A stretch of 64,000 bases of DNA, from NCBI RefSeq assembly GCF_900143185.1, contig NZ_FSRQ01000002.1:310001-374000 (forward strand). The letters are read 5' to 3'. The position numbers and the translations under genes are program-made. Source of the stretch: Chryseobacterium scophthalmum. GTDB lineage: Bacteria > Bacteroidota > Bacteroidia > Flavobacteriales > Weeksellaceae. A model generated the notes under the pieces. That model did no database searches, was not told where the DNA came from, and was given only the letters and a program-made list of their open reading frames with translations. Below are positions 1-64,000 of this stretch, piece after piece (the stretch's first letter is position 1; the number at the start of each line of letters is the position of its first letter).

Positions 1-371
1 TGCAAAAAAACTTGTATTTCTTCAGCATCACTGTGTGTGTTATCGGCAACCAGATTCTGCATGTAATATTCCGGATCTTCATCGGTTTTCTGCATTTTTT
101 TCAGTTTATTAATCTGCTGCAAAGCTTCATTGGTTGCAATTCTGTACAGCCAAGTATACAACTGACTGTCATTTTTAAACTGATGAAAATTTTGGTAAGC
201 TTTTATAAATGTTTCCTGCAAAGTGTCCTGAGCAAGGTCTCCATCTACAATAATGCGTCTGATATGCCAATATAATCTACTCTGATAAGCATCCATCAAC
301 ACCCGAATACCTTTATCAAGTGTTCGTGGGTTTTGCATCAGCGCAATAATTTCTGCGTCTTTAATCTTCAT
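1..371 (-). CDS. RNA polymerase ECF sigma-70 factor (partial, C-terminus outside window)
   Basis: About 123 N-terminal residues are visible; the rest lies beyond the left edge. The reading begins MKIKDAEIIALMQNP and contains a sigma region 2 signature (LAQDTLQETFIKAYQNF followed by YTWLYRIATNEAL), as in ECF sigma factors that direct RNA polymerase to a small regulon. The ATG at 371 is chosen because the upstream ATG at 384-382 soon meets a stop in its own frame. A TATTTTTG promoter element lies about 25 bp upstream on the same strand. Its regulon and any partner anti-sigma factor cannot be seen here. Confidence 0.85.
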   Translation of the reverse strand, partial: MKIKDAEIIALMQNPRTLDKGIRVLMDAYQSRLYWHIRRIIVDGDLAQDTLQETFIKAYQNFHQFKNDSQLYTWLYRIATNEALQQINKLKKMQKTDEDPEYYMQNLVADNTHSDAEEIQVFL

Positions 372-396
372 AAGATGCTTTCATTGTTTTGGATTA

Positions 397-404
397 CAAA
401 AATA
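397..404 (-). promoter_or_regulatory. TAnnTTTG -7 promoter element for the sigma factor gene
   Basis: The minus strand reads TATTTTTG, an exact match to the Bacteroidota -7 consensus. A TTG triplet 22 bp further upstream could serve as the -33 element. The predicted leader is about 20 nt. Seen in sequence; activity is inferred. Confidence 0.45.
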
Positions 405-527
405 TCTAAAAGTTAAATTACTTATTCAATTTTGAGTCCAATATATTAACTTTTAAGATTTATAGCAATAATATTTATTCGAAAATGTCCATTATAATTC
501 AGCTTTCTACTCAAAACTAAAAACTCT

Positions 528-535
528 TATCTTTG
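528..535 (+). promoter_or_regulatory. TATCTTTG -7 promoter element, near-leaderless transcript
   Basis: TATCTTTG matches TAnnTTTG exactly and ends 4 bp before the ATG at 540. Transcription would start at or next to the start codon, giving a leaderless or nearly leaderless mRNA. No clear -33 TTG is visible. The preceding 16 bases (512-527) recur exactly at 59445-59460 ahead of another TATCTTTG. Confidence 0.45.
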
Positions 536-539
536 TTTT

Positions 540-1292
540 ATGCAAACAGTCATTATCGGTTCCGGGAATGTTGCCTATCATTTGGCAAAAGCTTTCGTTC
601 AAAATGGTATTTCCATAGCCCAAATCTTTGGAAGAAATAAGAAAGAATTGAATAAAATTTCAGAAGAATTAAATATTCCAAATTCAACTAAACATTTAGT
701 CAAATCAGATTTATATATTATTTGTGTAAGTGACGGTTCTATAGGAGCTGTTTCTAAATTGATTACTAAAAAAGATTGCCTTGTCGCCCATACTTCAGGA
801 TCTCTTCCGAAAGAGATTTTGATAGGGGAGTACAGGAAATCCAGTTTCTACCCTTTACAGACTTTTTCTAAAACTAAAAATTTAGATTATAAGAAAATTC
901 CTTTTTTTATTGAAACTGAAAATGAAGAAGACCAAAAAACTTTAACCGATTTGGCTTCAAAAATTTCAGATAATGTAATGGAAAGCACCCATGAAAAGAG
1001 GAAATATATTCACCTAACTGCAGTATTTGCCTGCAACTTTGTGAATCATCTTTTTGCAAGAGCCAAGGAAATTTCAGACGCACAGGAAATTCCGTTTGAT
1101 TATTTTTTACCGTTGATTAATGAAACAGTTCAGAAAATTAATGAAATAGATCCTAAATCAGCCCAAACCGGACCTGCCGTAAGAAACGACCAAAGAGTTT
1201 TGGAATTGCATGAGCAGTTATTAAAAGATGAAAGTCTCGAGATTTATAAAACAATAAATCATTCAATTAAAAAAATGTATCAATTACCATAA
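540..1292 (+). CDS. Rossmann-like / DUF2520 domain protein
   Basis: A 250-residue protein with an N-terminal nucleotide-binding Rossmann fold (VIIGSGNVAYHLA at residues 4-16) and a C-terminal all-helical DUF2520 domain, the layout of F420/NADP-dependent reductase-like and ketopantoate reductase-like enzymes. The substrate is not known for this family. The start at 540 is fixed because the first beta strand begins at residue 2. It opens a same-strand run with SIMPL, KdsC, Maf and PorW/SprE genes; DUF2520, KdsC and Maf genes being adjacent is common in this group. Confidence 0.88.
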   Translation: MQTVIIGSGNVAYHLAKAFVQNGISIAQIFGRNKKELNKISEELNIPNSTKHLVKSDLYIICVSDGSIGAVSKLITKKDCLVAHTSGSLPKEILIGEYRKSSFYPLQTFSKTKNLDYKKIPFFIETENEEDQKTLTDLASKISDNVMESTHEKRKYIHLTAVFACNFVNHLFARAKEISDAQEIPFDYFLPLINETVQKINEIDPKSAQTGPAVRNDQRVLELHEQLLKDESLEIYKTINHSIKKMYQLP

Positions 1293-1297
1293 ATTTT

Positions 1298-1305
1298 TAA
1301 CTTTG
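1298..1305 (+). promoter_or_regulatory. TAACTTTG -7 promoter element ahead of the SIMPL gene
   Basis: An exact TAnnTTTG match between the two genes. A transcript from here would start near 1311-1313, which would make the ATG at 1321 rather than 1306 the start on that mRNA. Read-through from the upstream gene could use either. Confidence 0.35.
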
Positions 1306-2076
1306 ATGAAAACCGAAAAAATGGACACAAAAATTATTCGTTCTCTCATCATCGGAGCAGCAATCGTTATTACAGCTTTCGTCTTAGGCTCAAGTTTTAA
1401 AAACAGAAATTTAAAACAAGATACAATATCCGTTACTGGTCTTGGTTCAAAAGATTTTATTTCAGATGAAATAAGTTGGGGCGGAAGTTTTGATGCAAAT
1501 GCAATGGATGCAAAAGAAGCATACAATTTGATTTCGCAAGACAAAGAAAAAGTAAAGGCATTTTTCTACAGCAAAGGTTTCAAAGCAGGTGAATTTGCTT
1601 TTGGTGGAGTGAATTTTTCAAGGTCTTATCGTACGGTTACTATAAAAGAAGCAGACGGAGCAGAAAAATCTGAAGATGTTTTTGACGGATACAAAGCTAC
1701 CCAAAGTGTATTTTTCAGAGCTAAGAAAAATCCGGCTTTGATGAAAAAAATTGAAAGCGTAATTGATAAAACTGCAGAACTCATCAATAGTGGAGTACAG
1801 TTTGAACCATCTTCTGCACAATATACTTATTCTGACCTTTCTTCGTTGAAACATAGCTTGATAGAACAAGGCTCCAAAGATGCGAGAGAAAGAGCGGAGA
1901 AAATTGTAAAAAGTGCAGACGGAGACCTTGGAAAATTAAAAGACGCTTCGATGGGTGTATTTCAGATTACCGCAAAAGGTTCTACAGATGAAGATAGTTA
2001 TGGAGGAAATTTTGATACCTCAAGTAAGGAAAAATCAGCGAGAATTACAGTAAGGCTTACTTACAATCTCGACTAA
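1306..2076 (+). CDS. SIMPL domain-containing protein (DUF541)
   Basis: About 256 residues. An N-terminal hydrophobic anchor or signal segment (IIRSLIIGAAIVITAFVLGS) is followed by the SIMPL/DUF541 domain, whose repeat (ISVTGLGSKDFISDEISWGG) is typical. The family is periplasmic or membrane-anchored and of unclear biochemical role; members have been linked to envelope stress and signalling. Two ATGs are possible, 1306 and 1321. I use the first, but the promoter element just upstream would favour the second. It sits 13 bp after the DUF2520 gene. Confidence 0.85.
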   Translation: MKTEKMDTKIIRSLIIGAAIVITAFVLGSSFKNRNLKQDTISVTGLGSKDFISDEISWGGSFDANAMDAKEAYNLISQDKEKVKAFFYSKGFKAGEFAFGGVNFSRSYRTVTIKEADGAEKSEDVFDGYKATQSVFFRAKKNPALMKKIESVIDKTAELINSGVQFEPSSAQYTYSDLSSLKHSLIEQGSKDARERAEKIVKSADGDLGKLKDASMGVFQITAKGSTDEDSYGGNFDTSSKEKSARITVRLTYNLD

Positions 2077-2169
2077 TATATTTATTAATAAAAAACAAGG
2101 AATTAATAAATGCGATTGATTTGATTTTTTTATCATTCATCAATTATCATTTATCAATCATTAATTAAA

Positions 2170-2688
2170 ATGAGTTATAAAGAGAAATTAAAAGATATAA
2201 AAGCATTTGTATTTGATGTAGACGGTGTATTTACAGACGGAAGCGTTTATCTGATGCCCGGTGGAAACATGAGTCGTGTAATGAATGTTTTGGATGGATA
2301 TGCAGTGGTAAAAGCATTAAAAAACGATTATCTCATCGGAGTCATTACCGGAGGAAACGATGAAATGGTGAGACATAGAATCAATTATTTAGGAATACAG
2401 GATTACTATGCAAAATCTCATGATAAAATGGTCGATTATGAAGATTTTAAGGATAAATATAGTCTTAAAAATGAAGAAATCTTAACGATGGGTGATGATG
2501 TTCCGGATCTTCATATGATGCAGAATTCGGCAATTGCAACGTGTCCTGAAAATGCTGTTCCCGAGATAAAAGGAATTGCAGACTATATTTCGCAAATAAA
2601 AGGTGGAAGTGGAGCAGTACGTGATGTGATTGAGCAGGTGATGAAAGTTCAGGGAAAATGGCATGATGATAATACGCAATCTGTATAA
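2170..2688 (+). CDS. kdsC: KdsC-type HAD phosphatase (3-deoxy-D-manno-octulosonate-8-phosphate phosphatase)
   Basis: A 172-residue HAD-superfamily protein of the length typical for KdsC. Motif I is FDVDGVFTDG, with the nucleophile Asp16 and acid/base Asp18. Motif II lies in GVITGGND, and motif IV is MGDDVPDL. KdsC removes phosphate from Kdo-8-phosphate in the cytoplasm to supply Kdo for lipopolysaccharide. There is no cap domain, as expected for the tetrameric C0 subclass. It is followed at 104 bp by Maf. The assignment is by family motifs; the exact sugar phosphate is inferred. Confidence 0.88.
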   Translation: MSYKEKLKDIKAFVFDVDGVFTDGSVYLMPGGNMSRVMNVLDGYAVVKALKNDYLIGVITGGNDEMVRHRINYLGIQDYYAKSHDKMVDYEDFKDKYSLKNEEILTMGDDVPDLHMMQNSAIATCPENAVPEIKGIADYISQIKGGSGAVRDVIEQVMKVQGKWHDDNTQSV

Positions 2689-2791
2689 AGGAGATGAAAG
2701 AAAATAGATAAAATACTTACAATCAAATATCTATTCTCATGAAATATAAAATATCATTTACCATTAATCGTTTATTATTTATAAAATACTG

Positions 2792-3346
2792 ATGAAAATA
2801 CTTTTAGCATCGCAATCTCCGAGAAGGAAAGAATTACTGTCAAGTTTAGGTTTTGATTTTGAAGTCGTGAAAATTGACTGTGAAGAAATTTTACCCGAAA
2901 ATATAAAAATAGAAGCTGCAGCGGCTTATTTATCTGAATTAAAAGCAAATACATTCAGAAATTTGCAAAATGATGAAGTTTTATTAACCGCAGATACAGT
3001 CGTTGCCAATGAAAATCAGTTTCTTGGAAAACCGAAAAATGAAATTGAGGCAAAAGAAATGCTCAAGTCATTATCAGGGAAAATACATCAGGTTTATACC
3101 GGAATTACGATTAAAACTTTAGATAAAATCATTACAGAAACTGATGTTGCTGATGTAGAGTTTGATGAAATTTCTGATGAAGAAATTAATTTTTATATCA
3201 AAAACTATCAACCATTCGACAAAGCAGGAGGTTATGGTATACAAGAATGGCTTGGAATGGCTAAAATTAAAAAAATTAATGGAAGTTTTTATACCATTAT
3301 GGGACTTCCGACGCATTTAGTTTATAAAATTTTGAAGGAATTATAG
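2792..3346 (+). CDS. maf: Maf family nucleoside triphosphate pyrophosphatase
   Basis: A 184-residue Maf protein, near the usual 190-200. The N-terminal SQSPRRKELL motif and the TADTVV motif carrying the catalytic Asp are present, and the C-terminal IMGLPTHLV segment is typical. Maf proteins hydrolyse dTTP/UTP or modified nucleotides to monophosphates and were first noted for inhibiting septation when overproduced. The sequence does not allow a choice between the dTTP/UTP and modified-base subfamilies. It lies 86 bp before porW/sprE on the same strand. Confidence 0.9.
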   Translation: MKILLASQSPRRKELLSSLGFDFEVVKIDCEEILPENIKIEAAAAYLSELKANTFRNLQNDEVLLTADTVVANENQFLGKPKNEIEAKEMLKSLSGKIHQVYTGITIKTLDKIITETDVADVEFDEISDEEINFYIKNYQPFDKAGGYGIQEWLGMAKIKKINGSFYTIMGLPTHLVYKILKEL

Positions 3347-3432
3347 ATATTTTCAAAATAAAATTTTATTATTTTTACAAAATCATCAAACTGCTGATAA
3401 TAAAAAGTAAATTAGCGAGTTATATTGAAATA

Positions 3433-6003
3433 ATGAAAAAAAATATAGTATTCCTTTTAGTAGCGATTATTGTCGTTTCCTGTGGCACGAAAGTGAAAAA
3501 ACCGGAAGCCAGATCAAAGTTTTTAAAAGGATTTTCAACCTATTACAATACCCTGTTTAATGCAAAAGATGCTTTAAACAGTGAGTTTACGGAAAGAGAC
3601 AAAGCTCATAAAGATAATTTTTATGCGCCCTATATTCCCATATTAACTTACGAAGAGCAACCTTTGGGAAGTGATTTGGGACAATCTTCAGCTTTTGCAG
3701 AAAATTCTATGAAAATGGCTGAAGTCAACCGACCACAACAAAATGCAAGAAATGCACCCGGAATGCCTCCAAATCCTGGAATGCCTGGAAATATGCCTCA
3801 AGATCCTAACAATCCGGGAGGAAACAAAGGTGCTACAGTTTTAGAAATTGCTGAAGCAAAAGCTTTGAAAGCAATTAATAAATATTCTGTCATCAGAAAA
3901 GGAGAGGAGCAGAACAAAACAATCTTTGATGCCTACATTATTCTGGCTCAATCTAGAATTTATCAGGGAAAAGCAATTAAAGCTTTAGATGCTTTAAACT
4001 ATGTTTTCACTCACATGAAGGAAGATAAAAGACTTCCTTTAGCTCATATTTACGAAGCTTTAGCGTATTCACAAATTAAAAATTATCATAAATCTGATGA
4101 AATTTTTAATAAACTTAAAAGTGAAAAATTAAGCAAAGATCATGATAAACTGTTGAGCATTTATTACGCTGAATCTCTTTTGGATCATGGTAAAAAAGAA
4201 GAATCTATAAAAGAATTAGACCGTGCTTTTGAGCTGAACAGCAACAGAAAACTAAAAAGCAGAATTGCATTTTTGAGAGGACAGGTTTTACAAGAAACAG
4301 GAAAACAAGAGCTTGCAAGAGAGAGCTTTTTAGCCGCTTACAAATATGCCAATGATTTTGAATTTGAAGTAAAATCTCAGATCGAGATCGCCAAAACATT
4401 CAACGGAAAAGGAAACTATGAAGGAGCTAAAGATTATCTTGAAAAAATAAGCAAAAAAGGAACTTATGGATCAAGAAAGAATGAATTTTTCTATGCTTTA
4501 GGTTTAATGGCCAACAAAGCCGGTAAGAAAAAAGAAGCACAGGAATTTTTTAGAAAATCACTGCTTGAAAAAGTTTCAGACGGACAGGTGAGAGGTTTGG
4601 CTTATTATGAAATCGGTAAAGATTATTTGGACAGAAATGATTATATCGGAGCAGGAGCTTATTATGATTCTGCATTGGTTGCAATGACGTATGAACCTTC
4701 TAAAATTTTGCTGCAAGATCAGTCTAATTACATTAAAAAGATCTCTAAAAACTATTATTTAATTAAGAAAAACGACAGTATTCTGTCTTTGGCAAAAATG
4801 TCAGATGCGCAGAAAACTGATTATTTCGCAAAGTATATAGAGAAACTGAAAATTAAAGAAGAAAGAGAAGAACAAGAAAGGAGACGCGCCGAAAGAAGCA
4901 AAGGTTTTGATACCGGAGATTACAATGCCAATTCTCTTTTTGCGAACAGCTCAAATTCTTTCGAAGATTTTGGGATTGCAGCAAAAGGTTTTTATTTTGG
5001 AAACACAGGGACAGTAAGCAAAGGTACATCCACCTTTAAACAGGTTTGGGGAGATCGTGCTTTGGTTGATAACTGGCGTTATTCTAAAAAAATGGCATCC
5101 CTTCAAGACATGAAGAATGAAGCTTTGGGAGTGACTTCTGCACCCAATCCGAGACGTTTTGAACCTTCATTTTATATTGAGCAAATTCCTTCAGATGCCG
5201 GAAAATTATCTCAGTTGAAGAAGGATAGAGATACTGCTTCATTAGGTCTTGGAGTAATGTATCAGAATTATTTTACCAATACTCCTTTAGCAACAAAAAC
5301 GCTTTATGATTTGGTAGATGTAAAACCAGAAGAAAAAGTAATGCTTCAGGCTTTGTATGAAATTTTTGCGATGAATCATGAGAAAAATCCACAAGCTGCA
5401 GCAAGAGCAAAACAAATTTTATTGACTGATTATCCTTATAGTTCTTTTGCAGAATTCGCAAGAAATCCTAAAAGCAATACTTTTGTAAAGTCTTCAGAAG
5501 AAGTTGAAAACGAATACAAAATGGCTTTTGCCTTGTATGAATCTGAAAAGTTTGCAGAAAGTCAGGGTAAAATAGAGCAGGTGGTTCTTAAATATCCTAA
5601 AGATGCGTTAGTTCCTAAACTAAATCTTTTAAATGCATTCAATGCAGGAAAAACAAGCGGAAAAGAAGTGATGATTCTGCAGCTTGAGCAAATCGTTTTG
5701 AATTACGCTAAAACTCCTGAAGGAATTAAAGCTAAAGAAATGCTGAATTATCTGAAAAGCGATATCGCATTCCAGGCAACCGATAATAAAGGAAATAAAA
5801 TGCAAAATGACCCTTTTAACGAACCGGGACAACCTAGTAATAATCAGCAGTCTCAAAACAGTAATTTTGCTCCAAGCAATACTGGTAATTCTCAGATGAA
5901 TAATAATGTTCCACAGAATAATAATATTCCGAAAAAACCAGGAAATAATACAATGCAGAAGCTTCAGCAAACGACAGGCGAAGTGAAAACAATGAAACAA
6001 TAA
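3433..6003 (+). CDS. porW: Type IX secretion system periplasmic lipoprotein PorW/SprE
   Basis: An 856-residue lipoprotein with the lipobox ending VVSC at Cys17. The start of the mature protein (KFLKGFSTYYNTLFNAKDAL) is characteristic of the SprE/PorW family, which is required for type IX secretion and gliding. Residues about 140-460 and 650-800 form TPR-like helical repeats. Between them is a charged coiled segment (KEEREEQERRRAERSK, about 475-495). A Pro/Asn/Met-rich linker lies at about 100-135, and the C-terminus is low-complexity Asn/Gln/Pro. A perfect bidirectional hairpin terminator directly follows the stop. No other T9SS gene is in the window. Confidence 0.87.
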   Translation: MKKNIVFLLVAIIVVSCGTKVKKPEARSKFLKGFSTYYNTLFNAKDALNSEFTERDKAHKDNFYAPYIPILTYEEQPLGSDLGQSSAFAENSMKMAEVNRPQQNARNAPGMPPNPGMPGNMPQDPNNPGGNKGATVLEIAEAKALKAINKYSVIRKGEEQNKTIFDAYIILAQSRIYQGKAIKALDALNYVFTHMKEDKRLPLAHIYEALAYSQIKNYHKSDEIFNKLKSEKLSKDHDKLLSIYYAESLLDHGKKEESIKELDRAFELNSNRKLKSRIAFLRGQVLQETGKQELARESFLAAYKYANDFEFEVKSQIEIAKTFNGKGNYEGAKDYLEKISKKGTYGSRKNEFFYALGLMANKAGKKKEAQEFFRKSLLEKVSDGQVRGLAYYEIGKDYLDRNDYIGAGAYYDSALVAMTYEPSKILLQDQSNYIKKISKNYYLIKKNDSILSLAKMSDAQKTDYFAKYIEKLKIKEEREEQERRRAERSKGFDTGDYNANSLFANSSNSFEDFGIAAKGFYFGNTGTVSKGTSTFKQVWGDRALVDNWRYSKKMASLQDMKNEALGVTSAPNPRRFEPSFYIEQIPSDAGKLSQLKKDRDTASLGLGVMYQNYFTNTPLATKTLYDLVDVKPEEKVMLQALYEIFAMNHEKNPQAAARAKQILLTDYPYSSFAEFARNPKSNTFVKSSEEVENEYKMAFALYESEKFAESQGKIEQVVLKYPKDALVPKLNLLNAFNAGKTSGKEVMILQLEQIVLNYAKTPEGIKAKEMLNYLKSDIAFQATDNKGNKMQNDPFNEPGQPSNNQQSQNSNFAPSNTGNSQMNNNVPQNNNIPKKPGNNTMQKLQQTTGEVKTMKQ

Positions 6004-6031
6004 AAAAAGCGAAGATTATTCTTCGCTTTTT
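6004..6031. terminator. Bidirectional terminator between porW/sprE and tsaB
   Basis: A perfect 12-bp stem (AAAAAGCGAAGA at 6004-6015, TCTTCGCTTTTT at 6020-6031) with a TTAT loop, flanked by A and T tracts. It serves the two converging genes. The tsaB stop codon (6016-6018) falls in the loop, so one arm also encodes the last residues of TsaB. Confidence 0.9.
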
Positions 6032-6699
6032 GTTTTTTTCTTTACTCCATGAAAATCTTTAAGATAGAATGGCTCAAAATAAGCTATATCTTCAAAATCT
6101 TCATTCTTTATTTTTTCTAAAGTTTTCTTTATTAAAAACTGAGCAGAAGGATATATTTCAGTGTTAAATTCTGCATTCGGAAGCTGCAGTATTTCTTTTG
6201 CTTTTAACGCTCCGTCACCTACAAAAAGTATTTTTTTATCTTTTAATTCTTTAAAAGAATTTTCATCTAAAACTTTAGCTTCGGTCTGAACAAGTTCTTC
6301 CCCCGAAATTCCATCGTAAACAGCGGTATAAACCTCCATTCGTCTTGCATCGACCAAAGGGATGATTAAGTCATAGTTTTGCCCTAAAAAAGGCTCTATC
6401 ATGCTTTCCATGGAATTGACCGCAATCAAAGGAATTTTAAGTCCGTAGCAAAAACCTTTCGCAGAGGCGGCTCCAATTCTCAAACCTGTATAAGAACCAG
6501 GACCTTTTCCTAAAGAAATGGCTTCAATATCTTTTATTGATAATTTAGCACCTTCCAAAGCCCATTCTACAAAAGTATGGAGCGACTCGCTCTGTTTATA
6601 GTTTTCTGAAACCTCTTCTGTAGAGCAAAGCAGTTTTTCACCATCTGAAATGGCTACTGAACAGTTTTTTGAGGAGGTTTCGAGATATAATATTTTCAT
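6016..6699 (-). CDS. tsaB: tRNA threonylcarbamoyladenosine biosynthesis protein TsaB
   Basis: A 227-residue ASKHA-fold protein, the usual TsaB length. It begins KILYLETSSKNCSVAI and has LGKGPGSYTGLRIG, the TsaB signature. TsaB is the inactive partner that scaffolds TsaD and TsaE in forming t6A at position 37 of ANN-decoding tRNAs in the cytoplasm. The last residues (KKKTKSEE) are Lys-rich because they are encoded by the terminator stem. It lies 8 bp downstream of the RhuM-family gene on the same strand. Confidence 0.93.
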   Translation of the reverse strand: MKILYLETSSKNCSVAISDGEKLLCSTEEVSENYKQSESLHTFVEWALEGAKLSIKDIEAISLGKGPGSYTGLRIGAASAKGFCYGLKIPLIAVNSMESMIEPFLGQNYDLIIPLVDARRMEVYTAVYDGISGEELVQTEAKVLDENSFKELKDKKILFVGDGALKAKEILQLPNAEFNTEIYPSAQFLIKKTLEKIKNEDFEDIAYFEPFYLKDFHGVKKKTKSEE

Positions 6700-6707
6700 T
6701 TTTTATT

Positions 6708-7709
6708 TTAATCTTTTCCTAATTTTTTAATTTGCTTATCAAAGTCCGAAATTATTTTTTGAGTTTTGTTAAAAGTCTCATATTCTTTAATTGCTTTTTT
6801 TTCTGCAGCAATTTTAGATATATTTCCTTTTCCTTCCAGAATTCTGTATTCGTTAAAATCTAAAAACCGATTGACACTTTTAGCCAAAGATTCCATTGTA
6901 AAAGTATTTTGTCTTTCAATCAACCCTTCTATATAATCAAAATATCCTGACACGGTTCTTTCCAGTTGTTTAATTTCTGTTTCTTGAAGGTAATTTTTAG
7001 CTATTAAAATATCTTGCTTCAAAACTCTTCCATCCGGAGCATTTTTCCAAGATGTTAAGCCCATATTTTCTTTGGTACAATCGGCAGTTTTATAAATAAT
7101 TTCAGCAGCAGTTTTTCCGGTAATTGCAAAATGAAATTTATTCTGAACCATTGCGTAAAAGTTTTTCGTAATCTCAGAATTTCTATCATAATCAATACTA
7201 CACTCAGCAAAAATATCGGTGATTTGTTGGTAAACTCTTCTTTCACTTGCTCGAATAGAGCGGATTCTCTGCAGAAGTTCTTTAAAATAATCTTTACCAA
7301 ATACATTTTGACCTTGTTTCAATCTTTCATCATCTATCACAAAACCTTTGATGATAAATTCTTTCAAAGTCTGTGTTGCCCAAATTCTAAATTGGGTCGC
7401 TTTGGATGAATTGACACGATAACCAACTGAAATTATAGCATCAAGATTATAGAATTTTTGGTTTCTTTCAACCATTCTATTACCTTCTTTTTGAACCTGT
7501 AAGAATTCCTTACAAGTTGCCATTTCACTAAGTTCTCCACTCTCAAAAATATTTTTTAAATGAATTGTAATATTTTGAGGTGTTGTTTCAAATAAATTCG
7601 CCATTGCCTTTTGAGTTAGCCAGAGTGTTTCATTTTGTAAAAAAACATCAACTCTAACTTTTTCATTAGGCGTGTTATAAATTAAAAATTTTTGAATCTC
7701 TTCTTTCAT
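6708..7709 (-). CDS. RhuM family protein
   Basis: A 333-residue protein with the RhuM hallmark near the N-terminus (LWLTQKAMANLFETTPQNITIHLKNI), an HTH-like region, followed by VGYRVNSSKATQFRIWATQTL. The family is named after a Salmonella pathogenicity-island gene. Its members are scattered across mobile and defence-rich loci, and no biochemical activity is established. The C-terminal half is helical with a possible Fic/Doc-like relation that I cannot confirm. It sits between housekeeping tsaB and an NTF2-like gene, a patchy-distribution gene in an otherwise conserved run. Confidence 0.85.
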   Translation of the reverse strand: MKEEIQKFLIYNTPNEKVRVDVFLQNETLWLTQKAMANLFETTPQNITIHLKNIFESGELSEMATCKEFLQVQKEGNRMVERNQKFYNLDAIISVGYRVNSSKATQFRIWATQTLKEFIIKGFVIDDERLKQGQNVFGKDYFKELLQRIRSIRASERRVYQQITDIFAECSIDYDRNSEITKNFYAMVQNKFHFAITGKTAAEIIYKTADCTKENMGLTSWKNAPDGRVLKQDILIAKNYLQETEIKQLERTVSGYFDYIEGLIERQNTFTMESLAKSVNRFLDFNEYRILEGKGNISKIAAEKKAIKEYETFNKTQKIISDFDKQIKKLGKD

Positions 7710-7731
7710 TGTGTTGATATTCTATGCAAAT

Positions 7732-8163
7732 TTATGGCTTTATTTCCACACTTTGCCGGCTCCACAATTTCCAATTAGATTTCTTTTTTATCCAGATTTC
7801 AAGTAAAGCCAGTTTCATTTCAAAACTCTGATTTTTATAAAGACCAGCAACTTTTATGGTTCTTCGAATGCTTACTGTATTTTTAAACTGTTTTAATTCT
7901 GAAATTTCAAGTTGTGTAATTTCTTTATAGCTTACTTTTTTTGATGAAAAATCTTTCTTAAAATCTTCCAAATTTTGAATCCAGCTATTAGAATGACCAA
8001 ACGAAACATCTGAACAAAATAAATCAATAATTTGAGTATCATTATTCATCATCAGAGAATCCAGCTTTTTTGTTTGTAATAAAATCGCTTTCTCATCTTT
8101 TGAATAATTTTGAGAAAATCCAAAAACAAAGCAAAACAAAAATAGAATAGGGAAGAACCTCAT
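7732..8163 (-). CDS. Secreted NTF2-like (DUF4440) protein
   Basis: About 143 residues with a signal peptide (MRFFPILFLFCFVFGFSQ). The rest fits the nuclear transport factor 2-like fold: a helical start (KDEKAILLQTKKLDSLM), then the LFCSDVSFGHSNSWIQN segment and a C-terminal strand (WKLWSRQSVEIKP). Such proteins are often small envelope proteins of unknown ligand. The ATG at 8163 is chosen over a TTG two codons upstream. It is co-directional with the downstream RhuM gene at 22 bp. Confidence 0.75.
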   Translation of the reverse strand: MRFFPILFLFCFVFGFSQNYSKDEKAILLQTKKLDSLMMNNDTQIIDLFCSDVSFGHSNSWIQNLEDFKKDFSSKKVSYKEITQLEISELKQFKNTVSIRRTIKVAGLYKNQSFEMKLALLEIWIKKKSNWKLWSRQSVEIKP

Positions 8164-8194
8164 TTTCAAATTCTCAAATTAATTAATTTTCAAA

Positions 8195-8947
8195 TTATCC
8201 TTTTCTGTAAATCGTTCTCGGTTCGCTTTGTGCGCTTGGATAAATTGTCATATCTGAAACCGTTACATGTTGCGGAGCGTTGATGCAATAAGCAATCGCA
8301 TCAGCAATATCTTCAGCTTTCAAAGCTTCATAACCAGCATAAACCGTTGCTGCTCTTTCCTGATCTCCTTTAAATCTGATTAAAGAAAAATCGGTTTCTA
8401 CAGCTCCTGGTTGAATATTCGTCACACGAATTCCAAATTCTGTCAATTCGATCCTCATTCCTTCAGAAATAACATCAACCGCTTTTTTGGTAGCACAATA
8501 CACAACGCCATTCGCATAAGTTTGTCTTGCTGCAACTGAACTGATATTAATAATCTGACCAGAATTTCTTTCTTTCATCATTGGAATAAGCGTTTTAGAA
8601 ACGTATAAAAGTCCTTTTACATTTCCATCAATCATAGAATCCCAATCGTCTGTACTTCCAGCCGAAAGGGGCTCTAAACCGTGTGCATTTCCTGCGTTAT
8701 TAATCAGTACATCAATGTTTTTCCATTCTTCAGGAAGTGATGAGATGGCGGTTTCTACTTCTTCAAGATTTCTCACATCAAATTTTAAACTAAAAACTTC
8801 AGTTAAAGATGATAATTCTGCCTTTACAGACTCCAAAACTTCTGGTCGTCTTCCACAGATAATAATTCTGTTTCCTTGTTTTGCTAAAAGTTCAGCGGTA
8901 GATTTTCCTATTCCGGAAGTCGCTCCGGTGATGAGTATTGTTTTCAT
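8195..8947 (-). CDS. SDR family NAD(P)-dependent oxidoreductase (YdfG-like)
   Basis: About 250 residues with a full classical short-chain dehydrogenase set: the TGATSGIGK nucleotide-binding motif at the N-terminus, NNAG, a catalytic Ser in NISSVAARQ, and YCATK. The C-terminal TIYPSAQSEPRTIYRKG resembles the YdfG/serine 3-dehydrogenase-type subgroup, which reduces 3-hydroxy acids or related aldehydes. The substrate is not determinable here. The ATG at 8947 is preferred to an upstream TTG at 8959, since the Rossmann strand MKTILITGA begins there. Confidence 0.9.
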   Translation of the reverse strand: MKTILITGATSGIGKSTAELLAKQGNRIIICGRRPEVLESVKAELSSLTEVFSLKFDVRNLEEVETAISSLPEEWKNIDVLINNAGNAHGLEPLSAGSTDDWDSMIDGNVKGLLYVSKTLIPMMKERNSGQIINISSVAARQTYANGVVYCATKKAVDVISEGMRIELTEFGIRVTNIQPGAVETDFSLIRFKGDQERAATVYAGYEALKAEDIADAIAYCINAPQHVTVSDMTIYPSAQSEPRTIYRKG

Positions 8948-9037
8948 AAAAATTTTCAATTTTTAAATGTAATAATGTCTAAAATATCAGCTTACCAATG
9001 ATTTTTACATTGTTATATTATTAGATTGTTACATTGA

Positions 9038-9409
9038 TTAATTTGCATCAAATGCTTCAAAAGCATCTTCAATATGTTCTATAATGAGTTTTCCTTTTTC
9101 GTCGGGAAGAACAGAAATAATATCAAATCGTACTTCCTGATCTTTATTAAATTCTTCCATAAAATGATTGGCTGCCGTAACAATAAGTTTGATCTTACCT
9201 TTTGTAACAGCTTCCTGAGGCAAAATGAAAAAATCGGTCGATCTCGCTTTTACTTCTGTTATAATAATTAAATTATCTTTTTCAGCGATAATATCGATCT
9301 CAGCTTTTTGATAACGGAAGTTTCGCACAAGAATTTTGTAGCCGTTTTCCTGTAAAAACTGAACTGCCAAATCTTCTGCTAGTTTGCCGAGGTCGTTGTG
9401 ATCTGCCAT
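9038..9409 (-). CDS. YraN family protein (UPF0102)
   Basis: A 123-residue protein of the UPF0102/YraN family, which has a restriction-endonuclease-like fold. Visible motifs are GKLAEDLAVQFLQENGY at the start, then the nuclease-like core (AEIDIIAEKDNLIIITEVKAR), in which the conserved Asp, Glu and Lys residues match the usual active-site pattern. Its cellular substrate is unknown. It follows the LD-carboxypeptidase gene on the same strand at about 40 bp. Confidence 0.9.
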   Translation of the reverse strand: MADHNDLGKLAEDLAVQFLQENGYKILVRNFRYQKAEIDIIAEKDNLIIITEVKARSTDFFILPQEAVTKGKIKLIVTAANHFMEEFNKDQEVRFDIISVLPDEKGKLIIEHIEDAFEAFDAN

Positions 9410-9451
9410 TTGAGTTGGAGTGTTTGAGAGTAGGGAAGTTTTAGGGTTTAT

Positions 9452-10375
9452 TTAAAACTCAACCTTTACCTTATCATTAATCTTTACCTTAACCTGGCTT
9501 CCAATAATCAACGGTCGATTATCCTTAATGTGTCCATTTGGAAAATCAAAAACAACCGGGAAATTATACTGAGAGATTCTATCGGCAATAAGCTGGTTTG
9601 CAAATTCATCAAAGCTTTCTTCGTATTGTTTGTTGTCTTTTTCGTCACCCATATTGGTCATTCCACCAACAATTAAACCTTTTATTTTTGTAAAAACTCC
9701 AGCCAATTCAAGACTCATCATCATTCTGTCGAGCGCATAAAAATTTTCGCCAATATCTTCGATGAATAATATTTTATCTTTAAAATCAAAAGAATATTTG
9801 GTTCCTAAAAGCGCATAAATAAGCGCTAAATTCCCTCCGATCAATTCGCCTTCAATATTTCCTTTTTTATTAAATTGATTTGATTCTAAACTGTATTTTG
9901 GCTTTTTTCCTTTTAAAATATCAAAAATAAAATCATAGCTTTCTTCAGTAACTCCGAAGCTTGATGTTTTAATGGTTTGACCGTGTATGGAAACAAAACC
10001 TTTTTTCAGTAAAAAACTTTGTATAACCGTATTATCAGAATAACCGATGTACCATTTCGGATTTTTGGTAAATTCTTTTAAGTTTAAACCATGAATTAAA
10101 TGTTGACAACCATAACCACCTCTTGAAGCCCAAACTGCAGAAATTTCACTGTCATTTAAAGCCCAATTCATATCTTTCAATCTTTGCTCCTCAGTTCCGG
10201 CGTAATTGTATCCGTTTGAAAATTTAGTATAAAGATTTTCGCCTAAAACAGGTTCAAAACCTTTAGATTTAATCATTTCAATTCCTTTTTCCAGTTGAGT
10301 GAGTTCCACTGAACCTGCAGGTGAAATGATGGCAATTTTATCGCCTTTCTTAAGTGATTTTGGAAATATTTTCAT
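9452..10375 (-). CDS. LD-carboxypeptidase (peptidase family S66)
   Basis: A 307-residue S66 peptidase, full length for the family. It begins with LKKGDKIAIISPAG. The nucleophile Ser lies in WYIGYSDNTVIQ, the Glu in FIEDIGENFYALDRM, and the His in FPNGHIKDNRPL, completing the Ser-Glu-His triad known for LdcA/MccF enzymes. LdcA removes the terminal D-Ala from murein tetrapeptides in the cytoplasm during peptidoglycan recycling, while MccF relatives detoxify microcin C. No signal peptide is seen, consistent with a cytoplasmic role. Confidence 0.9.
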   Translation of the reverse strand: MKIFPKSLKKGDKIAIISPAGSVELTQLEKGIEMIKSKGFEPVLGENLYTKFSNGYNYAGTEEQRLKDMNWALNDSEISAVWASRGGYGCQHLIHGLNLKEFTKNPKWYIGYSDNTVIQSFLLKKGFVSIHGQTIKTSSFGVTEESYDFIFDILKGKKPKYSLESNQFNKKGNIEGELIGGNLALIYALLGTKYSFDFKDKILFIEDIGENFYALDRMMMSLELAGVFTKIKGLIVGGMTNMGDEKDNKQYEESFDEFANQLIADRISQYNFPVVFDFPNGHIKDNRPLIIGSQVKVKINDKVKVEF

Positions 10376-10422
10376 TAATCAGTTGTTGTTTTTTAATATG
10401 ATTATTTTAGTGATTCTTAAAA

Positions 10423-10507
10423 TTTAACGCAAAGTTCGCAAAGATTTCTTTTACTATTATTCTGCATATTTTTTGTTCGCAAAGGCGTTCTACTTAGCAA
10501 AGAAACC
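10423..10507. repeat. Degenerate intergenic repeat with CGCAAAG units
   Basis: The spacer between the LysE and LD-carboxypeptidase genes begins TTTAACGCAAAG, identical to the ends of the palindromic repeats at 46.7, 50.25 and 53.2 kb. It then contains three further CGCAAAG- or AGCAAAG-like units in direct orientation. It lacks the long inverted arms of those copies, so it may be a decayed or related element. Confidence 0.4.
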
Positions 10508-10531
10508 CAAGATATTTCAATTGAAAAATGA

Positions 10532-11212
10532 TTATTTTTTATATTTTAATTCCTTTTTTTCGGCTTCTTCCAGCTGCTTATCAAACTGATTAAACATTTT
10601 AAAGCTTTGAAGGAAAATGAAAAAACTGAAAATAATCAGCACAACTCCCACCCCTTTTCTAATGTTGTTTGCCAGTTTTTGAGTCAGTTTATAATGGAAT
10701 TGTTTTGCAAGAAAAATTTTAGCAAAATCAATTAAAAGATAAGTTGCGATTACAATTGCCAAGTAAAGAATCAATGTTTCTGTATCAGGATATTGATTTC
10801 GAACTCCAATTACCGTTACTAACCAAAAAAGAATAACTCCGACATTCAGAAGATTTAAAAGAAATCCGTTGAGGAATGTTTTAAAATAATTCTGGCTGAT
10901 TATTTTTTCTTCTCCAGGTAAATGCATTTTAGTTTTTGTCACCATCATGATGATTCCGTAAGTAAGAATAAGGATGGAGGTAATTCTGTAAAAACCGGGA
11001 TGTTTATCAATTAAATTAACAATATCTGCACTTGCATAATAGGCTGCAACGATACATAGTAAATCTGCTGTAATAACACCAAAGTCTAGCGCTAAAGCAT
11101 GTTTAGGACCTCTTGTGAAACTGGTTTCAATCAAAAGGAAAAAAATAGGACCAATGAAAACCAGGCTCAACATAAAACCAAGACCAATGGCCGACAATAT
11201 AAGTTCAAACAT
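10532..11212 (-). CDS. LysE family translocator
   Basis: A 226-residue membrane protein with about six hydrophobic segments. The first (ILSAIGLGFMLSLVFIGPIFF) carries the conserved Gly-Pro region of LysE/RhtB exporters, and the charged C-terminus (QLEEAEKKELKYKK) is cytoplasmic in character. LysE-type proteins export amino acids or related small molecules. The ligand cannot be assigned. It is a single gene separated from its neighbours by more than 140 bp on each side. Confidence 0.85.
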   Translation of the reverse strand: MFELILSAIGLGFMLSLVFIGPIFFLLIETSFTRGPKHALALDFGVITADLLCIVAAYYASADIVNLIDKHPGFYRITSILILTYGIIMMVTKTKMHLPGEEKIISQNYFKTFLNGFLLNLLNVGVILFWLVTVIGVRNQYPDTETLILYLAIVIATYLLIDFAKIFLAKQFHYKLTQKLANNIRKGVGVVLIIFSFFIFLQSFKMFNQFDKQLEEAEKKELKYKK

Positions 11213-11311
11213 TCAAAATTGTTTCTATCCCAAATTTAAAAATTATATTTCTATTTGTCTGCAAAAATGAGTTTTTTAAACCTGAATTGTACAATAAAGA
11301 CTTTTTAAAAC

Positions 11312-11341
11312 AAAAAAAGACTGCCACAATCGGGCAGTCTT
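11312..11341 (-). terminator. Terminator of rnr
   Basis: A 9-bp stem (AAGACTGCC at 11317-11325, GGCAGTCTT at 11333-11341) with a 7-nt loop, followed on the minus strand by a run of seven T. It lies 20 bp past the rnr stop codon. Confidence 0.85.
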
Positions 11342-11361
11342 CTGTATTTATTTTTAAAATC

Positions 11362-13512
11362 TTAATCAACAATCTTAAAATCGAGCTGTTTCTGAATTAA
11401 ATTGGCTTTTACCACTTTAATCTGAACATGATCTCCCAATTGATATCTGTTTCCTGTACGAGATCCGTAAACAGCATGTGTTGCTTTATCATATGTGTAA
11501 GAATCATCCATCAAATCGCGAAGTTTGATTAAACCTTCCGCGCCGTTTTCAGGAATTTCTACCCAGAAACCAAATTCTGCAACTCCGGAAATTACCCCTG
11601 TGAAAGTTTCTCCCAAATGTTTTTCCATGAATTTCACCTGCATAAATTTGATAGAATCTCTTTCTGCATCGGCTGCCAAACGTTCCATTGCGCTACAGTG
11701 TTTTGCTTTTTCTTCCAATTCATTTCTGTCGGGAGATTTTCCTCCATCCAAATAATGCTGCAACAATCTATGTGCAAGCAAATCCGGATAACGACGGATA
11801 GGAGAGGTGAAGTGCGAATAATAATCGAATCCTAAACCGTAGTGACCGATAGGATCTGTAGAATAAACGGCTTTACTCATGCTTCGCATCGCCAAAGTTT
11901 CGATCATATTTTCTTCGCCTTTTCCTTTTACATCTTTCAACAAAGTATTTAAAGATTCTGCCACTTTTTTGGTATTGGCAAGATCCATTTTGTATCCAAA
12001 AGTAGAAACGAAATCTCTTAAAGCTTCAAGTTTTGCAGGATCCGGATCGTCGTGAATTCTGTAAATAAATGTGTTTTCATTGGGTCTTCCGCTTTTCAAC
12101 GAAACAAATTCCGAAACTTTTTTATTCGCCAACAACATAAATTCTTCTATCAGGTGATTAGAATCTTTACTGATTTTAAAGTAAACTCCAATCGGCTGAT
12201 TATTTTCATCTAAATTGAATCTAACCTCACTTCTGTCGAAAGTAATCGCACCGTTTTTGATACGACCTGCACGCATAATTTTAGCTAATCTGTCTAAAAC
12301 ATTGATTTCTTCCTGCAAATCGCCTTCTTTGGTTTCTATTCTTTCCTGAGCTTCCTCATAAGTGAATCTTCTGTCTGAATGAATGACCGTTCTTCCAAAC
12401 CATTGTTTCTGAATTTCTGCATTGTCATTCAACTCAAAAACAGCAGAAAAAGTATATTTATCTTCATTCGGACGAAGCGAACAAACATCATTACTCAAAA
12501 CTTCCGGAAGCATTGGCACAACGCGGTCTACCAAATAGACAGAAGTTGCTCTTTCGTACGCTTCATCATCCAAAATAGTTCCCGGAACCACGTAATGAGA
12601 AACGTCTGCAATATGAACTCCGACTTCCCAGTTTCCATTTTCTAATTTGCGCATCGACAATGCATCATCAAAATCTTTTGCATCTTTCGGGTCAATCGTA
12701 AATGTTAAAACATCACGCATATCCCAACGTTTTGCAGCTTCTTCATCAGTGATTCTGCGGTCTATTTTATCGGCATCTCTCTCCACTTCTTCAGGGAATT
12801 CGTACGGTAAACCGTATTCTGCAAGAATAGAGTGGATCTCTGTTTCGTGATCTCCCGGGTTTCCTAAAACCTGTAAAATTTCTCCTTCAGGATTTTTATC
12901 TCCGGGTTTCCATTCTGTCATTTTTACAACGACTTTATTGCCATTTTCAGCACCGTTTATTTTTCCTTTTGGAATAAAAATATCGGTATTAATTGTCTTT
13001 TTATCACAAACTACAAACCCAAATTCTTTATGAGGAACCAATTGGAAAGTCCCCACGAATTCTGATCTTTTTCTTTCGAGAACTTCTAAAACAGAACCTT
13101 CAAGTTTTTTACCTTTAAAATTGTAGGTAACAATTAAAACTTTATCGCCCTGTAAAGCGTCTTTCACATTTTTTGAGTGAATAAAAATATCATCTTTTAA
13201 GTTTTCAACCGCTACATAAGCATTTCCGCTTTGGTTAAAATCGATAATTCCGGTTAAAGTACCTTCAATATTAAGATTGATGCTGTATTTTCCTTTGTCG
13301 GTTTCTTTGATTCTTTGGCTTGACAATAGCTTGTGCAAAGCCTGAATCACCATCTCACGCTGTCTCGGATTTTTATGATCTATTCCGTCTGAGATTTGTT
13401 TGTAATTGTATACTTTAGTTTGGTTTTGATTCATAAATCTCATGATCAACCTTCCGATTTCCATTAATTTATGATCATTTTTCTGACTTATATATTTTTT
13501 CTTTTTTGCCAT
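11362..13512 (-). CDS. rnr: Ribonuclease R
   Basis: A 716-residue RNase II/R-family 3'-5' exoribonuclease. Order of domains: an N-terminal winged-helix region (MEIGRLIMRFMNQNQ), cold-shock OB folds (GTLTGIIDFNQSGNAYV and GTFQLVPHKEFGFVV), the RNB catalytic domain with the metal-binding Asp cluster in TIDPKDAKDFDDALS, and a C-terminal S1 domain (FTGVISGVAEFGFWVEI). RNase R degrades structured RNA and works in RNA quality control and ribosome decay. The tail after S1 is short, without the long Lys-rich tail of enterobacterial RNase R. Confidence 0.96.
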   Translation of the reverse strand: MAKKKKYISQKNDHKLMEIGRLIMRFMNQNQTKVYNYKQISDGIDHKNPRQREMVIQALHKLLSSQRIKETDKGKYSINLNIEGTLTGIIDFNQSGNAYVAVENLKDDIFIHSKNVKDALQGDKVLIVTYNFKGKKLEGSVLEVLERKRSEFVGTFQLVPHKEFGFVVCDKKTINTDIFIPKGKINGAENGNKVVVKMTEWKPGDKNPEGEILQVLGNPGDHETEIHSILAEYGLPYEFPEEVERDADKIDRRITDEEAAKRWDMRDVLTFTIDPKDAKDFDDALSMRKLENGNWEVGVHIADVSHYVVPGTILDDEAYERATSVYLVDRVVPMLPEVLSNDVCSLRPNEDKYTFSAVFELNDNAEIQKQWFGRTVIHSDRRFTYEEAQERIETKEGDLQEEINVLDRLAKIMRAGRIKNGAITFDRSEVRFNLDENNQPIGVYFKISKDSNHLIEEFMLLANKKVSEFVSLKSGRPNENTFIYRIHDDPDPAKLEALRDFVSTFGYKMDLANTKKVAESLNTLLKDVKGKGEENMIETLAMRSMSKAVYSTDPIGHYGLGFDYYSHFTSPIRRYPDLLAHRLLQHYLDGGKSPDRNELEEKAKHCSAMERLAADAERDSIKFMQVKFMEKHLGETFTGVISGVAEFGFWVEIPENGAEGLIKLRDLMDDSYTYDKATHAVYGSRTGNRYQLGDHVQIKVVKANLIQKQLDFKIVD

Positions 13513-13665
13513 TTTTTAATTTGATTGTATAAAGATATTTCCTTTAGCTTGTAATCGGAAATATTTTGTTTTATTTCTAAGTTTTATTTAATTTCTTGAT
13601 GACGTTTTTTTAAATTAATCATCATCATTTTTTGGATTACTATCCTTTTTTTGTTTAGTAATAGA

Positions 13666-14472
13666 TTATTTAGTTTTTTCTTCTAAAAAATTCCATTTTC
13701 CATCTTTGTATTGATAAAGCAAATATCTTTTGCTGAGTTCTTTTTCTTCATTTCCTAAAATGATTGTAACGCTATAAACGCCCGAATTGTCACTTACGAC
13801 AGGAAATATTTTCATATCAAGTTGAAGATAATTCTGTGCAATTATTTTATTCTTGTCAAGGCTAATTTCTAAGCTCTCATTTGTTTTTTTATGAGATGAA
13901 TAATAAAATTCTTTCTTTTTATTATTTAAATCTCTGTAAATTCCTTTGTAAAAAGGCTCAATATTTCGTGTTTTAAGATAATTATTTTCATCCTTCATAT
14001 TTTGTTCAAAAGACCAAAATGGGAATTCAATCAAAGGAACAATTATTTTATTATCAAAGAAATTTAGAATTTTTAAATAGCTATTTTTATTCCATACCTT
14101 TTCGAAAACATCTTTGTTAATATACTTTTCATAATGTTTGCATTTAAAAAAAAAATCATTCCCGCAAGAAGATATTATTGTATTGTAATCAGGATTAAGT
14201 ATTACTATTTTTCTTTCATCAGATTTTATTTTCTGAAATTCTTTCAGTTTTAAAAGCTCATCAAATAGTGTTTCAAAATTAAGTTTCTGAAGTTCTTCAG
14301 ACTGCTTTTCATAAAGTGCTTTTTCTTCATCATAGATTTTTTGACAATCTACTTTTCTTAGTCCTGAAATTACAACATCTTCAATTTTATCATTATTTAC
14401 AGAATCTTTTTCCTGTGCTTGAAGACACAGAAAACTTAATAACAAGAAAAATGAAAATATAAATTTATTCAA
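13666..14472 (-). CDS. Hypothetical exported protein
   Basis: A 268-residue protein I do not recognise. It has a clear signal peptide (NKFIFSFFLLLSFLCLQAQ), then a charged region with a possible coiled coil (EEKALYEKQSEELQKLNFETLFDELLKLKE) and several aromatic-rich strands. Two cysteines (SSCGNDFFFKCKHY) could pair in the periplasm. The start is a TTG at 14472; no ATG would retain the signal peptide. It stands alone between rnr and rpiB. Confidence 0.7.
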   Translation of the reverse strand: MNKFIFSFFLLLSFLCLQAQEKDSVNNDKIEDVVISGLRKVDCQKIYDEEKALYEKQSEELQKLNFETLFDELLKLKEFQKIKSDERKIVILNPDYNTIISSCGNDFFFKCKHYEKYINKDVFEKVWNKNSYLKILNFFDNKIIVPLIEFPFWSFEQNMKDENNYLKTRNIEPFYKGIYRDLNNKKKEFYYSSHKKTNESLEISLDKNKIIAQNYLQLDMKIFPVVSDNSGVYSVTIILGNEEKELSKRYLLYQYKDGKWNFLEEKTK

Positions 14473-14524
14473 AAGTTAAATTTCTTTAATCAAAACCTAT
14501 CAATTTCCATTTGGAATATTTACG

Positions 14525-14665
14525 ATGAAAGTTTTAGTTAAATTTAAAACAAATATGGAGAAGGAGAGAGAAAATTTTCTGAAAGTCTTTATTAAAGAAT
14601 CTGAAATTTCGTTAGGAATCAACAGCTTGGTAATTTCTGTTGGACAGTGCAAATATATAAAATAA
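14525..14665 (+). CDS. Possible 46-residue protein, uncertain
   Basis: An ATG-to-TAA frame (MKVLVKFKTNMEKEREN...) on the plus strand in the gap between two minus-strand genes. It is charged and has no membrane segment. The ATG has no clear ribosome binding site and no TAnnTTTG element was seen. Chance is a real possibility in DNA this rich in A. Confidence 0.2.
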   Translation: MKVLVKFKTNMEKERENFLKVFIKESEISLGINSLVISVGQCKYIK

Positions 14666-14674
14666 AAAATAAAT

Positions 14675-14702
14675 AAGGCTTGTAATTTGATTTACAAGCC
14701 TT
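14675..14702 (-). terminator. Terminator of rpiB
   Basis: A perfect 11-bp stem (AAGGCTTGTAA at 14675-14685, TTACAAGCCTT at 14692-14702) with a 6-nt loop, followed on the minus strand by a T-rich tail. It begins 8 bp past the rpiB stop. Confidence 0.85.
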
Positions 14703-14709
14703 TATCAAT

Positions 14710-15144
14710 TTAGCAGAATGCAATTTTGTCTACTCTGTTTTGGTGTCTTCCTCCTTCAAATTCTGTATTCAAAAAAGTTTTTACAATTTCCAAAGCATAT
14801 TCTTTAGCCACGAATCTTGCAGGTAATGCAACCATATTGGCATTATTGTGTTGTTTAGATAAAGCCGCAATTTCCGGCATCCACGAAAGTGCGCAACGAA
14901 TTCCTTGGTGTTTATTAGCAGAAAGCTGTACGCCTTGTCCACTTCCACAAACTAAAATTCCTAATTCATTGTCTCCATTTTCAACAGAAGAAGCTGCTGG
15001 ATGTACAAAATCAGGGTAATCTACACTTTCAAGAGAATGAGTTCCAAAATCCTGAATTTCAAATTCGTCTTGTAACTGCTGTTTCAAATATTCTTTATAT
15101 TCAAAACCTGCATGATCTGCTGCAATAGCAATTTTTCTTTTCAT
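14710..15144 (-). CDS. rpiB: Ribose-5-phosphate isomerase B
   Basis: A 144-residue RpiB/LacA-family isomerase of normal length. The N-terminal KIAIAADHAGFEYKE contains the substrate-binding DHAG, and the LVCGSGQGVQLSANKHQGIRCAL segment contains the catalytic Cys loop. It interconverts ribose 5-phosphate and ribulose 5-phosphate in the non-oxidative pentose phosphate pathway; some relatives act on allose 6-phosphate. It is 27 bp downstream of the DUF4139 gene on the same strand and ends at a strong terminator. Confidence 0.94.
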   Translation of the reverse strand: MKRKIAIAADHAGFEYKEYLKQQLQDEFEIQDFGTHSLESVDYPDFVHPAASSVENGDNELGILVCGSGQGVQLSANKHQGIRCALSWMPEIAALSKQHNNANMVALPARFVAKEYALEIVKTFLNTEFEGGRHQNRVDKIAFC

Positions 15145-15171
15145 TTTTTACTTTTAAATTTATTTTTACTT

Positions 15172-16743
15172 TTATCTTATATCTGCAGTCATTAAATCTT
15201 TTGGCAAAGTTACGTTAAATCCGAATTTAATCTTCTTAGTTTCATTAGGTTTTATCTCAAAATTCCAAATCAGGAAACCTGAGCTTTTGTCATAGTCTGC
15301 ATTATCCGGATTAACAGCTTCTATTTTTATATTTTCTGCGACTGAAAGCGGAATCTGATCTTTCACTTCAAGTTTCACAGAGGTATCTTTATTATTTTTA
15401 ATAGTGATTTCGTAGAGGTAATTTTCAAACTTTTCTTTTTCACCTAAATTTTTAGTTTCTCTTTTTACCAACTCTCTTTTGGTAAGAATATTCGGATCAC
15501 TTCCAAGACTGATCAGCATTTCACTCGTCAATTGATTCGTATCAATATTTGCTGTCCCAATTTGTACATCTTCCATGAAAATATCTGCACTTCCAGGCAG
15601 GAAATTATATTGTGAATAATCTTTTATAGAAGCCAGAAGGAAAGTTTTGCTTTCTAGTTTTGGTGTTGTAAAATATTTATAATTAGTAGTTACTTCAAAG
15701 TCATTCAAATCCTCCGTTACTTCAACATCTGAAGGAAGCACTACATTTTTATCTAAAGAAATTTCTGTTTTCATCGTTCTTTGAGAAATTCTTGATCTAG
15801 AGTCTCCCAATACTGCATATTCAGCTACATTTGAAGTTTTCTCATTACTCTTCGGTCTTTGAAATGCCTGATTGGAAACATAATAATCTCGTTCAGTTCT
15901 CAGGAACCAGCGGTCCAATTCATAAGGTTTATCTTCTGAACTAAAACTTCCGTTGATTAGTTTTACAGGGATATTTTTAAATTCCAAACCTGTATTTTGC
16001 TGAATTTTTGCTTTGTAAGAAATCTTAAGTGGAGATTTTATACCATTAGATTTTATCACATAGTAGGGTCGCCAATTCGCATTTTGAATTTGCTGATTCA
16101 CTTCAAAATTAACCGTTTGTCTTTTATCACTCGTAATTTGAAGAATAATAATATTATTGTAAAATGTTTCATCATCTTTGGACGATGCATATCTTTTATT
16201 CTCCAAAACCGAAATTCTTGATTGATTTTTTGCAATCTTCGCCTGAAAATCAGTTTCCTCTTTGTATAAATTTTTAAGAGTCGTCTGATTAAACTCTATC
16301 ATTTTTAAAATTTCTGCAGAAGAAGGATTCCCCAATGTCTGATTTTTCTGAATAATTCCTATTGAATTTCTAGTCAGAGTCAGCTCCTGTTCAATCTTTT
16401 TGTTAGCATTTTTATAAAACTCAATGCTGTCATTTATAGGACCAATGTTTTTATTTTTACCAAGTTTTTCTGCGTAGTTGCTGTTATATGTTTCGTAACG
16501 TAAAAGGTTAATCTTTTTGTCTGGTTTAAAAGATGAAATATCCATTCCACTGTTTCTTCCAAACTCTTTGATGATGATGAAATTTTTTCCTTGCGCTACA
16601 TCAGCTGAGAAAGAATGTTTGATAATTCCGCCATTTGAATAAATTTTAACTTCTTTAATTTTTGAGGAGGTTGTAGTATAGTTTTCTTGCCCGAAACAAT
16701 TAAAAACGATTAATACAAAAGACAATAAATTGATTTTCAGCAT
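15172..16743 (-). CDS. DUF4139 domain protein (mucoidy inhibitor MuiA-like)
   Basis: About 523 residues. A signal peptide (LKINLLSFVLIVFNCFGQ) is followed by an N-terminal DUF4140-like region (KIKEVKIYSNGGIIKHSF), a coiled coil (KNANKKIEQELTLTRNSIG), and the C-terminal DUF4139 beta-rich domain. This resembles MuiA-like proteins, whose function is not established. The chosen ATG at 16743 starts directly at the signal peptide; a GTG at 16764 would add seven Lys-rich residues. It points away from the origin-like spacer to its right. Confidence 0.82.
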   Translation of the reverse strand: MLKINLLSFVLIVFNCFGQENYTTTSSKIKEVKIYSNGGIIKHSFSADVAQGKNFIIIKEFGRNSGMDISSFKPDKKINLLRYETYNSNYAEKLGKNKNIGPINDSIEFYKNANKKIEQELTLTRNSIGIIQKNQTLGNPSSAEILKMIEFNQTTLKNLYKEETDFQAKIAKNQSRISVLENKRYASSKDDETFYNNIIILQITSDKRQTVNFEVNQQIQNANWRPYYVIKSNGIKSPLKISYKAKIQQNTGLEFKNIPVKLINGSFSSEDKPYELDRWFLRTERDYYVSNQAFQRPKSNEKTSNVAEYAVLGDSRSRISQRTMKTEISLDKNVVLPSDVEVTEDLNDFEVTTNYKYFTTPKLESKTFLLASIKDYSQYNFLPGSADIFMEDVQIGTANIDTNQLTSEMLISLGSDPNILTKRELVKRETKNLGEKEKFENYLYEITIKNNKDTSVKLEVKDQIPLSVAENIKIEAVNPDNADYDKSSGFLIWNFEIKPNETKKIKFGFNVTLPKDLMTADIR

Positions 16744-17358
16744 ATTTTTAATTTTTATTTTCACTTTTTCCCAATTCTCATAAATTGTTAGTTAGTTACT
16801 CACAAATTGTTAAGATCATTGTTAATAACTGTGGAAAAGTTTGTTAAAAATAATATTTTTTTTCTTCTGAAAAAGTTGTAATAGAAATTACTTCCTAATA
16901 TTTGAGTAAAAATTTTTAAAAACTTTTTTCAGAGTATTCCTTAGTTTTTCCATAAATCAGTTATTCATAATCAGAATAGTGGAAAAGTTATCCATAATTG
17001 TTAGTAAGTGATTGAAAAAACAGATTTTCAGCATTTTAAAATGTGAATTAAATATGAGTTACGTATAAAATAGATGTTATCAAGTTTTATCGTTAAAGTT
17101 ATCCCCGAAACTCACAACACTCAACAACAGTATTCATTCTTTCTTTTAAAAAAAAAGATGATAGTGTTGATTGGTGGGTAAAGCTTTGTGGGGAATTTTT
17201 TGAAAACTTTTAAAAGATTCAATTTTTTGCGAGACTTTAAAATCATACATTTGTGAAACTAAAATTCAAAATTATTTGTGAAATGCTTCTGAGCTTTGAA
17301 AATTTGAAATTTTAATTTGATGAAACAATTTCACAGCACAAAAAATATAGATTTAAGT
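16744..17358. other. Candidate replication origin region (non-coding, DnaA-box cluster)
   Basis: A 615-bp AT-rich spacer with no plausible gene. Within 16830-16996 are five DnaA-box-like 9-mers. TGTGGAAAA (16830-16838) fits TTWTNCACA on the minus strand exactly. TTTTCCATA (16946), TTATTCATA (16961), AGTGGAAAA (16979) and TTATCCATA (16988) each have one mismatch. Weaker forms follow at 17099 and 17187. AT-only tracts such as 16842-16862 could unwind. Two parS sites lie 3-5 kb away. No dnaA gene is present. Origin function is an inference. Confidence 0.45.
17227..17253 (+). promoter_or_regulatory. Promoter for pgk
   Basis: TTG at 17227-17229 and TACATTTG at 17246-17253, separated by 16 bp, fit the flavobacterial -33/-7 pattern. 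The leader to the chosen ATG at 17359 would be about 100 nt. Confidence 0.45.
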
Positions 17359-18549
17359 ATGAAAACAATCAACGATTTCAATTTTAAAGATAAGAAAGCT
17401 CTGGTAAGAGTAGATTTTAATGTTCCTCAGGATGATCAACTAAAAGTTACAGACAATACAAGAATTGTTGCGGTTAAACCAACTGTTGAAAAAATTCTTA
17501 AAGATGGAGGTTCTGTAATTTTGATGACTCATCTTGGTAGACCCAAAGGAGAAATAAAAAACGAGTTTTCTCTAAAAAATATTTTAGAAGAGGTTTCTGC
17601 AGTTTTGGGACAAAAAGTAAAATTTGTAGAAGAGTCTGTAGGAGAGAAAGCAGAAAAAGCTGCTTCTGATCTTCAACCTGGTGAAATTTTATTGTTAGAG
17701 AACTTACGTTTTCATAATGAAGAAGAAAAAGGTGATGAAGGTTTTGCTGAGCAACTTTCTAAGCTAGGCGATGCTTATGTAAATGATGCTTTTGGTACAG
17801 CACATAGAGCTCATGCTTCTACTGCCGTGATCGCTAAATTCTTTAATTCAACTAAATTCTTCGGTTTATTGATGGCTAATGAACTAAAAGCTATTGATAA
17901 AGTTTTAAAAAGTGGAGAAAAACCAGTAACTGCTATACTTGGTGGTTCAAAAGTTTCAACTAAAATTACCATTATAGAAAATATTTTGCCTGCAGTAGAC
18001 AATTTAATCATTGGTGGAGGTATGGCTTTCACATTTATTAAAGCGCTTGGTGGAAAAATTGGTACTTCTTTGGTTGAAGAAGATAAATTACCTTTGGCAT
18101 TAGAAATTTTAGGAAAGGCTAAACAACATAATGTAAAAGTATATCTTCCTTCAGATACGATTATTGCTGAAAGCTTTAATAATGATGCTGAAAGAAAAGA
18201 AGTTGATATTTACGAAATTCCTGAAGGATGGATGGGATTGGACGCTGGTGCAAAATCTAGAGATCAGTTTAATGATGTATTGTTAAATTCCAGAACTATT
18301 CTTTGGAACGGGCCAATTGGGGTTTTTGAAATGTCTAATTTTGCTGCAGGAACAATAGCTCTTGGTGAAAGCATCGCTGAAGCTACGAAATTGGGAGCTT
18401 TTTCTCTTGTTGGAGGAGGGGACAGTGTGGCCTTTGTAAAGCAGTTTGGTTATGCTGATAAAGTAAGCTATGTATCTACAGGAGGTGGAGCAATGCTTGA
18501 AAGTTTAGAAGGTCTTGAACTTCCGGGAGTTGCTGCCATAAACAACTAA
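17359..18549 (+). CDS. pgk: Phosphoglycerate kinase
   Basis: A 396-residue phosphoglycerate kinase, the standard bacterial length. Signatures: KKALVRVDFNVPQ near the N-terminus, MTHLGRPKG, LLLENLRFHNEEEKGD, the ILGGSKVSTK hinge region, and the C-terminal nucleotide-binding LVGGGDSVAFVKQFG. It makes ATP from 1,3-bisphosphoglycerate in glycolysis. The ATG at 17359 (MKTINDFNFKDKKALV) gives the family N-terminus; an upstream ATG at 17320 would add 13 poorly conserved residues. A strong terminator follows. Confidence 0.97.
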   Translation: MKTINDFNFKDKKALVRVDFNVPQDDQLKVTDNTRIVAVKPTVEKILKDGGSVILMTHLGRPKGEIKNEFSLKNILEEVSAVLGQKVKFVEESVGEKAEKAASDLQPGEILLLENLRFHNEEEKGDEGFAEQLSKLGDAYVNDAFGTAHRAHASTAVIAKFFNSTKFFGLLMANELKAIDKVLKSGEKPVTAILGGSKVSTKITIIENILPAVDNLIIGGGMAFTFIKALGGKIGTSLVEEDKLPLALEILGKAKQHNVKVYLPSDTIIAESFNNDAERKEVDIYEIPEGWMGLDAGAKSRDQFNDVLLNSRTILWNGPIGVFEMSNFAAGTIALGESIAEATKLGAFSLVGGGDSVAFVKQFGYADKVSYVSTGGGAMLESLEGLELPGVAAINN

Positions 18550-18566
18550 ACTTTAAAAATATATTG

Positions 18567-18600
18567 AAAGTCTGCTATTTATAGCAGACTTTTTCTTTTT
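18567..18600 (+). terminator. Terminator of pgk
   Basis: An 11-bp stem (AAAGTCTGCTA at 18567-18577, TAGCAGACTTT at 18582-18592) with a 4-nt loop and a T-rich tail, 17 bp past the pgk stop. Confidence 0.9.
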
Positions 18601-18639
18601 CTATTTAAATTTTTTGATTTCCCTCGTATTTCCTTATTT

Positions 18640-19130
18640 TTTGACAATTACTTTGAATAAAGAATTTTATTTTTTTAAAATTTTAAGTTTTTTTGTATCT
18701 AATAAACTGTATTGTTATCAATAAAAAAATTCTATGCGATTCTCAGAGGGTTTGTTTGAACTTTCGTCTATGTTCTATTTTCAAATTTAGATAATCTTTT
18801 CAAAAACTTTTAAAATATAAAATTATTTGAATTTTACTTTTTTCAATTTATGCTTTTTTCTTTCTCATGTACTGAGTTATTATTCATTAAAAAATTTCTG
18901 TGGCATTCTCAGAGGCTTTATTTGAATTAAGAATTAAAGCTAGATTCTTGAAAATTGATTTAAACCTTTTATGTGATAAAATTCAAAATTATTCAAGTTT
19001 TATTTTTTCGATTTGTGCTATTCTATTTCTGCTATCCTGTATAATTACTAACTAAAAAAAATCTGCGAGATTCTCAGGCAGTTAATTTAAGTTTAAATAT
19101 ATTTTCTCTTTTTATTAATTGTATCACTTA
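18640..19130. repeat. Three tandem diverged units of about 165 bp
   Basis: Non-coding DNA after pgk carries the core GATTCTCAGAGG at 18738, a near copy at 18904 and a diverged copy at 19069, spaced 166 and 165 bp. Around each core the flanks also align: upstream an A tract and AAAATTnTTnnA, downstream TTTGAA-like sequence. On the minus strand each core can form a small hairpin (TCTG-N9-CAGA or a variant) running into T-rich sequence. Terminators lie on both sides. Function unknown; tandem small RNAs or a protein-binding array are possible. Confidence 0.6.
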
Positions 19131-19240
19131 CTAACATTTTGCTAATATTTTTAGAATTAAAATCTTTAATTTTTTAAATTTTAGTTTTTAAAGAAAATAT
19201 GGATTTAAAATTTAGAGTAGGGGAGTAGTGAATGAAATAA

Positions 19241-19269
19241 AAAAACTCGAGATTGTGTCTCGAGTTTTT
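19241..19269. terminator. Bidirectional terminator hairpin
   Basis: A perfect 12-bp stem (AAAAACTCGAGA at 19241-19252, TCTCGAGTTTTT at 19258-19269) with a 5-nt loop. It can end the methyltransferase transcript on the minus strand and any transcript crossing the 165-bp units on the plus strand. Confidence 0.85.
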
Positions 19270-19327
19270 ATTTTTTTAGTGAAAATAGGGAAAATTGACC
19301 TTCATAAACGGCTTAAAAATCAATTTT

Positions 19328-20149
19328 CTATTTTTTTTCGATAATGTATATCAAACTTGAAAATTCGTTAGAAAAAAGGGCTTTTATGTTAGAAATCGTT
19401 CCGTTGATGACTGCTTTAAGCCAAAATAGGGGAGATTTTTTGTATTTTTCGCTCAACATTGAGATGTAATACGAATCTAATACTAACGGCTTTATTTTTC
19501 TCATTTTCCAATTTGGTTTTTTAGAAATAAGATTTTCCATTCCATTTTTTGAGAAATGATAAATGTGTCTCGGCACATCATAAGCTGCCCAATATTCTTT
19601 GTAATGTTTTGCATCGTAAGAAGTAGGGTTGGGAACAGCAATAATTAGTAAGCCTTTTTCTTTTAATTTTTTATTGAAAATTTCAAGCATCTCATCTTGA
19701 TTTTCCACGTGCTCGAAAACATGCCAAAGTGTAATTGCATCTAAACTATAGTCTTCAATAGTATTGATATTATCTAAAATGGTAGCTTTTGAAATTTTAT
19801 TTTGTACAGCTTTTCTTGCATCTGCATTTGGTTCAAAACCGAAAACTTCAAAGTCATTTTCTATATATTTTACAAATTCTCCGGCTCCACATCCATAATC
19901 TAATACTCTTGAGCCTTTCTTTATTCTGTCTAAAAGAATTGTTTTTTTATACTGTAAATTAAAAGACTGTAAAAATTTGTACAATTTTTCTTTTAAACTT
20001 CCCGAATCCTGATGATGAGAGATATAATCTTCGCTTTCATAATATTTAGAAATATTCGATGGAATAGGGGAGGTTTTAAAAACTCCTTTTGTTTCTGTTT
20101 CTTTAATTTCAAATATTTCCTGTGAAAGAAAATGATCTTTTATTTTCAT
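19328..20149 (-). CDS. Class I SAM-dependent methyltransferase
   Basis: A 273-residue methyltransferase of the UbiG/Methyltransf_23-like group. The SAM-binding motif I is VLDYGCGAGEFVKYI at about residue 85, the acidic loop follows in VFGFEPNADAR, and a later motif is ITLWHVFEHVENQDEML, typical of this group. The substrate is not predictable; relatives often modify lipids, sugars or natural products. The gene lies between the 165-bp repeat array and the first parS site, with mnmG upstream on the same strand. Confidence 0.85.
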   Translation of the reverse strand: MKIKDHFLSQEIFEIKETETKGVFKTSPIPSNISKYYESEDYISHHQDSGSLKEKLYKFLQSFNLQYKKTILLDRIKKGSRVLDYGCGAGEFVKYIENDFEVFGFEPNADARKAVQNKISKATILDNINTIEDYSLDAITLWHVFEHVENQDEMLEIFNKKLKEKGLLIIAVPNPTSYDAKHYKEYWAAYDVPRHIYHFSKNGMENLISKKPNWKMRKIKPLVLDSYYISMLSEKYKKSPLFWLKAVINGTISNIKALFSNEFSSLIYIIEKK

Positions 20150-20235
20150 TTAGCTTGTTTCTTTTAAATTAAAAATTAAGATATTCAGAGTTTAGAATAA
20201 GCTCATAAATACCTTAATTTTCGCTTTTATTTTAT

Positions 20236-20257
20236 AAATGTTTCACGTGAAACATTT
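20236..20257. other. parS site (ParB/Spo0J binding palindrome), copy 1
   Basis: TGTTTCACGTGAAACA at 20239-20254 is a perfect match to the bacterial chromosomal parS consensus, extended to a 22-bp perfect palindrome at 20236-20257. It lies just downstream of the mnmG stop codon. ParB loading here would organise origin-proximal DNA. Confidence 0.9.
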
Positions 20258-20262
20258 TGTGT

Positions 20263-22125
20263 TTAACGTCCTAAATAGATAAGTAAAACATTGATATCTG
20301 CCGGTGAAACGCCACTTATTCTTCCAGCTTGAGCTACCGTTTTTGGTCTTACATTATTCATTTTTTGTTTTGCTTCTGCAGATAAGCTTGAGATTTTTAA
20401 ATAATCAAAATCTTCAGGAATCTTTACATTTTCTAGGCGATTAAGCTTTGCAACATTTTCTTTTTCCTTTTCAATATAGCCTTTATACTTAATATTTACT
20501 TCAGCCTGCTCTCTAACTTCATCACTATATTGAGAAGAAACTTCTTTTATTGCATCAATTTCTTCCAATTTTTCTAATGTAATATTAGGTCTTGTAAGGA
20601 ATTGAGAAGCTCTGTAAGCTTGATCTACAGGATTACTTTCCATACTTTCAAGAATAGGATTAATGATTCCTGGCTTTAAAGAAGTTTCTCGTAAAAAGGC
20701 TTCAAGTTCCTGGCTTTTAGCTATTTTCTCTTCAACTCTTTTTAGTCTTTCCTCTTTTGCTAAACCTAATTGATATGCTTTTTCAGTTAGTCTGATATCT
20801 GCATTATCCTGTCTTAAAAGAAGCCTGTATTCAGCTCTTGAAGTGAACATTCTGTATGGTTCCTCAGTACCTTTTGTAATTAAGTCGTCAATTAAAACTC
20901 CAATATAAGCTTCATCTCTGTTAAGGATAAACTCATCCTTTTCGTGAACTTTATTGTGTGCATTGATACCCGCCATCAAACCTTGTCCAGCTGCTTCTTC
21001 ATAACCGGTTGTACCGTTGATTTGACCTGCAAAATATAAATTATCTACTAATTTTGTTTCTAAAGTATGCTTTAACTGAGTAGGGGGGAAGTAGTCATAT
21101 TCAATAGCATAGCCTGGTCTGAATACTTTTACATTTTCAAATCCGGGGATATGTCTCATCGCTTTAATCTGTACATCTTCGGGAAGAGACGAACTAAAAC
21201 CGTTTACATAGATTTCTACAGTCTTCCAACCTTCTGGTTCTACAAATAGTTGATGTCTGTTTCTTTCTGCAAAACGATTGATTTTATCTTCAATACTTGG
21301 GCAATATCTTGGACCTAAACTTTGAATTGTACCGTTGAACATTGGGCTTCTATCGAAACCTTCACGTAAAATATCATGTACTGCTTCGTTAGTATAAACG
21401 ATGTGACAGCTTAATTGTTTGGTTAACTTCGGAGTATCTAAATAGCTGAATTTTTGAGGATTTTGATCTCCTTTTTGTTCTTCCATTTTAGAATAATCAA
21501 GGCTTCTTCCATCTACTCTTGGTGGAGTACCTGTCTTCATTCTTCCGGCTTCAAAACCTAAAGAAACTAATTGTTCTGTAATACCAAAAGCTCTTGGTTC
21601 ACCCATTCTTCCTCCTCCTAATTGTTTGTCTCCTACGTGAATTAATCCATTAAGGAAAGTTCCATTTGTGAGAACAACAGATTTTGATCTGATTTCAATT
21701 CCCAATGAAGTTATAACACCTACTGCTTTGTTATTCTCGATAATTAAGCTTTTTACCATATCCTGAAAAAAATCAAGATTTGGGGTGTTTTCTAACGCTA
21801 AACGCCACTCTTCAGCGAAAAGCATTCTGTCATTCTGTGTTCTTGGAGACCACATTGCAGGACCTTTTGAAAGATTAAGCATCTTGAATTGAATTGCAGA
21901 TTTGTCTGCAATAATTCCTGAATATCCTCCCATCGCATCGATTTCTCTTACGATTTGTCCTTTGGCAATTCCACCCATTGCCGGGTTGCAGCTCATTTGT
22001 CCAATGGTCTGCATATTCATTGTAACCAATAAAGTTTTTGAACCTAAATTGGCAGCAGCAGCAGCAGCTTCACAACCTGCGTGACCTGCACCTACTACGA
22101 TTACATCATATATTTCTGAAATCAT
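20263..22125 (-). CDS. mnmG: tRNA uridine-5-carboxymethylaminomethyl(34) synthesis enzyme MnmG (GidA)
   Basis: A 620-residue FAD protein, full length. The N-terminal YDVIVVGAGHAGCEAA is the dinucleotide-binding motif; GGRMGEPRAFGI and the C-terminal VAQAGRISGVSPADI are characteristic. With MnmE it forms the cmnm5/nm5 modification at wobble U34 of tRNA, using FAD, NADH and methylene-THF. The gene is bracketed by two perfect parS sites at 20.24 and 22.17 kb. gidA is a common origin-proximal marker in bacteria, consistent with the origin-like region 3 kb away. Confidence 0.97.
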   Translation of the reverse strand: MISEIYDVIVVGAGHAGCEAAAAAANLGSKTLLVTMNMQTIGQMSCNPAMGGIAKGQIVREIDAMGGYSGIIADKSAIQFKMLNLSKGPAMWSPRTQNDRMLFAEEWRLALENTPNLDFFQDMVKSLIIENNKAVGVITSLGIEIRSKSVVLTNGTFLNGLIHVGDKQLGGGRMGEPRAFGITEQLVSLGFEAGRMKTGTPPRVDGRSLDYSKMEEQKGDQNPQKFSYLDTPKLTKQLSCHIVYTNEAVHDILREGFDRSPMFNGTIQSLGPRYCPSIEDKINRFAERNRHQLFVEPEGWKTVEIYVNGFSSSLPEDVQIKAMRHIPGFENVKVFRPGYAIEYDYFPPTQLKHTLETKLVDNLYFAGQINGTTGYEEAAGQGLMAGINAHNKVHEKDEFILNRDEAYIGVLIDDLITKGTEEPYRMFTSRAEYRLLLRQDNADIRLTEKAYQLGLAKEERLKRVEEKIAKSQELEAFLRETSLKPGIINPILESMESNPVDQAYRASQFLTRPNITLEKLEEIDAIKEVSSQYSDEVREQAEVNIKYKGYIEKEKENVAKLNRLENVKIPEDFDYLKISSLSAEAKQKMNNVRPKTVAQAGRISGVSPADINVLLIYLGR

Positions 22126-22168
22126 TTTTTATTGCTTGTTTTAAGCCTTAAATTTTATTTTTTATCAA

Positions 22169-22188
22169 AATGTTTCACGTGAAACATT
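22169..22188. other. parS site (ParB/Spo0J binding palindrome), copy 2
   Basis: A second perfect TGTTTCACGTGAAACA at 22171-22186 within a 20-bp palindrome, 44 bp upstream of the mnmG start codon and 1,932 bp from copy 1. ParB binding here could also influence mnmG expression. Confidence 0.9.
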
Positions 22189-22230
22189 ATTTAAATTTAC
22201 AAGCTATAATGGCTTGTTGTGTGATTGTTT

Positions 22231-22310
22231 TAGCCCCGATCGTAGCATTTGTTTGAGCTCATTTTCTTTTTTAAAGAAAATAGCGAGTGCGGAGAGCGGG
22301 AATAAGCTCT
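22231..22310 (+). ncRNA. Structured intergenic element, flavobacterial repeat-like (possibly Flavo-1-type RNA)
   Basis: The spacer between mnmG and ybeY reads AGCCCCGAT at its left end, an inner AT-rich hairpin (ATTTTCTTT pairing with AAAGAAAAT, about 22261-22281), then GTGCGGAGAGCGGGAATAAGCTC. The outer ends AGCCCCG and CGGG..AGCT can pair around the inner hairpin. Elements with this order recur in flavobacterial intergenic DNA in my recollection. The Flavo-1 name is from memory and not verified; a covariance-model search would decide. Confidence 0.45.
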
Positions 22311-22318
22311 AAAAAGAT

Positions 22319-22726
22319 TTAATTATACTTTGCGATATAGAAATCTTCTTTATTGCGCATTAACTGTTCTTCTTCTTCAGTTTTATCTTTGTACCCGCAA
22401 AGATGAAGAATGCCATGAGCCAAGACTCTTCTGAGTTCTTCTTCATAATTTTTGGATAGGGTAGAAGCGTTGTCTGAAATGCGCTGCAAAGATACGAAAA
22501 TCTCTCCGCTTATTGTTTTGCCTTTCACATAGTCGAAAGTAATGATGTCTGTATAGTAATCGTGCTGTAAATAATCCTGGTTTACCTTCAATAAATATTC
22601 GTCATCGCAAAATATATAATTGATTTCTCCCAACTTTTTACCTTCTGAAAGAATGATATCTTTCAACCAAATTGTGTATTCTGTATTTACCGATTCGGGT
22701 AAATTTTCGTAAAAGAATTGTATCAT
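22319..22726 (-). CDS. ybeY: Endoribonuclease / rRNA maturation factor YbeY
   Basis: A 135-residue YbeY metalloprotein. The zinc motif is HGILHLCGYKDKTEEEE: two His ligands are in place, but where enterobacterial YbeY has a third His (HxxxHxxGxDH) this protein has Asp, a pattern I believe is common in Bacteroidota. YbeY acts in 16S rRNA 3'-end maturation and ribosome quality control. It lies 5 bp downstream of the patatin gene on the same strand. Confidence 0.92.
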   Translation of the reverse strand: MIQFFYENLPESVNTEYTIWLKDIILSEGKKLGEINYIFCDDEYLLKVNQDYLQHDYYTDIITFDYVKGKTISGEIFVSLQRISDNASTLSKNYEEELRRVLAHGILHLCGYKDKTEEEEQLMRNKEDFYIAKYN

Positions 22727-22731
22727 TTTTT

Positions 22732-24888
22732 TTAAAACCAGTGTCCTAAAATTACACTGAATATGCCTTTTTGATTATTTTTTAGTGAATGACTGAAATT
22801 CAGTTTTATTTGTCCAAACGGAGATTTATAGCCTAGAGTAGCACCTACAGAGCTATAATTAACTTTCACAGCATCTTCAAAGCTTATATCGTCTGAAAGA
22901 TTGGCGAAAGAAAAGTTTCCGCTCAAAAATAAATTCTTATAAAACTTAAACTGAAGATCATTTGAAATTAAAACCACATTATTGGAGTTGAGCTGTGCAA
23001 AATAAAACCCTGAAAAGTTTTTGAAGTTGACAATATTCTGCTCAAATATTCCTCCCAATCTGTACTGATAATATTCTGGTAAATTTTCGCCGATGGTAAT
23101 TCCGCCATAAAGATTCAGGTGATAACTAAGCTGTTTTGTAATTGGAAGATTAACTCTCACATCGGCTTTCACCTGAATTAATCTTTTTTCAACTTCAGAT
23201 TTCATTAAGTCGATTACCTTTCCTTCGGCATTAAGGTAGAACCCTTTTGTAGGAAAATCGCGGTCGTTTTGAGTATCGCTCTTTAGAAATACATAAGGAT
23301 TGAGGAAACGGTTGTATCGCTTATTTAAACCGTTTATTTCGGCTTCAAAATAGTCATGGCTAATTCCTGTTCCTATTGCGAATTTATCTCTCCAAACAGA
23401 CTGTATATAAGCTTCGTTGCGCAACCATTCCCATTTATCTGCATTAATATTCAAATTATTTTTTAAATCGAAACTCATTCCTGAAGAATAAATACCAAAT
23501 CCGGGAATATATCCGTTATCTATAAAATAGTTTAAGTAATATCTGGGTTTATCTCCTACAACTACGTCTAAAGAAAGGTTTGAATTTTTAAATAAAAGTC
23601 TTTTGGCTGAATAATTTAAAAGAAGCCCTGTTTTGAAAATTTCATCATAATGAAGTCCAACTTTCAGAAAATGTCTTGCTTCGTCTTCGGTTACATATAA
23701 TTTGAGATAATTAAAATTATTTTCTGTAACGATATCATAATTAATAAAACGGTAATTATTGGTGGCAACCAATTTGTCTAAACCTTTGTTGATGCTGCCA
23801 TAAGTTTGCAAAGAGGGAAGACGAAGCCCCATTTTCCCAAGAACGTAGTTTTTCCCGTAAATTTTTCCACCTTCTATCGAAATACTGTCAATCTTATATA
23901 CATTAGAATATATTGGATTTACAGCCTGTCTGAGACGGTCGAATTCACGTTTTGGTAACTGATCCAGTATTGCAGTATATTTTAAACCTTCAACATATCC
24001 GCTATCGAGAATTTTTTTCTTGTCATCGTAGCTTGTAGCGGTCATTCCGGTAAGATTAGGTTTGATATTGATATCGGTATGTTTATACTGTCTTCTAGTA
24101 TCTTTCTGAATGCCGAAATCGATGACCTGATTGAGAATTGAAATAATATTATTTAAATCTTCTCTTTTAGATAAATCCTGATTTAAATCTACGCCAATCA
24201 CAATATCAATTCCTTTATCTTTTAAAGGTTTTGAAGGATAATTTACGGTCATTGCACCATCGATATAAATACTGTCGCCAATTTTCACAGGATCCATTAA
24301 AGATGGAAATGCAGAACTTGCCATAATAGACTGTACTAAATCTCCGCTTTCAAAAATCTGCATATTTCCACTTTCTAAATTAGTGGCAACGCACAAAAAT
24401 GGAATAGGAAGTTTTGAAAAATCATTAACGTTCGAAACATTTTTAAATAATTCTTTTAGAAGATAAACATTCTTCTGCCCCGAACTGATTGAAGAGGGAA
24501 GAGTTATTTTTCCGTTTTTTAAAGGAATTGAAAAAAGATATTTGTCAACAGATTTATTGAAAAATGAACTTTCTTTTCTTGATTTTGGATCTCTGATTAA
24601 TGAATAGAAATCAGTATCCATCACAATTTTTTCAATTTCCTTTCCAGAATATCCTGAAGCGTACAAACCTCCTACAATCGCGCCCATACTTGTGCCCGAA
24701 ATATAATCGACTTTTACGCCTAAAGAATCGAGTACTTTGAGAACTCCTACGTGAGAAAAACCTTTAGCTCCGCCACCTGCAAGTGAAAGTCCGATTTTTG
24801 GATTTTTAGGAATCACCAAATCTTTCTTTACCTGAGACTGTATCAAAAGTAGCTGAAATACAAACAGCAAAGTGAGGAGTTTTCTCAT
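22732..24888 (-). CDS. Patatin-like phospholipase with C-terminal outer-membrane barrel
   Basis: A 718-residue protein with a signal peptide (MRKLLTLLFVFQLLLIQSQ). The patatin domain spans about 30-235: oxyanion LAGGGAKG, nucleophile Ser67 in GTSMG, and catalytic Asp in DGAMTVNYP. A POTRA-like segment (IDSISIEGGKIYGKNYVLGKM) follows, then a beta-barrel of the bacterial surface antigen type ending in VILGHWF, an aromatic C-terminus suited to BAM assembly. The layout resembles type Vd (PlpD-like) exported lipases, so the phospholipase could be surface-exposed or periplasmic. It is 2 bp after murF-alr. Confidence 0.92.
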   Translation of the reverse strand: MRKLLTLLFVFQLLLIQSQVKKDLVIPKNPKIGLSLAGGGAKGFSHVGVLKVLDSLGVKVDYISGTSMGAIVGGLYASGYSGKEIEKIVMDTDFYSLIRDPKSRKESSFFNKSVDKYLFSIPLKNGKITLPSSISSGQKNVYLLKELFKNVSNVNDFSKLPIPFLCVATNLESGNMQIFESGDLVQSIMASSAFPSLMDPVKIGDSIYIDGAMTVNYPSKPLKDKGIDIVIGVDLNQDLSKREDLNNIISILNQVIDFGIQKDTRRQYKHTDINIKPNLTGMTATSYDDKKKILDSGYVEGLKYTAILDQLPKREFDRLRQAVNPIYSNVYKIDSISIEGGKIYGKNYVLGKMGLRLPSLQTYGSINKGLDKLVATNNYRFINYDIVTENNFNYLKLYVTEDEARHFLKVGLHYDEIFKTGLLLNYSAKRLLFKNSNLSLDVVVGDKPRYYLNYFIDNGYIPGFGIYSSGMSFDLKNNLNINADKWEWLRNEAYIQSVWRDKFAIGTGISHDYFEAEINGLNKRYNRFLNPYVFLKSDTQNDRDFPTKGFYLNAEGKVIDLMKSEVEKRLIQVKADVRVNLPITKQLSYHLNLYGGITIGENLPEYYQYRLGGIFEQNIVNFKNFSGFYFAQLNSNNVVLISNDLQFKFYKNLFLSGNFSFANLSDDISFEDAVKVNYSSVGATLGYKSPFGQIKLNFSHSLKNNQKGIFSVILGHWF

Positions 24889-24890
24889 AG

Positions 24891-27338
24891 TTAGTCTTTT
24901 ACATAAATCCGTTTTACACGAGGTGAAATGGAGGTTAATACTTCATAAGTTATGGTTTTGCAGTATTCTGCGAATTCTTTTAAGCTTGGTTTTGCATTGA
25001 AAACAGTCACCGTATCGCCTTCTTTTACATTGGGAATATGATCAACATTAATCATCATCATATCCATACAAATGCTTCCAACAATTGGCGCTAAAGTTTT
25101 ATTGACGCCCACATTTCCTATTTGGTTTCCAATGAGTCTTGGAATTCCATCTGCATAACCTACAGGAATTGTGGCAATTTTTGTAGCTTGATTGGGTTTA
25201 AATCTTCTGCTGTATCCTACAGATTCCCCATTTTCTACTAAAGAAATTTGTGAAATTACAGTTTTAAAACTTACTACTGATTGTAACTGTTTTTGTATTT
25301 CACTATTTGGTGATTCTCCAAGCATTCCTATACCAATTCTCACCATGTCATACTGATGATTGGTATAGCTTGTAATTCCTGAAGAATTTAAGATATGTCG
25401 GATAGGAGTGTAGCCTAATTTTTCAATTAAATAGTTTGAATTTTTCTCAAAAGTTTCAAGCTGCCTTAAAGTAAATTCTTTCTCGGTCGGCATATCTGAA
25501 GACGAAAGATGGCTAAAAATACTTTGAACTTTTAGATTGGTTTTATTTAAAATCTGGCTTAATTGATCCAATTCAAAATCTTTAAAACCAAGACGATGCA
25601 TCCCTGTCTCAAGCTTGATGTGAATAGGATAATTTTTGTCGTATCCTGATTTTTGAATGGCTTCATAAAATAATTCTAAAACACGAAAACTATAAATTTC
25701 TGGCTCTAAATTATACTGAATCACCGTGTCATAACTATGTTGTTCAGGATTCATGACAACAATAGGAACGGTAATTCCTTTTTTTCTAAGCTCAACACCT
25801 TCGTCAACGAAAGCAACTCCTAAATAATCAATATGATGGTGCTGTAAAAATTCTGAAATCTCATAACTTCCTAATCCGTAAGCATTTGCTTTTACCATTG
25901 CCATCATTTTTGTGGTTGGTTTCAACAAGGTTTTATGATAATTAATGTTGTGCAAAAGTGCATTTAAATTGATTTCTAAAACAGTATCATGCTTTCTAAG
26001 CTCTAATAAATCTTTTACTTTCTCAATTTCAAATTTTCTAGCTCCTTTAAGTAAAATAATTTGATTTTCTATTTCTGTAAGATGTTTACTGTCAATTAAT
26101 TCCTGAGTATTAATAAAAGTATGGGTTTTAGCTTTAAATAAATCACTAAATTTTGATATTTCATCACCGATTAAGAAAACAGAATCAAATTTTTGTTCAT
26201 TAACCAATTCCGAAACTTCTTCATACAGTTCTTTTGAATTAGAATTAACACCAACAATATCAGTTAACACTAATGATTTCTTTGGTTTTTTGTATTCATT
26301 TAAAAACTGAAGAGCAGTTTTAAGAGAATCTAAATCAAGGTTAAAAGAATCATTAATGACGATGTTGTTTTTTTGTCCTTCAATCGCTTCAAGTCTCATT
26401 TCGACAGCCTTTAAAGCGTTGATTTTTTCGATGATATTTTGATTTTCTATACCTAACTCTTTCAAGACTGTAATCAGTGCTAAAACATTCGTTAAAGTCG
26501 CTTCATCTCTTTGATGAACAGGGAAGGATATTTCTTCACCAAAATAGTGTACAACAAACTTCTCGTCTTTTGAAATATTATTTTTAAAGTAAACCTGATT
26601 AGAATCTGTAAGTCCGTAAGAAATTAATTTTTTACTTGAATATAAATCATTTAATTTTTTATCAACCAGAGTATTATCGCCATTGTAAATAATCACTTCA
26701 GAATCTTTGAAAAGCTGTATTTTTTCATCGATCAAATCTTCTTCAGACTTGAAATTAGCAAGATGAGCAGTTCCGATATGGGTTAATAAACCAATTTGTG
26801 GCTGGAAGATATTTTCCAGCTTTTCCATTTCATAAGGTTTAGAAATTCCGACTTCAAAAATTCCCAGTTGATGGGTATCATTTATTTGAAGCAAAGAAAG
26901 AGGAAGTCCGATTTGTGAATTAAAACTTTTTGGGCTTTTCACCGTTGGAAACTCATTCCAGAGACATTGATACAACCATTCTTTTAAAATAGTTTTTCCG
27001 TTACTCCCCGTAATTCCTATTGATTTTATGTGAGAATTTTTGAAATGAAATTTGGCTAATTTTTGAAGAAATTCTACAGAATTTTCTACAATAATCCAGG
27101 TTATATTTTCAAACTGAGAATAGTGATGCTCAGAAATAATGACATTGATTCCTCTGTCGATGGCAGATTCAATAAATTTTTCGCCAGAATTTTTAGAAGT
27201 ATTAATGGCAATGAACGCAGTATTTTTAGTTGAATAAATAATTCTGCTATCAAAAGCAATGTTTTTGATAATCAGATTTTCGTTACCAATAATTTTTGCA
27301 TTGGTGATGTCTGCGATTTGGCTTATTGTATAATTCAT
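24891..27338 (-). CDS. murF-alr: Bifunctional MurF-alanine racemase fusion
   Basis: An 815-residue fusion. Residues about 1-440 are UDP-N-acetylmuramoyl-tripeptide:D-Ala-D-Ala ligase (MurF), with the ATP loop GITGSNGKT. Residues about 455-815 are alanine racemase: the PLP Lys in MAMVKANAYGLG, plus HIKLETGMHRLG and MVRIGIGMLG. The fused protein would make D-Ala and add D-Ala-D-Ala to the cytoplasmic peptidoglycan precursor. This fusion is typical of Bacteroidota. The gene is closely spaced with the toxin gene upstream (6 bp) and patatin downstream (2 bp). Confidence 0.95.
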   Translation of the reverse strand: MNYTISQIADITNAKIIGNENLIIKNIAFDSRIIYSTKNTAFIAINTSKNSGEKFIESAIDRGINVIISEHHYSQFENITWIIVENSVEFLQKLAKFHFKNSHIKSIGITGSNGKTILKEWLYQCLWNEFPTVKSPKSFNSQIGLPLSLLQINDTHQLGIFEVGISKPYEMEKLENIFQPQIGLLTHIGTAHLANFKSEEDLIDEKIQLFKDSEVIIYNGDNTLVDKKLNDLYSSKKLISYGLTDSNQVYFKNNISKDEKFVVHYFGEEISFPVHQRDEATLTNVLALITVLKELGIENQNIIEKINALKAVEMRLEAIEGQKNNIVINDSFNLDLDSLKTALQFLNEYKKPKKSLVLTDIVGVNSNSKELYEEVSELVNEQKFDSVFLIGDEISKFSDLFKAKTHTFINTQELIDSKHLTEIENQIILLKGARKFEIEKVKDLLELRKHDTVLEINLNALLHNINYHKTLLKPTTKMMAMVKANAYGLGSYEISEFLQHHHIDYLGVAFVDEGVELRKKGITVPIVVMNPEQHSYDTVIQYNLEPEIYSFRVLELFYEAIQKSGYDKNYPIHIKLETGMHRLGFKDFELDQLSQILNKTNLKVQSIFSHLSSSDMPTEKEFTLRQLETFEKNSNYLIEKLGYTPIRHILNSSGITSYTNHQYDMVRIGIGMLGESPNSEIQKQLQSVVSFKTVISQISLVENGESVGYSRRFKPNQATKIATIPVGYADGIPRLIGNQIGNVGVNKTLAPIVGSICMDMMMINVDHIPNVKEGDTVTVFNAKPSLKEFAEYCKTITYEVLTSISPRVKRIYVKD

Positions 27339-27344
27339 TTCATT

Positions 27345-27647
27345 TTAAAGATCATCAATCACAAATTTTTTATCTTCGTTTTGATAATTGTTATATAACC
27401 TTAGTATTTTGAGGTATTTAGTTTCTAATTTGTAAATAAGCGTGGTCTGTTCAGTAATCAGAAGTTTATTGTAATCAGAAGATTGTTCTAATTTTTGAAA
27501 GATTACTTTTCTGTCTACAATCAATTCAATTTTCCGGTTAAGAATCTCTATGAATTTCTGATACTCTTTGTAGGTAAAACGATTTCCTATATAATCTTCA
27601 ATTTGCTCGAGATCTTGAAGAGCAAAATTAGACCATCTTATTTCCAT
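27345..27647 (-). CDS. Type II toxin of the RelE/ParE superfamily
   Basis: A 100-residue protein with the ParE/RelE start IRWSNFALQDLEQIEDYIGNR and a C-terminal beta core (LLITEQTTLIYKLETKYLKILRLYNNYQN). RelE members cleave mRNA on the ribosome and ParE members poison gyrase; the sequence does not separate these. Its start overlaps the upstream antitoxin gene by 20 nt, indicating translational coupling. The gene sits directly before murF-alr, with only 6 bp between, so toxin and cell-wall gene may share a transcript. Confidence 0.82.
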   Translation of the reverse strand: MEIRWSNFALQDLEQIEDYIGNRFTYKEYQKFIEILNRKIELIVDRKVIFQKLEQSSDYNKLLITEQTTLIYKLETKYLKILRLYNNYQNEDKKFVIDDL

Positions 27648-27948
27648 ATTTCTTTAAAAAACGTTCTTCAGAAATTTTCATTACATCACTGTGAGAATAA
27701 TATTTTCCTTCATCCAATTCTCTTTCTGCCTCTTTTAAAGATTGCAAAAAAGAATTTTCAGGTTCAATAATCTCAGCAATTTTCAGCAATTCTTCAGGTA
27801 AAAATTTTTTCTCCTTCATTTTTCTAAAAAATGTGGGCTCAGAAATTCCTGTCTTTTCAATAATGTATTTTATTTTGAAAGGAGAGTTTCTCAGAATCTC
27901 ATCAATAGAATTACTTATTTTTATATAATTTTTAATTTCTAATATCAT
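27628..27948 (-). CDS. Antitoxin-like helix-turn-helix protein
   Basis: A 106-residue protein placed immediately upstream of the RelE/ParE-type gene. Residues about 20-50 form an HTH (FKIKYIIEKTGISEPTFFRKMKEKKFLPEELLKIAEII), and the charged C-terminus (SDVMKISEERFLKKYGNKM) would wrap the toxin, as is usual for type II antitoxins. A palindrome 7 bp upstream of its start is a likely self-repression site. The antitoxin-first order and coding overlap with the toxin support a functional pair. Confidence 0.75.
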   Translation of the reverse strand: MILEIKNYIKISNSIDEILRNSPFKIKYIIEKTGISEPTFFRKMKEKKFLPEELLKIAEIIEPENSFLQSLKEAERELDEGKYYSHSDVMKISEERFLKKYGNKMV

Positions 27949-27954
27949 TTTTTG

Positions 27955-27968
27955 ATAGTTTTTACTAT
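27955..27968. promoter_or_regulatory. Palindromic operator upstream of the toxin-antitoxin pair
   Basis: ATAGTTTTTACTAT at 27955-27968 has ATAGT/ACTAT arms with 4 nt between and starts 7 bp from the antitoxin ATG. The position fits autorepression by the HTH antitoxin. Inference from position and symmetry only. Confidence 0.4.
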
Positions 27969-28002
27969 TAAAATTTAAACAAAATTAAAAATAAATTTGA
28001 TA

Positions 28003-28593
28003 TTAAACTTCTTTTTTGTTTAAAACTTCATCTACAAAAACTCTTCGGCTTACAGCATCGTAAGATTCTGTTTCTCCGAGTTCTACCAAGTTTTTTCCTT
28101 CAGAAGTTCTCATCGAATAATTGGCTAAATTTCCTGTTCTTCTACAGATGGCGTGTACTTTTGTAACGTATTCGGCAGTTGCCATCAAATAAGGCATCGG
28201 TCCGAAAGGTCGTCCCAGAAAATCCATATCCAAACCTGCAATTACTACCCGAATTCCGCTGTTGGCCAACTGATTGGCAATTTCTACAATACTCTCGTCA
28301 AAAAACTGTGCTTCATCAATTCCGACAACATCACAATTTGACCCCAACAAAATAATTTCGTTAGGATTTTCTACCGCGGTACTGCGAATCTTGTTTTTGT
28401 TGTGCGAAACGACATCTTCATCAGAATATCTCGTATCGGTTTTAGGTTTAAAAATTTCCACATTCTGCCCCGCCATTTCAGCTCTTCTCAGCCTTCGGAT
28501 CAACTCTTCGGTTTTTCCGGAAAACATTGAGCCACAAATAACTTCCATCCAACCGCTTTGTTTGGAATGATTAATTGTATTTTCTAAAAACAT
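28003..28593 (-). CDS. tdk: Thymidine kinase
   Basis: A 196-residue type II (TK1-like) thymidine kinase. The P-loop is GSMFSGKTEEL, the Mg-binding motif is VVGIDEAQFFDE, and the lasso region carries ATAEYVTKVHAICRRTG. It phosphorylates thymidine for salvage. The zinc-binding Cys residues of canonical TK1 are mostly missing: the second Cys of the first pair is Thr (CRRT) and the C-terminal pair is absent (AVSRRVF), so the zinc clip seems lost. It is divergent from the acidic repeat protein gene. Confidence 0.94.
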   Translation of the reverse strand: MFLENTINHSKQSGWMEVICGSMFSGKTEELIRRLRRAEMAGQNVEIFKPKTDTRYSDEDVVSHNKNKIRSTAVENPNEIILLGSNCDVVGIDEAQFFDESIVEIANQLANSGIRVVIAGLDMDFLGRPFGPMPYLMATAEYVTKVHAICRRTGNLANYSMRTSEGKNLVELGETESYDAVSRRVFVDEVLNKKEV

Positions 28594-28653
28594 TTGTTAA
28601 ATTAGCCGTAATATTTTAAGATCAAAAGTAAGCAATTTTAATAAGAATCTACG

Positions 28654-30081
28654 ATGCAGAACATTCAAGATTTAAAGGATAAGATTTTTTTTGAATCCAG
28701 GAATATCATTGATATTTTGGGTGGAATAAACAACGTTGACGAACTGATTTCGAAACAAGATCTCTTAAATGATCTCGTGGAAAAAATTGCTTTTTTAAAA
28801 TTGTTGGATAAAAATCTGGGCGATTACCAACAGCAAAATTCAAATTTTACTGATTATCAGAAAGGTGAATCTTTGGTTTCTAATTATTTGGTAACAGAAG
28901 AGGAAGCGATTTTTAATAACGAACTGAACGAAATTGGAAACGAATCTTTTTCTGAAAACGAAAATAAAATTGAAGTTGAGGAAGAAGAAGCCATTTTTAA
29001 TAATCAGCTGAATGAAATTATTGAAAGTGATTTCCATGAAAATATTGTCAATTTTGTTGAAGAAAATGAGCCTGAAGCTGATATAAATTTTGTATCAGAC
29101 GAAATTTCTGATCATCTTGAAGAAGAAGCGGTTTTTAATAATCAGTTAAATGAAATTGACGAAGATGAATCATCGGAAAATCCTGATCGAGTTTTGAGTT
29201 TTGTAGATGAAGAAAGAATTTTGGAAGATTCTCAGCCGGAAAGTGATGATGATTTTAGTGAAGAAATTTTTAATGAAGAGGCAACTGAAGAAGAGGTTAC
29301 TTTCAATGATCAGTTAAATGAAATTATTGAAGAAGAAAATCAAATCTATGAAAATGCATCTGCTGAAACTCAAATTATTCTGGATATTTTTGAGAATGAA
29401 TTTGATGAAGATGAAATTTTAATTGAAGAAACTGAGAATGAATATGTTTCAACATTTAATCATGAAAATGATGAAATTATCTCAGAAAGTTCAAATGTAG
29501 AATCTATTTTAAATGAAATTAAAAAAGATTTTGAAACTCCTGAAGAAGAAGCTGAGCTTAAAACAGAAGATTCAGGGAGAGGAAAAATTGTTGAAATAGA
29601 TAAACCACAACCTGAAATAACAGCAGAAATTCCAAAATCAGACGAAAGTTTTGAAAATCTGGATGCTTATCACCATGAAAAGAAAATAAAGCTCGCCAAC
29701 ATAAGAGGTTTAAAAAATATTCAAACCTTATTTGATGACGATCCTTTGGAAAGAGAAACTCTGCATGAAAAAGTTGAAATTCCGGTTGTAAAAGAAGATA
29801 TCGGAAGTTTAATAAAAACAAATATTCCGACTCAATTTATGGAAGCCGAAAAGCCAAGACCAGAATTCAGACTTGATCTGAATGACAGGATTGCTTTTAC
29901 AAAGGTACTTTTTAACGGAAGCCAGACTGATCTGAATGATTCAATTTCTGAGCTTAACAGATGCAAAAACATCGAAGAGGCAAAAGAATATCTCAGCGAG
30001 CTGTATTATGATAAAAATTGGGAAAAAGTAGATGAATATGCCCAAAGACTTTGGGTATTGGTAGAAAATAAATTTTTATAA
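28654..30081 (+). CDS. Acidic repeat-containing hypothetical protein
   Basis: A 475-residue, strongly acidic protein of unknown function. An N-terminal helical region (1-75) and a C-terminal region from about 395 (FRLDLNDRIAFTKVLFNGSQ) appear folded; between them is a Glu/Asp-rich stretch. At least four copies of EEEAIFNNQLNEI-type repeats occur near residues 81, 108, 154 and 213, with a decayed fifth near 265. The C-terminal motif is a conserved tail in flavobacterial relatives as I recall. It has no signal peptide. rsmI begins 2 bp after it, so they are co-transcribed. Confidence 0.72.
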   Translation: MQNIQDLKDKIFFESRNIIDILGGINNVDELISKQDLLNDLVEKIAFLKLLDKNLGDYQQQNSNFTDYQKGESLVSNYLVTEEEAIFNNELNEIGNESFSENENKIEVEEEEAIFNNQLNEIIESDFHENIVNFVEENEPEADINFVSDEISDHLEEEAVFNNQLNEIDEDESSENPDRVLSFVDEERILEDSQPESDDDFSEEIFNEEATEEEVTFNDQLNEIIEEENQIYENASAETQIILDIFENEFDEDEILIEETENEYVSTFNHENDEIISESSNVESILNEIKKDFETPEEEAELKTEDSGRGKIVEIDKPQPEITAEIPKSDESFENLDAYHHEKKIKLANIRGLKNIQTLFDDDPLERETLHEKVEIPVVKEDIGSLIKTNIPTQFMEAEKPRPEFRLDLNDRIAFTKVLFNGSQTDLNDSISELNRCKNIEEAKEYLSELYYDKNWEKVDEYAQRLWVLVENKFL

Positions 30082-30083
30082 TT

Positions 30084-30761
30084 TTGAGCGGTATTTTATA
30101 TTTTGTTCCGACACCGGTCGGAAATCTTGAAGACATGACTTTCAGAGCGATTAATACGCTGAAAGAAGTAGATTATATTTTGTGTGAAGATACCCGAACT
30201 TCGGGAATTTTATTGAAGCATTATGAAATTTCAAAACCTTTGAAATCTTATCATCTTCACAATGAGCATCAAGCCACTGAAAAAGTGATTGCAGACCTTA
30301 AAAACGGTCAGAATATTGCCATTATTACCGATGCGGGAACTCCGGGAATTTCAGATCCGGGTTATTTACTGGCGAAAGCTGGGTCAGATCACAATATTGA
30401 AATGATTTGCCTTCCCGGTGCAACTGCTTTGATTCCGGCTTTGGTGGTTTCAGGTTTGCCAAATAATGAGTTTCTTTTTGCAGGTTTTCTTCCTCAGAAA
30501 AAAGGTCGTCAAACGAAGCTTAAACAGCTTGCAGAAGAAAAAAAGACAATCGTTTTGTACGAAAGTCCACATAAAATCAATACAACTTTAGAACAGATAA
30601 AAGAATTTTTCGGTGAAGAGACGAGAGCAAGTTTAAGCCGTGAAATTTCGAAAAAATTTGAAGAAACTAAGAGAGGAACGATCAATGAATTAATTGAATT
30701 CTCTAAAAGTAAAACTTTAAAAGGTGAAATTGTTTTAATCGTTAATAATTCTTTAAAGTAA
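30084..30761 (+). CDS. rsmI: 16S rRNA (cytidine(1402)-2'-O)-methyltransferase RsmI
   Basis: A 225-residue SAM-dependent methyltransferase of the tetrapyrrole methylase fold. It has the family N-terminus LYFVPTPVGNLEDMTFRA, then LCEDTRTSG, ITDAGTPGISDPG and LPGATALIPALVVSG. It 2'-O-methylates C1402 in the ribosomal P site. The protein is shorter than enterobacterial RsmI (about 285), lacking the C-terminal extension. The start codon is TTG at 30084; no ATG fits. It is 5 bp upstream of the WG-repeat gene. Confidence 0.94.
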   Translation: MSGILYFVPTPVGNLEDMTFRAINTLKEVDYILCEDTRTSGILLKHYEISKPLKSYHLHNEHQATEKVIADLKNGQNIAIITDAGTPGISDPGYLLAKAGSDHNIEMICLPGATALIPALVVSGLPNNEFLFAGFLPQKKGRQTKLKQLAEEKKTIVLYESPHKINTTLEQIKEFFGEETRASLSREISKKFEETKRGTINELIEFSKSKTLKGEIVLIVNNSLK

Positions 30762-30766
30762 TTTCA

Positions 30767-32239
30767 TTGAAAAAATTAGTTTTCATTCTGCTTTCAGGTA
30801 TTTTTTCAGCACAGACCAATCAGTATAAAGAGATATTATTGTCTAAACAAGTTGGGAAAGAAGTACGCTTTTATACCAACGGTTACGGGATTATTTCAGA
30901 TCCGAATACCGGAAACTCTTCTATAGTAGATTCTTTAGGAACTATTTCTTTTAATTATCCTTATAAAAGTGAAATTCTCCGTTTGTCAAAAGACAGATTT
31001 ATTTTGAAAGTAAAAGAAGGTGAATCGAACGGAAAAACTGCTTTGATTGATGGAAACGGAAACCAGTTGATTCTATTAGATAAATTTAAATATAAAACCT
31101 GGGAAAATAGAGACCGTTTAATTGTATCAAAAGACGGAAAAGACGGTGTTTACGACTACAATGGGAAACAGATTATTCCGTCTCAGGATAAAATAGAATT
31201 CGCAAACGACAGCAGATTTTTTATTAAAAAAGATAAGCTTTGGTTTATATATAATTTTGACGGACAACAGGTTTCTGATAGAGAATTCAAGGAAAACTTG
31301 AGATTTTACAAAGGAAAAGTTTATTTAAATACCGGAATTAAAACCGGAGATGTAATTGATATCGACGGTAAAACGGTGAGCCAGTTTTCAAATCATTATA
31401 TTGAGGATATTAATGGTTTTCCCTTTTTAATTACGAAGGATATTGCTAAAAATAAATATGGAATTGTAGATGAAAATGAGCAGGTTTTAGCGGAAAATAT
31501 CTATGAACAGGCTTTTGTAGGAAGAAATTACATTTACCTTATCAAAGACAATAAAGTAAGCGTTTTTTCTAAAGCAGAAAGAAAAGTTTTCCCTACGGAA
31601 TACCATTATGTAAATCATTTGTTTAATGGTAATTTTAAAACATTAAAAGATTATAAAAATCCTAAAATTGCAGTTATTAAAGAGAGTGGGGAAGTTGTTT
31701 TGCCTAAAGAATATGACGTTGTAGAAGGTTTTAAAATAAAAGGTGAAGATTATGTTTTTGTAAGCAAAGACAATGAAGAAAAGCTTTTAGATAAGAATTT
31801 TGAGAGTGTTTTGGATGACGGATTCCAGATTGAGAAAATCTTCTTTAATAATGTAATTGTTAAAAAAGACGAGGTATATTATAAGTTTTCACCAACAGAT
31901 AAATCTTACACGCCGATTAAAGATATTGTTTCTATAAAACCATTTCAGTTTTACCCTGCAATTATCTGTAAAAACAAAGAAAATCTTTACGGTATGCTGG
32001 ATGAAGAAGGAAAGGAAATTGTTCCGTTCATGTACGATGATATTGTAAGTTTTCTTTCAGGAGATGAAGTTGTGGTACAGAAAGGAGATAAGTTTGGTGT
32101 TACAAATCTTAAAAATGAACCACTTAAAGACGTGATTTACGACAAATATTCTGCAGATAACAAAAAGCTTACGCTCACAAAAGATAAAGAATCGGAAGTG
32201 ATTGATTTTAGTTCTTCAGAAGACAAAGTAATGTTTTAA
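30767..32239 (+). CDS. Exported WG-repeat protein
   Basis: A 490-residue protein starting with TTG at 30767 and a signal peptide (KKLVFILLSGIFSAQ). The mature part is built of WG-type beta repeats, seen as DGVYDYNGKQIIPSQ, YGIVDENEQVLAENIYE and YGMLDEEGKEIVPFMYDDI. WG-repeat proteins are common in Bacteroidota, have no defined enzymatic role, and probably fold into beta-propeller-like structures. No lipobox or T9SS sorting domain is visible. It follows rsmI by 5 bp and probably shares its transcript. Confidence 0.85.
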   Translation: MKKLVFILLSGIFSAQTNQYKEILLSKQVGKEVRFYTNGYGIISDPNTGNSSIVDSLGTISFNYPYKSEILRLSKDRFILKVKEGESNGKTALIDGNGNQLILLDKFKYKTWENRDRLIVSKDGKDGVYDYNGKQIIPSQDKIEFANDSRFFIKKDKLWFIYNFDGQQVSDREFKENLRFYKGKVYLNTGIKTGDVIDIDGKTVSQFSNHYIEDINGFPFLITKDIAKNKYGIVDENEQVLAENIYEQAFVGRNYIYLIKDNKVSVFSKAERKVFPTEYHYVNHLFNGNFKTLKDYKNPKIAVIKESGEVVLPKEYDVVEGFKIKGEDYVFVSKDNEEKLLDKNFESVLDDGFQIEKIFFNNVIVKKDEVYYKFSPTDKSYTPIKDIVSIKPFQFYPAIICKNKENLYGMLDEEGKEIVPFMYDDIVSFLSGDEVVVQKGDKFGVTNLKNEPLKDVIYDKYSADNKKLTLTKDKESEVIDFSSSEDKVMF

Positions 32240-32284
32240 AACAATGTTTAATTAGTGAATTAAAACTCGCAAAAACAAAATATA

Positions 32285-32292
32285 TATATTTG
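32285..32292 (+). promoter_or_regulatory. TATATTTG -7 promoter element for fabG
   Basis: An exact TAnnTTTG match 60 bp upstream of the fabG ATG in a spacer that follows the WG-repeat gene. No clear -33 TTG is seen. Confidence 0.35.
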
Positions 32293-32352
32293 CAATCTGA
32301 ATAATTTTCAACCACTCAAGTTATTTGGATTTTTAAAATAAATAATCATTAT

Positions 32353-33096
32353 ATGAAACTATTAGAAGGAAAAGTAGCGCTAATTACCGGAGCTACAAGA
32401 GGAATCGGGAAAGGTATTGCCGAAATTTTTGCTCAACAGGGAGCGAAAGTAGCATTTACATATGCTGGTTCTGTAGAAAAAGCGAAAGAATTGGAAACTG
32501 CTTTAAGTTCTGTAACTCAGATTAAAGGTTATCAGTCTGATGCATCAGATTACGATGCTGCACAAAAATTGGTAGATGATGTAATGGCTGAGTTTGGTAA
32601 AATTGATATTTTGGTAAACAATGCAGGAATTACGAAAGACAATCTTTTGATGAGAATGTCAAAAGACGATTGGGATACTATTATCAAAGTAAATTTAGAT
32701 TCTGTATTCAACCTTACTAAGGCTGTAATTAAGCCAATGATGAAGGCTAAATCGGGCTCTATCATCAATATGACTTCTGTTGTAGGGGTAAAAGGTAATG
32801 CAGGACAGGCAAATTATGCTGCTTCTAAAGCAGGAGTTATCGGATTTACTAAATCTATTGCATTAGAATTAGGTTCAAGAAACATCCGTTGCAACGCAAT
32901 TGCACCAGGATTTATTGAAACTGAAATGACGGCTGCTTTAGACGAAAAAACAGTTCAGGGATGGAGAGACGGTATTCCTTTGAAAAGAGGAGGACAACCG
33001 GAAGATATTGCTAACGCTTGTGTTTTCTTTGGTAGCGAAATGTCTTCTTATATTTCTGGTCAGGTTTTAAACGTTGACGGAGGAATGTTAACTTAA
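32353..33096 (+). CDS. fabG: 3-oxoacyl-ACP reductase FabG
   Basis: A 247-residue SDR with FabG hallmarks: ALITGATRGIGKGIAEIF, DILVNNAGITKDNLLMRM, catalytic Ser in NMTSVVGVKGN, YAASKAG, and the C-terminal YISGQVLNVDGGM. It reduces 3-oxoacyl-ACP with NADPH in fatty acid elongation. Length and motifs match canonical FabG rather than a specialised reductase. No other fab gene is adjacent. A strong hairpin terminator follows. Confidence 0.96.
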   Translation: MKLLEGKVALITGATRGIGKGIAEIFAQQGAKVAFTYAGSVEKAKELETALSSVTQIKGYQSDASDYDAAQKLVDDVMAEFGKIDILVNNAGITKDNLLMRMSKDDWDTIIKVNLDSVFNLTKAVIKPMMKAKSGSIINMTSVVGVKGNAGQANYAASKAGVIGFTKSIALELGSRNIRCNAIAPGFIETEMTAALDEKTVQGWRDGIPLKRGGQPEDIANACVFFGSEMSSYISGQVLNVDGGMLT

Positions 33097-33120
33097 GAAA
33101 ATTATTATTCTACAATATAG

Positions 33121-33155
33121 ATCCCTTTCATAAAGCTTATGAAAGGGATTTTTTT
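33121..33155. terminator. Terminator between fabG and the TPR regulator gene
   Basis: A 13-bp perfect stem (ATCCCTTTCATAA at 33121-33133, TTATGAAAGGGAT at 33137-33149) followed by seven T. The T tract runs into the stop codon of the converging gene. Confidence 0.9.
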
Positions 33156-34650
33156 ATGATTGAGAATCGATGTAATTTCTAAGCCATATCTGAAGATCTT
33201 TTTCTGGAGACAGATGAATCTTTTTTCTGAAATTATAACGGTTATTTTCTATTGTTTTTATTGCTTTAAAAGTGCAATCTGCAATCTCTTTCGTTGTAAA
33301 ACCGAGATAAATATAAGCTGCAAAAGTAAGTTCGCTTGGTTTCAGGCTTTCATTAAGCTGAAGCATTTTAGACTGAAATTTAGGATAAACTTCCTGAAAT
33401 CTTGTATAAAATGAAGGATTATTCTCTTTTGCCAACTGAATGATTTCGTCGAAAGCTTCGTTAACCTGTTGTTTCAGTTTATGAGTTTCCTGCTCAGTGA
33501 TTTCTTTTTCTTTAAGCAGTTTTTGGGCGATTTCGATAGATTTCAGATTTCTTGATTTCGATTTTTTAAGAAGATAAATAATAAATAAAGTGATGAATAT
33601 CAGTGAAGAAATAATGATTAAAGTTGTTCTCTGAGTTTTTTTTGTTTCAAGAGTATGCTTTATTTTTTCTTCTTTCATTACTTCATTCAACGCAAAATCT
33701 CTTTCATTCTTCATTCTGTCATCCAATTCTTTATTCGTTTTCAGATAAAGATCCTGATATTGTTTTGCTTCTGTTGCATTTCCCTGAGCAATTTTCAGCT
33801 CCGCAATTTTTTTGTACAATTCGCTCAGAATATCCGGGAAATGATGCTGATCAAAACTTTTTAAAGCCAGATTATAAAAACTTTGCGCTTTAGAATATTT
33901 TTTTTGAACAGTAAAAAGATTTCCAAGTCCTATTAATGATTCAATTTTGCAGGGATGAATTTTATTTTTAAAATAATCTAATGATTTGCTGTAATAATAT
34001 TGAGCCGAATCGGTTTTATTTTGATTCAGATAATAATTTCCAAAACCTAAACAAGAACAACCTTTTTGAATATAAGCATCCTGTAAATCGATTTTTTTAA
34101 GAATCGTATCTTCTTTTTTCAAGAAATAATGCATAGAATCCGGTTTATTGATGTTTTGATAGATGTAGCTCAGATGTGAATAAATAGCGCTTTCTGTGAG
34201 AGAATCTTTTGCTGTCTTATTAGGGTTGGTTTTTAAGATTTCAAGAGCCTTTCTGTAGTTTTTGAATGATAGGGTATAAAGTTCGAGAAGTAGGTAATTT
34301 CCGCCTAATAAAGATGAAATATTAGCAGAATGTGTTTTGTCTGTCTCTAAATAAGAAGTATATTTTTGAGCTTCTTTTGCATAATCAATGCTTTGTTTGA
34401 ACTTGGCATGATCGTAATAATAAGAAGCTATATAATAATTACCATAACAAAGGCCTTTCTCATTTTTTGAAGCATTCGATAAATCAATAAGCTTTTGTGA
34501 AGCCTCCAAAACTTTGTCAGACTCTCCGGATAGCTGAATCGTATTGATTTGTTTCACTAAAAAATCAACATTGGATTGGTCTTGAGCATAAAAAAAATTG
34601 CTCAAAAGAACAAGGCTAAGTAAATATTTGTACGAATGGAGATAACCCAT
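33154..34650 (-). CDS. TPR protein with C-terminal LuxR-like helix-turn-helix
   Basis: A 498-residue protein with a signal-like N-terminus (KYLLSLVLLSNFFYAQ), TPR repeats over about 30-310, a single membrane span (TTLIIISSLIFITLFIIYLL at about 345), a coiled coil, and a C-terminal HTH (LTFAAYIYLGFTTKEIADCTFKAIKTIENNRYNFRKK) of the LuxR type. This layout is a flavobacterial membrane-anchored regulator with a periplasmic TPR sensor and cytoplasmic DNA-binding domain. Two hairpins lie upstream of the start. The target genes are unknown. Confidence 0.85.
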   Translation of the reverse strand: MGYLHSYKYLLSLVLLSNFFYAQDQSNVDFLVKQINTIQLSGESDKVLEASQKLIDLSNASKNEKGLCYGNYYIASYYYDHAKFKQSIDYAKEAQKYTSYLETDKTHSANISSLLGGNYLLLELYTLSFKNYRKALEILKTNPNKTAKDSLTESAIYSHLSYIYQNINKPDSMHYFLKKEDTILKKIDLQDAYIQKGCSCLGFGNYYLNQNKTDSAQYYYSKSLDYFKNKIHPCKIESLIGLGNLFTVQKKYSKAQSFYNLALKSFDQHHFPDILSELYKKIAELKIAQGNATEAKQYQDLYLKTNKELDDRMKNERDFALNEVMKEEKIKHTLETKKTQRTTLIIISSLIFITLFIIYLLKKSKSRNLKSIEIAQKLLKEKEITEQETHKLKQQVNEAFDEIIQLAKENNPSFYTRFQEVYPKFQSKMLQLNESLKPSELTFAAYIYLGFTTKEIADCTFKAIKTIENNRYNFRKKIHLSPEKDLQIWLRNYIDSQS

Positions 34651-35356
34651 TTAAATAACTTGGTATTATTAACTCACTACATAAAAACTTAACACCTCAC
34701 GAATGTTTTATTCATGGGTGTTACAGTCTTTTTCACTGTATGTTTTTACTCAATTTTTGTGCCAATATAAGCCTGTTAATTGAAAGAAACGTTTGCCAGA
34801 AGGCATAATTTTAACGGATTAATTAAAATTAACTTTCAATTTGTTTTAAATAGATCTCATATAAATAGATTTTCATATTCGTCGTGAATTTTTAAACTAG
34901 ATAAAAAACGATTTATTATTGTAAATATTATTCAAAAAGATACGAATTATTAAGAGTTAATCAGCCTATTTATTATTTAAAGATTTCATTAAATCAAGGC
35001 TTACCAAATTAAACTCAGATAATGATAGAATAAGAATTCTAAAAAGGATATTATGTTTAATTTTAATAAAATAATAAATAGAAAAAGAAGGGTATTTTAG
35101 AAATGAAGATATATATATCAAAAAAAATCTCCGGAATTTTAAACCAAATTGTTTAAAATCTCCAGAGATTAATTTTTTTCTCCATCATTCGGATTTTAAT
35201 TTTTCGAACAATACAAATAGAAGAAAAAGTAGAAAAAAGAGCAAAATATTTAGCCCTCAATTTGCCCTCTAATTCAATAAACTCTTTATTTATAAGGTAT
35301 TATAGGATATTTTAAATTATTGCAATTAATTGAATTTAACGCGAATTAGATTACAA
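34651..35356. other. Non-coding spacer with paired hairpins
   Basis: A 706-bp gap without a convincing gene. Near the TPR gene start are two adjacent hairpins: AACACC with GGTGTT (34691-34722) and TACAGT with ACTGTA (34722-34740), which could lie in its leader. The central part is AT-rich with nothing recognised. A terminator-like hairpin occupies 35120-35180. The remaining stretch before guaC shows no feature. Confidence 0.5.
35120..35180. terminator. Isolated bidirectional hairpin terminator
   Basis: A long stem (35126-35144 with 35151-35170; arms beginning AATCTCCGG and ending AGAGATT) with one mismatch and one bulge, a 6-nt loop, and A/T tracts on both sides. It is 177 bp beyond the guaC stop, with no gene directly before it on the plus strand. 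Confidence 0.7.
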
Positions 35357-36397
35357 TTAATCATTGTAAACCTGATTTTCCTGCTCCTGAACTCTTATAA
35401 AAGTCGTTCTTTTAGACAGTTCTTTTAAGGTAGAAGCACCAACATAAGTACAGGTAGAACGTACTCCGCCCAATATATCTTTCACTGTTTCCAGCACTGC
35501 ACCTTTGTAAGGAACTTTCACCGTTTTTCCTTCCGAAGCTCTATATTCTGCGACACCACCTGAATGTTTATCCATTGCAGTTTTAGAACTCATACCGTAA
35601 AATAGTTTGAATTTTTTACCATTTTCTTCTACCATTTCGCCACCGCTTTCGTCATGTCCGGCAAACATTCCACCCAGCATTACAAAATCTGCTCCGCCGC
35701 CAAAAGCTTTGGCAACATCGCCGGGAACTTTGCAACCGCCGTCCGCAATAATGTGGCCCTTTAAACCATGCGCAGCATCAGCACATTCTATAATGGCTGA
35801 AAGTTGCGGATAGCCGACGCCGGTTTTTACACGCGTTGTACAAACCGAGCCGGGTCCGATTCCTACTTTTATGATATCTGCGCCGACTAAAAGAAGCTCT
35901 TCTACCATTTCGCCGGTTACCACATTTCCTGCCATAATGATTTTATCGGGGAAATTCTGTCTCGCTTTCTTTACAAACTGCACAAAATGCTCAGAATAGC
36001 CATTGGCTACATCGATGCAGAGAAACTCTATTTTCGGATGTTTTTCGAGGATTGTTTTTATTTTTTCTTCATCTGCTTTTCCGGTTCCCGTACTTAAAGC
36101 GATGTATTGATGAATGCTTTCAGGCTGATTTTGCAGAAAATTGTTCCATTCGTCTACAGAATAATGTTTGTGAACGGCGGTGATTATTTTTTCTTTCGCC
36201 AGCTCAACAGCCATTTCGAAAGTTCCCACCGTGTCCATATTGGCAGCAATGATTGGCGTGCCTTTCCATTTTTTCTGTGTATGGAGGAATGTAAATTCTC
36301 TTTCGAGATCGACTTCGGAGCGGGATTTTAAAGTAGAACGTTTTGGTCTGAACATCACGTCTTTAAAGCCCAGCTTTATATCGTTTTCTATGCGCAT
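35357..36397 (-). CDS. guaC: GMP reductase
   Basis: A 346-residue IMPDH/GMPR-family protein lacking the CBS domains of IMP dehydrogenase. It begins [22 protein letters not shown], with the catalytic Cys in [10 protein letters not shown] and the later [15 protein letters not shown] reductase converts GMP to IMP with NADPH in purine interconversion. The length matches the 346-residue GuaC class. Divergent from the Lgt-like operon, with only 68 bp between start codons. Confidence 0.95.
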
Positions 36398-36452
36398 TTT
36401 GTCTGTTGATTTAGTATTTAATATTAAAAGTATAAATTTATCTTAAATATAC

Positions 36453-36460
36453 TACTTTTG
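36453..36460 (+). promoter_or_regulatory. TACTTTTG -7 promoter element of the Lgt-like/radical SAM operon
   Basis: An exact TAnnTTTG match ending 5 bp before the ATG at 36466, so the mRNA should be leaderless or have a very short leader. No convincing -33 TTG is seen. Confidence 0.45.
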
Positions 36461-36465
36461 AAACC

Positions 36466-37209
36466 ATGGATTTTCCTGTAACTTTTCAAATATTCGGTAA
36501 AACGATATTGGCTCACCCTGTTTTTGAAGCACTGGGAATATTTCTCGGAATGCGCTATTATTTTTATTTAAAGAGAAAATCAACAGAGAAATTGTCTTTC
36601 AATATTTCTGCAGCGGTTCTTATTGGTGCTACAGCAGGAGCTCTGATTGGGTCAAAACTCATTGGAAACCTAGAGAATCCCTATATTTTTTTTAATGATT
36701 TCAATTTCAAAAGATTCTGGACAAATAATACTATTGTTGGAGGTTTAGCTTTTGGAGTTATCGGAGTAGAAATGGCAAAAAAAGTAGTTGGCCATAAAAA
36801 AAGTACTGGAGATTTGATAGTTTTTCCTTTAATTTTGGCAATGATTATCGGACGAATAGGGTGTTTTCTCACAGGAATTCATGAAGAAACTTACGGATTA
36901 CCGACAGATTCTATTTTCGGAATGCATCTTGGTGATGAATATTTAAGACACCCTGTTGCACTGTACGAGATTGCTTTTTTGATTTTCATGTGGTTTGAAC
37001 TAAGAATGATTTCACGAAAGGATAAATATCCTTCAGGTTTTATTTTTCAGCTTTTTATGTTGAGTTACTTTAGTTTCAGGTTCTTTTTAGATTTTATTAA
37101 ACCTAAAATTAATATCATTGGAAATTTAGGAACCATTCAATTGGTATGTATTTGTGTAATTATTTATTACATTTATATAATTAAAAACTCAAAAAAAATT
37201 ACAAAATGA
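36466..37209 (+). CDS. Divergent prolipoprotein diacylglyceryl transferase-like membrane protein
   Basis: A 247-residue integral membrane protein of the Lgt family with about seven hydrophobic segments. Family landmarks are AMIIGRIGCFLTGIHEETYG and LRHPVALYE. Canonical Lgt has an HGG motif (His103 in E. coli) and GRxGNF (Asn146); here the matching positions read VGG and GRIGCF, so two functionally important residues are replaced. It may not be the housekeeping Lgt but a paralogue acting on another lipid or protein. It overlaps the next gene by 4 bp (ATGA). Confidence 0.75.
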   Translation: MDFPVTFQIFGKTILAHPVFEALGIFLGMRYYFYLKRKSTEKLSFNISAAVLIGATAGALIGSKLIGNLENPYIFFNDFNFKRFWTNNTIVGGLAFGVIGVEMAKKVVGHKKSTGDLIVFPLILAMIIGRIGCFLTGIHEETYGLPTDSIFGMHLGDEYLRHPVALYEIAFLIFMWFELRMISRKDKYPSGFIFQLFMLSYFSFRFFLDFIKPKINIIGNLGTIQLVCICVIIYYIYIIKNSKKITK

Positions 37210-37442
37210 AAACTCTGACGCTTCTGGAAGGTAATATGGATTTAGGAGGTATAGTGGTGATGATTATTGGAATTATTCTCATTGTAGTTTTCGTTGTTTC
37301 ATTAGTGGTTGCTGCGATTGCAAAAGTGATTTATGAATGGGATAATCAAAAGAAATTTACAACCGGACAATTTTGGAGAACGGTTTTGATTTCTATGTTG
37401 ATTGGAGGATTAATCAGTGGTTTTGTTTGTGGTGGAATGTAA
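37206..37442 (+). CDS. Small two-span membrane protein
   Basis: A 78-residue protein with two hydrophobic segments (IVVMIIGIILIVVFVVSLVVAAI and TVLISMLIGGLISGFVCGG) separated by a charged loop (YEWDNQKKFTTGQFWR). I do not recognise the family. It is translationally coupled to the Lgt-like gene through a 4-bp overlap and lies 9 bp before the radical SAM gene, so it is part of the same operon. An internal ATG at 37236 would still give both spans. Confidence 0.65.
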   Translation: MKTLTLLEGNMDLGGIVVMIIGIILIVVFVVSLVVAAIAKVIYEWDNQKKFTTGQFWRTVLISMLIGGLISGFVCGGM

Positions 37443-37451
37443 AAATAAATT

Positions 37452-38855
37452 ATGCCGGTAAGAAATTATACGTATTACGACTATACGATCAGTCTTTGCC
37501 CGGAATGCCTGAAAAGGGTAGGAGCAAAGATTATCATTGAAGACGACTCTGTTTTTATGACCAAAAGATGTCCTGATCATGGTTTTTTTAAAACGATGAT
37601 TGCTTCGGATGTTCAGTATTATAAAAACATCAGAAACTACAATAAAGCGTCTGAAATGCCCGTTCATTTCGGTACCGATGTAGAGTATGGTTGTCCATAC
37701 GATTGTGGTTTGTGTGTTGATCATGAGCAACATAGCTGTCTTTCGATTGTAGAAGTTACCGATCGTTGCAATCTGACGTGTCCAACCTGTTATGCGATGT
37801 CTTCGCCCCATTACGGAAGTCATAGAACTTTGGAAGAAATCGAAGCCATGTTTGATGTCATTGTCAAAAACGAAGGTGAACCGGATGTTGTACAAATTAG
37901 TGGAGGCGAACCGACGATTCATCCTGAGTTTTTTAAGATCATGGATATTGCCAAGTCGAAACCCATCAAACATTTAATGCTTAATACCAACGGAATTCGT
38001 ATTGCGAATGATCCTGGTTTTGCTGAAAAACTCGCAACTTACGCTCCCGAATTTGAAATTTATCTTCAGTTTGATTCTTTTAAACCTGAAGTTTTGGAAG
38101 ATTTCCGAGGAAAAGATCTTACGAATGTTCGGATGAAAGCTTTGGAAAAATTAAATGAATTAAATCTTTCTACAACGCTGGTTATTGTTCTTCAAAAAGG
38201 TAAAAATATCGACGAAATCGGGAAATTAATTGATTTTGCTTTAAAACAAAAATGCGTCCGTGGAATTACTTTTCAGCCTGTAGAAGTTGCCGGAAGAAAT
38301 CGTGAAGATTCTGCTCACGAAAAAATTACCTTGACGGAAGTTAGACAGGAAATTTTAAACCAGTTTCCGCTTTTGAACGGAGATGATATTATTCCTGTTC
38401 CTTGTAATCCGGATGCTTTGGCGATGGGGTATATTTTAAAACTGGATGGCGAAACGATTCCTTTAACGCGATATATCAATCCTGCTGATTTGTTGAATAA
38501 TGAAACGAGAAATACAATCGTTTATGAGCAGGATCAAGGTTTGCAGATGCAACTTTTAGATATCTTCAGTACCGGAATTTCTGTAGATAAAGTTCAACCT
38601 AAAGTAAATCAGTTACTTTGTTGTTTACCAGAAGTTTCGGCTCCCAATTTAGATTACAATAACCTATTCAGAATTATTATCATGAATTTTATGGATGCAC
38701 ACGATTTTGATGTTCGTGCTGTAAAAAAATCCTGTGTTCATATTGTCAATAAAGATTTAAAAATGATTCCTTTTGAGACGATGAACCTATTTTACAGAGA
38801 CGATAAGAGTAAATATCTGGAAGAATTGAGAAAAGAGGATAAGGTTTTATTTTAA
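37452..38855 (+). CDS. Radical SAM protein of the tetraether lipid synthase (Tes)-like family
   Basis: A 467-residue multi-cluster radical SAM protein. The N-terminus has a metal site (C16, C19, C40, H43), then CPYDCGLC (C81, C85, C88) followed by HSC, then the radical SAM motif CNLTCPTC (C106, C110, C113) and GGEP. The C-terminal region FMDAHDFDVRAVKKSCVHIV with IPFETMN matches the tail of archaeal Tes (MJ0619-type) proteins, which couple lipid chains. The lipid-related Lgt-like gene upstream fits a role in membrane lipid or lipid-anchor chemistry. The actual substrate is unknown. Confidence 0.8.
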   Translation: MPVRNYTYYDYTISLCPECLKRVGAKIIIEDDSVFMTKRCPDHGFFKTMIASDVQYYKNIRNYNKASEMPVHFGTDVEYGCPYDCGLCVDHEQHSCLSIVEVTDRCNLTCPTCYAMSSPHYGSHRTLEEIEAMFDVIVKNEGEPDVVQISGGEPTIHPEFFKIMDIAKSKPIKHLMLNTNGIRIANDPGFAEKLATYAPEFEIYLQFDSFKPEVLEDFRGKDLTNVRMKALEKLNELNLSTTLVIVLQKGKNIDEIGKLIDFALKQKCVRGITFQPVEVAGRNREDSAHEKITLTEVRQEILNQFPLLNGDDIIPVPCNPDALAMGYILKLDGETIPLTRYINPADLLNNETRNTIVYEQDQGLQMQLLDIFSTGISVDKVQPKVNQLLCCLPEVSAPNLDYNNLFRIIIMNFMDAHDFDVRAVKKSCVHIVNKDLKMIPFETMNLFYRDDKSKYLEELRKEDKVLF

Positions 38856-38863
38856 ATAAAAAA

Positions 38864-38933
38864 ACACAAATTTTACAAATTACTCGAGTGAATGTTTATA
38901 AGATCTGTGCTGATTTGTGAGATCTGTGGCATC
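38864..38933. repeat. Palindromic intergenic repeat, CACAGATTT family, copy 1
   Basis: Arms CACAAATTTTACAAATT (left) and GATTTGTGAGATCTGTG (right) form an imperfect hairpin around an AT-rich middle. Related elements are at 47650-47722 and 55165-55306. It sits between converging genes and may end transcription. Confidence 0.55.
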
Positions 38934-38941
38934 AATTAATT

Positions 38942-39607
38942 TTAAACTTTTACACCCCATAAATTTATTTTACCTCTCAGATCAAAACCTAATTTTTCAT
39001 AGAGTTTCTTTGCTCCGAGATTGTTCTCAGCGACATGAAGGAACGGTGTTTTACCATCTTCAAATATCGTACTGGAAACAAATGCAACCAGCTGTTTGGC
39101 AAAACCTTTTCCCAGATAATCTGTGTCTGTGATAACTGCGCTTACTTCCGTCATATCATTCATCTGCATTCTTTGCCCAGTTACAGCAACGAGTTTATTA
39201 TCTTTAAAAATTCCGAAATACCTTCCTAATTCAGGAGTTCTGTTTTTAAAATAATGAGGATAAAACTTCTTAACAAAAGCCAATAATTCTTCATGGTTTT
39301 CATTCTGAAGCTCGATAATTTCTTCATTATAATCAAGCTCAATTTTGTTTTCTAAAACATATTGATCACAAACAAGCTGTGACATTTCTGTTTTAAATTC
39401 TCTTAGATCTGGTTTATTTCCGAAAATGAGAAAATCACCACAGATTTTTGAATATTCTGTGATGTCTTTTTCTTTTGCAACGTTTGATGAACCTCCGAAA
39501 GCGGCGACTTCAGGATTGTAAAATTTAGAATCTCCGAAGTTTAAGCAAAACTTTTCATGATATTCATTAAGTGAATGATATACAGGATTATCTAATTTTT
39601 CGTACAT
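38942..39607 (-). CDS. GNAT family N-acetyltransferase
   Basis: A 221-residue protein with a C-terminal GNAT domain: the acetyl-CoA loop appears in TDTDYLGKGFAKQLVAFV, followed by FLHVAENNLGAKKLYEKLGF. The N-terminal half (1-100) is not conserved with typical small GNATs and may hold substrate determinants. The acceptor cannot be assigned. Its start codon shares a base with the last base of the surE stop, so the two genes are coupled. Confidence 0.88.
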   Translation of the reverse strand: MYEKLDNPVYHSLNEYHEKFCLNFGDSKFYNPEVAAFGGSSNVAKEKDITEYSKICGDFLIFGNKPDLREFKTEMSQLVCDQYVLENKIELDYNEEIIELQNENHEELLAFVKKFYPHYFKNRTPELGRYFGIFKDNKLVAVTGQRMQMNDMTEVSAVITDTDYLGKGFAKQLVAFVSSTIFEDGKTPFLHVAENNLGAKKLYEKLGFDLRGKINLWGVKV

Positions 39608-40377
39608 TATTTAAAATCCATTACTTCGCGAAGGGTGTTCATATATTCATAAGCAGTCATATCAAACTTCACCGGAACAATTGAGATATATCCGTTTGCC
39701 AAAGCTGTTTCGTCTGCATCTTCAGATTCATCCATATTGTTGAAATATCCGGTCAACCAGTAATATTTTTTACCATGCGGATTGATTCTTTCATCAAAGC
39801 TTTCTTCCCATTTTGCATGAGCCTGCTTGCAGATTTTTACGCCTTTTATTTCTTCTTTTAAAAGCTTAGGAATATTTACATTAAGAACAACACCTTTAGG
39901 CATTGGGTTTTCTAAAGTTTTTCTTACAATTTCCTGAATATATTCTTTTGCCTGCGTAAAATCCGCCTCCCAACTGAAATCTAAAAGTGAAAAACCTATC
40001 GAAGGAAGACCTTCTACACCGCCTTCTACAGCTGCAGACATTGTCCCCGAATAAATTACATTGATAGAAGAGTTTGCACCATGATTGATTCCTGATACCA
40101 CAAGATCTGGTCTTCTTGGAAGTATTTTATCTAAAGCCATTTTTACACAGTCAACAGGAGTTCCGCTGCACGAATAATCGGTTTGTGGGCCTTCAAGCTG
40201 TACTTCTTCATAGCTTAATGTAGAGTTTATCGTGATTGCGTGACCTTTTCCGCTTTGTGGCGAGTTGGGAGCAACCACAATTACTTCCCCTATTTCATTC
40301 ATAAATTCTACAAGATTTCTGATACCCGGAGCTGTAATACCGTCGTCATTTGTTACCAGAATAAGTGGTTTTTCCAT
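39607..40377 (-). CDS. surE: 5'/3'-nucleotidase SurE
   Basis: A 256-residue SurE phosphatase, full length. Metal-binding Asp pair in ILVTNDDGITAPGI, the NSPQSGKGHAIT loop, and VVSGINHGANSS with a conserved Asn. SurE dephosphorylates nucleoside monophosphates and is often found in stationary-phase survival loci. It is divergent from the processing protease gene, and its downstream gene is the coupled GNAT. Confidence 0.94.
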   Translation of the reverse strand: MEKPLILVTNDDGITAPGIRNLVEFMNEIGEVIVVAPNSPQSGKGHAITINSTLSYEEVQLEGPQTDYSCSGTPVDCVKMALDKILPRRPDLVVSGINHGANSSINVIYSGTMSAAVEGGVEGLPSIGFSLLDFSWEADFTQAKEYIQEIVRKTLENPMPKGVVLNVNIPKLLKEEIKGVKICKQAHAKWEESFDERINPHGKKYYWLTGYFNNMDESEDADETALANGYISIVPVKFDMTAYEYMNTLREVMDFK

Positions 40378-40412
40378 AAAAATTTAATTTTAACAAAATT
40401 ACTTAAAACTAA

Positions 40413-40442
40413 TTGATAATTGTAAATAAGGTATTAAATTTG
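40413..40442 (+). promoter_or_regulatory. Promoter of the C-terminal processing protease gene
   Basis: A TTG at 40413-40415, 19 bp, then TAAATTTG at 40435-40442: the full flavobacterial -33/-7 arrangement. The leader to the ATG at 40521 is about 70 nt. Confidence 0.6.
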
Positions 40443-40520
40443 ATAGTTTGTAACAGTCATTTAATAAATGCTACTTATTGGATGATTTAAAAGAATTTAA
40501 TAAAAATATATTACAGATTT

Positions 40521-42650
40521 ATGTGGAAAAATTTTAAGCTAAATAAATTTCTACTCTTTATTCCATTAACAAGTCTTATGTTTTGTTTCAACTCGCCAAA
40601 GAATGACGATGAGAAAATGCAGACGATAATGGTGAGTGTTAAAAATACTCTTTCTTATTTACACTACAGCCCAAAACCTATCAATGATGCCTATTCAAAA
40701 GATGTTTACAAGCATTATTTTGAAATGATCGATCCAGGGAAAAGATATTTTCTGCAGTCTGATATGAACGAATTTGCCAAGCACGAAACAAAGCTTGACG
40801 ATTATATCAATCAGGGCGATCTGCAGTTTTATAAGCTGACAATTGACAGATTGTATCAAAGAGTAGATGAAATCGATAAGATCACACAGGAGATCTTCAG
40901 CAAGCCGATTAATTTAGAAGAAGATGAAACGCTTACTTTGGAATCTAAATTGAAAAAAGTTCCTGCAGATCAAAAGGAGCAGTATAACGAGTGGAAAAAA
41001 TTCATCAAATACAATATTCTTCAGGAAATTGAATCGATGAACAGCAAAGAAGAAGCTCAGAAAGAGAAGAAAGATTCAGTTCAGAAGTTTAAGCTGAAAG
41101 ATACCATTAAACTTGAGATTCTTAGCCCTCAGCAAAAGCTGACAAAAGCTACAGACGAGGTAAAAGATTTGGTGAAAGAAACATTTACCAGATTCAAAAA
41201 AAGAAAGAAAATGGACTGGTTTTCGGTATATATGAACGCTTACACGGAAGTTTTCGACCCGCATACCAACTACTATTCTCCAAAAGATAAAGAAGATTTT
41301 GATACTCAGTTCAAAGGAAAAGTTATCGGAATTGGGGCTATTATTCAGGAGAAAAAAGGAAATCTTTATTTAGGAGCGCTAACAATTGGAGCTCCGGCTT
41401 GGAAGTCTAAAAAGCTTTCTGAAGGTGATAAAATCTTAAAGGTAAAATCTAAACCGAAAGAAGACCACGTAAACGTTGTGGGAATGCTTTCTGATGAGGC
41501 AGTTCGTTTGATCAGAGGTGAAAAAGGAACTCCGGTTACTTTGACGGTTCAGAAAAAAGATAAAACAATTGTAGAAGTAACGATGATTCGTGAAGAAGTG
41601 GCTATTGAAGACACTTTTGCGAAAAGTATTATTGTAAATTCTCCAAACGGTAAAAAATACGGATTCATTAACCTTCCAAGCTTTAATGCAGATTTCGAAG
41701 ATGAGAAAGGAAGAAACGCTTCTGATGACATCAAAAACGAAATCATCAAGTTGAAAGCTCAGAATATTGAAGGAATTGTTTTAGATCTTAGAAATAACGG
41801 TGGTGGTTCATTAACTGAAGTTGGTGATATCATGGGATTATTTATGAATGCAGGTCCTTACGTTCAGGTAAAAGACGGAAACGGAAAAATTCAGACACTA
41901 AAAAACAAGCAGGAAACTCCAATCTGGACAGGTCCTTTAGTAATTATGCAGAATGAAATTTCAGCTTCGGCCTCAGAGATCTTAGCTGGTGTAATGCAGG
42001 ATTACGGAAGAGCAATTATTGTAGGTTCGCCTCAATCGTATGGTAAAGGAACGGTACAAACTTTCGTAGATCTAAACAGATTCTTAAATAGTGAAGACGA
42101 TTTCGGATCTTTAAAACTAACGATTCAGAAATTCTACAGAATTACCGGAGAATCTAATCAGAGAAAAGGGATTGTTTCTGATATTCAGATGAAAGACTTC
42201 TTTACTTATGCAGAAATTGGTGAAAGATATGATGATTTTGCTTTGGCTTGGGACAAAATTCCGAGTGCTAATTTCCAAAAGTTGAGCTATTTTGATGTTA
42301 AAGCTTTAGAAAAAGCAAGCAACGACAGAATGGCAAAAAATGCAAACTACCAATTGTTGCTTGAGTCGGCTCAATGGAGAGAGCAATTAGACAAAGAAGA
42401 AACCATTACTTTAAATATCAATAAGTTTAATGATTTGATGAAACACAGAAAATCTCAAATTGAAAAGTTTAAAAAGCTTACGAAATTTGATAACGGATTA
42501 AAATTTGAAATGTATCCTGCAGAGATCGAAAGAGAGAAAAAGGATGAGGTTTTCAAGAAAAAATCTGAAATGTGGATGAAGAACCTTAGAAAAGATTCTT
42601 ACCTTCAGGAAGCAATGAATATTGTTGCAGACATGAAGACTAAAGCTTAA
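40521..42650 (+). CDS. Carboxy-terminal processing protease (peptidase S41, Prc/Tsp)
   Basis: A 709-residue S41 protease with a membrane-targeting N-terminus (FLLFIPLTSLMFCFN), an N-terminal helical region, a PDZ domain about 245-345 (GIGAIIQEKKGNLYLGAL), and the S41 catalytic core. The nucleophile Ser lies in NEISASASEILAG and the Lys in SPQSYGKGTVQ. The C-terminal extension is the DUF3340-type helical region. The size and order match Prc/Tsp, which trims envelope proteins and peptidoglycan hydrolases in the periplasm. A 17-bp perfect-stem terminator follows. Confidence 0.94.
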   Translation: MWKNFKLNKFLLFIPLTSLMFCFNSPKNDDEKMQTIMVSVKNTLSYLHYSPKPINDAYSKDVYKHYFEMIDPGKRYFLQSDMNEFAKHETKLDDYINQGDLQFYKLTIDRLYQRVDEIDKITQEIFSKPINLEEDETLTLESKLKKVPADQKEQYNEWKKFIKYNILQEIESMNSKEEAQKEKKDSVQKFKLKDTIKLEILSPQQKLTKATDEVKDLVKETFTRFKKRKKMDWFSVYMNAYTEVFDPHTNYYSPKDKEDFDTQFKGKVIGIGAIIQEKKGNLYLGALTIGAPAWKSKKLSEGDKILKVKSKPKEDHVNVVGMLSDEAVRLIRGEKGTPVTLTVQKKDKTIVEVTMIREEVAIEDTFAKSIIVNSPNGKKYGFINLPSFNADFEDEKGRNASDDIKNEIIKLKAQNIEGIVLDLRNNGGGSLTEVGDIMGLFMNAGPYVQVKDGNGKIQTLKNKQETPIWTGPLVIMQNEISASASEILAGVMQDYGRAIIVGSPQSYGKGTVQTFVDLNRFLNSEDDFGSLKLTIQKFYRITGESNQRKGIVSDIQMKDFFTYAEIGERYDDFALAWDKIPSANFQKLSYFDVKALEKASNDRMAKNANYQLLLESAQWREQLDKEETITLNINKFNDLMKHRKSQIEKFKKLTKFDNGLKFEMYPAEIEREKKDEVFKKKSEMWMKNLRKDSYLQEAMNIVADMKTKA

Positions 42651-42660
42651 ATAATATTAC

Positions 42661-42697
42661 AAAAAGCGGCGCTAATCGAAGATTAGCGCCGCTTTTT
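42661..42697. terminator. Strong bidirectional terminator
   Basis: A 17-bp perfect stem (42661-42677 with 42681-42697; core GCGGCGCTAATC) with a 3-nt loop, running from an A tract to a T tract. It separates the converging protease and superoxide dismutase genes. It is GC-rich in an otherwise AT-rich setting. Confidence 0.95.
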
Positions 42698-42716
42698 TCT
42701 GCAAAGAATAGAAGAA

Positions 42717-43220
42717 TTATTTAATTTCTATACAACCCACTCTTCCGCCTGCATTTCCTGTTGGCTGCGTCATAAAATCGTCTTTATCAGCATGAATGAT
42801 GATTCCTTTACCGATAATGTTTTTAGACTCGTCAACACAGTCTAAACACCATTTATCAGTTTTAAAAGTCAGTTTTGCTTTTCCGTCAGTGCCGGCTTCC
42901 AGATTTCCGATATCTCCCATGTGGAAATGCTCAGATCCCCATTTTCCGTGGTCATGATTCCCGGGATTCCAGTGTCCGCCTGCAGAAGTTGCATCCGGAG
43001 CAGAGCAGTCACCTTTTTCATGAATATGGACTGCATGAATTCCCGGTGTAAGATTTGTCACTTCCAAATCCATTACCACTTCATTTCCGTTTTGAGTAAA
43101 TTTTGCCGTTCCGCCAGTTTCGGTTCCGCTTTTTGCCAGAACGTTGTAGGTTTTACTAGAACTGCATGATGTTGCAAATAAAGCGCAACTGGCTAATAAT
43201 GTTAATGTTTGTAGTTTCAT
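42717..43220 (-). CDS. sodC: Cu/Zn superoxide dismutase family lipoprotein
   Basis: A 167-residue protein with a lipoprotein signal (LLASCALFATSCSSSK). Copper/zinc ligands are visible in HAVHIHEKGDCS, GGHWNPGNHDHG and HFHMGD, with the C-terminal IIHADKDDF and GNAGGRVGCIEI. The disulphide Cys pair (DCSAPD and GCIEI) is present. It would dismutate superoxide at the periplasmic side of the outer or inner membrane. A WCLDC loop is an extra pair not usual in the family. Confidence 0.92.
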   Translation of the reverse strand: MKLQTLTLLASCALFATSCSSSKTYNVLAKSGTETGGTAKFTQNGNEVVMDLEVTNLTPGIHAVHIHEKGDCSAPDATSAGGHWNPGNHDHGKWGSEHFHMGDIGNLEAGTDGKAKLTFKTDKWCLDCVDESKNIIGKGIIIHADKDDFMTQPTGNAGGRVGCIEIK

Positions 43221-43335
43221 AAATTAATATTTAAATGTTGTGATGATAAATTTAATAAACAATTTCAGAACCATTTATGATTTAAAATTGTTTTACTGTA
43301 ATTAGCAATAAAACACAAATCGCCCTGAAATTATC

Positions 43336-44262
43336 TTGATACCTTTACAAAAAATACCTTTGAAAGAGTATAAAAAACGAATGGTAAAAATCATTCAGTA
43401 CATAGATAACAATCTTGATACCGAACTTAGTTTAGAGATTGTTTCAGAAATAGGAACGTACTCTCCATTTCATTTTCATAGAATTTTCAAGCTAATTATG
43501 GGAGAAACATTACAGAGTTATATTTTTAGAAAAAGGATAGAAAAAAGTGCGTTTTATCTTTCATTAAGAAAGAGTTTATCAATAAAAGATATTTATTTGA
43601 ATGTTGGATTTTCCAGTCATTCAGATTTCAACAAGGCTTTTAAAAAATATTACGGAAGATCTCCTTCAGAATTTAGAAAGATCACTCCCGAAAAATTTCA
43701 TACGATCTCTCAGATACATCGCAAGAACGGACAAGTAGATACGGTTTTCGACCAATACATTAGCAATATAGAAAACCTATTAAACTGGTCAACAATGAAT
43801 TTAAAAATTAAAGTAACCGATTTGCCGGAAATGAATTTGGCGTCTGTAATGAGCCTTGGTATCGCAAATGTAGAATCGTCTTTCAACGTTCTTATAGATT
43901 GGGCAGAGGAAAAGCAATTGTTCCCCCTGGAAGATCTTAAAATGATCTCTGTATATCATGATAGTTTTAAAGTTACTTCGCCAGATAAAGTGAGAATTCA
44001 TGCTTGTATGCTCTTAAATAAATCATTAGAAAAACAGGATGGCGAAGTATTTCCTGAAACGCTGGAAGCCGGAAAATTTATCGTTGGAAGCGGTGAACTA
44101 ACGCTTGCCGAGTTTGAGCAATCTTGGGTGTCGTTATTTTTATGGATGAAAGAAAACGGCTATACAACCCGAAAAGCATTTCCTTTTGAAATTTATCATT
44201 CAAATTTTAAAGAACATCCTGAAGGTAAAATGTTGGTAGATTTTTGTATTCCAATAAATTGA
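43336..44262 (+). CDS. AraC family transcriptional regulator with GyrI-like domain
   Basis: A 308-residue regulator. The N-terminal AraC DNA-binding domain spans about 15-120 (IIQYIDNNLDTELSLEIVSE, then DIYLNVGFSSHSDFNKAFKKYYGRSPSEFRK). The C-terminal half (about 150-308) is a GyrI/effector-binding-like domain. The layout is that of SoxS/Rob-type multidrug or stress regulators. The start is uncertain: a TTG at 43336 gives the given length, while ATG at 43381 would begin MVKIIQYIDN. No ligand or target is evident. Confidence 0.88.
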   Translation: MIPLQKIPLKEYKKRMVKIIQYIDNNLDTELSLEIVSEIGTYSPFHFHRIFKLIMGETLQSYIFRKRIEKSAFYLSLRKSLSIKDIYLNVGFSSHSDFNKAFKKYYGRSPSEFRKITPEKFHTISQIHRKNGQVDTVFDQYISNIENLLNWSTMNLKIKVTDLPEMNLASVMSLGIANVESSFNVLIDWAEEKQLFPLEDLKMISVYHDSFKVTSPDKVRIHACMLLNKSLEKQDGEVFPETLEAGKFIVGSGELTLAEFEQSWVSLFLWMKENGYTTRKAFPFEIYHSNFKEHPEGKMLVDFCIPIN

Positions 44263-44378
44263 TAGAATAATTCATGTAAACGTTCTTTACTTTGGATAAA
44301 AGTGGTCAAAATCAATAAATTTTTGACCTCTTTTTTATGAACTTTTAGGAATCCTTCTAGATTAAAAAACCAAAAAAA

Positions 44379-44449
44379 GCGATTCAGTTTCCAAATTCTA
44401 CAGCTCAGTAACAAAAAATTTAAAGACATTAAAATTCATCCTATTTTTG
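44379..44449 (+). promoter_or_regulatory. LytTR-type operator and -7 element of the TonB receptor gene
   Basis: Half-sites GCGATTCAG (44379-44387) and ACAGCTCAG (44400-44408) start 21 bp apart. TATTTTTG (44442-44449) starts 34 bp after the second half-site ends. The same layout recurs at 47922 and 50630. LytTR regulators bind paired 9-bp sites one 21-bp step apart. The receptor ATG is at 44468. Confidence 0.7.
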
Positions 44450-44467
44450 ATTCGAATTAAAACAGCT

Positions 44468-46690
44468 ATGAAAACAAAACTATTATTTCTCATCTCTTTT
44501 TTCTTATTTGCTCTGAGTTTTTCTCAGACAAAAATTACAGGAAAGGTGACTTTTAAAAATAAAGGAATAAGCCAGATCAATGTGACTTTAAAAGATACTT
44601 ACGACGGTGCAACAACAGATCCCGACGGGAATTTCTCTTTCGAAACTTCTGAAAAAGGTAATCATATCCTGACTTTTGTTCATCCGAAATACAATGAAAT
44701 TCAGAAACCGATTTTAATTGAAGATAAAGATGTTTCCGTAAATGCCGAATTAAAAGAACAGATCAACGAAATAGATGCGGTCGTGATTTCTGCAGGTTCT
44801 ATCGAAGCGAGCGACAGAAAAAGAGCAACTGCTTTATTGACGCCAATTGATATTTACACAACAGCAGGAGCCGATGGACAAATTTCTTCCGCTTTAACTT
44901 ATCTTCCCGGGGTTCAGAAAGTAGGGGAAACCGAAGGTTTATTCGTTCGTGGAGGAACAGGAACTGAAACCAAAATTTTTATGGATGGAAGTTTGATCAA
45001 CAATTATTTTTCCAGTTCGGTTCCCGGAATTGCTGGAAGAGACCGTTTTAACACGTCTCTTTTCAAAGGAAATATTTTTTCGAGCGGTGGATATTCTGCT
45101 TTGTACGGACAGGCTCTTTCCGGAGCTTTGATGCTCGAAAGTGTAGATCTTCCAGACCAGAGTTCTTATGATTTTGGGGTTTCTCCCATATTTTTAAGTG
45201 GAAGTTTCCAGAAATTAGGTGAAAATAAAAATCATTCTTATGGAGCAAGTTTAGGATATTCAAATTTAGGTTTGATGCAGGAAGTTTTTAATTTTAATAC
45301 TGATTTTATTGATGCTCCAAGAGGTTTTAATGGCGATGCAAATTTTAGGATCAAAACAAAAACCGGAGGATTTTTAAAATACTACGGAATGTTTGACACT
45401 AATAAAATGGGCGTAAAAACCGAAAGTTTAGAACCGGGATATGATTTTGCCTTGGTAAGATTAAAAGGTGAAAATACTTACCATAACTTGTCTTTCAAGC
45501 AAAAATTCGGGAAGTATCTTTTCAATACAAGTGCTTCGTATTCTTACAATCAGTCAGATTTAAACTTTTCTACGGAAACCAATCAAACTGAATCGGAGAA
45601 AACAGAATTATTAAATGATGGAAATTATATCAATTTTAAAGCAGTTATCGACAGAAAAATCAATAAAATAAGTGCTTTACGAGGAGGATTTGAATTGAAT
45701 TATGCCAATGAAAAATTAAATTTCGGAGAGGTTAATAAGAATTATCGTGATTTGATTTCTTCAGGTTTTTTGGAAACAGATTTAGGTTTCAGCAACAATT
45801 TATCAGCAAAAATTGGAGTAAGAGCCGAAAACTCTTCTTATCTGAATAAAAATAATTTGGCACCGCGTTTTGCTTTGGCTTATCGTTTAGCAAAAGACTG
45901 GACAACCTCTTTCGCTTACGGATTGTTTTTCCAAAATCCTGAAAGTAAATATATTAACTCATCTGCAAGTTTAGGTTTTCAAAAGTCACAGCATTACATT
46001 TTTCAGGTTCAAAGGTCAACAGAAGGAAGAAGCTTGAGATTTGAAGCTTTTTATAAAAAATATGATGAATTGATTAAAACTCAGAATATTGTTCCAGATT
46101 CTAATCAAAATCAGCAAGTGCAAACCGCTTTTAATAATAACGGAAATGGTTTCGCAAAAGGGCTTGAAGTATTTTGGAGAGACAAAAAAACGTTTGAAAA
46201 TATCGATTATTGGATCAGTTATTCTTTTTTGGATTCTAAAAGAGATTTCCTGAATTATCCAGTAAGTTTAAAGCCCAATTTTGCTGCTGAACATACGCTT
46301 TCCGTTGTTGCCAAAAGATTTATCCCCGAATGGAAGACCGGAGTCAATCTTTCTTACACTTATGCAAAAGGACGACCTTATTACGACATCGTGACACAAA
46401 ATGATGTAAATGTTATAAGAAATGAAGGAAGACTGAAAGATTACAACGCGCTGAATTTAAGCTTCAATTATCTGCCGAATATTGGTAAAAAAGACTCAAA
46501 AGCATTTACTATTTTCGTTCTAAGTATTTCAAATGTTTTAGGAAATAAAAACGTGTACGGATACAATTTTTCTCAAAACGGAAACCAAAGTTCCGCAGTC
46601 GTTCCGCCCGTCAATACATTTGTTTTTGTAGGAATGTTTATCAGTTTTGGGGTAGATAAAACGCAGGATGCGATCAATAATAACCTTTAA
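44468..46690 (+). CDS. TonB-dependent receptor with carboxypeptidase-like regulatory domain
   Basis: A 740-residue outer-membrane protein. A signal peptide (KTKLLFLISFFLFALSFSQ) is followed by an N-terminal CarboxypepD_reg-like domain (about 20-105, GKVTFKNKGISQINVTLKD), a plug (DRKRATALLTPIDIYTTAGADGQISSALTYLPGVQ) and a beta-barrel, without an obvious SusD partner next door. These receptors import substrates using TonB energy. The ligand is not predictable. ATG 44468 is preferred over TTG at 44447, which lies inside the promoter element. The LytTR-type operator suggests control by the two-component system downstream. Confidence 0.9.
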   Translation: MKTKLLFLISFFLFALSFSQTKITGKVTFKNKGISQINVTLKDTYDGATTDPDGNFSFETSEKGNHILTFVHPKYNEIQKPILIEDKDVSVNAELKEQINEIDAVVISAGSIEASDRKRATALLTPIDIYTTAGADGQISSALTYLPGVQKVGETEGLFVRGGTGTETKIFMDGSLINNYFSSSVPGIAGRDRFNTSLFKGNIFSSGGYSALYGQALSGALMLESVDLPDQSSYDFGVSPIFLSGSFQKLGENKNHSYGASLGYSNLGLMQEVFNFNTDFIDAPRGFNGDANFRIKTKTGGFLKYYGMFDTNKMGVKTESLEPGYDFALVRLKGENTYHNLSFKQKFGKYLFNTSASYSYNQSDLNFSTETNQTESEKTELLNDGNYINFKAVIDRKINKISALRGGFELNYANEKLNFGEVNKNYRDLISSGFLETDLGFSNNLSAKIGVRAENSSYLNKNNLAPRFALAYRLAKDWTTSFAYGLFFQNPESKYINSSASLGFQKSQHYIFQVQRSTEGRSLRFEAFYKKYDELIKTQNIVPDSNQNQQVQTAFNNNGNGFAKGLEVFWRDKKTFENIDYWISYSFLDSKRDFLNYPVSLKPNFAAEHTLSVVAKRFIPEWKTGVNLSYTYAKGRPYYDIVTQNDVNVIRNEGRLKDYNALNLSFNYLPNIGKKDSKAFTIFVLSISNVLGNKNVYGYNFSQNGNQSSAVVPPVNTFVFVGMFISFGVDKTQDAINNNL

Positions 46691-46700
46691 TAAAATTAAT

Positions 46701-46857
46701 TTAACGCAAAGTTTAACCTTCATAAACTTTATATTTAAGGGGCCAAGATGAATCAATAAATTGATTTTATAAAGCTCATAATTTCAAGCTTCATCAGAGA
46801 CATTATCGCCATTCTTTGCTCCTTTAAATAATACATTTGACATTAAAATCTTTGCGT
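46701..46857. repeat. MITE-like palindromic repeat, ACGCAAAG family, copy A
   Basis: Runs from TTAACGCAAAG to CTTTGCGT, 157 bp, with matching inner arms (an AAGGGGCCAAGATG-like left arm and CATTCTTTGCTCCTT right arm). It shares over 60% of positions with copies at 50.25 and 53.2 kb by eye. It begins 11 bp past the receptor stop codon. Confidence 0.7.
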
Positions 46858-46962
46858 CAAAAAGTATTTCGGATTTAATGATTTTAGCATTTTTAAAACA
46901 CGGATAATCATTTAGAAAAAATATCTTTAAATAAAAAAATAACATTAAACAATTTAGAAACT

Positions 46963-47610
46963 ATGAAAAAATACATTTTAAGTTTTGCTTTAGCTTGTAT
47001 GAGTTTATTATCTTTTGCTCAGGCTAATTATGAAAAAATAATGACAGAGAAAATTGCTAAAATTGAAACCTGCAAAACACCGGAAGATTTTCAGGTTCTG
47101 GCCAACGATTTTCAGAGAATTGCCGATAAGGAAACCACAAAATGGCTACCGAATTATTATGCTGCTTTTTCTTATATCCAAAAAGGAAGGGTATTGATGA
47201 GAGAAGGAAAAATGCAGGATATGGATATTGTTGCAGATCAGGCTCAAAAATTTATTGATGCTGCAGAAAGTATTGAAAAAGAAAATTCAGAGATTCATTT
47301 GCTTCAAAAAATGGTTTATTCACTGAAAATGATGGTCAATCCGCAGGAAAGATACATGACTTTTGGAATGAAAGCTCAGGAAGAACTTACGAAAGCTGAA
47401 AAATTTGATCCAGCTAATCCAAGAGTAACACTTATAAAAGCGGAAGATATTTACTTTACGCCGGAGCAATACGGAGGAAGCAAAACAAAAGGAATGGAAA
47501 TGTTTAAAGCTGCTTTAGAAAAATTCAATTCGTTTAAACCCAAAACCAATTTAAGTCCGAACTGGGGAAAAGGAGAAGCGGAATATTTTATTAATCAACC
47601 GACAAAGTAA
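46963..47610 (+). CDS. Exported TPR-like helical protein
   Basis: A 215-residue protein with a signal peptide (KKYILSFALACMSLLSFAQ) and a mature part of helices in TPR-like phasing (LPNYYAAFSYIQKGRVLMREG, then MTFGMKAQEELTKAEKFDPANPRVTLIKAEDIYF). I do not recognise a named family. It follows the TonB-dependent receptor with only a repeat element between, so it may read from the same LytTR-controlled transcript and act as a periplasmic partner. Its own promoter is not evident. Confidence 0.72.
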   Translation: MKKYILSFALACMSLLSFAQANYEKIMTEKIAKIETCKTPEDFQVLANDFQRIADKETTKWLPNYYAAFSYIQKGRVLMREGKMQDMDIVADQAQKFIDAAESIEKENSEIHLLQKMVYSLKMMVNPQERYMTFGMKAQEELTKAEKFDPANPRVTLIKAEDIYFTPEQYGGSKTKGMEMFKAALEKFNSFKPKTNLSPNWGKGEAEYFINQPTK

Positions 47611-47649
47611 TCGCTAATCTTCTAAATTAGAATTAAATGTCATATTTTT

Positions 47650-47722
47650 CTTGCAGATTTACAGATTAAGCAGATAAATAAAAGAGAAAAAATCTGCAAA
47701 ATTTGCCTAATCTGCGAGATAT
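47650..47722. repeat. Palindromic intergenic repeat, CACAGATTT family, copy 2
   Basis: The left arm TTGCAGATTTACAGATTAAG is partly complementary to the right arm at about 47691-47722 (AATCTGC...TAATCTGCGAGAT). Same family by content as 38864-38933 and 55165-55306, though diverged. Confidence 0.45.
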
Positions 47723-47730
47723 TAAATCAG

Positions 47731-47763
47731 CCCTTTCTGCATTTCAAATGTGGAAAGGGTTTT
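47731..47763 (+). terminator. Terminator after the exported TPR-like gene
   Basis: CCCTTTC (47731-47737) pairs with GAAAGGG (47753-47759), with an inner CATTT/AAATG pairing and a short T run after. It is about 120 bp past the stop codon. Confidence 0.6.
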
Positions 47764-47818
47764 AAAATTATAAAACGATTTGTATTACCAATTGTCATAT
47801 AATTAGAAATAAAGAGTC

Positions 47819-47876
47819 TTTGTCATGCTGTAAGCATCTCTAAAAAGTTAACTTAGATTCTTTCAGACTGACAAAC
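47819..47876. repeat. Palindromic intergenic repeat, TTTGTCAT family
   Basis: TTTGTCATGCTGTAAGCATC at the left pairs imperfectly with the right arm TTCTTTCAGACTGACAAAC. Recalls a common flavobacterial GTCATTCTGA...TCAGAATGAC repeat, here a diverged single copy. Confidence 0.4.
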
Positions 47877-47921
47877 ATGCTGTTTATGAGTTTAGATGTA
47901 TAAACAGATAAAATTATTATT

Positions 47922-47992
47922 ACCGTTCAGAACAGAAAAGCAACCATTCAGCGAGAAAAAGTTTTCACAGAGTTTAATAAAAGCTAATTTTG
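47922..47992 (+). promoter_or_regulatory. LytTR-type operator and -7 element of the 2TM histidine kinase gene
   Basis: Half-sites ACCGTTCAG (47922-47930, a full match to the LytTR 9-mer [TA][AC][CA]GTTN[AG][TG]) and ACCATTCAG (47943-47951, one mismatch) start 21 bp apart. TAATTTTG (47985-47992) starts 34 bp after the second ends. The kinase ATG is at 48009. Confidence 0.75.
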
Positions 47993-48008
47993 AACTATAA
48001 ATTAACCA

Positions 48009-49322
48009 ATGAAACGTAAGGATTTTATCATTTTATTTTGGGTGTCTTTGGCAACTACTCTGGTTTTCTTTTTCCTTTCTACGGAAGAAAAAAATCTTGA
48101 GAATTTCTCGCTTACTTTATTTATTTCAGCGATGTATTCTTTTGTAATAGGAATCGGAAATGACTTGATTAATAGTTTTCTCAACAAAAAAGTTCCTTGG
48201 TCTGAAGCAACAACCAAAAGAGCGATTTTAAGCATTGTTTCAATTCTTATTGCCAATTTTATTTTGGTGTATTTCTGCAACTATATCAACTTTGTGGTCA
48301 TTCAAAAAGTAGCTACAACAGAAGCATTTTTCTCAGGAAAATACAATTTTATCAATTGGTTTATGGTGAATGTTGCTTTGCTGATTTCTGCTTTTCTACA
48401 CGCTAAAAGTTTTATGGAGGAGCTTAAAAGATCTTCCAAAAAAGAAGTGGTTGAGCAGAAATTAATCGCAAAATCTGCCAATGCACAATTTGAAAGTTTA
48501 AAAAATCAGCTTGACCCACATTTTTTATTTAATTCATTAAATGTTTTAAGCTCGTTGATCGATGAAAACCCGAGTCAGGCTCAGAAGTTTACTGCCTCAA
48601 TGTCAAAGATCTACAGATACGTTTTGGAGCAGAAAGATAAAGAATTAGTGACTATTGAAGACGAAATAGAATTTGCAAAAACCTATTGTGGCTTACTGAA
48701 AACAAGATTTGAAGACAGTGTTAATTTTATTTTTGATGTAAAAGAAGACGATTTACGACGATTTGTAGTTCCTCTTTCTCTCCAATTGCTTTTGGAAAAT
48801 TGTATTAAACATAATTTGGCAACATCTTCAAAGCCTTTGCTGATCAGAATTTTTACGGAAGGCGACACTTTATGTATAGAAAATAACTTACAGATTCGGG
48901 AACAGATCAAAGAAAGTGCAGGAATAGGTTTGGCAAACATTGTACAACGCTATTCTTTACTGACGAAAAAGAATGTTTTTATAGAAAAATCTGAAGATTA
49001 TTTTAAAGTAAAACTTCCGATATTATCTGAAAAACCAAACACGGCAAGTATCGATACAAAAAATCAGGATAAAGCTTACGAAAGAGCCAAGAAAAGAGTA
49101 AAAGAGATCAAAGGTTTTTATGGTAATCTTATTTCTTACTGCACGGTTATTCCTTTCCTGATCTTTGTGAATCTGTATACTCAAAATCATTACTATTGGT
49201 TTTGGTGGCCGCTTTTAGGATGGGGTGTTGGTGTGGCTTCTCACGCATTTCAGGTATTTGGGATCGGGACATCTTGGCAGGAAAAAAAGATCCAGGAAAT
49301 TATGGATAAACAGAAAAAATAG
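48009..49322 (+). CDS. LytS-type histidine kinase with C-terminal 2TM domain
   Basis: A 437-residue membrane kinase. Four hydrophobic segments occupy about 5-130. The His_kinase (PF06580-type) core has the phospho-His in LDPHFLFNSL (about residue 170), the N-box LLLENCIKHNL and the G-box GIGLANIV. The last 80 residues are a 2TM domain (KRVKEIKGFYGNLISYC ... WPLLGWGVGVASHAFQVFGIG), nearly the same as the stand-alone 2TM protein at 50746. It probably phosphorylates the LytTR regulator encoded at 51683. The next genes follow at 5 and 1 bp. Confidence 0.9.
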   Translation: MKRKDFIILFWVSLATTLVFFFLSTEEKNLENFSLTLFISAMYSFVIGIGNDLINSFLNKKVPWSEATTKRAILSIVSILIANFILVYFCNYINFVVIQKVATTEAFFSGKYNFINWFMVNVALLISAFLHAKSFMEELKRSSKKEVVEQKLIAKSANAQFESLKNQLDPHFLFNSLNVLSSLIDENPSQAQKFTASMSKIYRYVLEQKDKELVTIEDEIEFAKTYCGLLKTRFEDSVNFIFDVKEDDLRRFVVPLSLQLLLENCIKHNLATSSKPLLIRIFTEGDTLCIENNLQIREQIKESAGIGLANIVQRYSLLTKKNVFIEKSEDYFKVKLPILSEKPNTASIDTKNQDKAYERAKKRVKEIKGFYGNLISYCTVIPFLIFVNLYTQNHYYWFWWPLLGWGVGVASHAFQVFGIGTSWQEKKIQEIMDKQKK

Positions 49323-49327
49323 AAATC

Positions 49328-49627
49328 ATGGAAAAATTTGACGAAAATGATATCAATTATCAGCAGGCGAAAAGACAGGTAGAAAGATTGAGAGGTTTCT
49401 ACGGACACTTATTTTCATACGTTGCTGTAAATCTTTTGATTGTTTATTATAATTACATCAATTTAAAACCAAATGAGAACTATTTTCAGTTTAAAAATTT
49501 CATTACGGCTGCATTTTGGGGAGTAGGTCTTTTGGCTCATGCATTATTTGTTTTTCTGCCCCGATTTAATTTTGCAAAAAAATGGGAAGAGAAGAAAATC
49601 AAAGAATTGATGGATAAAAATAAATAA
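49328..49627 (+). CDS. 2TM domain-containing protein
   Basis: A 99-residue two-span membrane protein: AKRQVERLRGFYGHLFSYVAVNLLIVYYNY, then WGVGLLAHALFVFLP and the charged end WEEKKIKELMDKNK. This is the same charged-helix, two-span, charged-helix layout as the kinase C-terminus. The family has no known biochemical function. It lies 5 bp after the kinase and 1 bp before the methyltransferase-like gene. Confidence 0.88.
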   Translation: MEKFDENDINYQQAKRQVERLRGFYGHLFSYVAVNLLIVYYNYINLKPNENYFQFKNFITAAFWGVGLLAHALFVFLPRFNFAKKWEEKKIKELMDKNK

Positions 49628-49628
49628 A

Positions 49629-50195
49629 ATGAATGCACTTTATCTGCTTTTTTACATTTCTATTGCTGCATGGTTTTTGAGCGAAATTTATTACAAGCAA
49701 AAATTTAAATCTGAATCGAAAGACCAAAAGAAAGATAAATCTACACTCAATATTTTGTGGGTGGTGATCATTCCGTCTGTTTTTGCGGCGGTAACGGTTT
49801 CTAAACTGACTTCTTTTCATATCAGAAACCAATATTGGATTTTATATTTAGGTGAATTTTTAATTGTGATTGGGATTGTTTTTCGTTGGATAATCATTAA
49901 ATCTCTCGGAAGATTTTTCGCGGTAGATGTTTCGATTAGAGAAAATCATCAGATCAAAAAAGAAGGATCTTACAGATTGGTAAGGCATCCTTCTTATTCG
50001 TTTGCGCTTCTTACGTTCTTGGGTTTAGGATTATTTCTAAATAACTGGCTCTCTCTGTTTATTGCTCTTGTGCCTGTATTTTTAGCATTTTCGTATCGAA
50101 TTAAAGTTGAAGAACAGGTTTTGATACAACAATTTGGAAACGAATATTTGGAATATAAGCGGAAAACAAAAAAGCTGATTCCGTTTATTTATTAA
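49629..50195 (+). CDS. Isoprenylcysteine carboxylmethyltransferase-family membrane protein
   Basis: A 188-residue integral membrane protein of the ICMT/PEMT methyltransferase family, with hydrophobic segments at about 1-15, 40-55, 75-95 and 130-160. The SAM-binding region is KKEGSYRLVRHPSYSFALLTFLG, followed by the conserved C-terminal VEEQVLIQQFGNEYLEYKRKT. Bacterial members methylate membrane-associated substrates, mostly unidentified. It sits in the kinase/2TM operon and so may modify a component of that system; this is inference from position. Confidence 0.85.
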   Translation: MNALYLLFYISIAAWFLSEIYYKQKFKSESKDQKKDKSTLNILWVVIIPSVFAAVTVSKLTSFHIRNQYWILYLGEFLIVIGIVFRWIIIKSLGRFFAVDVSIRENHQIKKEGSYRLVRHPSYSFALLTFLGLGLFLNNWLSLFIALVPVFLAFSYRIKVEEQVLIQQFGNEYLEYKRKTKKLIPFIY

Positions 50196-50251
50196 TCTCA
50201 ATGTAGATTAAATAATAAGTATAAGTGATTTATTATAAGTGTTTTATCTGT

Positions 50252-50416
50252 TTAACGCAAAGTTTGATTTTCATAAACTTTATTTTTAAGGAGCAAAGAT
50301 GAATCAATAAATTGATTTTTATGAAGTTTTCGTTTTATTCAAGCTTCATCAGCGACTTTGTCGCCATTCTTTGCTCCTTAAAATATTAAGTTTAAGAATT
50401 AAAATCTTTGCGTGTT
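50252..50416. repeat. MITE-like palindromic repeat, ACGCAAAG family, copy B
   Basis: The longest copy. It runs from TTAACGCAAAG to CTTTGCGT (50254-50413). The left half aligns with the reverse complement of the right half across nearly its whole length, with inner arms AAGGAGCAAAGA (50288-50299) and TCTTTGCTCCTT, and ATGAAG/CTTCAT near the centre. Such a transcript would fold into one long hairpin. The stretch from 50417 to 50597 shows no recognisable feature. Confidence 0.75.
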
Positions 50417-50597
50417 AAAGATTTAACTCATTTTTTTATCCTCACAAAAAAGACAAAGATTTTACCGAGTTATAAGTTATTCAAATGCTGGCAAAAAGAG
50501 AAATGAAAGCTCTGTCTTTTATGAACTTTTGAAATGCTCTTTTTTCAATCATTTCTTTTGCCCCTTTTGCTGTTAAAAAAACTTTAACACATAAAAT

Positions 50598-50628
50598 AAA
50601 ATCCCGATTTCAGTTGAGTCGGGATTTT
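50598..50628 (+). terminator. Hairpin terminator upstream of the 2TM operon
   Basis: A 10-bp stem (AAAATCCCGA at 50598-50607, TCGGGATTTT at 50619-50628) with an 11-nt loop and a T run. It ends two bases before the first half-site of the next operator, so it insulates the 2TM operon from upstream transcription. Confidence 0.8.
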
Positions 50629-50629
50629 T

Positions 50630-50701
50630 GCTGTTCAGTCTATATTTTCCACAGTTCAGTAATATAAAGTTGATTTGAGGTTGATTCTTGACCTAAATTT
50701 G
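50630..50701 (+). promoter_or_regulatory. LytTR-type operator and -7 element of the 2TM/LytTR operon
   Basis: Half-sites GCTGTTCAG (50630-50638) and ACAGTTCAG (50651-50659, a full match to the LytTR 9-mer) start 21 bp apart. TAAATTTG (50694-50701) starts 35 bp after the second ends. The first gene begins at 50746, and the operon ends in the LytTR regulator itself, so autoregulation is likely. Confidence 0.78.
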
Positions 50702-50745
50702 ACTCAAGAAAAACAAACAAATATTAATTTTAAAAATAAAAGATC

Positions 50746-51042
50746 ATGGAAAATTTATCATTAAACAAAGAAAATTTAGCGTACAGAAAAGCAGCAAGAC
50801 GAGTAAAAGATTTAAAAGGGTTTTACGGTAACCTTACTTCTTATTGCTTGGTTATTCCTTTTTTATTGATTTTAAATCTTATGACGGCACCGAATCATCT
50901 ATGGTTTTATTGGCCAATGTTAGGTTGGGGATTGGGTCTTGCTTTACACGCTGTAAGTACTTTTGGAATCGGGAAAAACTGGGAAGAGAAAAAAATAAAA
51001 GAATTGATGGAGGAGGAGCAACAAAGAAGCATGCGTAAATAA
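50746..51042 (+). CDS. 2TM domain-containing protein
   Basis: A 98-residue two-span protein. Its core (RRVKDLKGFYGNLTSYCLVI, then WPMLGWGLGLALHAVSTFGIG) is closely similar to the kinase's C-terminal domain, and the end WEEKKIKELMEEEQ is typical. It is first in the operon under the 50630 operator and 6 bp before the next 2TM gene. A role as kinase-interaction or membrane-scaffold partner is inferred from shared sequence. Confidence 0.88.
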   Translation: MENLSLNKENLAYRKAARRVKDLKGFYGNLTSYCLVIPFLLILNLMTAPNHLWFYWPMLGWGLGLALHAVSTFGIGKNWEEKKIKELMEEEQQRSMRK

Positions 51043-51048
51043 TCAGCA

Positions 51049-51333
51049 ATGGAAAATAATCTTCAAAAGCAGCAATATAAGTCAGCCAAAAGCAGAATGA
51101 AAGAAATAAAAACATTCTACATTATGCTCACCGGATGTTTTTTGCTCACGCCTTATTTGATTTTTATCAACCTGAAAGTAAATCCTGAATTGCATTGGTT
51201 TTGGTTTCCGTTATTCGGTTTTGGAATAAGCATTCTGGGTTACGCATTTTATCTTTTTACGGGTAAAAACTGGGAAGAGAAGAAAATAAAACAATTGATG
51301 GAGCGTGAGAGAGGAAATTCAAAATCACTTTAA
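51049..51333 (+). CDS. 2TM domain-containing protein
   Basis: A 94-residue two-span protein (KSRMKEIKTFYIMLTGCFLLTPYLIFIN, then WFPLFGFGISILGYAFYLFTG), more diverged from the kinase domain but with the same WEEKKIKQLMERE end. Second 2TM gene of the operon, 26 bp before the third. Confidence 0.87.
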   Translation: MENNLQKQQYKSAKSRMKEIKTFYIMLTGCFLLTPYLIFINLKVNPELHWFWFPLFGFGISILGYAFYLFTGKNWEEKKIKQLMERERGNSKSL

Positions 51334-51359
51334 ATAATTATTATTAAAAAATTAATACA

Positions 51360-51632
51360 ATGGATTATAATAGCGCACAGCAAAAAGTAAAAAGGCTGAG
51401 GTCATTCTATAAAAACTGCATGTGGTTTACGATCGTTGCCGGATTTATTCTGATCAAAAATTTTATTAAATATTCTGGAACAGACCACAATTTTCAAGGA
51501 TGGTTTATTCTTACGATTTGGGCAATAATTTTAGGAGTGAAAGCTGTAAATCTTTTTATATTTGATTCTGAATGGGAAAATCAGATCCTGGAAGAAGAAC
51601 TTAAGAAGTCGAAAAAACCAATTAATTTTTAA
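51360..51632 (+). CDS. 2TM domain-containing protein
   Basis: A 90-residue two-span protein, the most diverged of the three (QQKVKRLRSFYKNCMWFTIVAGFILIKNFI, then GWFILTIWAIILGVKAVNLFIF), still ending in a charged segment (WENQILEEELKKSKK). It precedes the LytTR regulator by 50 bp in the same operon. Confidence 0.85.
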   Translation: MDYNSAQQKVKRLRSFYKNCMWFTIVAGFILIKNFIKYSGTDHNFQGWFILTIWAIILGVKAVNLFIFDSEWENQILEEELKKSKKPINF

Positions 51633-51682
51633 AACTAAAAAGATTTAATTATTTTTATTTAAAATTAAACTAAAGCCAAGTA

Positions 51683-52426
51683 ATGATTAAAACAGTCATC
51701 ATCGAAGACGAAAAACCTGCAGCAAGAAAATTAGAAAGAATGTTGAGTCTTTTTCCTGATTTGCAATTGGTTGCCAACCTGGAATCTGTGGAAGAAGCAG
51801 TAAGCTGGTTTGCCGAAAATGAGCATCCGCAACTTATCTTTTCAGACATCGTTTTAGGAGACGGTCTTTCGTTTGATATTTTTGAAAAAATCTCTACAAA
51901 AGCTTTTATTATTTATACCACGGCTTTTGATCAATACACGTTGAAGGCTTTTAAACTCAACAGTATCGATTATCTTTTGAAACCCATTATGGAAGAAGAT
52001 CTCGCCGGAGCGATTGAAAAATTCAAATCATTTATTCCTTCAGATAAATCGGTTAACTCACAAGAGATTAAGCAATTAATTAAAAAAGAAAAAACGACAC
52101 TGTCGAGGATTTTGGTAAAGATCGGTTATAATCTGAAGATTGTACAGACCCCCGAGATCAGCTGTTTTTTTAGTGAAAATAAAATTGTTTATCTGCAGAC
52201 TCAGGATCGGGTTTATCCTTCAGAATTTACTTTAGATGAATTAACGGATGTGCTTGATGATAAGAAGTTTTTCCGTGTCAACAGGCAGTTTATTATCAAT
52301 TCAGATTATATTAAAAATATTCATACGTCGCCCAATTATAAAGTGGAACTCAATTTTCAACCAAAAGAAGAAATTACGGTGAGCCGTGAAAGGGTAAAAG
52401 ATTTTAAAGACTGGTTGGTTAATTAA
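51683..52426 (+). CDS. LytTR family response regulator
   Basis: A 247-residue two-domain regulator. The receiver has acidic pair IIEDEKPAARK, phospho-Asp55 in LIFSDIVLGDG, and KP in DYLLKPI. The C-terminal LytTR domain begins near residue 135 and includes FFRVNRQFIINSDYIKNIHTSPNYKVEL and EITVSRERVKDFKDW. LytTR domains bind paired 9-bp direct repeats; three such pairs are seen in this window, including one ahead of its own operon. Its kinase is probably the 2TM LytS-like protein at 48009. Confidence 0.93.
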   Translation: MIKTVIIEDEKPAARKLERMLSLFPDLQLVANLESVEEAVSWFAENEHPQLIFSDIVLGDGLSFDIFEKISTKAFIIYTTAFDQYTLKAFKLNSIDYLLKPIMEEDLAGAIEKFKSFIPSDKSVNSQEIKQLIKKEKTTLSRILVKIGYNLKIVQTPEISCFFSENKIVYLQTQDRVYPSEFTLDELTDVLDDKKFFRVNRQFIINSDYIKNIHTSPNYKVELNFQPKEEITVSRERVKDFKDWLVN

Positions 52427-52438
52427 TAGTTTTGCAGA

Positions 52439-52813
52439 ATGTTTGAAGTATTTATAATCCTTTTTATTGTACTGTTTATAATTGGCAGTGTTTTTTATTT
52501 AATTAATACAGAAAAGCGTGAAAATCACCGCACTGCGTATCAAACGATATTTATGGTTATTCTTTTGGGTGTATGTTGGTTTACAGCAGTACATTCTTTT
52601 AATGATAAAACAAGAATAATTAGTTTTTCTGGCAGATTAGCCAATTTGGGGTCGAGTTTATTATTTCCGATTTTGCTGTACGTCATCCATAAATTGATTC
52701 CCCGAAAACTTAAAAATGATTATTTTCTTTACATGCTTTTGTTTCTAATTTCTGCATGCACTGTAATGTTTATCTCTTTTTTGGCTGTGATAGCAGCTGC
52801 TAAAACCGATTAA
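52439..52813 (+). CDS. Hypothetical membrane protein
   Basis: A 124-residue protein with about four hydrophobic segments (VFIILFIVLFIIGSVFYLI, IFMVILLGVCWFTAVHSF, LLFPILLYVIHKLI, YMLLFLISACTVMFISFLAVIAA). Not recognised as a known family. It starts 12 bp after the LytTR gene, so it may be the last gene of that operon, which is its only functional hint. Confidence 0.6.
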   Translation: MFEVFIILFIVLFIIGSVFYLINTEKRENHRTAYQTIFMVILLGVCWFTAVHSFNDKTRIISFSGRLANLGSSLLFPILLYVIHKLIPRKLKNDYFLYMLLFLISACTVMFISFLAVIAAAKTD

Positions 52814-52822
52814 AAATAAAAA

Positions 52823-52844
52823 AGGCTTGAATTTCTTCAAACCT
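52823..52844. terminator. Weak hairpin between converging genes
   Basis: AGGCTTGAA (52823-52831) pairs with TTCAAACCT (52836-52844) with one mismatch and a 4-nt loop, followed by T-rich sequence and preceded by A-rich sequence. Confidence 0.45.
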
Positions 52845-52854
52845 CTATTTTAAA

Positions 52855-53058
52855 TTATTTCTGAATTTCTTTTTCAGGTTTATAACCATATTTTTCAACC
52901 ATAATATAAGTTAAGACCACCAAAATGATGCTTATCGTTAATCTTGAATTTTCTGGATGTACAATTTCCTGATAAAGATTGTACCCTAAAGTTGCAGAAA
53001 CTACCGCAATTAAAATTTGGTTGACGTAAGCGTACTGATTTTTTAAAGTCGTTTTCAT
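52855..53058 (-). CDS. Small membrane protein
   Basis: A 67-residue protein with two hydrophobic segments (ILIAVVSATLGYNLY and LTISIILVVLTYIMV) and a charged end (EKYGYKPEKEIQK). Not recognised. Single gene between converging operon ends; a repeat element lies upstream of its start. Confidence 0.55.
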   Translation of the reverse strand: MKTTLKNQYAYVNQILIAVVSATLGYNLYQEIVHPENSRLTISIILVVLTYIMVEKYGYKPEKEIQK

Positions 53059-53165
53059 GATAAATATTTTTAATTGTTATTTACTTGGTAAGTATCACAA
53101 TCTGAAATATGTTACAGAAAACTTTTTATATTAACCTGAATTTGAATTAAGCAATAATAAATTTC

Positions 53166-53274
53166 TTAACGCAAAGCTTGATTTTCGCAAGTTTTATTTA
53201 AGCTTCATCAGCGACTTGTCGCCATTCTTTGCTCCTTAAAATAATAAGCTTAAAAATTAAAATCTTTGCGTTAA
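53166..53274. repeat. MITE-like palindromic repeat, ACGCAAAG family, copy C
   Basis: A 109-bp short copy with perfect 11-bp terminal inverted repeats, TTAACGCAAAG and CTTTGCGTTAA. It lacks the left inner arm seen in copies A and B but keeps the right part (GCTTCATCAGCGAC through CATTCTTTGCTCCTT). The internal loss suggests deletion within a shared ancestor. Confidence 0.72.
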
Positions 53275-53289
53275 AAATTCAGTGCTAAA

Positions 53290-54477
53290 TTATGAAATTA
53301 CTCCGCTTCCAATCAATTCATCATCAATGTACCAAGCAGCAAATTGTCCTTCAGCAATCGCAGATTGAGGCTTTTCAAATTCTACAAAAAAACTATTTTC
53401 AAACTGATAAATCGTAGCTTTCTGAAGCTCTTGTCTGTAACGGAATCTCGCCATTACTTCCATCGATTCTCCATTTTTTAATCTTAAATCTTCGCGAACC
53501 CAATGCAGCTCAGAATTATCAATCTTCAACGCTTTTTTATGCAATCCCGGAAAGCTGTGACCTTCTCCCACGAAAATAATATTGTTTTCCATATCTCTCG
53601 ATACGATAAAACAACTTTCTTTATGTCCGCCGATTCCTAATCCTTTGCTTTGTCCGATCGTGAAAAATTGAGCACCTTGATGCTTTCCGATTACTTTTCC
53701 GTCAGCTTTTTTATAATTAATTTTTTGGCTTAAAAATTCTAATTCTTCCTCTTTAGATGAAAAACTTGGCGTTTCCTGTGCGAAAAGGGGAGAGTCTTTG
53801 AAAATTTCTACAATTTCGCCTTCTTTCGGAACCAATTGCTGCTGTAAAAATTGTGGAAGACTTACTTTTCCGATAAAACAAAGTCCCTGAGAATCTTTTT
53901 TATCTGCAGTTACCAAACCAATTTCTTTCGCAATTTCTCTTACTTCAGGCTTCGTCAGTTCACCAATAGGAAACAATGCTTTAGACAATTGATCCTGATT
54001 CAGCTGACAAAGAAAGTACGACTGATCTTTATTATTGTCTTTTCCCGCCAACAAATGAAAAATTTCTTTTCCGTTTTCATCAAAAGTAGAATCTACTCTT
54101 GCGTAATGTCCTGTCGCCACTTTGTCAGCACCTAAAGACATTGCCGTTTTCATAAAAACATCAAATTTCACTTCTCTGTTGCACAAAACATCAGGATTCG
54201 GAGTTCTTCCTTTCTGATATTCATCAAACATATAATCAACGATGCGTTCTTTATAAAGTTCGCTCATATCAATCACCTGAAACGGAATTCCCAGTTTTTG
54301 AGCAACCATTAAAGCGTCATTACTGTCCTCAATCCACGGACATTCATCTTCTAAAGTTACCGAAGCATCATTCCAGTTTCTCATAAAAAGAGCAACCACT
54401 TCATGCCCTTGTTGTTGCAGCAAGTATGCTGTAACACTCGAATCTACGCCTCCGGAGAGACCTACTACTACTTTCAT
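53290..54477 (-). CDS. mnmA: tRNA 2-thiouridine(34) synthase MnmA
   Basis: A 395-residue tRNA thiolase. The ATP pyrophosphatase motif is [15 protein letters not shown]. The two catalytic Cys lie in [14 protein letters not shown] and [10 protein letters not shown]. It puts sulphur on wobble U34 of tRNA for Lys, Glu and Gln, working with a sulphur relay; it acts on the same wobble base as MnmG at 20.3 kb. It is a single-gene unit with its own promoter, far from mnmG. Confidence 0.96.
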
Positions 54478-54523
54478 ATATTCAATTTTACGAAACTCTT
54501 AACGGGAGTTCTTAGTTGAGCCG

Positions 54524-54531
54524 CAAAATTA
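54524..54531 (-). promoter_or_regulatory. TAATTTTG -7 promoter element of mnmA
   Basis: The minus strand reads TAATTTTG with a TTTTG 15 bp upstream as a possible -33 element. It is 47 bp from the mnmA ATG. Confidence 0.5.
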
Positions 54532-54631
54532 CGATAATCCTATTCACAAAAAAAATGATAATTTTATACATTGATAAAAACGATAGTAACACAAAATCGT
54601 TGTTTAAATGTTCACCAAAAAAATATTTGAT

Positions 54632-55159
54632 ATGAAAAAACTGTTTATTTCTTCATTCTTTCTGATTTCCGGATTGTCATTTTCTCAAGTTGCAATAGGA
54701 ACACCCACCACTGAAACGAATAAATGGACTTTCGGTGGAGGATTAGGTGTTGGTTTCGGAAGCAATTCTTATTTTAATCTTCAGGTTGCACCGAGAGTTG
54801 GTTACCGACTGACAAATGATTTGGAGGCTGGTTTAATAGGAAGTGTTTCCTGGCAGACTTCGGATTTTTATAAATCGACCATGTTTGGTTTTGGTCCTTT
54901 TGTCAATTATTATTTCGCAAGATCTTTCTTTGTGAGTAGTAATCTGCAGCATTTTTTCATCAATTATGAAGACAAATATTACGATTTCAAAGACAATCAG
55001 CAAGAGACTGCTTTATATTTAGGTGGTGGTTATATGCAGCAAATCGGGAATAATTCTTTTATGCAGATTGGTTTGATGTACAATGTTTTGTATAAAGAAA
55101 ACAGCAGTGTTTTTTCTGGAGGATTGATTCCAAATGTTGGCTTTGTGGTTGGACTTTAA
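54632..55159 (+). CDS. Outer-membrane beta-barrel protein
   Basis: A 175-residue protein with a signal peptide (KKLFISSFFLISGLSFSQ) and amphipathic strands: GGGLGVGFGSNSYFNLQVAPRVGYRLTND and DLEAGLIGSVSWQT, finishing ...LIPNVGFVVGL. Small eight-strand barrels of this type are frequent in flavobacteria and their roles are mostly unknown. The ATG at 54632 is chosen over 54608, which would put eight extra residues before the signal peptide. Confidence 0.75.
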   Translation: MKKLFISSFFLISGLSFSQVAIGTPTTETNKWTFGGGLGVGFGSNSYFNLQVAPRVGYRLTNDLEAGLIGSVSWQTSDFYKSTMFGFGPFVNYYFARSFFVSSNLQHFFINYEDKYYDFKDNQQETALYLGGGYMQQIGNNSFMQIGLMYNVLYKENSSVFSGGLIPNVGFVVGL

Positions 55160-55164
55160 GATTT

Positions 55165-55306
55165 CCCACAGATCTCACGGATTTACTCAGATGATTGAAA
55201 ATAGAAATCTAAATCTTTAAATTATATTCTCGCAGATTTTGCTGATTACGCAGATTTTTTAACAATATGATCTGTGAAAATCTGTGTAATCCGTGAGAGA
55301 AAATTC
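55165..55306. repeat. Palindromic intergenic repeat, CACAGATTT family, copy 3
   Basis: A compound element. The left part starts CACAGATCTCACGGATT. The right part is a hairpin with arm CTCGCAGATTTTGCTGATT (from 55230) and arm AATCCGTGAGAG (ending near 55300), the latter complementary to the left part as well. Three arms for one hairpin suggest two nested or tandem copies. Confidence 0.55.
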
Positions 55307-55319
55307 AACATAAAACAAA

Positions 55320-55346
55320 AAAGCATCGAGAATTTCCCGATGCTTT
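55320..55346 (-). terminator. Terminator of clpC
   Basis: A 9-bp stem (AAAGCATCG at 55320-55328, CGATGCTTT at 55338-55346) with a 9-nt loop, and T-rich sequence after it on the minus strand. It is 21 bp past the clpC stop. Confidence 0.8.
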
Positions 55347-55367
55347 CGTTATTATTTTTAAAATTGA

Positions 55368-57899
55368 TTATTGAGAAGATTTCTCAGCAGACTTTTTTGT
55401 CTTCTGTGTTTTTCCTTCTAATCCGTCTTTAGCTTCATTTACATCTAAAGTTACCGTTTCGCCTTCAGTTAATTGTTTGTTGACCAGCATTTCTGCCAAT
55501 AAATCCTCAATATACTTCTGGATAGCTCTCTTCAATGGTCTTGCACCAAAATCTTTGTCCCATCCTTTTTCTGAGATGAAATCTTTGGCTTCAGTAGTTA
55601 GATCTACTTTGTAACCTAATTTTTCAAGTCTTGAATATAGTTTAGACAATTCAATATCGATAATTTTAGAAATATCAGTTCTCTCAAGAGAGTTGAAAAT
55701 CACAATATCGTCAATTCTGTTTAAGAATTCCGGAGCAAATGCTTTTTTAAGAGCATTTTCAATCGTACTTCTTGTTCTGGAATCAGAACTGGTTTTCTTA
55801 GCATTAGTTCCGAATCCTACACCATCACCAAAGTCTTTAATGTCTCTTGTTCCGATGTTTGAAGTAAGGATGATAATTGTATTTCTAAAGTCAATTTTTC
55901 TACCTAAACTGTCTGTTACATGACCTTCATCTAAGATTTGCAACAAGATATTGAATACATCCGGATGCGCTTTTTCAATCTCATCTAAAAGAACGACTGC
56001 ATAAGGTTTTCTTCTTACCGCTTCAGTTAATTGTCCACCTTCTTCATATCCAACATATCCTGGAGGCGCACCAACCAATCTAGAAACTGCAAATTTCTCC
56101 ATATATTCACTCATGTCAATTCTGATCAATGCTTCGTCAGAATCGAAGAGTTCTCTTGCCATTACTTTTGCCAGCTCAGTTTTACCAACACCGGTTGTTC
56201 CTAAGAAAATAAAGGTTCCGATAGGTCTGTTCGGATCTTTCAATCCTGCTCTGTTTCTTTGGATAGCTTTTACGACCTTTTTCACAGCGTCTTCCTGACC
56301 AATAACTTTTCCGTTCAGGTTATTATCCATTCCGGCCAATTTATCCAATTCATTTTTACCAACTTTTGTTACAGGAACACCGCTCATCATAGAAACTACT
56401 TCTGCAACACTTTCTTCGGATACCGTTTCTTTTTTCTCTTTTACATCTTTATCCCATTGATCCTGGGCAGAATTCAACTCCATTTGCAAACGCTCTTCTT
56501 CATCTTTCAGCTTTCTTGCTTCCAGGTAATCCTGAGCTTTTACAGCTTTTTGTTTCAATTCTTTAATGTCTTCAATTTTCTTTTCAAAATCGATAATGGC
56601 AGTAGGAACTTTCATGTTTTTAATGTAAACACGAGATCCTGCTTCATCCATCGCATCAATCGCTTTGTCCGGTAAAAATCGGTCTGTAATATATCTTGAT
56701 GTCAAATTGACACAAGCCAAAATAGCTTCTTCTGTATAAACTACATTGTGATGCTCTTCATATTTATCTTTAATCTGATTCAAAATCTGAATCGTTTCAT
56801 CGATAGAAGTTGGCTCCACCATTACTTTCTGGAATCTTCTTTCTAAAGCTCCGTCTTTCTCAATATACTGACGGTACTCATCAAGAGTTGTGGCACCAAT
56901 ACATTGAATTTCACCTCTTGCTAAAGCCGGTTTAAACATATTTGAAGCATCTAAACTTCCTGTAGAACTTCCCGCACCAACAATGGTGTGCAACTCGTCA
57001 ATGAATAAAATCACATCACGGTTCTTTTCAAGCTCCGTCATGATCGCTTTCATTCTTTCTTCGAATTGACCACGGTATTTTGTTCCGGCAACCAAACTCG
57101 CAAGATCCAAAGTAATTACTCTTTTACCAAAAAGAACTCTTGAAACTTTTTTCTGCTGAATTCGTAAAGCTAAACCTTCAGCGATGGCAGATTTACCAAC
57201 ACCCGGTTCACCAATCAACAACGGATTGTTTTTCTTTCTTCTTGATAAAATTTGTGAAACTCTTTCGATTTCTTTCTCACGACCGATTACAGGATCCAAT
57301 TTTCCGTCTCTTGCCAAAGAAGTAAGATCTCTACCAAAATTATCTAAGGTTGGAGTTTTACTTTTTGAAGAACCCAGATTTCCTGTAGGCTTTCTCATCT
57401 GCTCAAATTCTTCTCTGTCATCATCATCATCGTAAGCCGAATTCTGAGGTGCCTCTCCGGAATTTTTAAGCATTGTTTGATATTCTCTTGAAACTCCTTC
57501 ATAGTCAATATCGTAAGCTCCTAAAATACTTGAAGTAGGATCCTCATATTTATATAAAATGCCCAAAAGCAGGTGAACGGTATTGATCTCGTTGCTTTTG
57601 TATTGTCTGCATTCTAATTCTGCACGCTTAATGGAATGATCTGCCATTTTCGTGAATGAAATATTGGTGACTTCCTCAGAAATAGGATTTAGACTTGCTG
57701 TATTTAAAGTTTCAATTTTTCTTCTGATCTGTGTTAAATCGGCATTAAGCCCTTGAAGGATTTCTTTTGCAGAGTTTTCTGTTTTTATAATACCTAAAAG
57801 TAGATGTTCTGTATTAAGAAATTCACTTTTCAGCCTTTTAGCTTCATTTTTGCTTTGCTTGAACACTTGGCTCAAACCTTGTGAAAACTTATAATCCAT
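55368..57899 (-). CDS. clpC: ATP-dependent Clp protease ATP-binding subunit ClpC
   Basis: An 843-residue Hsp100 protein. Residues 1-145 are two Clp N-repeats. AAA domain 1 has the Walker A GEPGVGKSAIAEG. A linker carries a UVR-like segment (DYLEARKLKDEEERLQMEL), the ClpC hallmark. AAA domain 2 has GTTGVGKTELAKV. The C-terminal ClpB_D2-small domain is followed by a Lys-rich tail. It unfolds proteins for the ClpP protease. No McsA/McsB or CtsR genes are adjacent, as expected outside Firmicutes. Confidence 0.95.
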   Translation of the reverse strand: MDYKFSQGLSQVFKQSKNEAKRLKSEFLNTEHLLLGIIKTENSAKEILQGLNADLTQIRRKIETLNTASLNPISEEVTNISFTKMADHSIKRAELECRQYKSNEINTVHLLLGILYKYEDPTSSILGAYDIDYEGVSREYQTMLKNSGEAPQNSAYDDDDDREEFEQMRKPTGNLGSSKSKTPTLDNFGRDLTSLARDGKLDPVIGREKEIERVSQILSRRKKNNPLLIGEPGVGKSAIAEGLALRIQQKKVSRVLFGKRVITLDLASLVAGTKYRGQFEERMKAIMTELEKNRDVILFIDELHTIVGAGSSTGSLDASNMFKPALARGEIQCIGATTLDEYRQYIEKDGALERRFQKVMVEPTSIDETIQILNQIKDKYEEHHNVVYTEEAILACVNLTSRYITDRFLPDKAIDAMDEAGSRVYIKNMKVPTAIIDFEKKIEDIKELKQKAVKAQDYLEARKLKDEEERLQMELNSAQDQWDKDVKEKKETVSEESVAEVVSMMSGVPVTKVGKNELDKLAGMDNNLNGKVIGQEDAVKKVVKAIQRNRAGLKDPNRPIGTFIFLGTTGVGKTELAKVMARELFDSDEALIRIDMSEYMEKFAVSRLVGAPPGYVGYEEGGQLTEAVRRKPYAVVLLDEIEKAHPDVFNILLQILDEGHVTDSLGRKIDFRNTIIILTSNIGTRDIKDFGDGVGFGTNAKKTSSDSRTRSTIENALKKAFAPEFLNRIDDIVIFNSLERTDISKIIDIELSKLYSRLEKLGYKVDLTTEAKDFISEKGWDKDFGARPLKRAIQKYIEDLLAEMLVNKQLTEGETVTLDVNEAKDGLEGKTQKTKKSAEKSSQ

Positions 57900-58050
57900 A
57901 ATATATCTCGTTAGAATAAAAGCAGAATTGCTTTATATTCAATATCTAAATTACAAATATTTTACCAAAAACCAATTAATGACTTTATGGCAGAAAAATA
58001 TTTTTTATCTTATTGAAAATGACTAAGTTTGTTGTCCTTAAATATTCCTC

Positions 58051-58275
58051 ATGAGTCCTGAAATTGTCAATTACATCGGCTATGCTGCTTCAGTTTTTAT
58101 CGTTTTGAGTTTTATTCTTAAAGATTTAACCAAAATCAGGATTGTCAATTGTATTGGTTGTCTCTGTTTTGTCATCTATGGAATTTTCAGTGGAATGCTT
58201 TGGCCGGTTATTATTCCCAACGGAATTATTTGCTTTGTACAGGTATATCATTTACTCATTGCAAAGAAGAAATAA
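58051..58275 (+). CDS. Small YgjV-like membrane protein
   Basis: A 74-residue protein with two or three hydrophobic segments (YIGYAASVFIVLSFIL, VNCIGCLCFVIYGIFSGML, IIPNGIICFVQVYHLLI), matching the N-terminal half of the YgjV inner-membrane family. Function unknown. It shares one base with the start codon of the following glycosyltransferase gene (TAATG), so the two are translationally coupled. Confidence 0.72.
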   Translation: MSPEIVNYIGYAASVFIVLSFILKDLTKIRIVNCIGCLCFVIYGIFSGMLWPVIIPNGIICFVQVYHLLIAKKK

Positions 58276-59372
58276 TGGCTCGAAAAAAAATATTAATTTC
58301 TGCATTCAGTAATCTTTATACCGACCAAAGAATTGAAAAAGTTTGTAAAACGCTGCATGAAAACGGTTATGAAATTGAATTGATCGGTAATAATTGGGGT
58401 GGGGAAGAAGCAATGATCCGTCCGTATCCTTTTTCAAGGATAAATATTATTTCTAAAACTTTAAAGACCGCTTATTTTGAGTTTAACTGGATGCTTTATT
58501 GGCAGCTTTATGAAAAAGCAAATGAACATACGATTCTTCTTGCCAATGATTTGGATGCTTTACTGCCTAATTATCTTTTAGCTAAAAAATTAAATATTCC
58601 GTTAATATTTGACAGTCATGAAATTTTTTCTGAAATGCCCGCTGTTCAAGGGAAAATGTCTCAAAAACTGTGGCGTTATTTGCAGAACAAAATTGTTCCG
58701 AATTTAAAATTCATGATTACTGCAAGTGGAAGTTATGCAAAATGGTTTCATAACAAATACGGAATCAATCCAACCGTTATTCAGAATGCGCCAAGAAAAA
58801 TTGATTTTTCAATAGAAATTCCAGAAAATAATCCCAAAATAATTTTATATCAAGGCGCAATTAATCCATTTAGAGGAATTGATAAAGCTATTTTGGCAAT
58901 GCATCATCTTGAAAATGTTATTTTTAAAATTGCAGGAGACGGACCGAAGAAAAAAGAATACGAAGATTTAATTGTAAAAGAAAATCTTCAGGATAAAGTT
59001 CAGTTTTTAGGAAAATTGCTTCCGGAAGATTTAAGAGAAATCACATTAACCGCTGATGTTGGAATGAGCATAGAAGAAAATGGCGGTGAAAGCTATGAAT
59101 TTTCACTTCCTAATAAGGTTTTAGACTGTATTCAGGCTAGAGCTCCTTTAATTCTATCTCCGCTTCCGGAAATGCTGAGTATTAAAAATCAGTTTGATGT
59201 TGGCGAAATTATCAAAAATCATCAACCCGAAAATATAGCTACAGCAATAAATTTAGTGTTAAATAAAGGGAGAAAAAACTATCAATTAGAATTGAAAAAA
59301 GCTTCCGAAATTCTTTGTTGGGAAAATGAAGAAGTGAAATTGCTGGATGTTTTTGAAAAAGCTTCTCGATAA
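58275..59372 (+). CDS. Glycosyltransferase (GT4-like)
   Basis: A 365-residue two-domain glycosyltransferase of the GT-B fold. It begins RKKILISAFSNLYTDQRIEKVC, a start often seen in these enzymes. The donor-binding C-terminal half has YQGAINPFRGIDKAILAM, FKIAGDGPKKKEYEDLI and SYEFSLPNKVLDCIQA. The sugar and acceptor are unknown, likely cell-surface glycans. The ATG at 58275 is coupled to the upstream stop. Confidence 0.88.
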   Translation: MARKKILISAFSNLYTDQRIEKVCKTLHENGYEIELIGNNWGGEEAMIRPYPFSRINIISKTLKTAYFEFNWMLYWQLYEKANEHTILLANDLDALLPNYLLAKKLNIPLIFDSHEIFSEMPAVQGKMSQKLWRYLQNKIVPNLKFMITASGSYAKWFHNKYGINPTVIQNAPRKIDFSIEIPENNPKIILYQGAINPFRGIDKAILAMHHLENVIFKIAGDGPKKKEYEDLIVKENLQDKVQFLGKLLPEDLREITLTADVGMSIEENGGESYEFSLPNKVLDCIQARAPLILSPLPEMLSIKNQFDVGEIIKNHQPENIATAINLVLNKGRKNYQLELKKASEILCWENEEVKLLDVFEKASR

Positions 59373-59469
59373 GATTGTTGTTAAAATTATTAAACTATTG
59401 TGGATACGAATTTCACTAACCTTAATGGTTCAATTAATTTTCTACAAAACTAAAAACTCTAAAAATTAG

Positions 59470-59477
59470 TATCTTTG
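59470..59477 (+). promoter_or_regulatory. TATCTTTG -7 promoter element of sufE
   Basis: TATCTTTG, 18 bp before the sufE ATG at 59496. Nine bases upstream ends a 16-base stretch (59445-59460) identical to 512-527, which lies directly before the TATCTTTG at 528. Confidence 0.45.
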
Positions 59478-59495
59478 CAGAAAGAAAGTATAGAA

Positions 59496-59915
59496 ATGAC
59501 CATTAAAGAAAAACAGCAGGAAATAATCGACGAATTTGCGTTTCTTGAAGACTGGGAACAGAAATATGAATACATCATAGATTTGGGTAAAGAACTGAAA
59601 GGTCTTCCGGATGACAAGAAAACCGATGATAACTTAATCAAAGGTTGCCAAAGCAAGGTGTGGATTGATGCTGAATTTAAAGATGGAAAACTATTTTTCA
59701 ATGCAGATTCTGACGGAATTCTTCCAAAAGGAATCGTTTCTTTGCTGGTAAGCATTTATAGCGGTCATTCTACCCAGGAAATTCTTGATTCTGATTTTGA
59801 ATTTATTTCTGAAATCGGATTGCAGGAATTTTTATCTCCTTCAAGAGCCAACGGATTGATGGCGATGACCAAGCAAATCAAATTTTATGCAGTCGCATAC
59901 CAACTGAAATCTTAG
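59496..59915 (+). CDS. sufE: SufE family cysteine desulfurase acceptor
   Basis: A 139-residue SufE protein. Catalytic Cys51 lies in LIKGCQSKVWID, the same position as in E. coli SufE. Other conserved parts are WEQKYEYIIDLGKEL and the C-terminal SRANGLMAMTKQIK. SufE takes persulphide sulphur from SufS for Fe-S cluster assembly. The rest of the suf operon is not here. The ATG at 59496 is preferred to an upstream TTG at 59475 that lies inside the promoter element. Confidence 0.93.
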   Translation: MTIKEKQQEIIDEFAFLEDWEQKYEYIIDLGKELKGLPDDKKTDDNLIKGCQSKVWIDAEFKDGKLFFNADSDGILPKGIVSLLVSIYSGHSTQEILDSDFEFISEIGLQEFLSPSRANGLMAMTKQIKFYAVAYQLKS

Positions 59916-59917
59916 TT

Positions 59918-60883
59918 GTGACCAGAATTTTAGCATACCGTTTTTCCGCTTTTGGTGATGTCGCTATGACAGTGCCTGTTTTTCGGGAGTTTTTGGAACA
60001 AAATCCTGAAGTTGAAATTGTGATGGTTTCTCGGAATAACTTTGAGAGCTTATTTGCTGATATTCCGAATGTTATCTTTCATGGGATTGATCTTGATGAA
60101 TATAAAGGATTTCTTGGAATAAGAAGATTGGCCAAAGAATTATTAAAGTTATACAAACCAGATTATGTTGCTGATTTGCATGATGTTATCCGGGCGAAAA
60201 TATTGGATAAGATTTATGTAAGAAAAGGCTTAAAGGTTTTTAAAATAAACAAAGGAAAAGAGGAGAAAGAAAACCTTACGGATGTCTGGAATTTAGATAA
60301 AACTCGATTAAAAAGAACGGTAGAACGTTATGCAGATGTTTTTCGGGATATGGCTTTTAAAGTTGAGCTTTCGCATCAGTTAAGACCCAAATCTAATCAA
60401 AAATCTGGGATTGGTTTTGCGCCATTCGCTCAACATAAAGGAAAAATGCTTCCTTTAGAGAAGTCTTTTGAACTTGTAAAAATTTTAGCAGAAAAAAATA
60501 CCGTTTACTTCTTCGGAGGTGGAAAAAAAGAAACGGAAACCCTTGAAAGTTGGGAAAAACAAATTCCCAATACCAAAAGTTTGGCAGGAAAACTTAATCT
60601 TTCAGAAGAACTACACCGAATTTCGCAGCTTGAAGTAATGATTTCGATGGATTCAGCTAATATGCATTTAGCCAGTATTGTAGGAACTCGTTGTGTTTCA
60701 ATTTGGGGAGCGACTCATCCATATGCAGGGTTTTTAGGTTTCGGACAAAGCGAGAATGACGTTGTTCAGATTAATGATCTTACCTGTAGACCCTGTTCGG
60801 TTTTTGGTGATAAAGAATGCTACCGTGGCGATTGGGCGTGTTTGGAAGAAATCAACGTACAACAGATTATAGACAAAATTTAA
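59918..60883 (+). CDS. Glycosyltransferase family 9 (heptosyltransferase-like)
   Basis: A 321-residue GT9-family protein. The N-terminus RILAYRFSAFGDVAMTVPVFREF is the family signature. The C-terminal half has GIGFAPFAQHKGKMLPLEKS, then LEVMISMDSANMHLASIVGTRCVSIWGATHPYAG. GT9 enzymes transfer heptoses to the LPS core. The start codon is GTG at 59918, 2 bp after the sufE stop, so the two are co-transcribed. The acceptor sugar is inferred only by family. Confidence 0.9.
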   Translation: MTRILAYRFSAFGDVAMTVPVFREFLEQNPEVEIVMVSRNNFESLFADIPNVIFHGIDLDEYKGFLGIRRLAKELLKLYKPDYVADLHDVIRAKILDKIYVRKGLKVFKINKGKEEKENLTDVWNLDKTRLKRTVERYADVFRDMAFKVELSHQLRPKSNQKSGIGFAPFAQHKGKMLPLEKSFELVKILAEKNTVYFFGGGKKETETLESWEKQIPNTKSLAGKLNLSEELHRISQLEVMISMDSANMHLASIVGTRCVSIWGATHPYAGFLGFGQSENDVVQINDLTCRPCSVFGDKECYRGDWACLEEINVQQIIDKI

Positions 60884-60887
60884 CAGA

Positions 60888-61787
60888 ATGAAGATTTCTG
60901 TTTGCATTCCGGTTTATAATTTTGATGTAAGAGAATTGGTCTATGATCTTAAGAAAGAAATAGAAAGCCATTCAATCAATGCTGAAATTATTCTTATTGA
61001 TGACGGTTCAGACGAAAATTTCAAACAAATAAATAACGAACTCAATCATCAGGTAAACCAGTTTATTTTACTTGAAAAAAATATTGGAAGATCCAGAATT
61101 AGAAATCTGTTTTTAGAGTATTCAAAAACGGAATATCTGCTCTTTTTAGATTGTGACGGAAAAATTATTTCTCCAAATTTTCTTAAAAACTATGTCAATC
61201 TTTTAGATGAAAATTCTAATGTAGCTGTTGTTTATGGCGGAAGAAAGGTTTCAGAAAAGCCGTCTTCAGAAAAGCATATTTTAAGATGGAGATTTGCTGT
61301 AGAAAGGGAAAATTTACCGTTAGAAAAGAGAAAAATGAAACCTTATTTAAGCTTTCAGACAAATAATTTTTTAATTAAAAAAAACATCTTTGAAAGCATT
61401 AAATTTAATCCTGATCTCCGGAAATATGGCTATGAAGATTTGGTGTTTTCAATGGATTTAAAATCAGTAAAAATCCCGGTAATACATATTGATAACCCGA
61501 TTTATAATAATGACGTAGAAGAGGGGAGTGTTTATTTGAAAAAGGTTGATGAGTCTGTAGAGAGTCTTCTGCTCATGCTAAATAATCAAGCATTAAGCTC
61601 TAAATTATCTGAAATTAAGCTTGTAAAAGCATATGAGTCTGTTTGTAAAAAAGGATTAAAATTTCCTGTTTTAATTTTATTTAGTTTTTTCGAAAAATTT
61701 CTGAAAAAGAATTTACTTTCCGGAAATCCTAATCTCAAATTTTTAGATCTATATAAACTTGGATTGATGCTTAAAAAATCAAAATAG
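60888..61787 (+). CDS. Glycosyltransferase family 2
   Basis: A 299-residue GT-A-fold glycosyltransferase. It begins KISVCIPVYNFDVRELVYDL, followed by EIILIDDGSDENF, then LEKNIGRSRIRNLFLEY and LLFLDCDGKIISPNFL (the DxD-like metal motif as DCD). The C-terminus is Lys-rich and may contact membrane. Third glycosyl-related gene of a sufE-GT9-GT2 run; likely envelope glycan assembly. It ends at a bidirectional terminator. Confidence 0.9.
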   Translation: MKISVCIPVYNFDVRELVYDLKKEIESHSINAEIILIDDGSDENFKQINNELNHQVNQFILLEKNIGRSRIRNLFLEYSKTEYLLFLDCDGKIISPNFLKNYVNLLDENSNVAVVYGGRKVSEKPSSEKHILRWRFAVERENLPLEKRKMKPYLSFQTNNFLIKKNIFESIKFNPDLRKYGYEDLVFSMDLKSVKIPVIHIDNPIYNNDVEEGSVYLKKVDESVESLLLMLNNQALSSKLSEIKLVKAYESVCKKGLKFPVLILFSFFEKFLKKNLLSGNPNLKFLDLYKLGLMLKKSK

Positions 61788-61796
61788 CATTAAAAT

Positions 61797-61827
61797 AAAA
61801 AACTCTCAGATTTTTCTGAGAGTTTTT
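61797..61827. terminator. Bidirectional terminator between GT2 and tRNA-Val
   Basis: A perfect 10-bp stem (AACTCTCAGA at 61801-61810, TCTGAGAGTT at 61815-61824) with a TTTT loop, A tract before and T tract after. It serves the plus-strand GT2 gene and the minus-strand tRNA transcript. Confidence 0.92.
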
Positions 61828-61828
61828 G

Positions 61829-61903
61829 TGGGCCCTGAGGGATTCGAACCCCCGACCCTCTGGGTGTAAACCAGATGCTCTGAACCAACTGAGCTAAGAG
61901 CCC
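61829..61903 (-). tRNA. tRNA-Val (anticodon TAC)
   Basis: A full cloverleaf on the minus strand: acceptor GGGCTCT/AGGGCCC with a T-G pair, D-arm GCTCAGTTGGTTCAGAGC, anticodon stem-loop TCTGG-TTTACAC-CCAGA (anticodon TAC), T-arm GGGGGTTCGAATCCC, and discriminator A. The CCA end is not encoded. It is the second of a tandem pair. Confidence 0.95.
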
Positions 61904-61933
61904 TAAATTTTTTAAAAGTTTTAGGAACTTTTG

Positions 61934-62008
61934 TGGGCGATGAGGGATTCGAACCCCCGACCCTCTGGGTGTAAACCAGATGCTCTGAACCAACTGAGCT
62001 AATCGCCC
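61934..62008 (-). tRNA. tRNA-Val (anticodon TAC)
   Basis: Identical to the tRNA at 61829-61903 except in the acceptor stem, here GGGCGAT/ATCGCCC with fully Watson-Crick pairs. The two genes lie 30 bp apart in the same orientation and are probably one transcript. The CCA end is not encoded. Confidence 0.95.
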
Positions 62009-62050
62009 TCTTCAACGTTGCCGTTGTTTAGAGTGGTGCAAATATACGAC

Positions 62051-63295
62051 TTATTCACAAATCTCCAAATTTTTTTCTAAAAAATCTCCAACTACAAAGT
62101 TGCTTCCGCCAATAAAAATCATTTCTTCATTTGTACATTCTTGTTTTGCAGAAAGATACGCTTCTTGTACAGAATCAAAAATTTTATATTTTATTTTTGA
62201 ATTAATTAGTAAATCTTCATAGTCTTGTGGGGGTCTTCCTCTGTTGATGGATGGTTTTGCAAAATAAAACTGAGAATTTTGAGGAAGTAAGTCCATTACA
62301 TCATCAATTTTCTTGTCATTGACAAATCCTAAAACAACGTGTTTGTGTTTTTCAATAGAATTTAACTGTTCAAAAACTGATTCCAAACCAGCCTGATTGT
62401 GTCCTGTATCACAAATAGTCAAAGGATCTTGGGAAAATTCAAACCAACGGCCAATAAATCCTGTATTTTGGTGGACGGATAAAAGTCCGGTTTCAATATT
62501 TTTATTTGAGATAGGGTAGTTTAGTTTTCTCAATTCTTCAACCAATTCTAAAACAACTTTAATGTTTTTATTTTGATAGTTTCCCTTCAAATCTGATTTT
62601 AGCTCGGTTTTTAATTCGGTAGCGTCAATAAATGGAGCGTTTTCTTCAGTTGCTTTATCTTTGATAATGTTTTTTACGATTTCATTATCATCTCCGAAAA
62701 TAATTGGTGTGTAAGCTTTTATAATTCCTGCTTTTTCAAAGGCAATTTCTTCGATGGTATCTCCTAAGATATTTTGATGATCGAGCTGTACATTCGTAAT
62801 TGCTGCAACCAAAGGTTTGATAATATTGGTTGAATCTAATCTTCCACCTAAACCGACTTCAATAATCGCAAAGTCTACCTTTTGCTGAGCAAAATATTCA
62901 AACGCCATAATTGTCGTAAACTCAAAAAAAGAGGGGAGGATATCTTCAGGGAGCTTTTTTAGTTTTAAAATGAAATTATAGACAAACTCTTTATCGCAAT
63001 TTTTACCGTTAATTTTAATTCTTTCTGTGAAATCAATAAGATGTGGAGAATTATATAAACCCGTTTTGTAACCCGCTTCCTGAAGAACCGAAGAAAGCAT
63101 GTTGCTGGTGGATCCTTTGCCATTGGTTCCTCCAATGTGAATGCATTTTATTTTATCTTGTGGGTTGTCAAAAAAAGAGCAGAGTCTTGTGATGTTTCCA
63201 AGTCCCGGTTTGTATGCTTTTTGTCCATCTAACTGATAGTTTGGCGCCTGAACGAAAAGCCATTCTACAGCTTCCTGATATTGTGCGTTTGTCAT
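62051..63295 (-). CDS. folC: Bifunctional dihydrofolate/folylpolyglutamate synthase FolC
   Basis: A 414-residue Mur-ligase-family protein of FolC length. The ATP loop is IHIGGTNGKGSTSNMLSSVL, followed by SPHLIDFTERIKING and AIIEVGLGGRLDSTNII. The C-terminal domain contains DTGHNQAGLESV. It attaches glutamate to dihydropteroate or folate. The stop is 42 bp from the tRNA-Val pair on the same strand, so folC could read into the tRNAs. Confidence 0.94.
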   Translation of the reverse strand: MTNAQYQEAVEWLFVQAPNYQLDGQKAYKPGLGNITRLCSFFDNPQDKIKCIHIGGTNGKGSTSNMLSSVLQEAGYKTGLYNSPHLIDFTERIKINGKNCDKEFVYNFILKLKKLPEDILPSFFEFTTIMAFEYFAQQKVDFAIIEVGLGGRLDSTNIIKPLVAAITNVQLDHQNILGDTIEEIAFEKAGIIKAYTPIIFGDDNEIVKNIIKDKATEENAPFIDATELKTELKSDLKGNYQNKNIKVVLELVEELRKLNYPISNKNIETGLLSVHQNTGFIGRWFEFSQDPLTICDTGHNQAGLESVFEQLNSIEKHKHVVLGFVNDKKIDDVMDLLPQNSQFYFAKPSINRGRPPQDYEDLLINSKIKYKIFDSVQEAYLSAKQECTNEEMIFIGGSNFVVGDFLEKNLEICE

Positions 63296-63465
63296 GATGC
63301 AAAATTCTCAAAACTTTCATTAAAATGAAACAATAATTTTCTAAATCTGTAACTTTTTTACAATCTTTACGTCTAATTTGAATAAAGCCAATTTAAAATC
63401 GTTATTTGCAAGCTTAATCAATTGAAAATAACGGCTCCATTTGAAAAAAAATTAAATATTTCCTT

Positions 63466-64000
63466 ATGAAAAAAGTTTTGACGGTAGTTTTGGGATTAGC
63501 CTTTGCAGGATTAAACGCTCAGCAGAAATGGTCTTTGCGTGAATGTGTAGACTACGCAGTAAAGCATAATCTTCAAGTGATTCAGAATGAATATTCAAAA
63601 CAGATTCAGGATTCTAATCTTAAAATTGCTCAGAGAAATTACCTTCCTTCTGTGAATGCAAGTGTAGGAAATAATGTAAGTTTCGGACAGGCTTCTTTGG
63701 GAACAGGAAGTATCAGAAACGACAGATTCAGCAATTCTGCAAATTTAGGAGCAGATATTTTAGTTTACAATAACGGGAGACTTGAAAAAACAATAAGAAA
63801 ATCTCAGTTTGATGTAGAAGCGAGCCAATATGACATTGAAACTATTAAAAATGATATTTCACTTCAGATTGCTCAACAGTATTTAACGACTTTATTGAAT
63901 AAAGAGATTGTAAAAATTTCTCAAAGTGCAACAGAAAATGCAAAAAAACAGTTTGATAGGGCAAAAATAACTACAGATGTGGGTACTACGGCTCAAACAA
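63466..64000 (+). CDS. TolC family outer-membrane efflux protein (partial, C-terminus outside window)
   Basis: The first 178 residues are visible. A signal peptide (KKVLTVVLGLAFAGLNAQ) precedes the TolC start WSLRECVDYAVKHNLQVIQNEYS, and the coiled-coil helices LKIAQRNYLPSVNASVG and ISLQIAQQYLTTLLNKEIV are typical. TolC-type trimers form the outer-membrane exit of efflux or type I secretion pumps. RND and adaptor genes probably follow outside the window. Confidence 0.9.
   Translation, partial: MKKVLTVVLGLAFAGLNAQQKWSLRECVDYAVKHNLQVIQNEYSKQIQDSNLKIAQRNYLPSVNASVGNNVSFGQASLGTGSIRNDRFSNSANLGADILVYNNGRLEKTIRKSQFDVEASQYDIETIKNDISLQIAQQYLTTLLNKEIVKISQSATENAKKQFDRAKITTDVGTTAQT

Follow-up and report, generated by a model that had tools for sequence, protein, structure and literature searches.

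The autoregulated LytTR operons described in PMC6193735 carry a pair of 9-bp direct repeats, in most cases separated by 12 bp and most often placed 10 bp upstream of the −35 box. These include the LRS of the HdrRM/BrsRM type (Streptococcus mutans and others), in which the partner of the LytTR regulator is a membrane inhibitor and not a kinase. In the LRS-like operons of Bacteroides, the repeats lie 11 bp above TGTA-19 bp-TATCTTTG, which corresponds to 34 bp before the −7 box (PMC6193735). BtsS/BtsR and YpdA/YpdB of enterobacteria combine a LytS-type kinase with a LytTR regulator, and their target is a transporter gene (PMC5552118). AgrA of Staphylococcus aureus acts as a dimer on two direct repeats centred near −60, above promoters of suboptimal spacing (PMC4227749).

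We analysed a stretch of 64,000 nucleotides from Chryseobacterium scophthalmum (the window), in which the following features were identified. Half-sites were read directly.

44379..44408, + strand: operator of the TonB receptor gene, GCGATTCAG-N12-ACAGCTCAG, half-sites starting at 44379 and 44400
44442..44449, + strand: −7 element of the TonB receptor promoter, TATTTTTG, 33 bp past half-site 2
44468..46690, + strand: TonB-dependent receptor, 740 aa, CarbopepD_reg_2 and Plug (domain matches)
46963..47610, + strand: H215, a 215-aa protein without Pfam match
47922..47951, + strand: operator of the histidine kinase operon, ACCGTTCAG-N12-ACCATTCAG, half-sites starting at 47922 and 47943
47985..47992, + strand: −7 element of the kinase promoter, TAATTTTG, 33 bp past half-site 2
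48009..49322, + strand: LytS-type histidine kinase (PF06580) with a C-terminal 2TM domain (PF13239; domain matches)
49328..49627, + strand: 2TM protein (domain match)
49629..50195, + strand: ICMT/PEMT-like membrane methyltransferase (family match)
50630..50659, + strand: operator of the 2TM/LytTR operon, GCTGTTCAG-N12-ACAGTTCAG, half-sites starting at 50630 and 50651
50694..50701, + strand: −7 element of the 2TM/LytTR promoter, TAAATTTG, 34 bp past half-site 2
50746..51632, + strand: three 2TM proteins in succession, 50746-51042, 51049-51333 and 51360-51632 (domain matches)
51683..52426, + strand: response regulator with a receiver and a LytTR domain, the presumed operator binder (domain matches)

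The LytTR regulator predicted at 51683 was recognised by both PF00072 (40.9 bits) and PF04397 (78.5 bits) above cut-off, and the kinase linked to it scored 86.6 bits for PF06580. The best NCBIfam equivalog of the regulator was BtsR (NF008677), at 108.1 bits against a cut-off of 246. No NCBIfam match was found for the TonB receptor or H215, and the receptor had no PDB relative at E ≤ 0.001.

The original prediction placed paired half-sites, 21 bp from start to start, upstream of the receptor gene, the kinase gene and the 2TM/LytTR operon, and all three pairs were found exactly there. The 21-bp step agrees with the 9-12-9 repeats in PMC6193735, and at all three promoters this direct-repeat operator stands upstream of the promoter. 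The TAnnTTTG element, whose position as the −7 box was taken from PMC9723704, is present in each case, but 33, 33 and 34 bases intervene rather than the 34, 34 and 35 first given, one too many having been counted. A 9-mer pattern is known for LytTR sites, and two of the six half-sites match it completely, as had been claimed.

We propose, with a probability of roughly 0.8, that these operators belong to an autoregulated LytTR two-component regulon whose regulator is an activator and which has four targets, including an unlinked hydrolase gene. The kinase (48009) would phosphorylate the LytTR regulator (51683), a dimer of which would bind half-sites of 9 bp (ACNRYTCRG) that are spaced 21 bp apart and centred near −60. 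The bound regulator would then activate promoters whose −7 box is the housekeeping TAnnTTTG, namely those of the TonB receptor gene, the kinase operon, the 2TM/regulator operon and the unlinked alpha/beta-hydrolase gene, and its control of the 2TM/regulator operon would constitute positive feedback. Most likely, this two-component switch activates itself together with an importer of the outer membrane and an enzyme that is apparently secreted.

This locus is similar to the LRS in its 9-bp direct repeats 12 bp apart and in the presence of such repeats at the promoters of its own operons, those of the kinase and of 2TM/regulator (PMC6193735). The distance from repeats to −7 box, 33–34 bp, is also similar to that in Bacteroides, where, however, the repeats are 11 bp long with 11 bp between them (PMC6193735). 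Unlike the LRS, it has His_kinase and receiver domains (the regulator being of receiver-LytTR type), several 2TM proteins and an unlinked target. It shares the kinase and regulator types and a transporter gene target with BtsS/BtsR and YpdA/YpdB (PMC5552118), but its own target is a TonB receptor, and no link to pyruvate is known. AgrA resembles it in the two direct repeats above the promoter, in operator position and in suboptimal promoter spacing, and differs in phylum, sensor and targets. The Flavobacterium johnsoniae LytTR/kinase pair FJOH_RS09515/09520, which acquired mutations in coevolution lines (PMC10197871), was set aside, as its locus tags are neighbouring whereas here the kinase and regulator genes are separated by 2TM genes.

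The pattern TCAG-N17-TCAG-N33/34-TAnnTTTG matched three times in the window and never in 100 shuffles. The pair alone (YTCAG-N16-YTCAG) occurred eight times in the window against a mean of 0.45, and it is not specific because four of the five other pairs fall within reading frames. Genome-wide, RYTCAG-N15-RYTCAG had 29 matches, 25 of them, the receptor promoter included, in a frame open for at least 150 codons, and the pair without the −7 box was dropped as a genome-wide criterion on these numbers. TAnnTTTG followed 33–34 bp downstream in just 4 of the 29, the three window promoters and G000:C1:2211466. When spacing and gap were left free, 96 genome matches were spread across 675 spacing/gap cells. 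The two cells of the observed geometry hold five of them, the four promoters and one C6 match whose second half-site is not RYTCAG. For these two cells 0.28 matches were expected, giving Poisson P values of about 1e-5 for five and 2e-4 for four, which overstate independence because the data had been inspected before the consensus and the thresholds were relaxed or fixed, and because the genomes are related.

A profile was made from 72 of 213 collected promoters, the hydrolase site not included, and searched against the own genome. Four matches stood above noise (E from 7.9e-13 to 1.1e-4; next, 0.036). Both this search and the cell counts place the pair with its −7 box above random frequency. 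The fourth site, missed in the original prediction, precedes an unlinked alpha/beta-hydrolase gene. The small regulon proposed there largely holds but was one promoter short in its own genome. The hydrolase site is kept in all 20 sampled genomes of the genus that have the gene. The best PDB sequence matches of the hydrolase, among 44 sequences that were all weak and from which we claim no reaction or toxin role, were the alpha/beta-hydrolase domains of two "RTX toxin" entries, followed by lipases, peptidases and esterases.

Conservation was assessed at 80 fetched regulator loci of relatives, with a bar of at least 13/16 for a promoter. The kinase gene was present at 74 of these, and at least two of the remaining six end at a contig edge. 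The predicted pair is kept at the orthologous promoters of the TonB receptor (70/72), the kinase (64/74) and the 2TM/LytTR operon (78/79), while the other upstream regions of the same loci had the arrangement in 0 of 618. With the tighter consensus that was used first, the counts were 41/72, 27/74 and 74/79 against 0/618 elsewhere. Conservation is weakest at the kinase promoter, where 10 of 74 loci fall under the bar (9 at ≥11). Loose spacing controls (≥11/16) were nonzero in the three promoters, up to 48/79 at 17 bp, because one good half-site with a chance partner clears a low bar. At ≥14/16 with the box not required, other spacings reached at most 10/72, 1/74 and 21/79, against 43, 28 and 74 at 21 bp. 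In Chryseobacterium, no paired site was found directly upstream of H215 (0/73 at ≥13/16), but H215 has its own in other genera and in a second family. Among 15 fetched loci of the second family, eight had pair and box, four the pair without the box, and three neither.

Our analysis also showed that the operator sites mostly occur where the kinase occurs. R1 matches (E ≤ 1e-3) were found in 32 of 38 genomes of the order with the kinase (E ≤ 1e-90) but in only 2 of 110 without it. Matches within the genus are expected because R1 was built from named Chryseobacterium loci; without the window's genus, 19 of 25 kinase-bearing genomes were positive. Of the 18 genomes of the second family that bear the kinase, 6 had no R1 match at this threshold. 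R1 matches at G056:C314, G071 and G117 were taken as noise, the fetched stretches being without a pair of set quality. R2 matches (E ≤ 1e-4) were found in 20 of 24 family genomes with the kinase (E ≤ 1e-60), of which at least four are not independent, since R2 includes sites from G000, G136 and G113 and one identical to the G152 site, against 1 of 16 without the kinase, a genome 56% complete. A chance match at L236 had been removed before R2 was constructed. In a sample of the phylum, the kinase (E ≤ 1e-75) was present in 20 of 198 genomes, all 20 in the window's order.

An operator alone does not reveal the direction of control, and AgrA can act as a repressor from a position downstream of the bsaA promoter (PMC4227749). 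Repression of these promoters by the regulator is nevertheless unlikely: the operators lie at about −75 to −46, above the promoter core and at one fixed distance, as for polymerase contact. Moreover, no TTG is conserved in the −33 region of two of the three promoter classes, which suggests activator-dependent promoters.

It is also quite unlikely that the operators are real but bound by another LytTR regulator or a non-LytTR factor, the neighbouring regulator having other targets. The genome encodes ten LytTR domains, so one of the nine others could be the binder. However, the kinase operon and the regulator operon are themselves under two of the four operators, and the sites track this kinase across genomes. 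No further genome site rises above noise, and therefore none precedes another LytTR gene.

It is very improbable that no regulator binds the repeats and that they are conserved solely because the loci share an ancestor, or belong to other elements, for example terminators: although the loci are largely syntenic and half-site 2 doubles as an inverted-repeat arm in 33 of 70 receptor promoters, such repeats (≥6 of 7 bases) are almost absent from the kinase (0/65) and 2TM (2/78) promoters, the invariant positions lie in the half-sites and the −7 box while most others vary, and in other genera the receptor, H215 and hydrolase genes retain the pair though at least 42 kb from the kinase or on another contig.

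The 2TM domain, found both fused to the kinase and in four free small proteins under two regulon promoters, may be the adjustable part of the circuit. Made in proportion to regulator activity, the free proteins could pair with the 2TM tail of the kinase and dampen or adjust its activity, much as membrane inhibitors do in LRS, and the circuit would sense the success of its own receptor and hydrolase. We regard this as unlikely; if true, one membrane feedback design would unite kinase-based and kinase-free LytTR systems.

The open-licence literature searched yielded no earlier account of a flavobacterial LytTR operator or regulon. Nothing on this system was found in the portions consulted of PMC11237479 and PMC9723704, and LytTR is absent from the main text of the latter. 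Both the operator, with its geometry and targets, and its occurrence across two families are now defined well enough for immediate testing. The promoters could serve as inducible promoters in these bacteria, given knowledge of the signal. An uncharacterised kinase/2TM/LytTR cassette is now tied to one TonB receptor and one hydrolase.

Direct reading of the sequence placed all six 9-bp half-sites and the three TAnnTTTG boxes (−7 elements) where the original prediction had put them. The half-site pairs, 21 bp start to start, begin at the following positions of the window:

44379 and 44400, before the TonB receptor gene (44468)
47922 and 47943, before the LytS-type kinase operon (48009)
50630 and 50651, before the operon of 2TM (small two-TM-domain protein) genes and the LytTR regulator gene (50746; regulator 51683)

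The predicted constancy of the gap between second half-site and box also held, but the gaps are 33, 33 and 34 bases long rather than 34, 34 and 35. The window contains the full combination three times, and 100 dinucleotide shuffles produced no example; a chance origin of the shared spacing is unlikely, as had been proposed.

In the whole genome (4.47 Mb, nine contigs), the pair RYTCAG-N15-RYTCAG had 29 matches. Of these, 25 lay inside frames open for at least 150 codons, and four were followed by the box at 33–34 bp. When spacing and gap were allowed to vary, 675 cells together contained 96 matches, against 12 for a reversed control pattern; the two cells with the promoter geometry held five (four promoters and one site on contig C6), against a mean of 0.28. 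This additional match (G000:C6:16630-16696) reads TCAG-N17-TCAG-N34-TAnnTTTG, with AATCAG in its second half-site, and is absent from the hits listed by both profiles used below (R1 and R2). Its presence in the same cells slightly reduces our confidence in the overall reading.

R1 is a 75-position profile built from 72 of 213 collected promoters of the candidate regulon. It recovered the three window promoters (E = 7.9e-13, 2.9e-12 and 1.2e-10) and a fourth site at G000:C1:2211463 (E = 1.1e-4), while noise began at 0.036. R2, a more diverse profile of 79 sites whose training set includes the fourth site, again placed four sites above noise, the next hit being at 0.0044. This indicates that the spaced pair with its box does not occur at random frequency in the genome. 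The fourth site lies upstream of a gene for a 265-aa alpha/beta hydrolase, whose N-terminus looks by eye like a signal peptide. A search of 60 genomes sampled from the genus detected the gene in 20. All 20, including those whose protein is as little as 52% identical, carry upstream of it a pair of at least 14/16 and, 33 bp on, the box. R1 matches were found in all 60 (best E ≤3.1e-9 in each), as expected of a profile built from this genus.

A search with the regulator as query gave 142 relatives, and the loci of the best 80 were fetched (78 titled Chryseobacterium, including five MAGs, and two Weeksellaceae MAGs). The window regulator shares 99% identity with its counterpart in Chryseobacterium sp. 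YIM B08800 and 98% with the one in C. balustinum, on which basis the window was assigned to a Chryseobacterium. Gene order is largely conserved: SodC, AraC, TonB receptor, H215 (a 215-aa protein, 46963..47610 in the window), kinase, 2TM, ICMT, 2TM genes and regulator. The kinase was not seen in six of the 80 loci, in some of them because of a contig end. An AraC/GyrI-type regulator gene (43336-44262 in the window) precedes the receptor gene and adjoins it in many of these loci.

At a bar of at least 13/16 against ACNRYTCRG at 21 bp, with TAnnTTTG 33–34 bp on, the pair and box were kept, as predicted, in 70/72 receptor, 64/74 kinase and 78/79 2TM/regulator promoters, and in 0/618 control regions (from ten further upstream regions in these loci; 1/618 at 11/16). 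The consensus had been loosened after the first scan, so that these figures are descriptive; the tighter first consensus gave 41/72, 27/74 and 74/79, with 0/618 controls. Conservation is weakest at the kinase promoter, where ten of the 74 loci fall below the 13/16 bar. All three promoters were present in 61 of the 72 loci having all three genes (bar 11/16, gap 32–35). With gaps displaced by 2–6 bp, the three orthologous promoters gave 0 or 1 matches. Other spacings gave nonzero counts at the loose bar of 11/16 (up to 48/79, at 17 bp); at 14/16 without the box they reached at most 10/72 receptor, 1/74 kinase and 21/79 2TM/regulator promoters, against 43/72, 28/74 and 74/79 at 21 bp.

The P values that follow for co-occurrence overstate independence, since the species are related and the thresholds were chosen with the search results at hand. 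In the order sample, R1 matches (E ≤1e-3) were found in 32/38 genomes with the kinase (E ≤1e-90) and 2/110 without it (Fisher 5e-24); with the window's genus removed, 19 of 25 kinase-bearing genomes had a match. The family sample showed R2 matches (E ≤1e-4) in 20/24 genomes with the kinase (E ≤1e-60) and 1/16 without it (Fisher 1.6e-6), the latter being 56% complete. Across the phylum sample (198 genomes) the kinase was found in 20, all of them members of the window's order.

Kinases of two further genera in the family are 67–72% identical to that of the window, and those of a second family within the order, by inference Flavobacteriaceae, 40–51%. A distance of at least 42 kb separates the receptor, H215 and hydrolase genes from the kinase in one of these genera; the other genus has receptor and H215 nearby on the opposite strand. 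Two genomes of the second family have both far off or on another contig. The relocated genes keep the pair, at the hydrolase in L268 and L269 and at the receptor and/or H215 in L270, L271, L273, L274, L275 and L283. Loci L278 and L281 carry it before the receptor and before the gene preceding H215, with no box at 30–36 bp. A DUF2141 gene with its own upstream pair stands between receptor and H215 in both (L278:4177-4605, assigned by domain scan; L281:3953-4396, similar by eye). In L270:6477-6701 (genome G175) the receptor appears in the fetched stretch only as a 74-aa N-terminal frame, preceded by an intact operator. Of 15 second-family loci (L224-L238), eight had pair and box, four the pair alone and three neither; in complete loci a single run comprises H215, the kinase, the 2TM genes and the regulator, and the operator precedes H215. 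R1 matches (E ≤1e-3) were found in 12 of 18 kinase-bearing genomes of this family and in none of the other six.

Flavobacterium housekeeping promoters are described in PMC9723704 with the −7 box at −12 to −5. Placed from this position, the half-sites would occupy −75 to −67 and −54 to −46, centred at −60.5, and one base further upstream in the promoter with the 34-bp gap. The account of AgrA in PMC4227749 centres its repeats similarly, near −60. The repeats of LytTR regulatory systems (LRS) described in PMC6193735 are 9-12-9 and in most cases stand 10 bp upstream of the −35 box, and its LRS-like Bacteroides examples have them 34 bp above TATCTTTG, close to the 33–34 bp found here. Among the three promoter classes, the 2TM class alone conserves a TTG, located 21 bp above the box; the receptor and kinase classes are T-rich there, a pattern that favours an activator.

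Half-site 1 of the 2TM/regulator promoter is adjoined by an inverted repeat that resembles a terminator and includes a T run (50600-50629 in the window); a T run immediately 5′ of this half-site is conserved. In 33 of 70 receptor promoters (L061, L099, L108 and others) an inverted copy of half-site 2 (e.g. GCCTTTC) was seen at one fixed distance, with at least 6/7 bases and 16 copies perfect. In L061 and L108 the AraC stop codon directly precedes half-site 1, so that one arm of a terminator may also serve as operator.

We consider an autoregulated LytTR two-component regulon of four promoters to be the probable reading (roughly 0.8). What the sequences show is how the DNA elements are arranged, conserved and distributed; regulator binding, activation and a signal are inferred. 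Most probably the kinase would phosphorylate the LytTR regulator, a dimer of which would bind both half-sites from the same side of the DNA, 21 bp being two turns, and would recruit polymerase at the four promoters. Two of these would produce the kinase/regulator system itself. No earlier description of the operator or regulon was found in the literature searched (mainly open-access); as far as we have seen, the novelty lies in the members, the targets and the context of the promoters, the kind and geometry being already known. The mechanism itself is unsurprising, and the finding is solid and testable.
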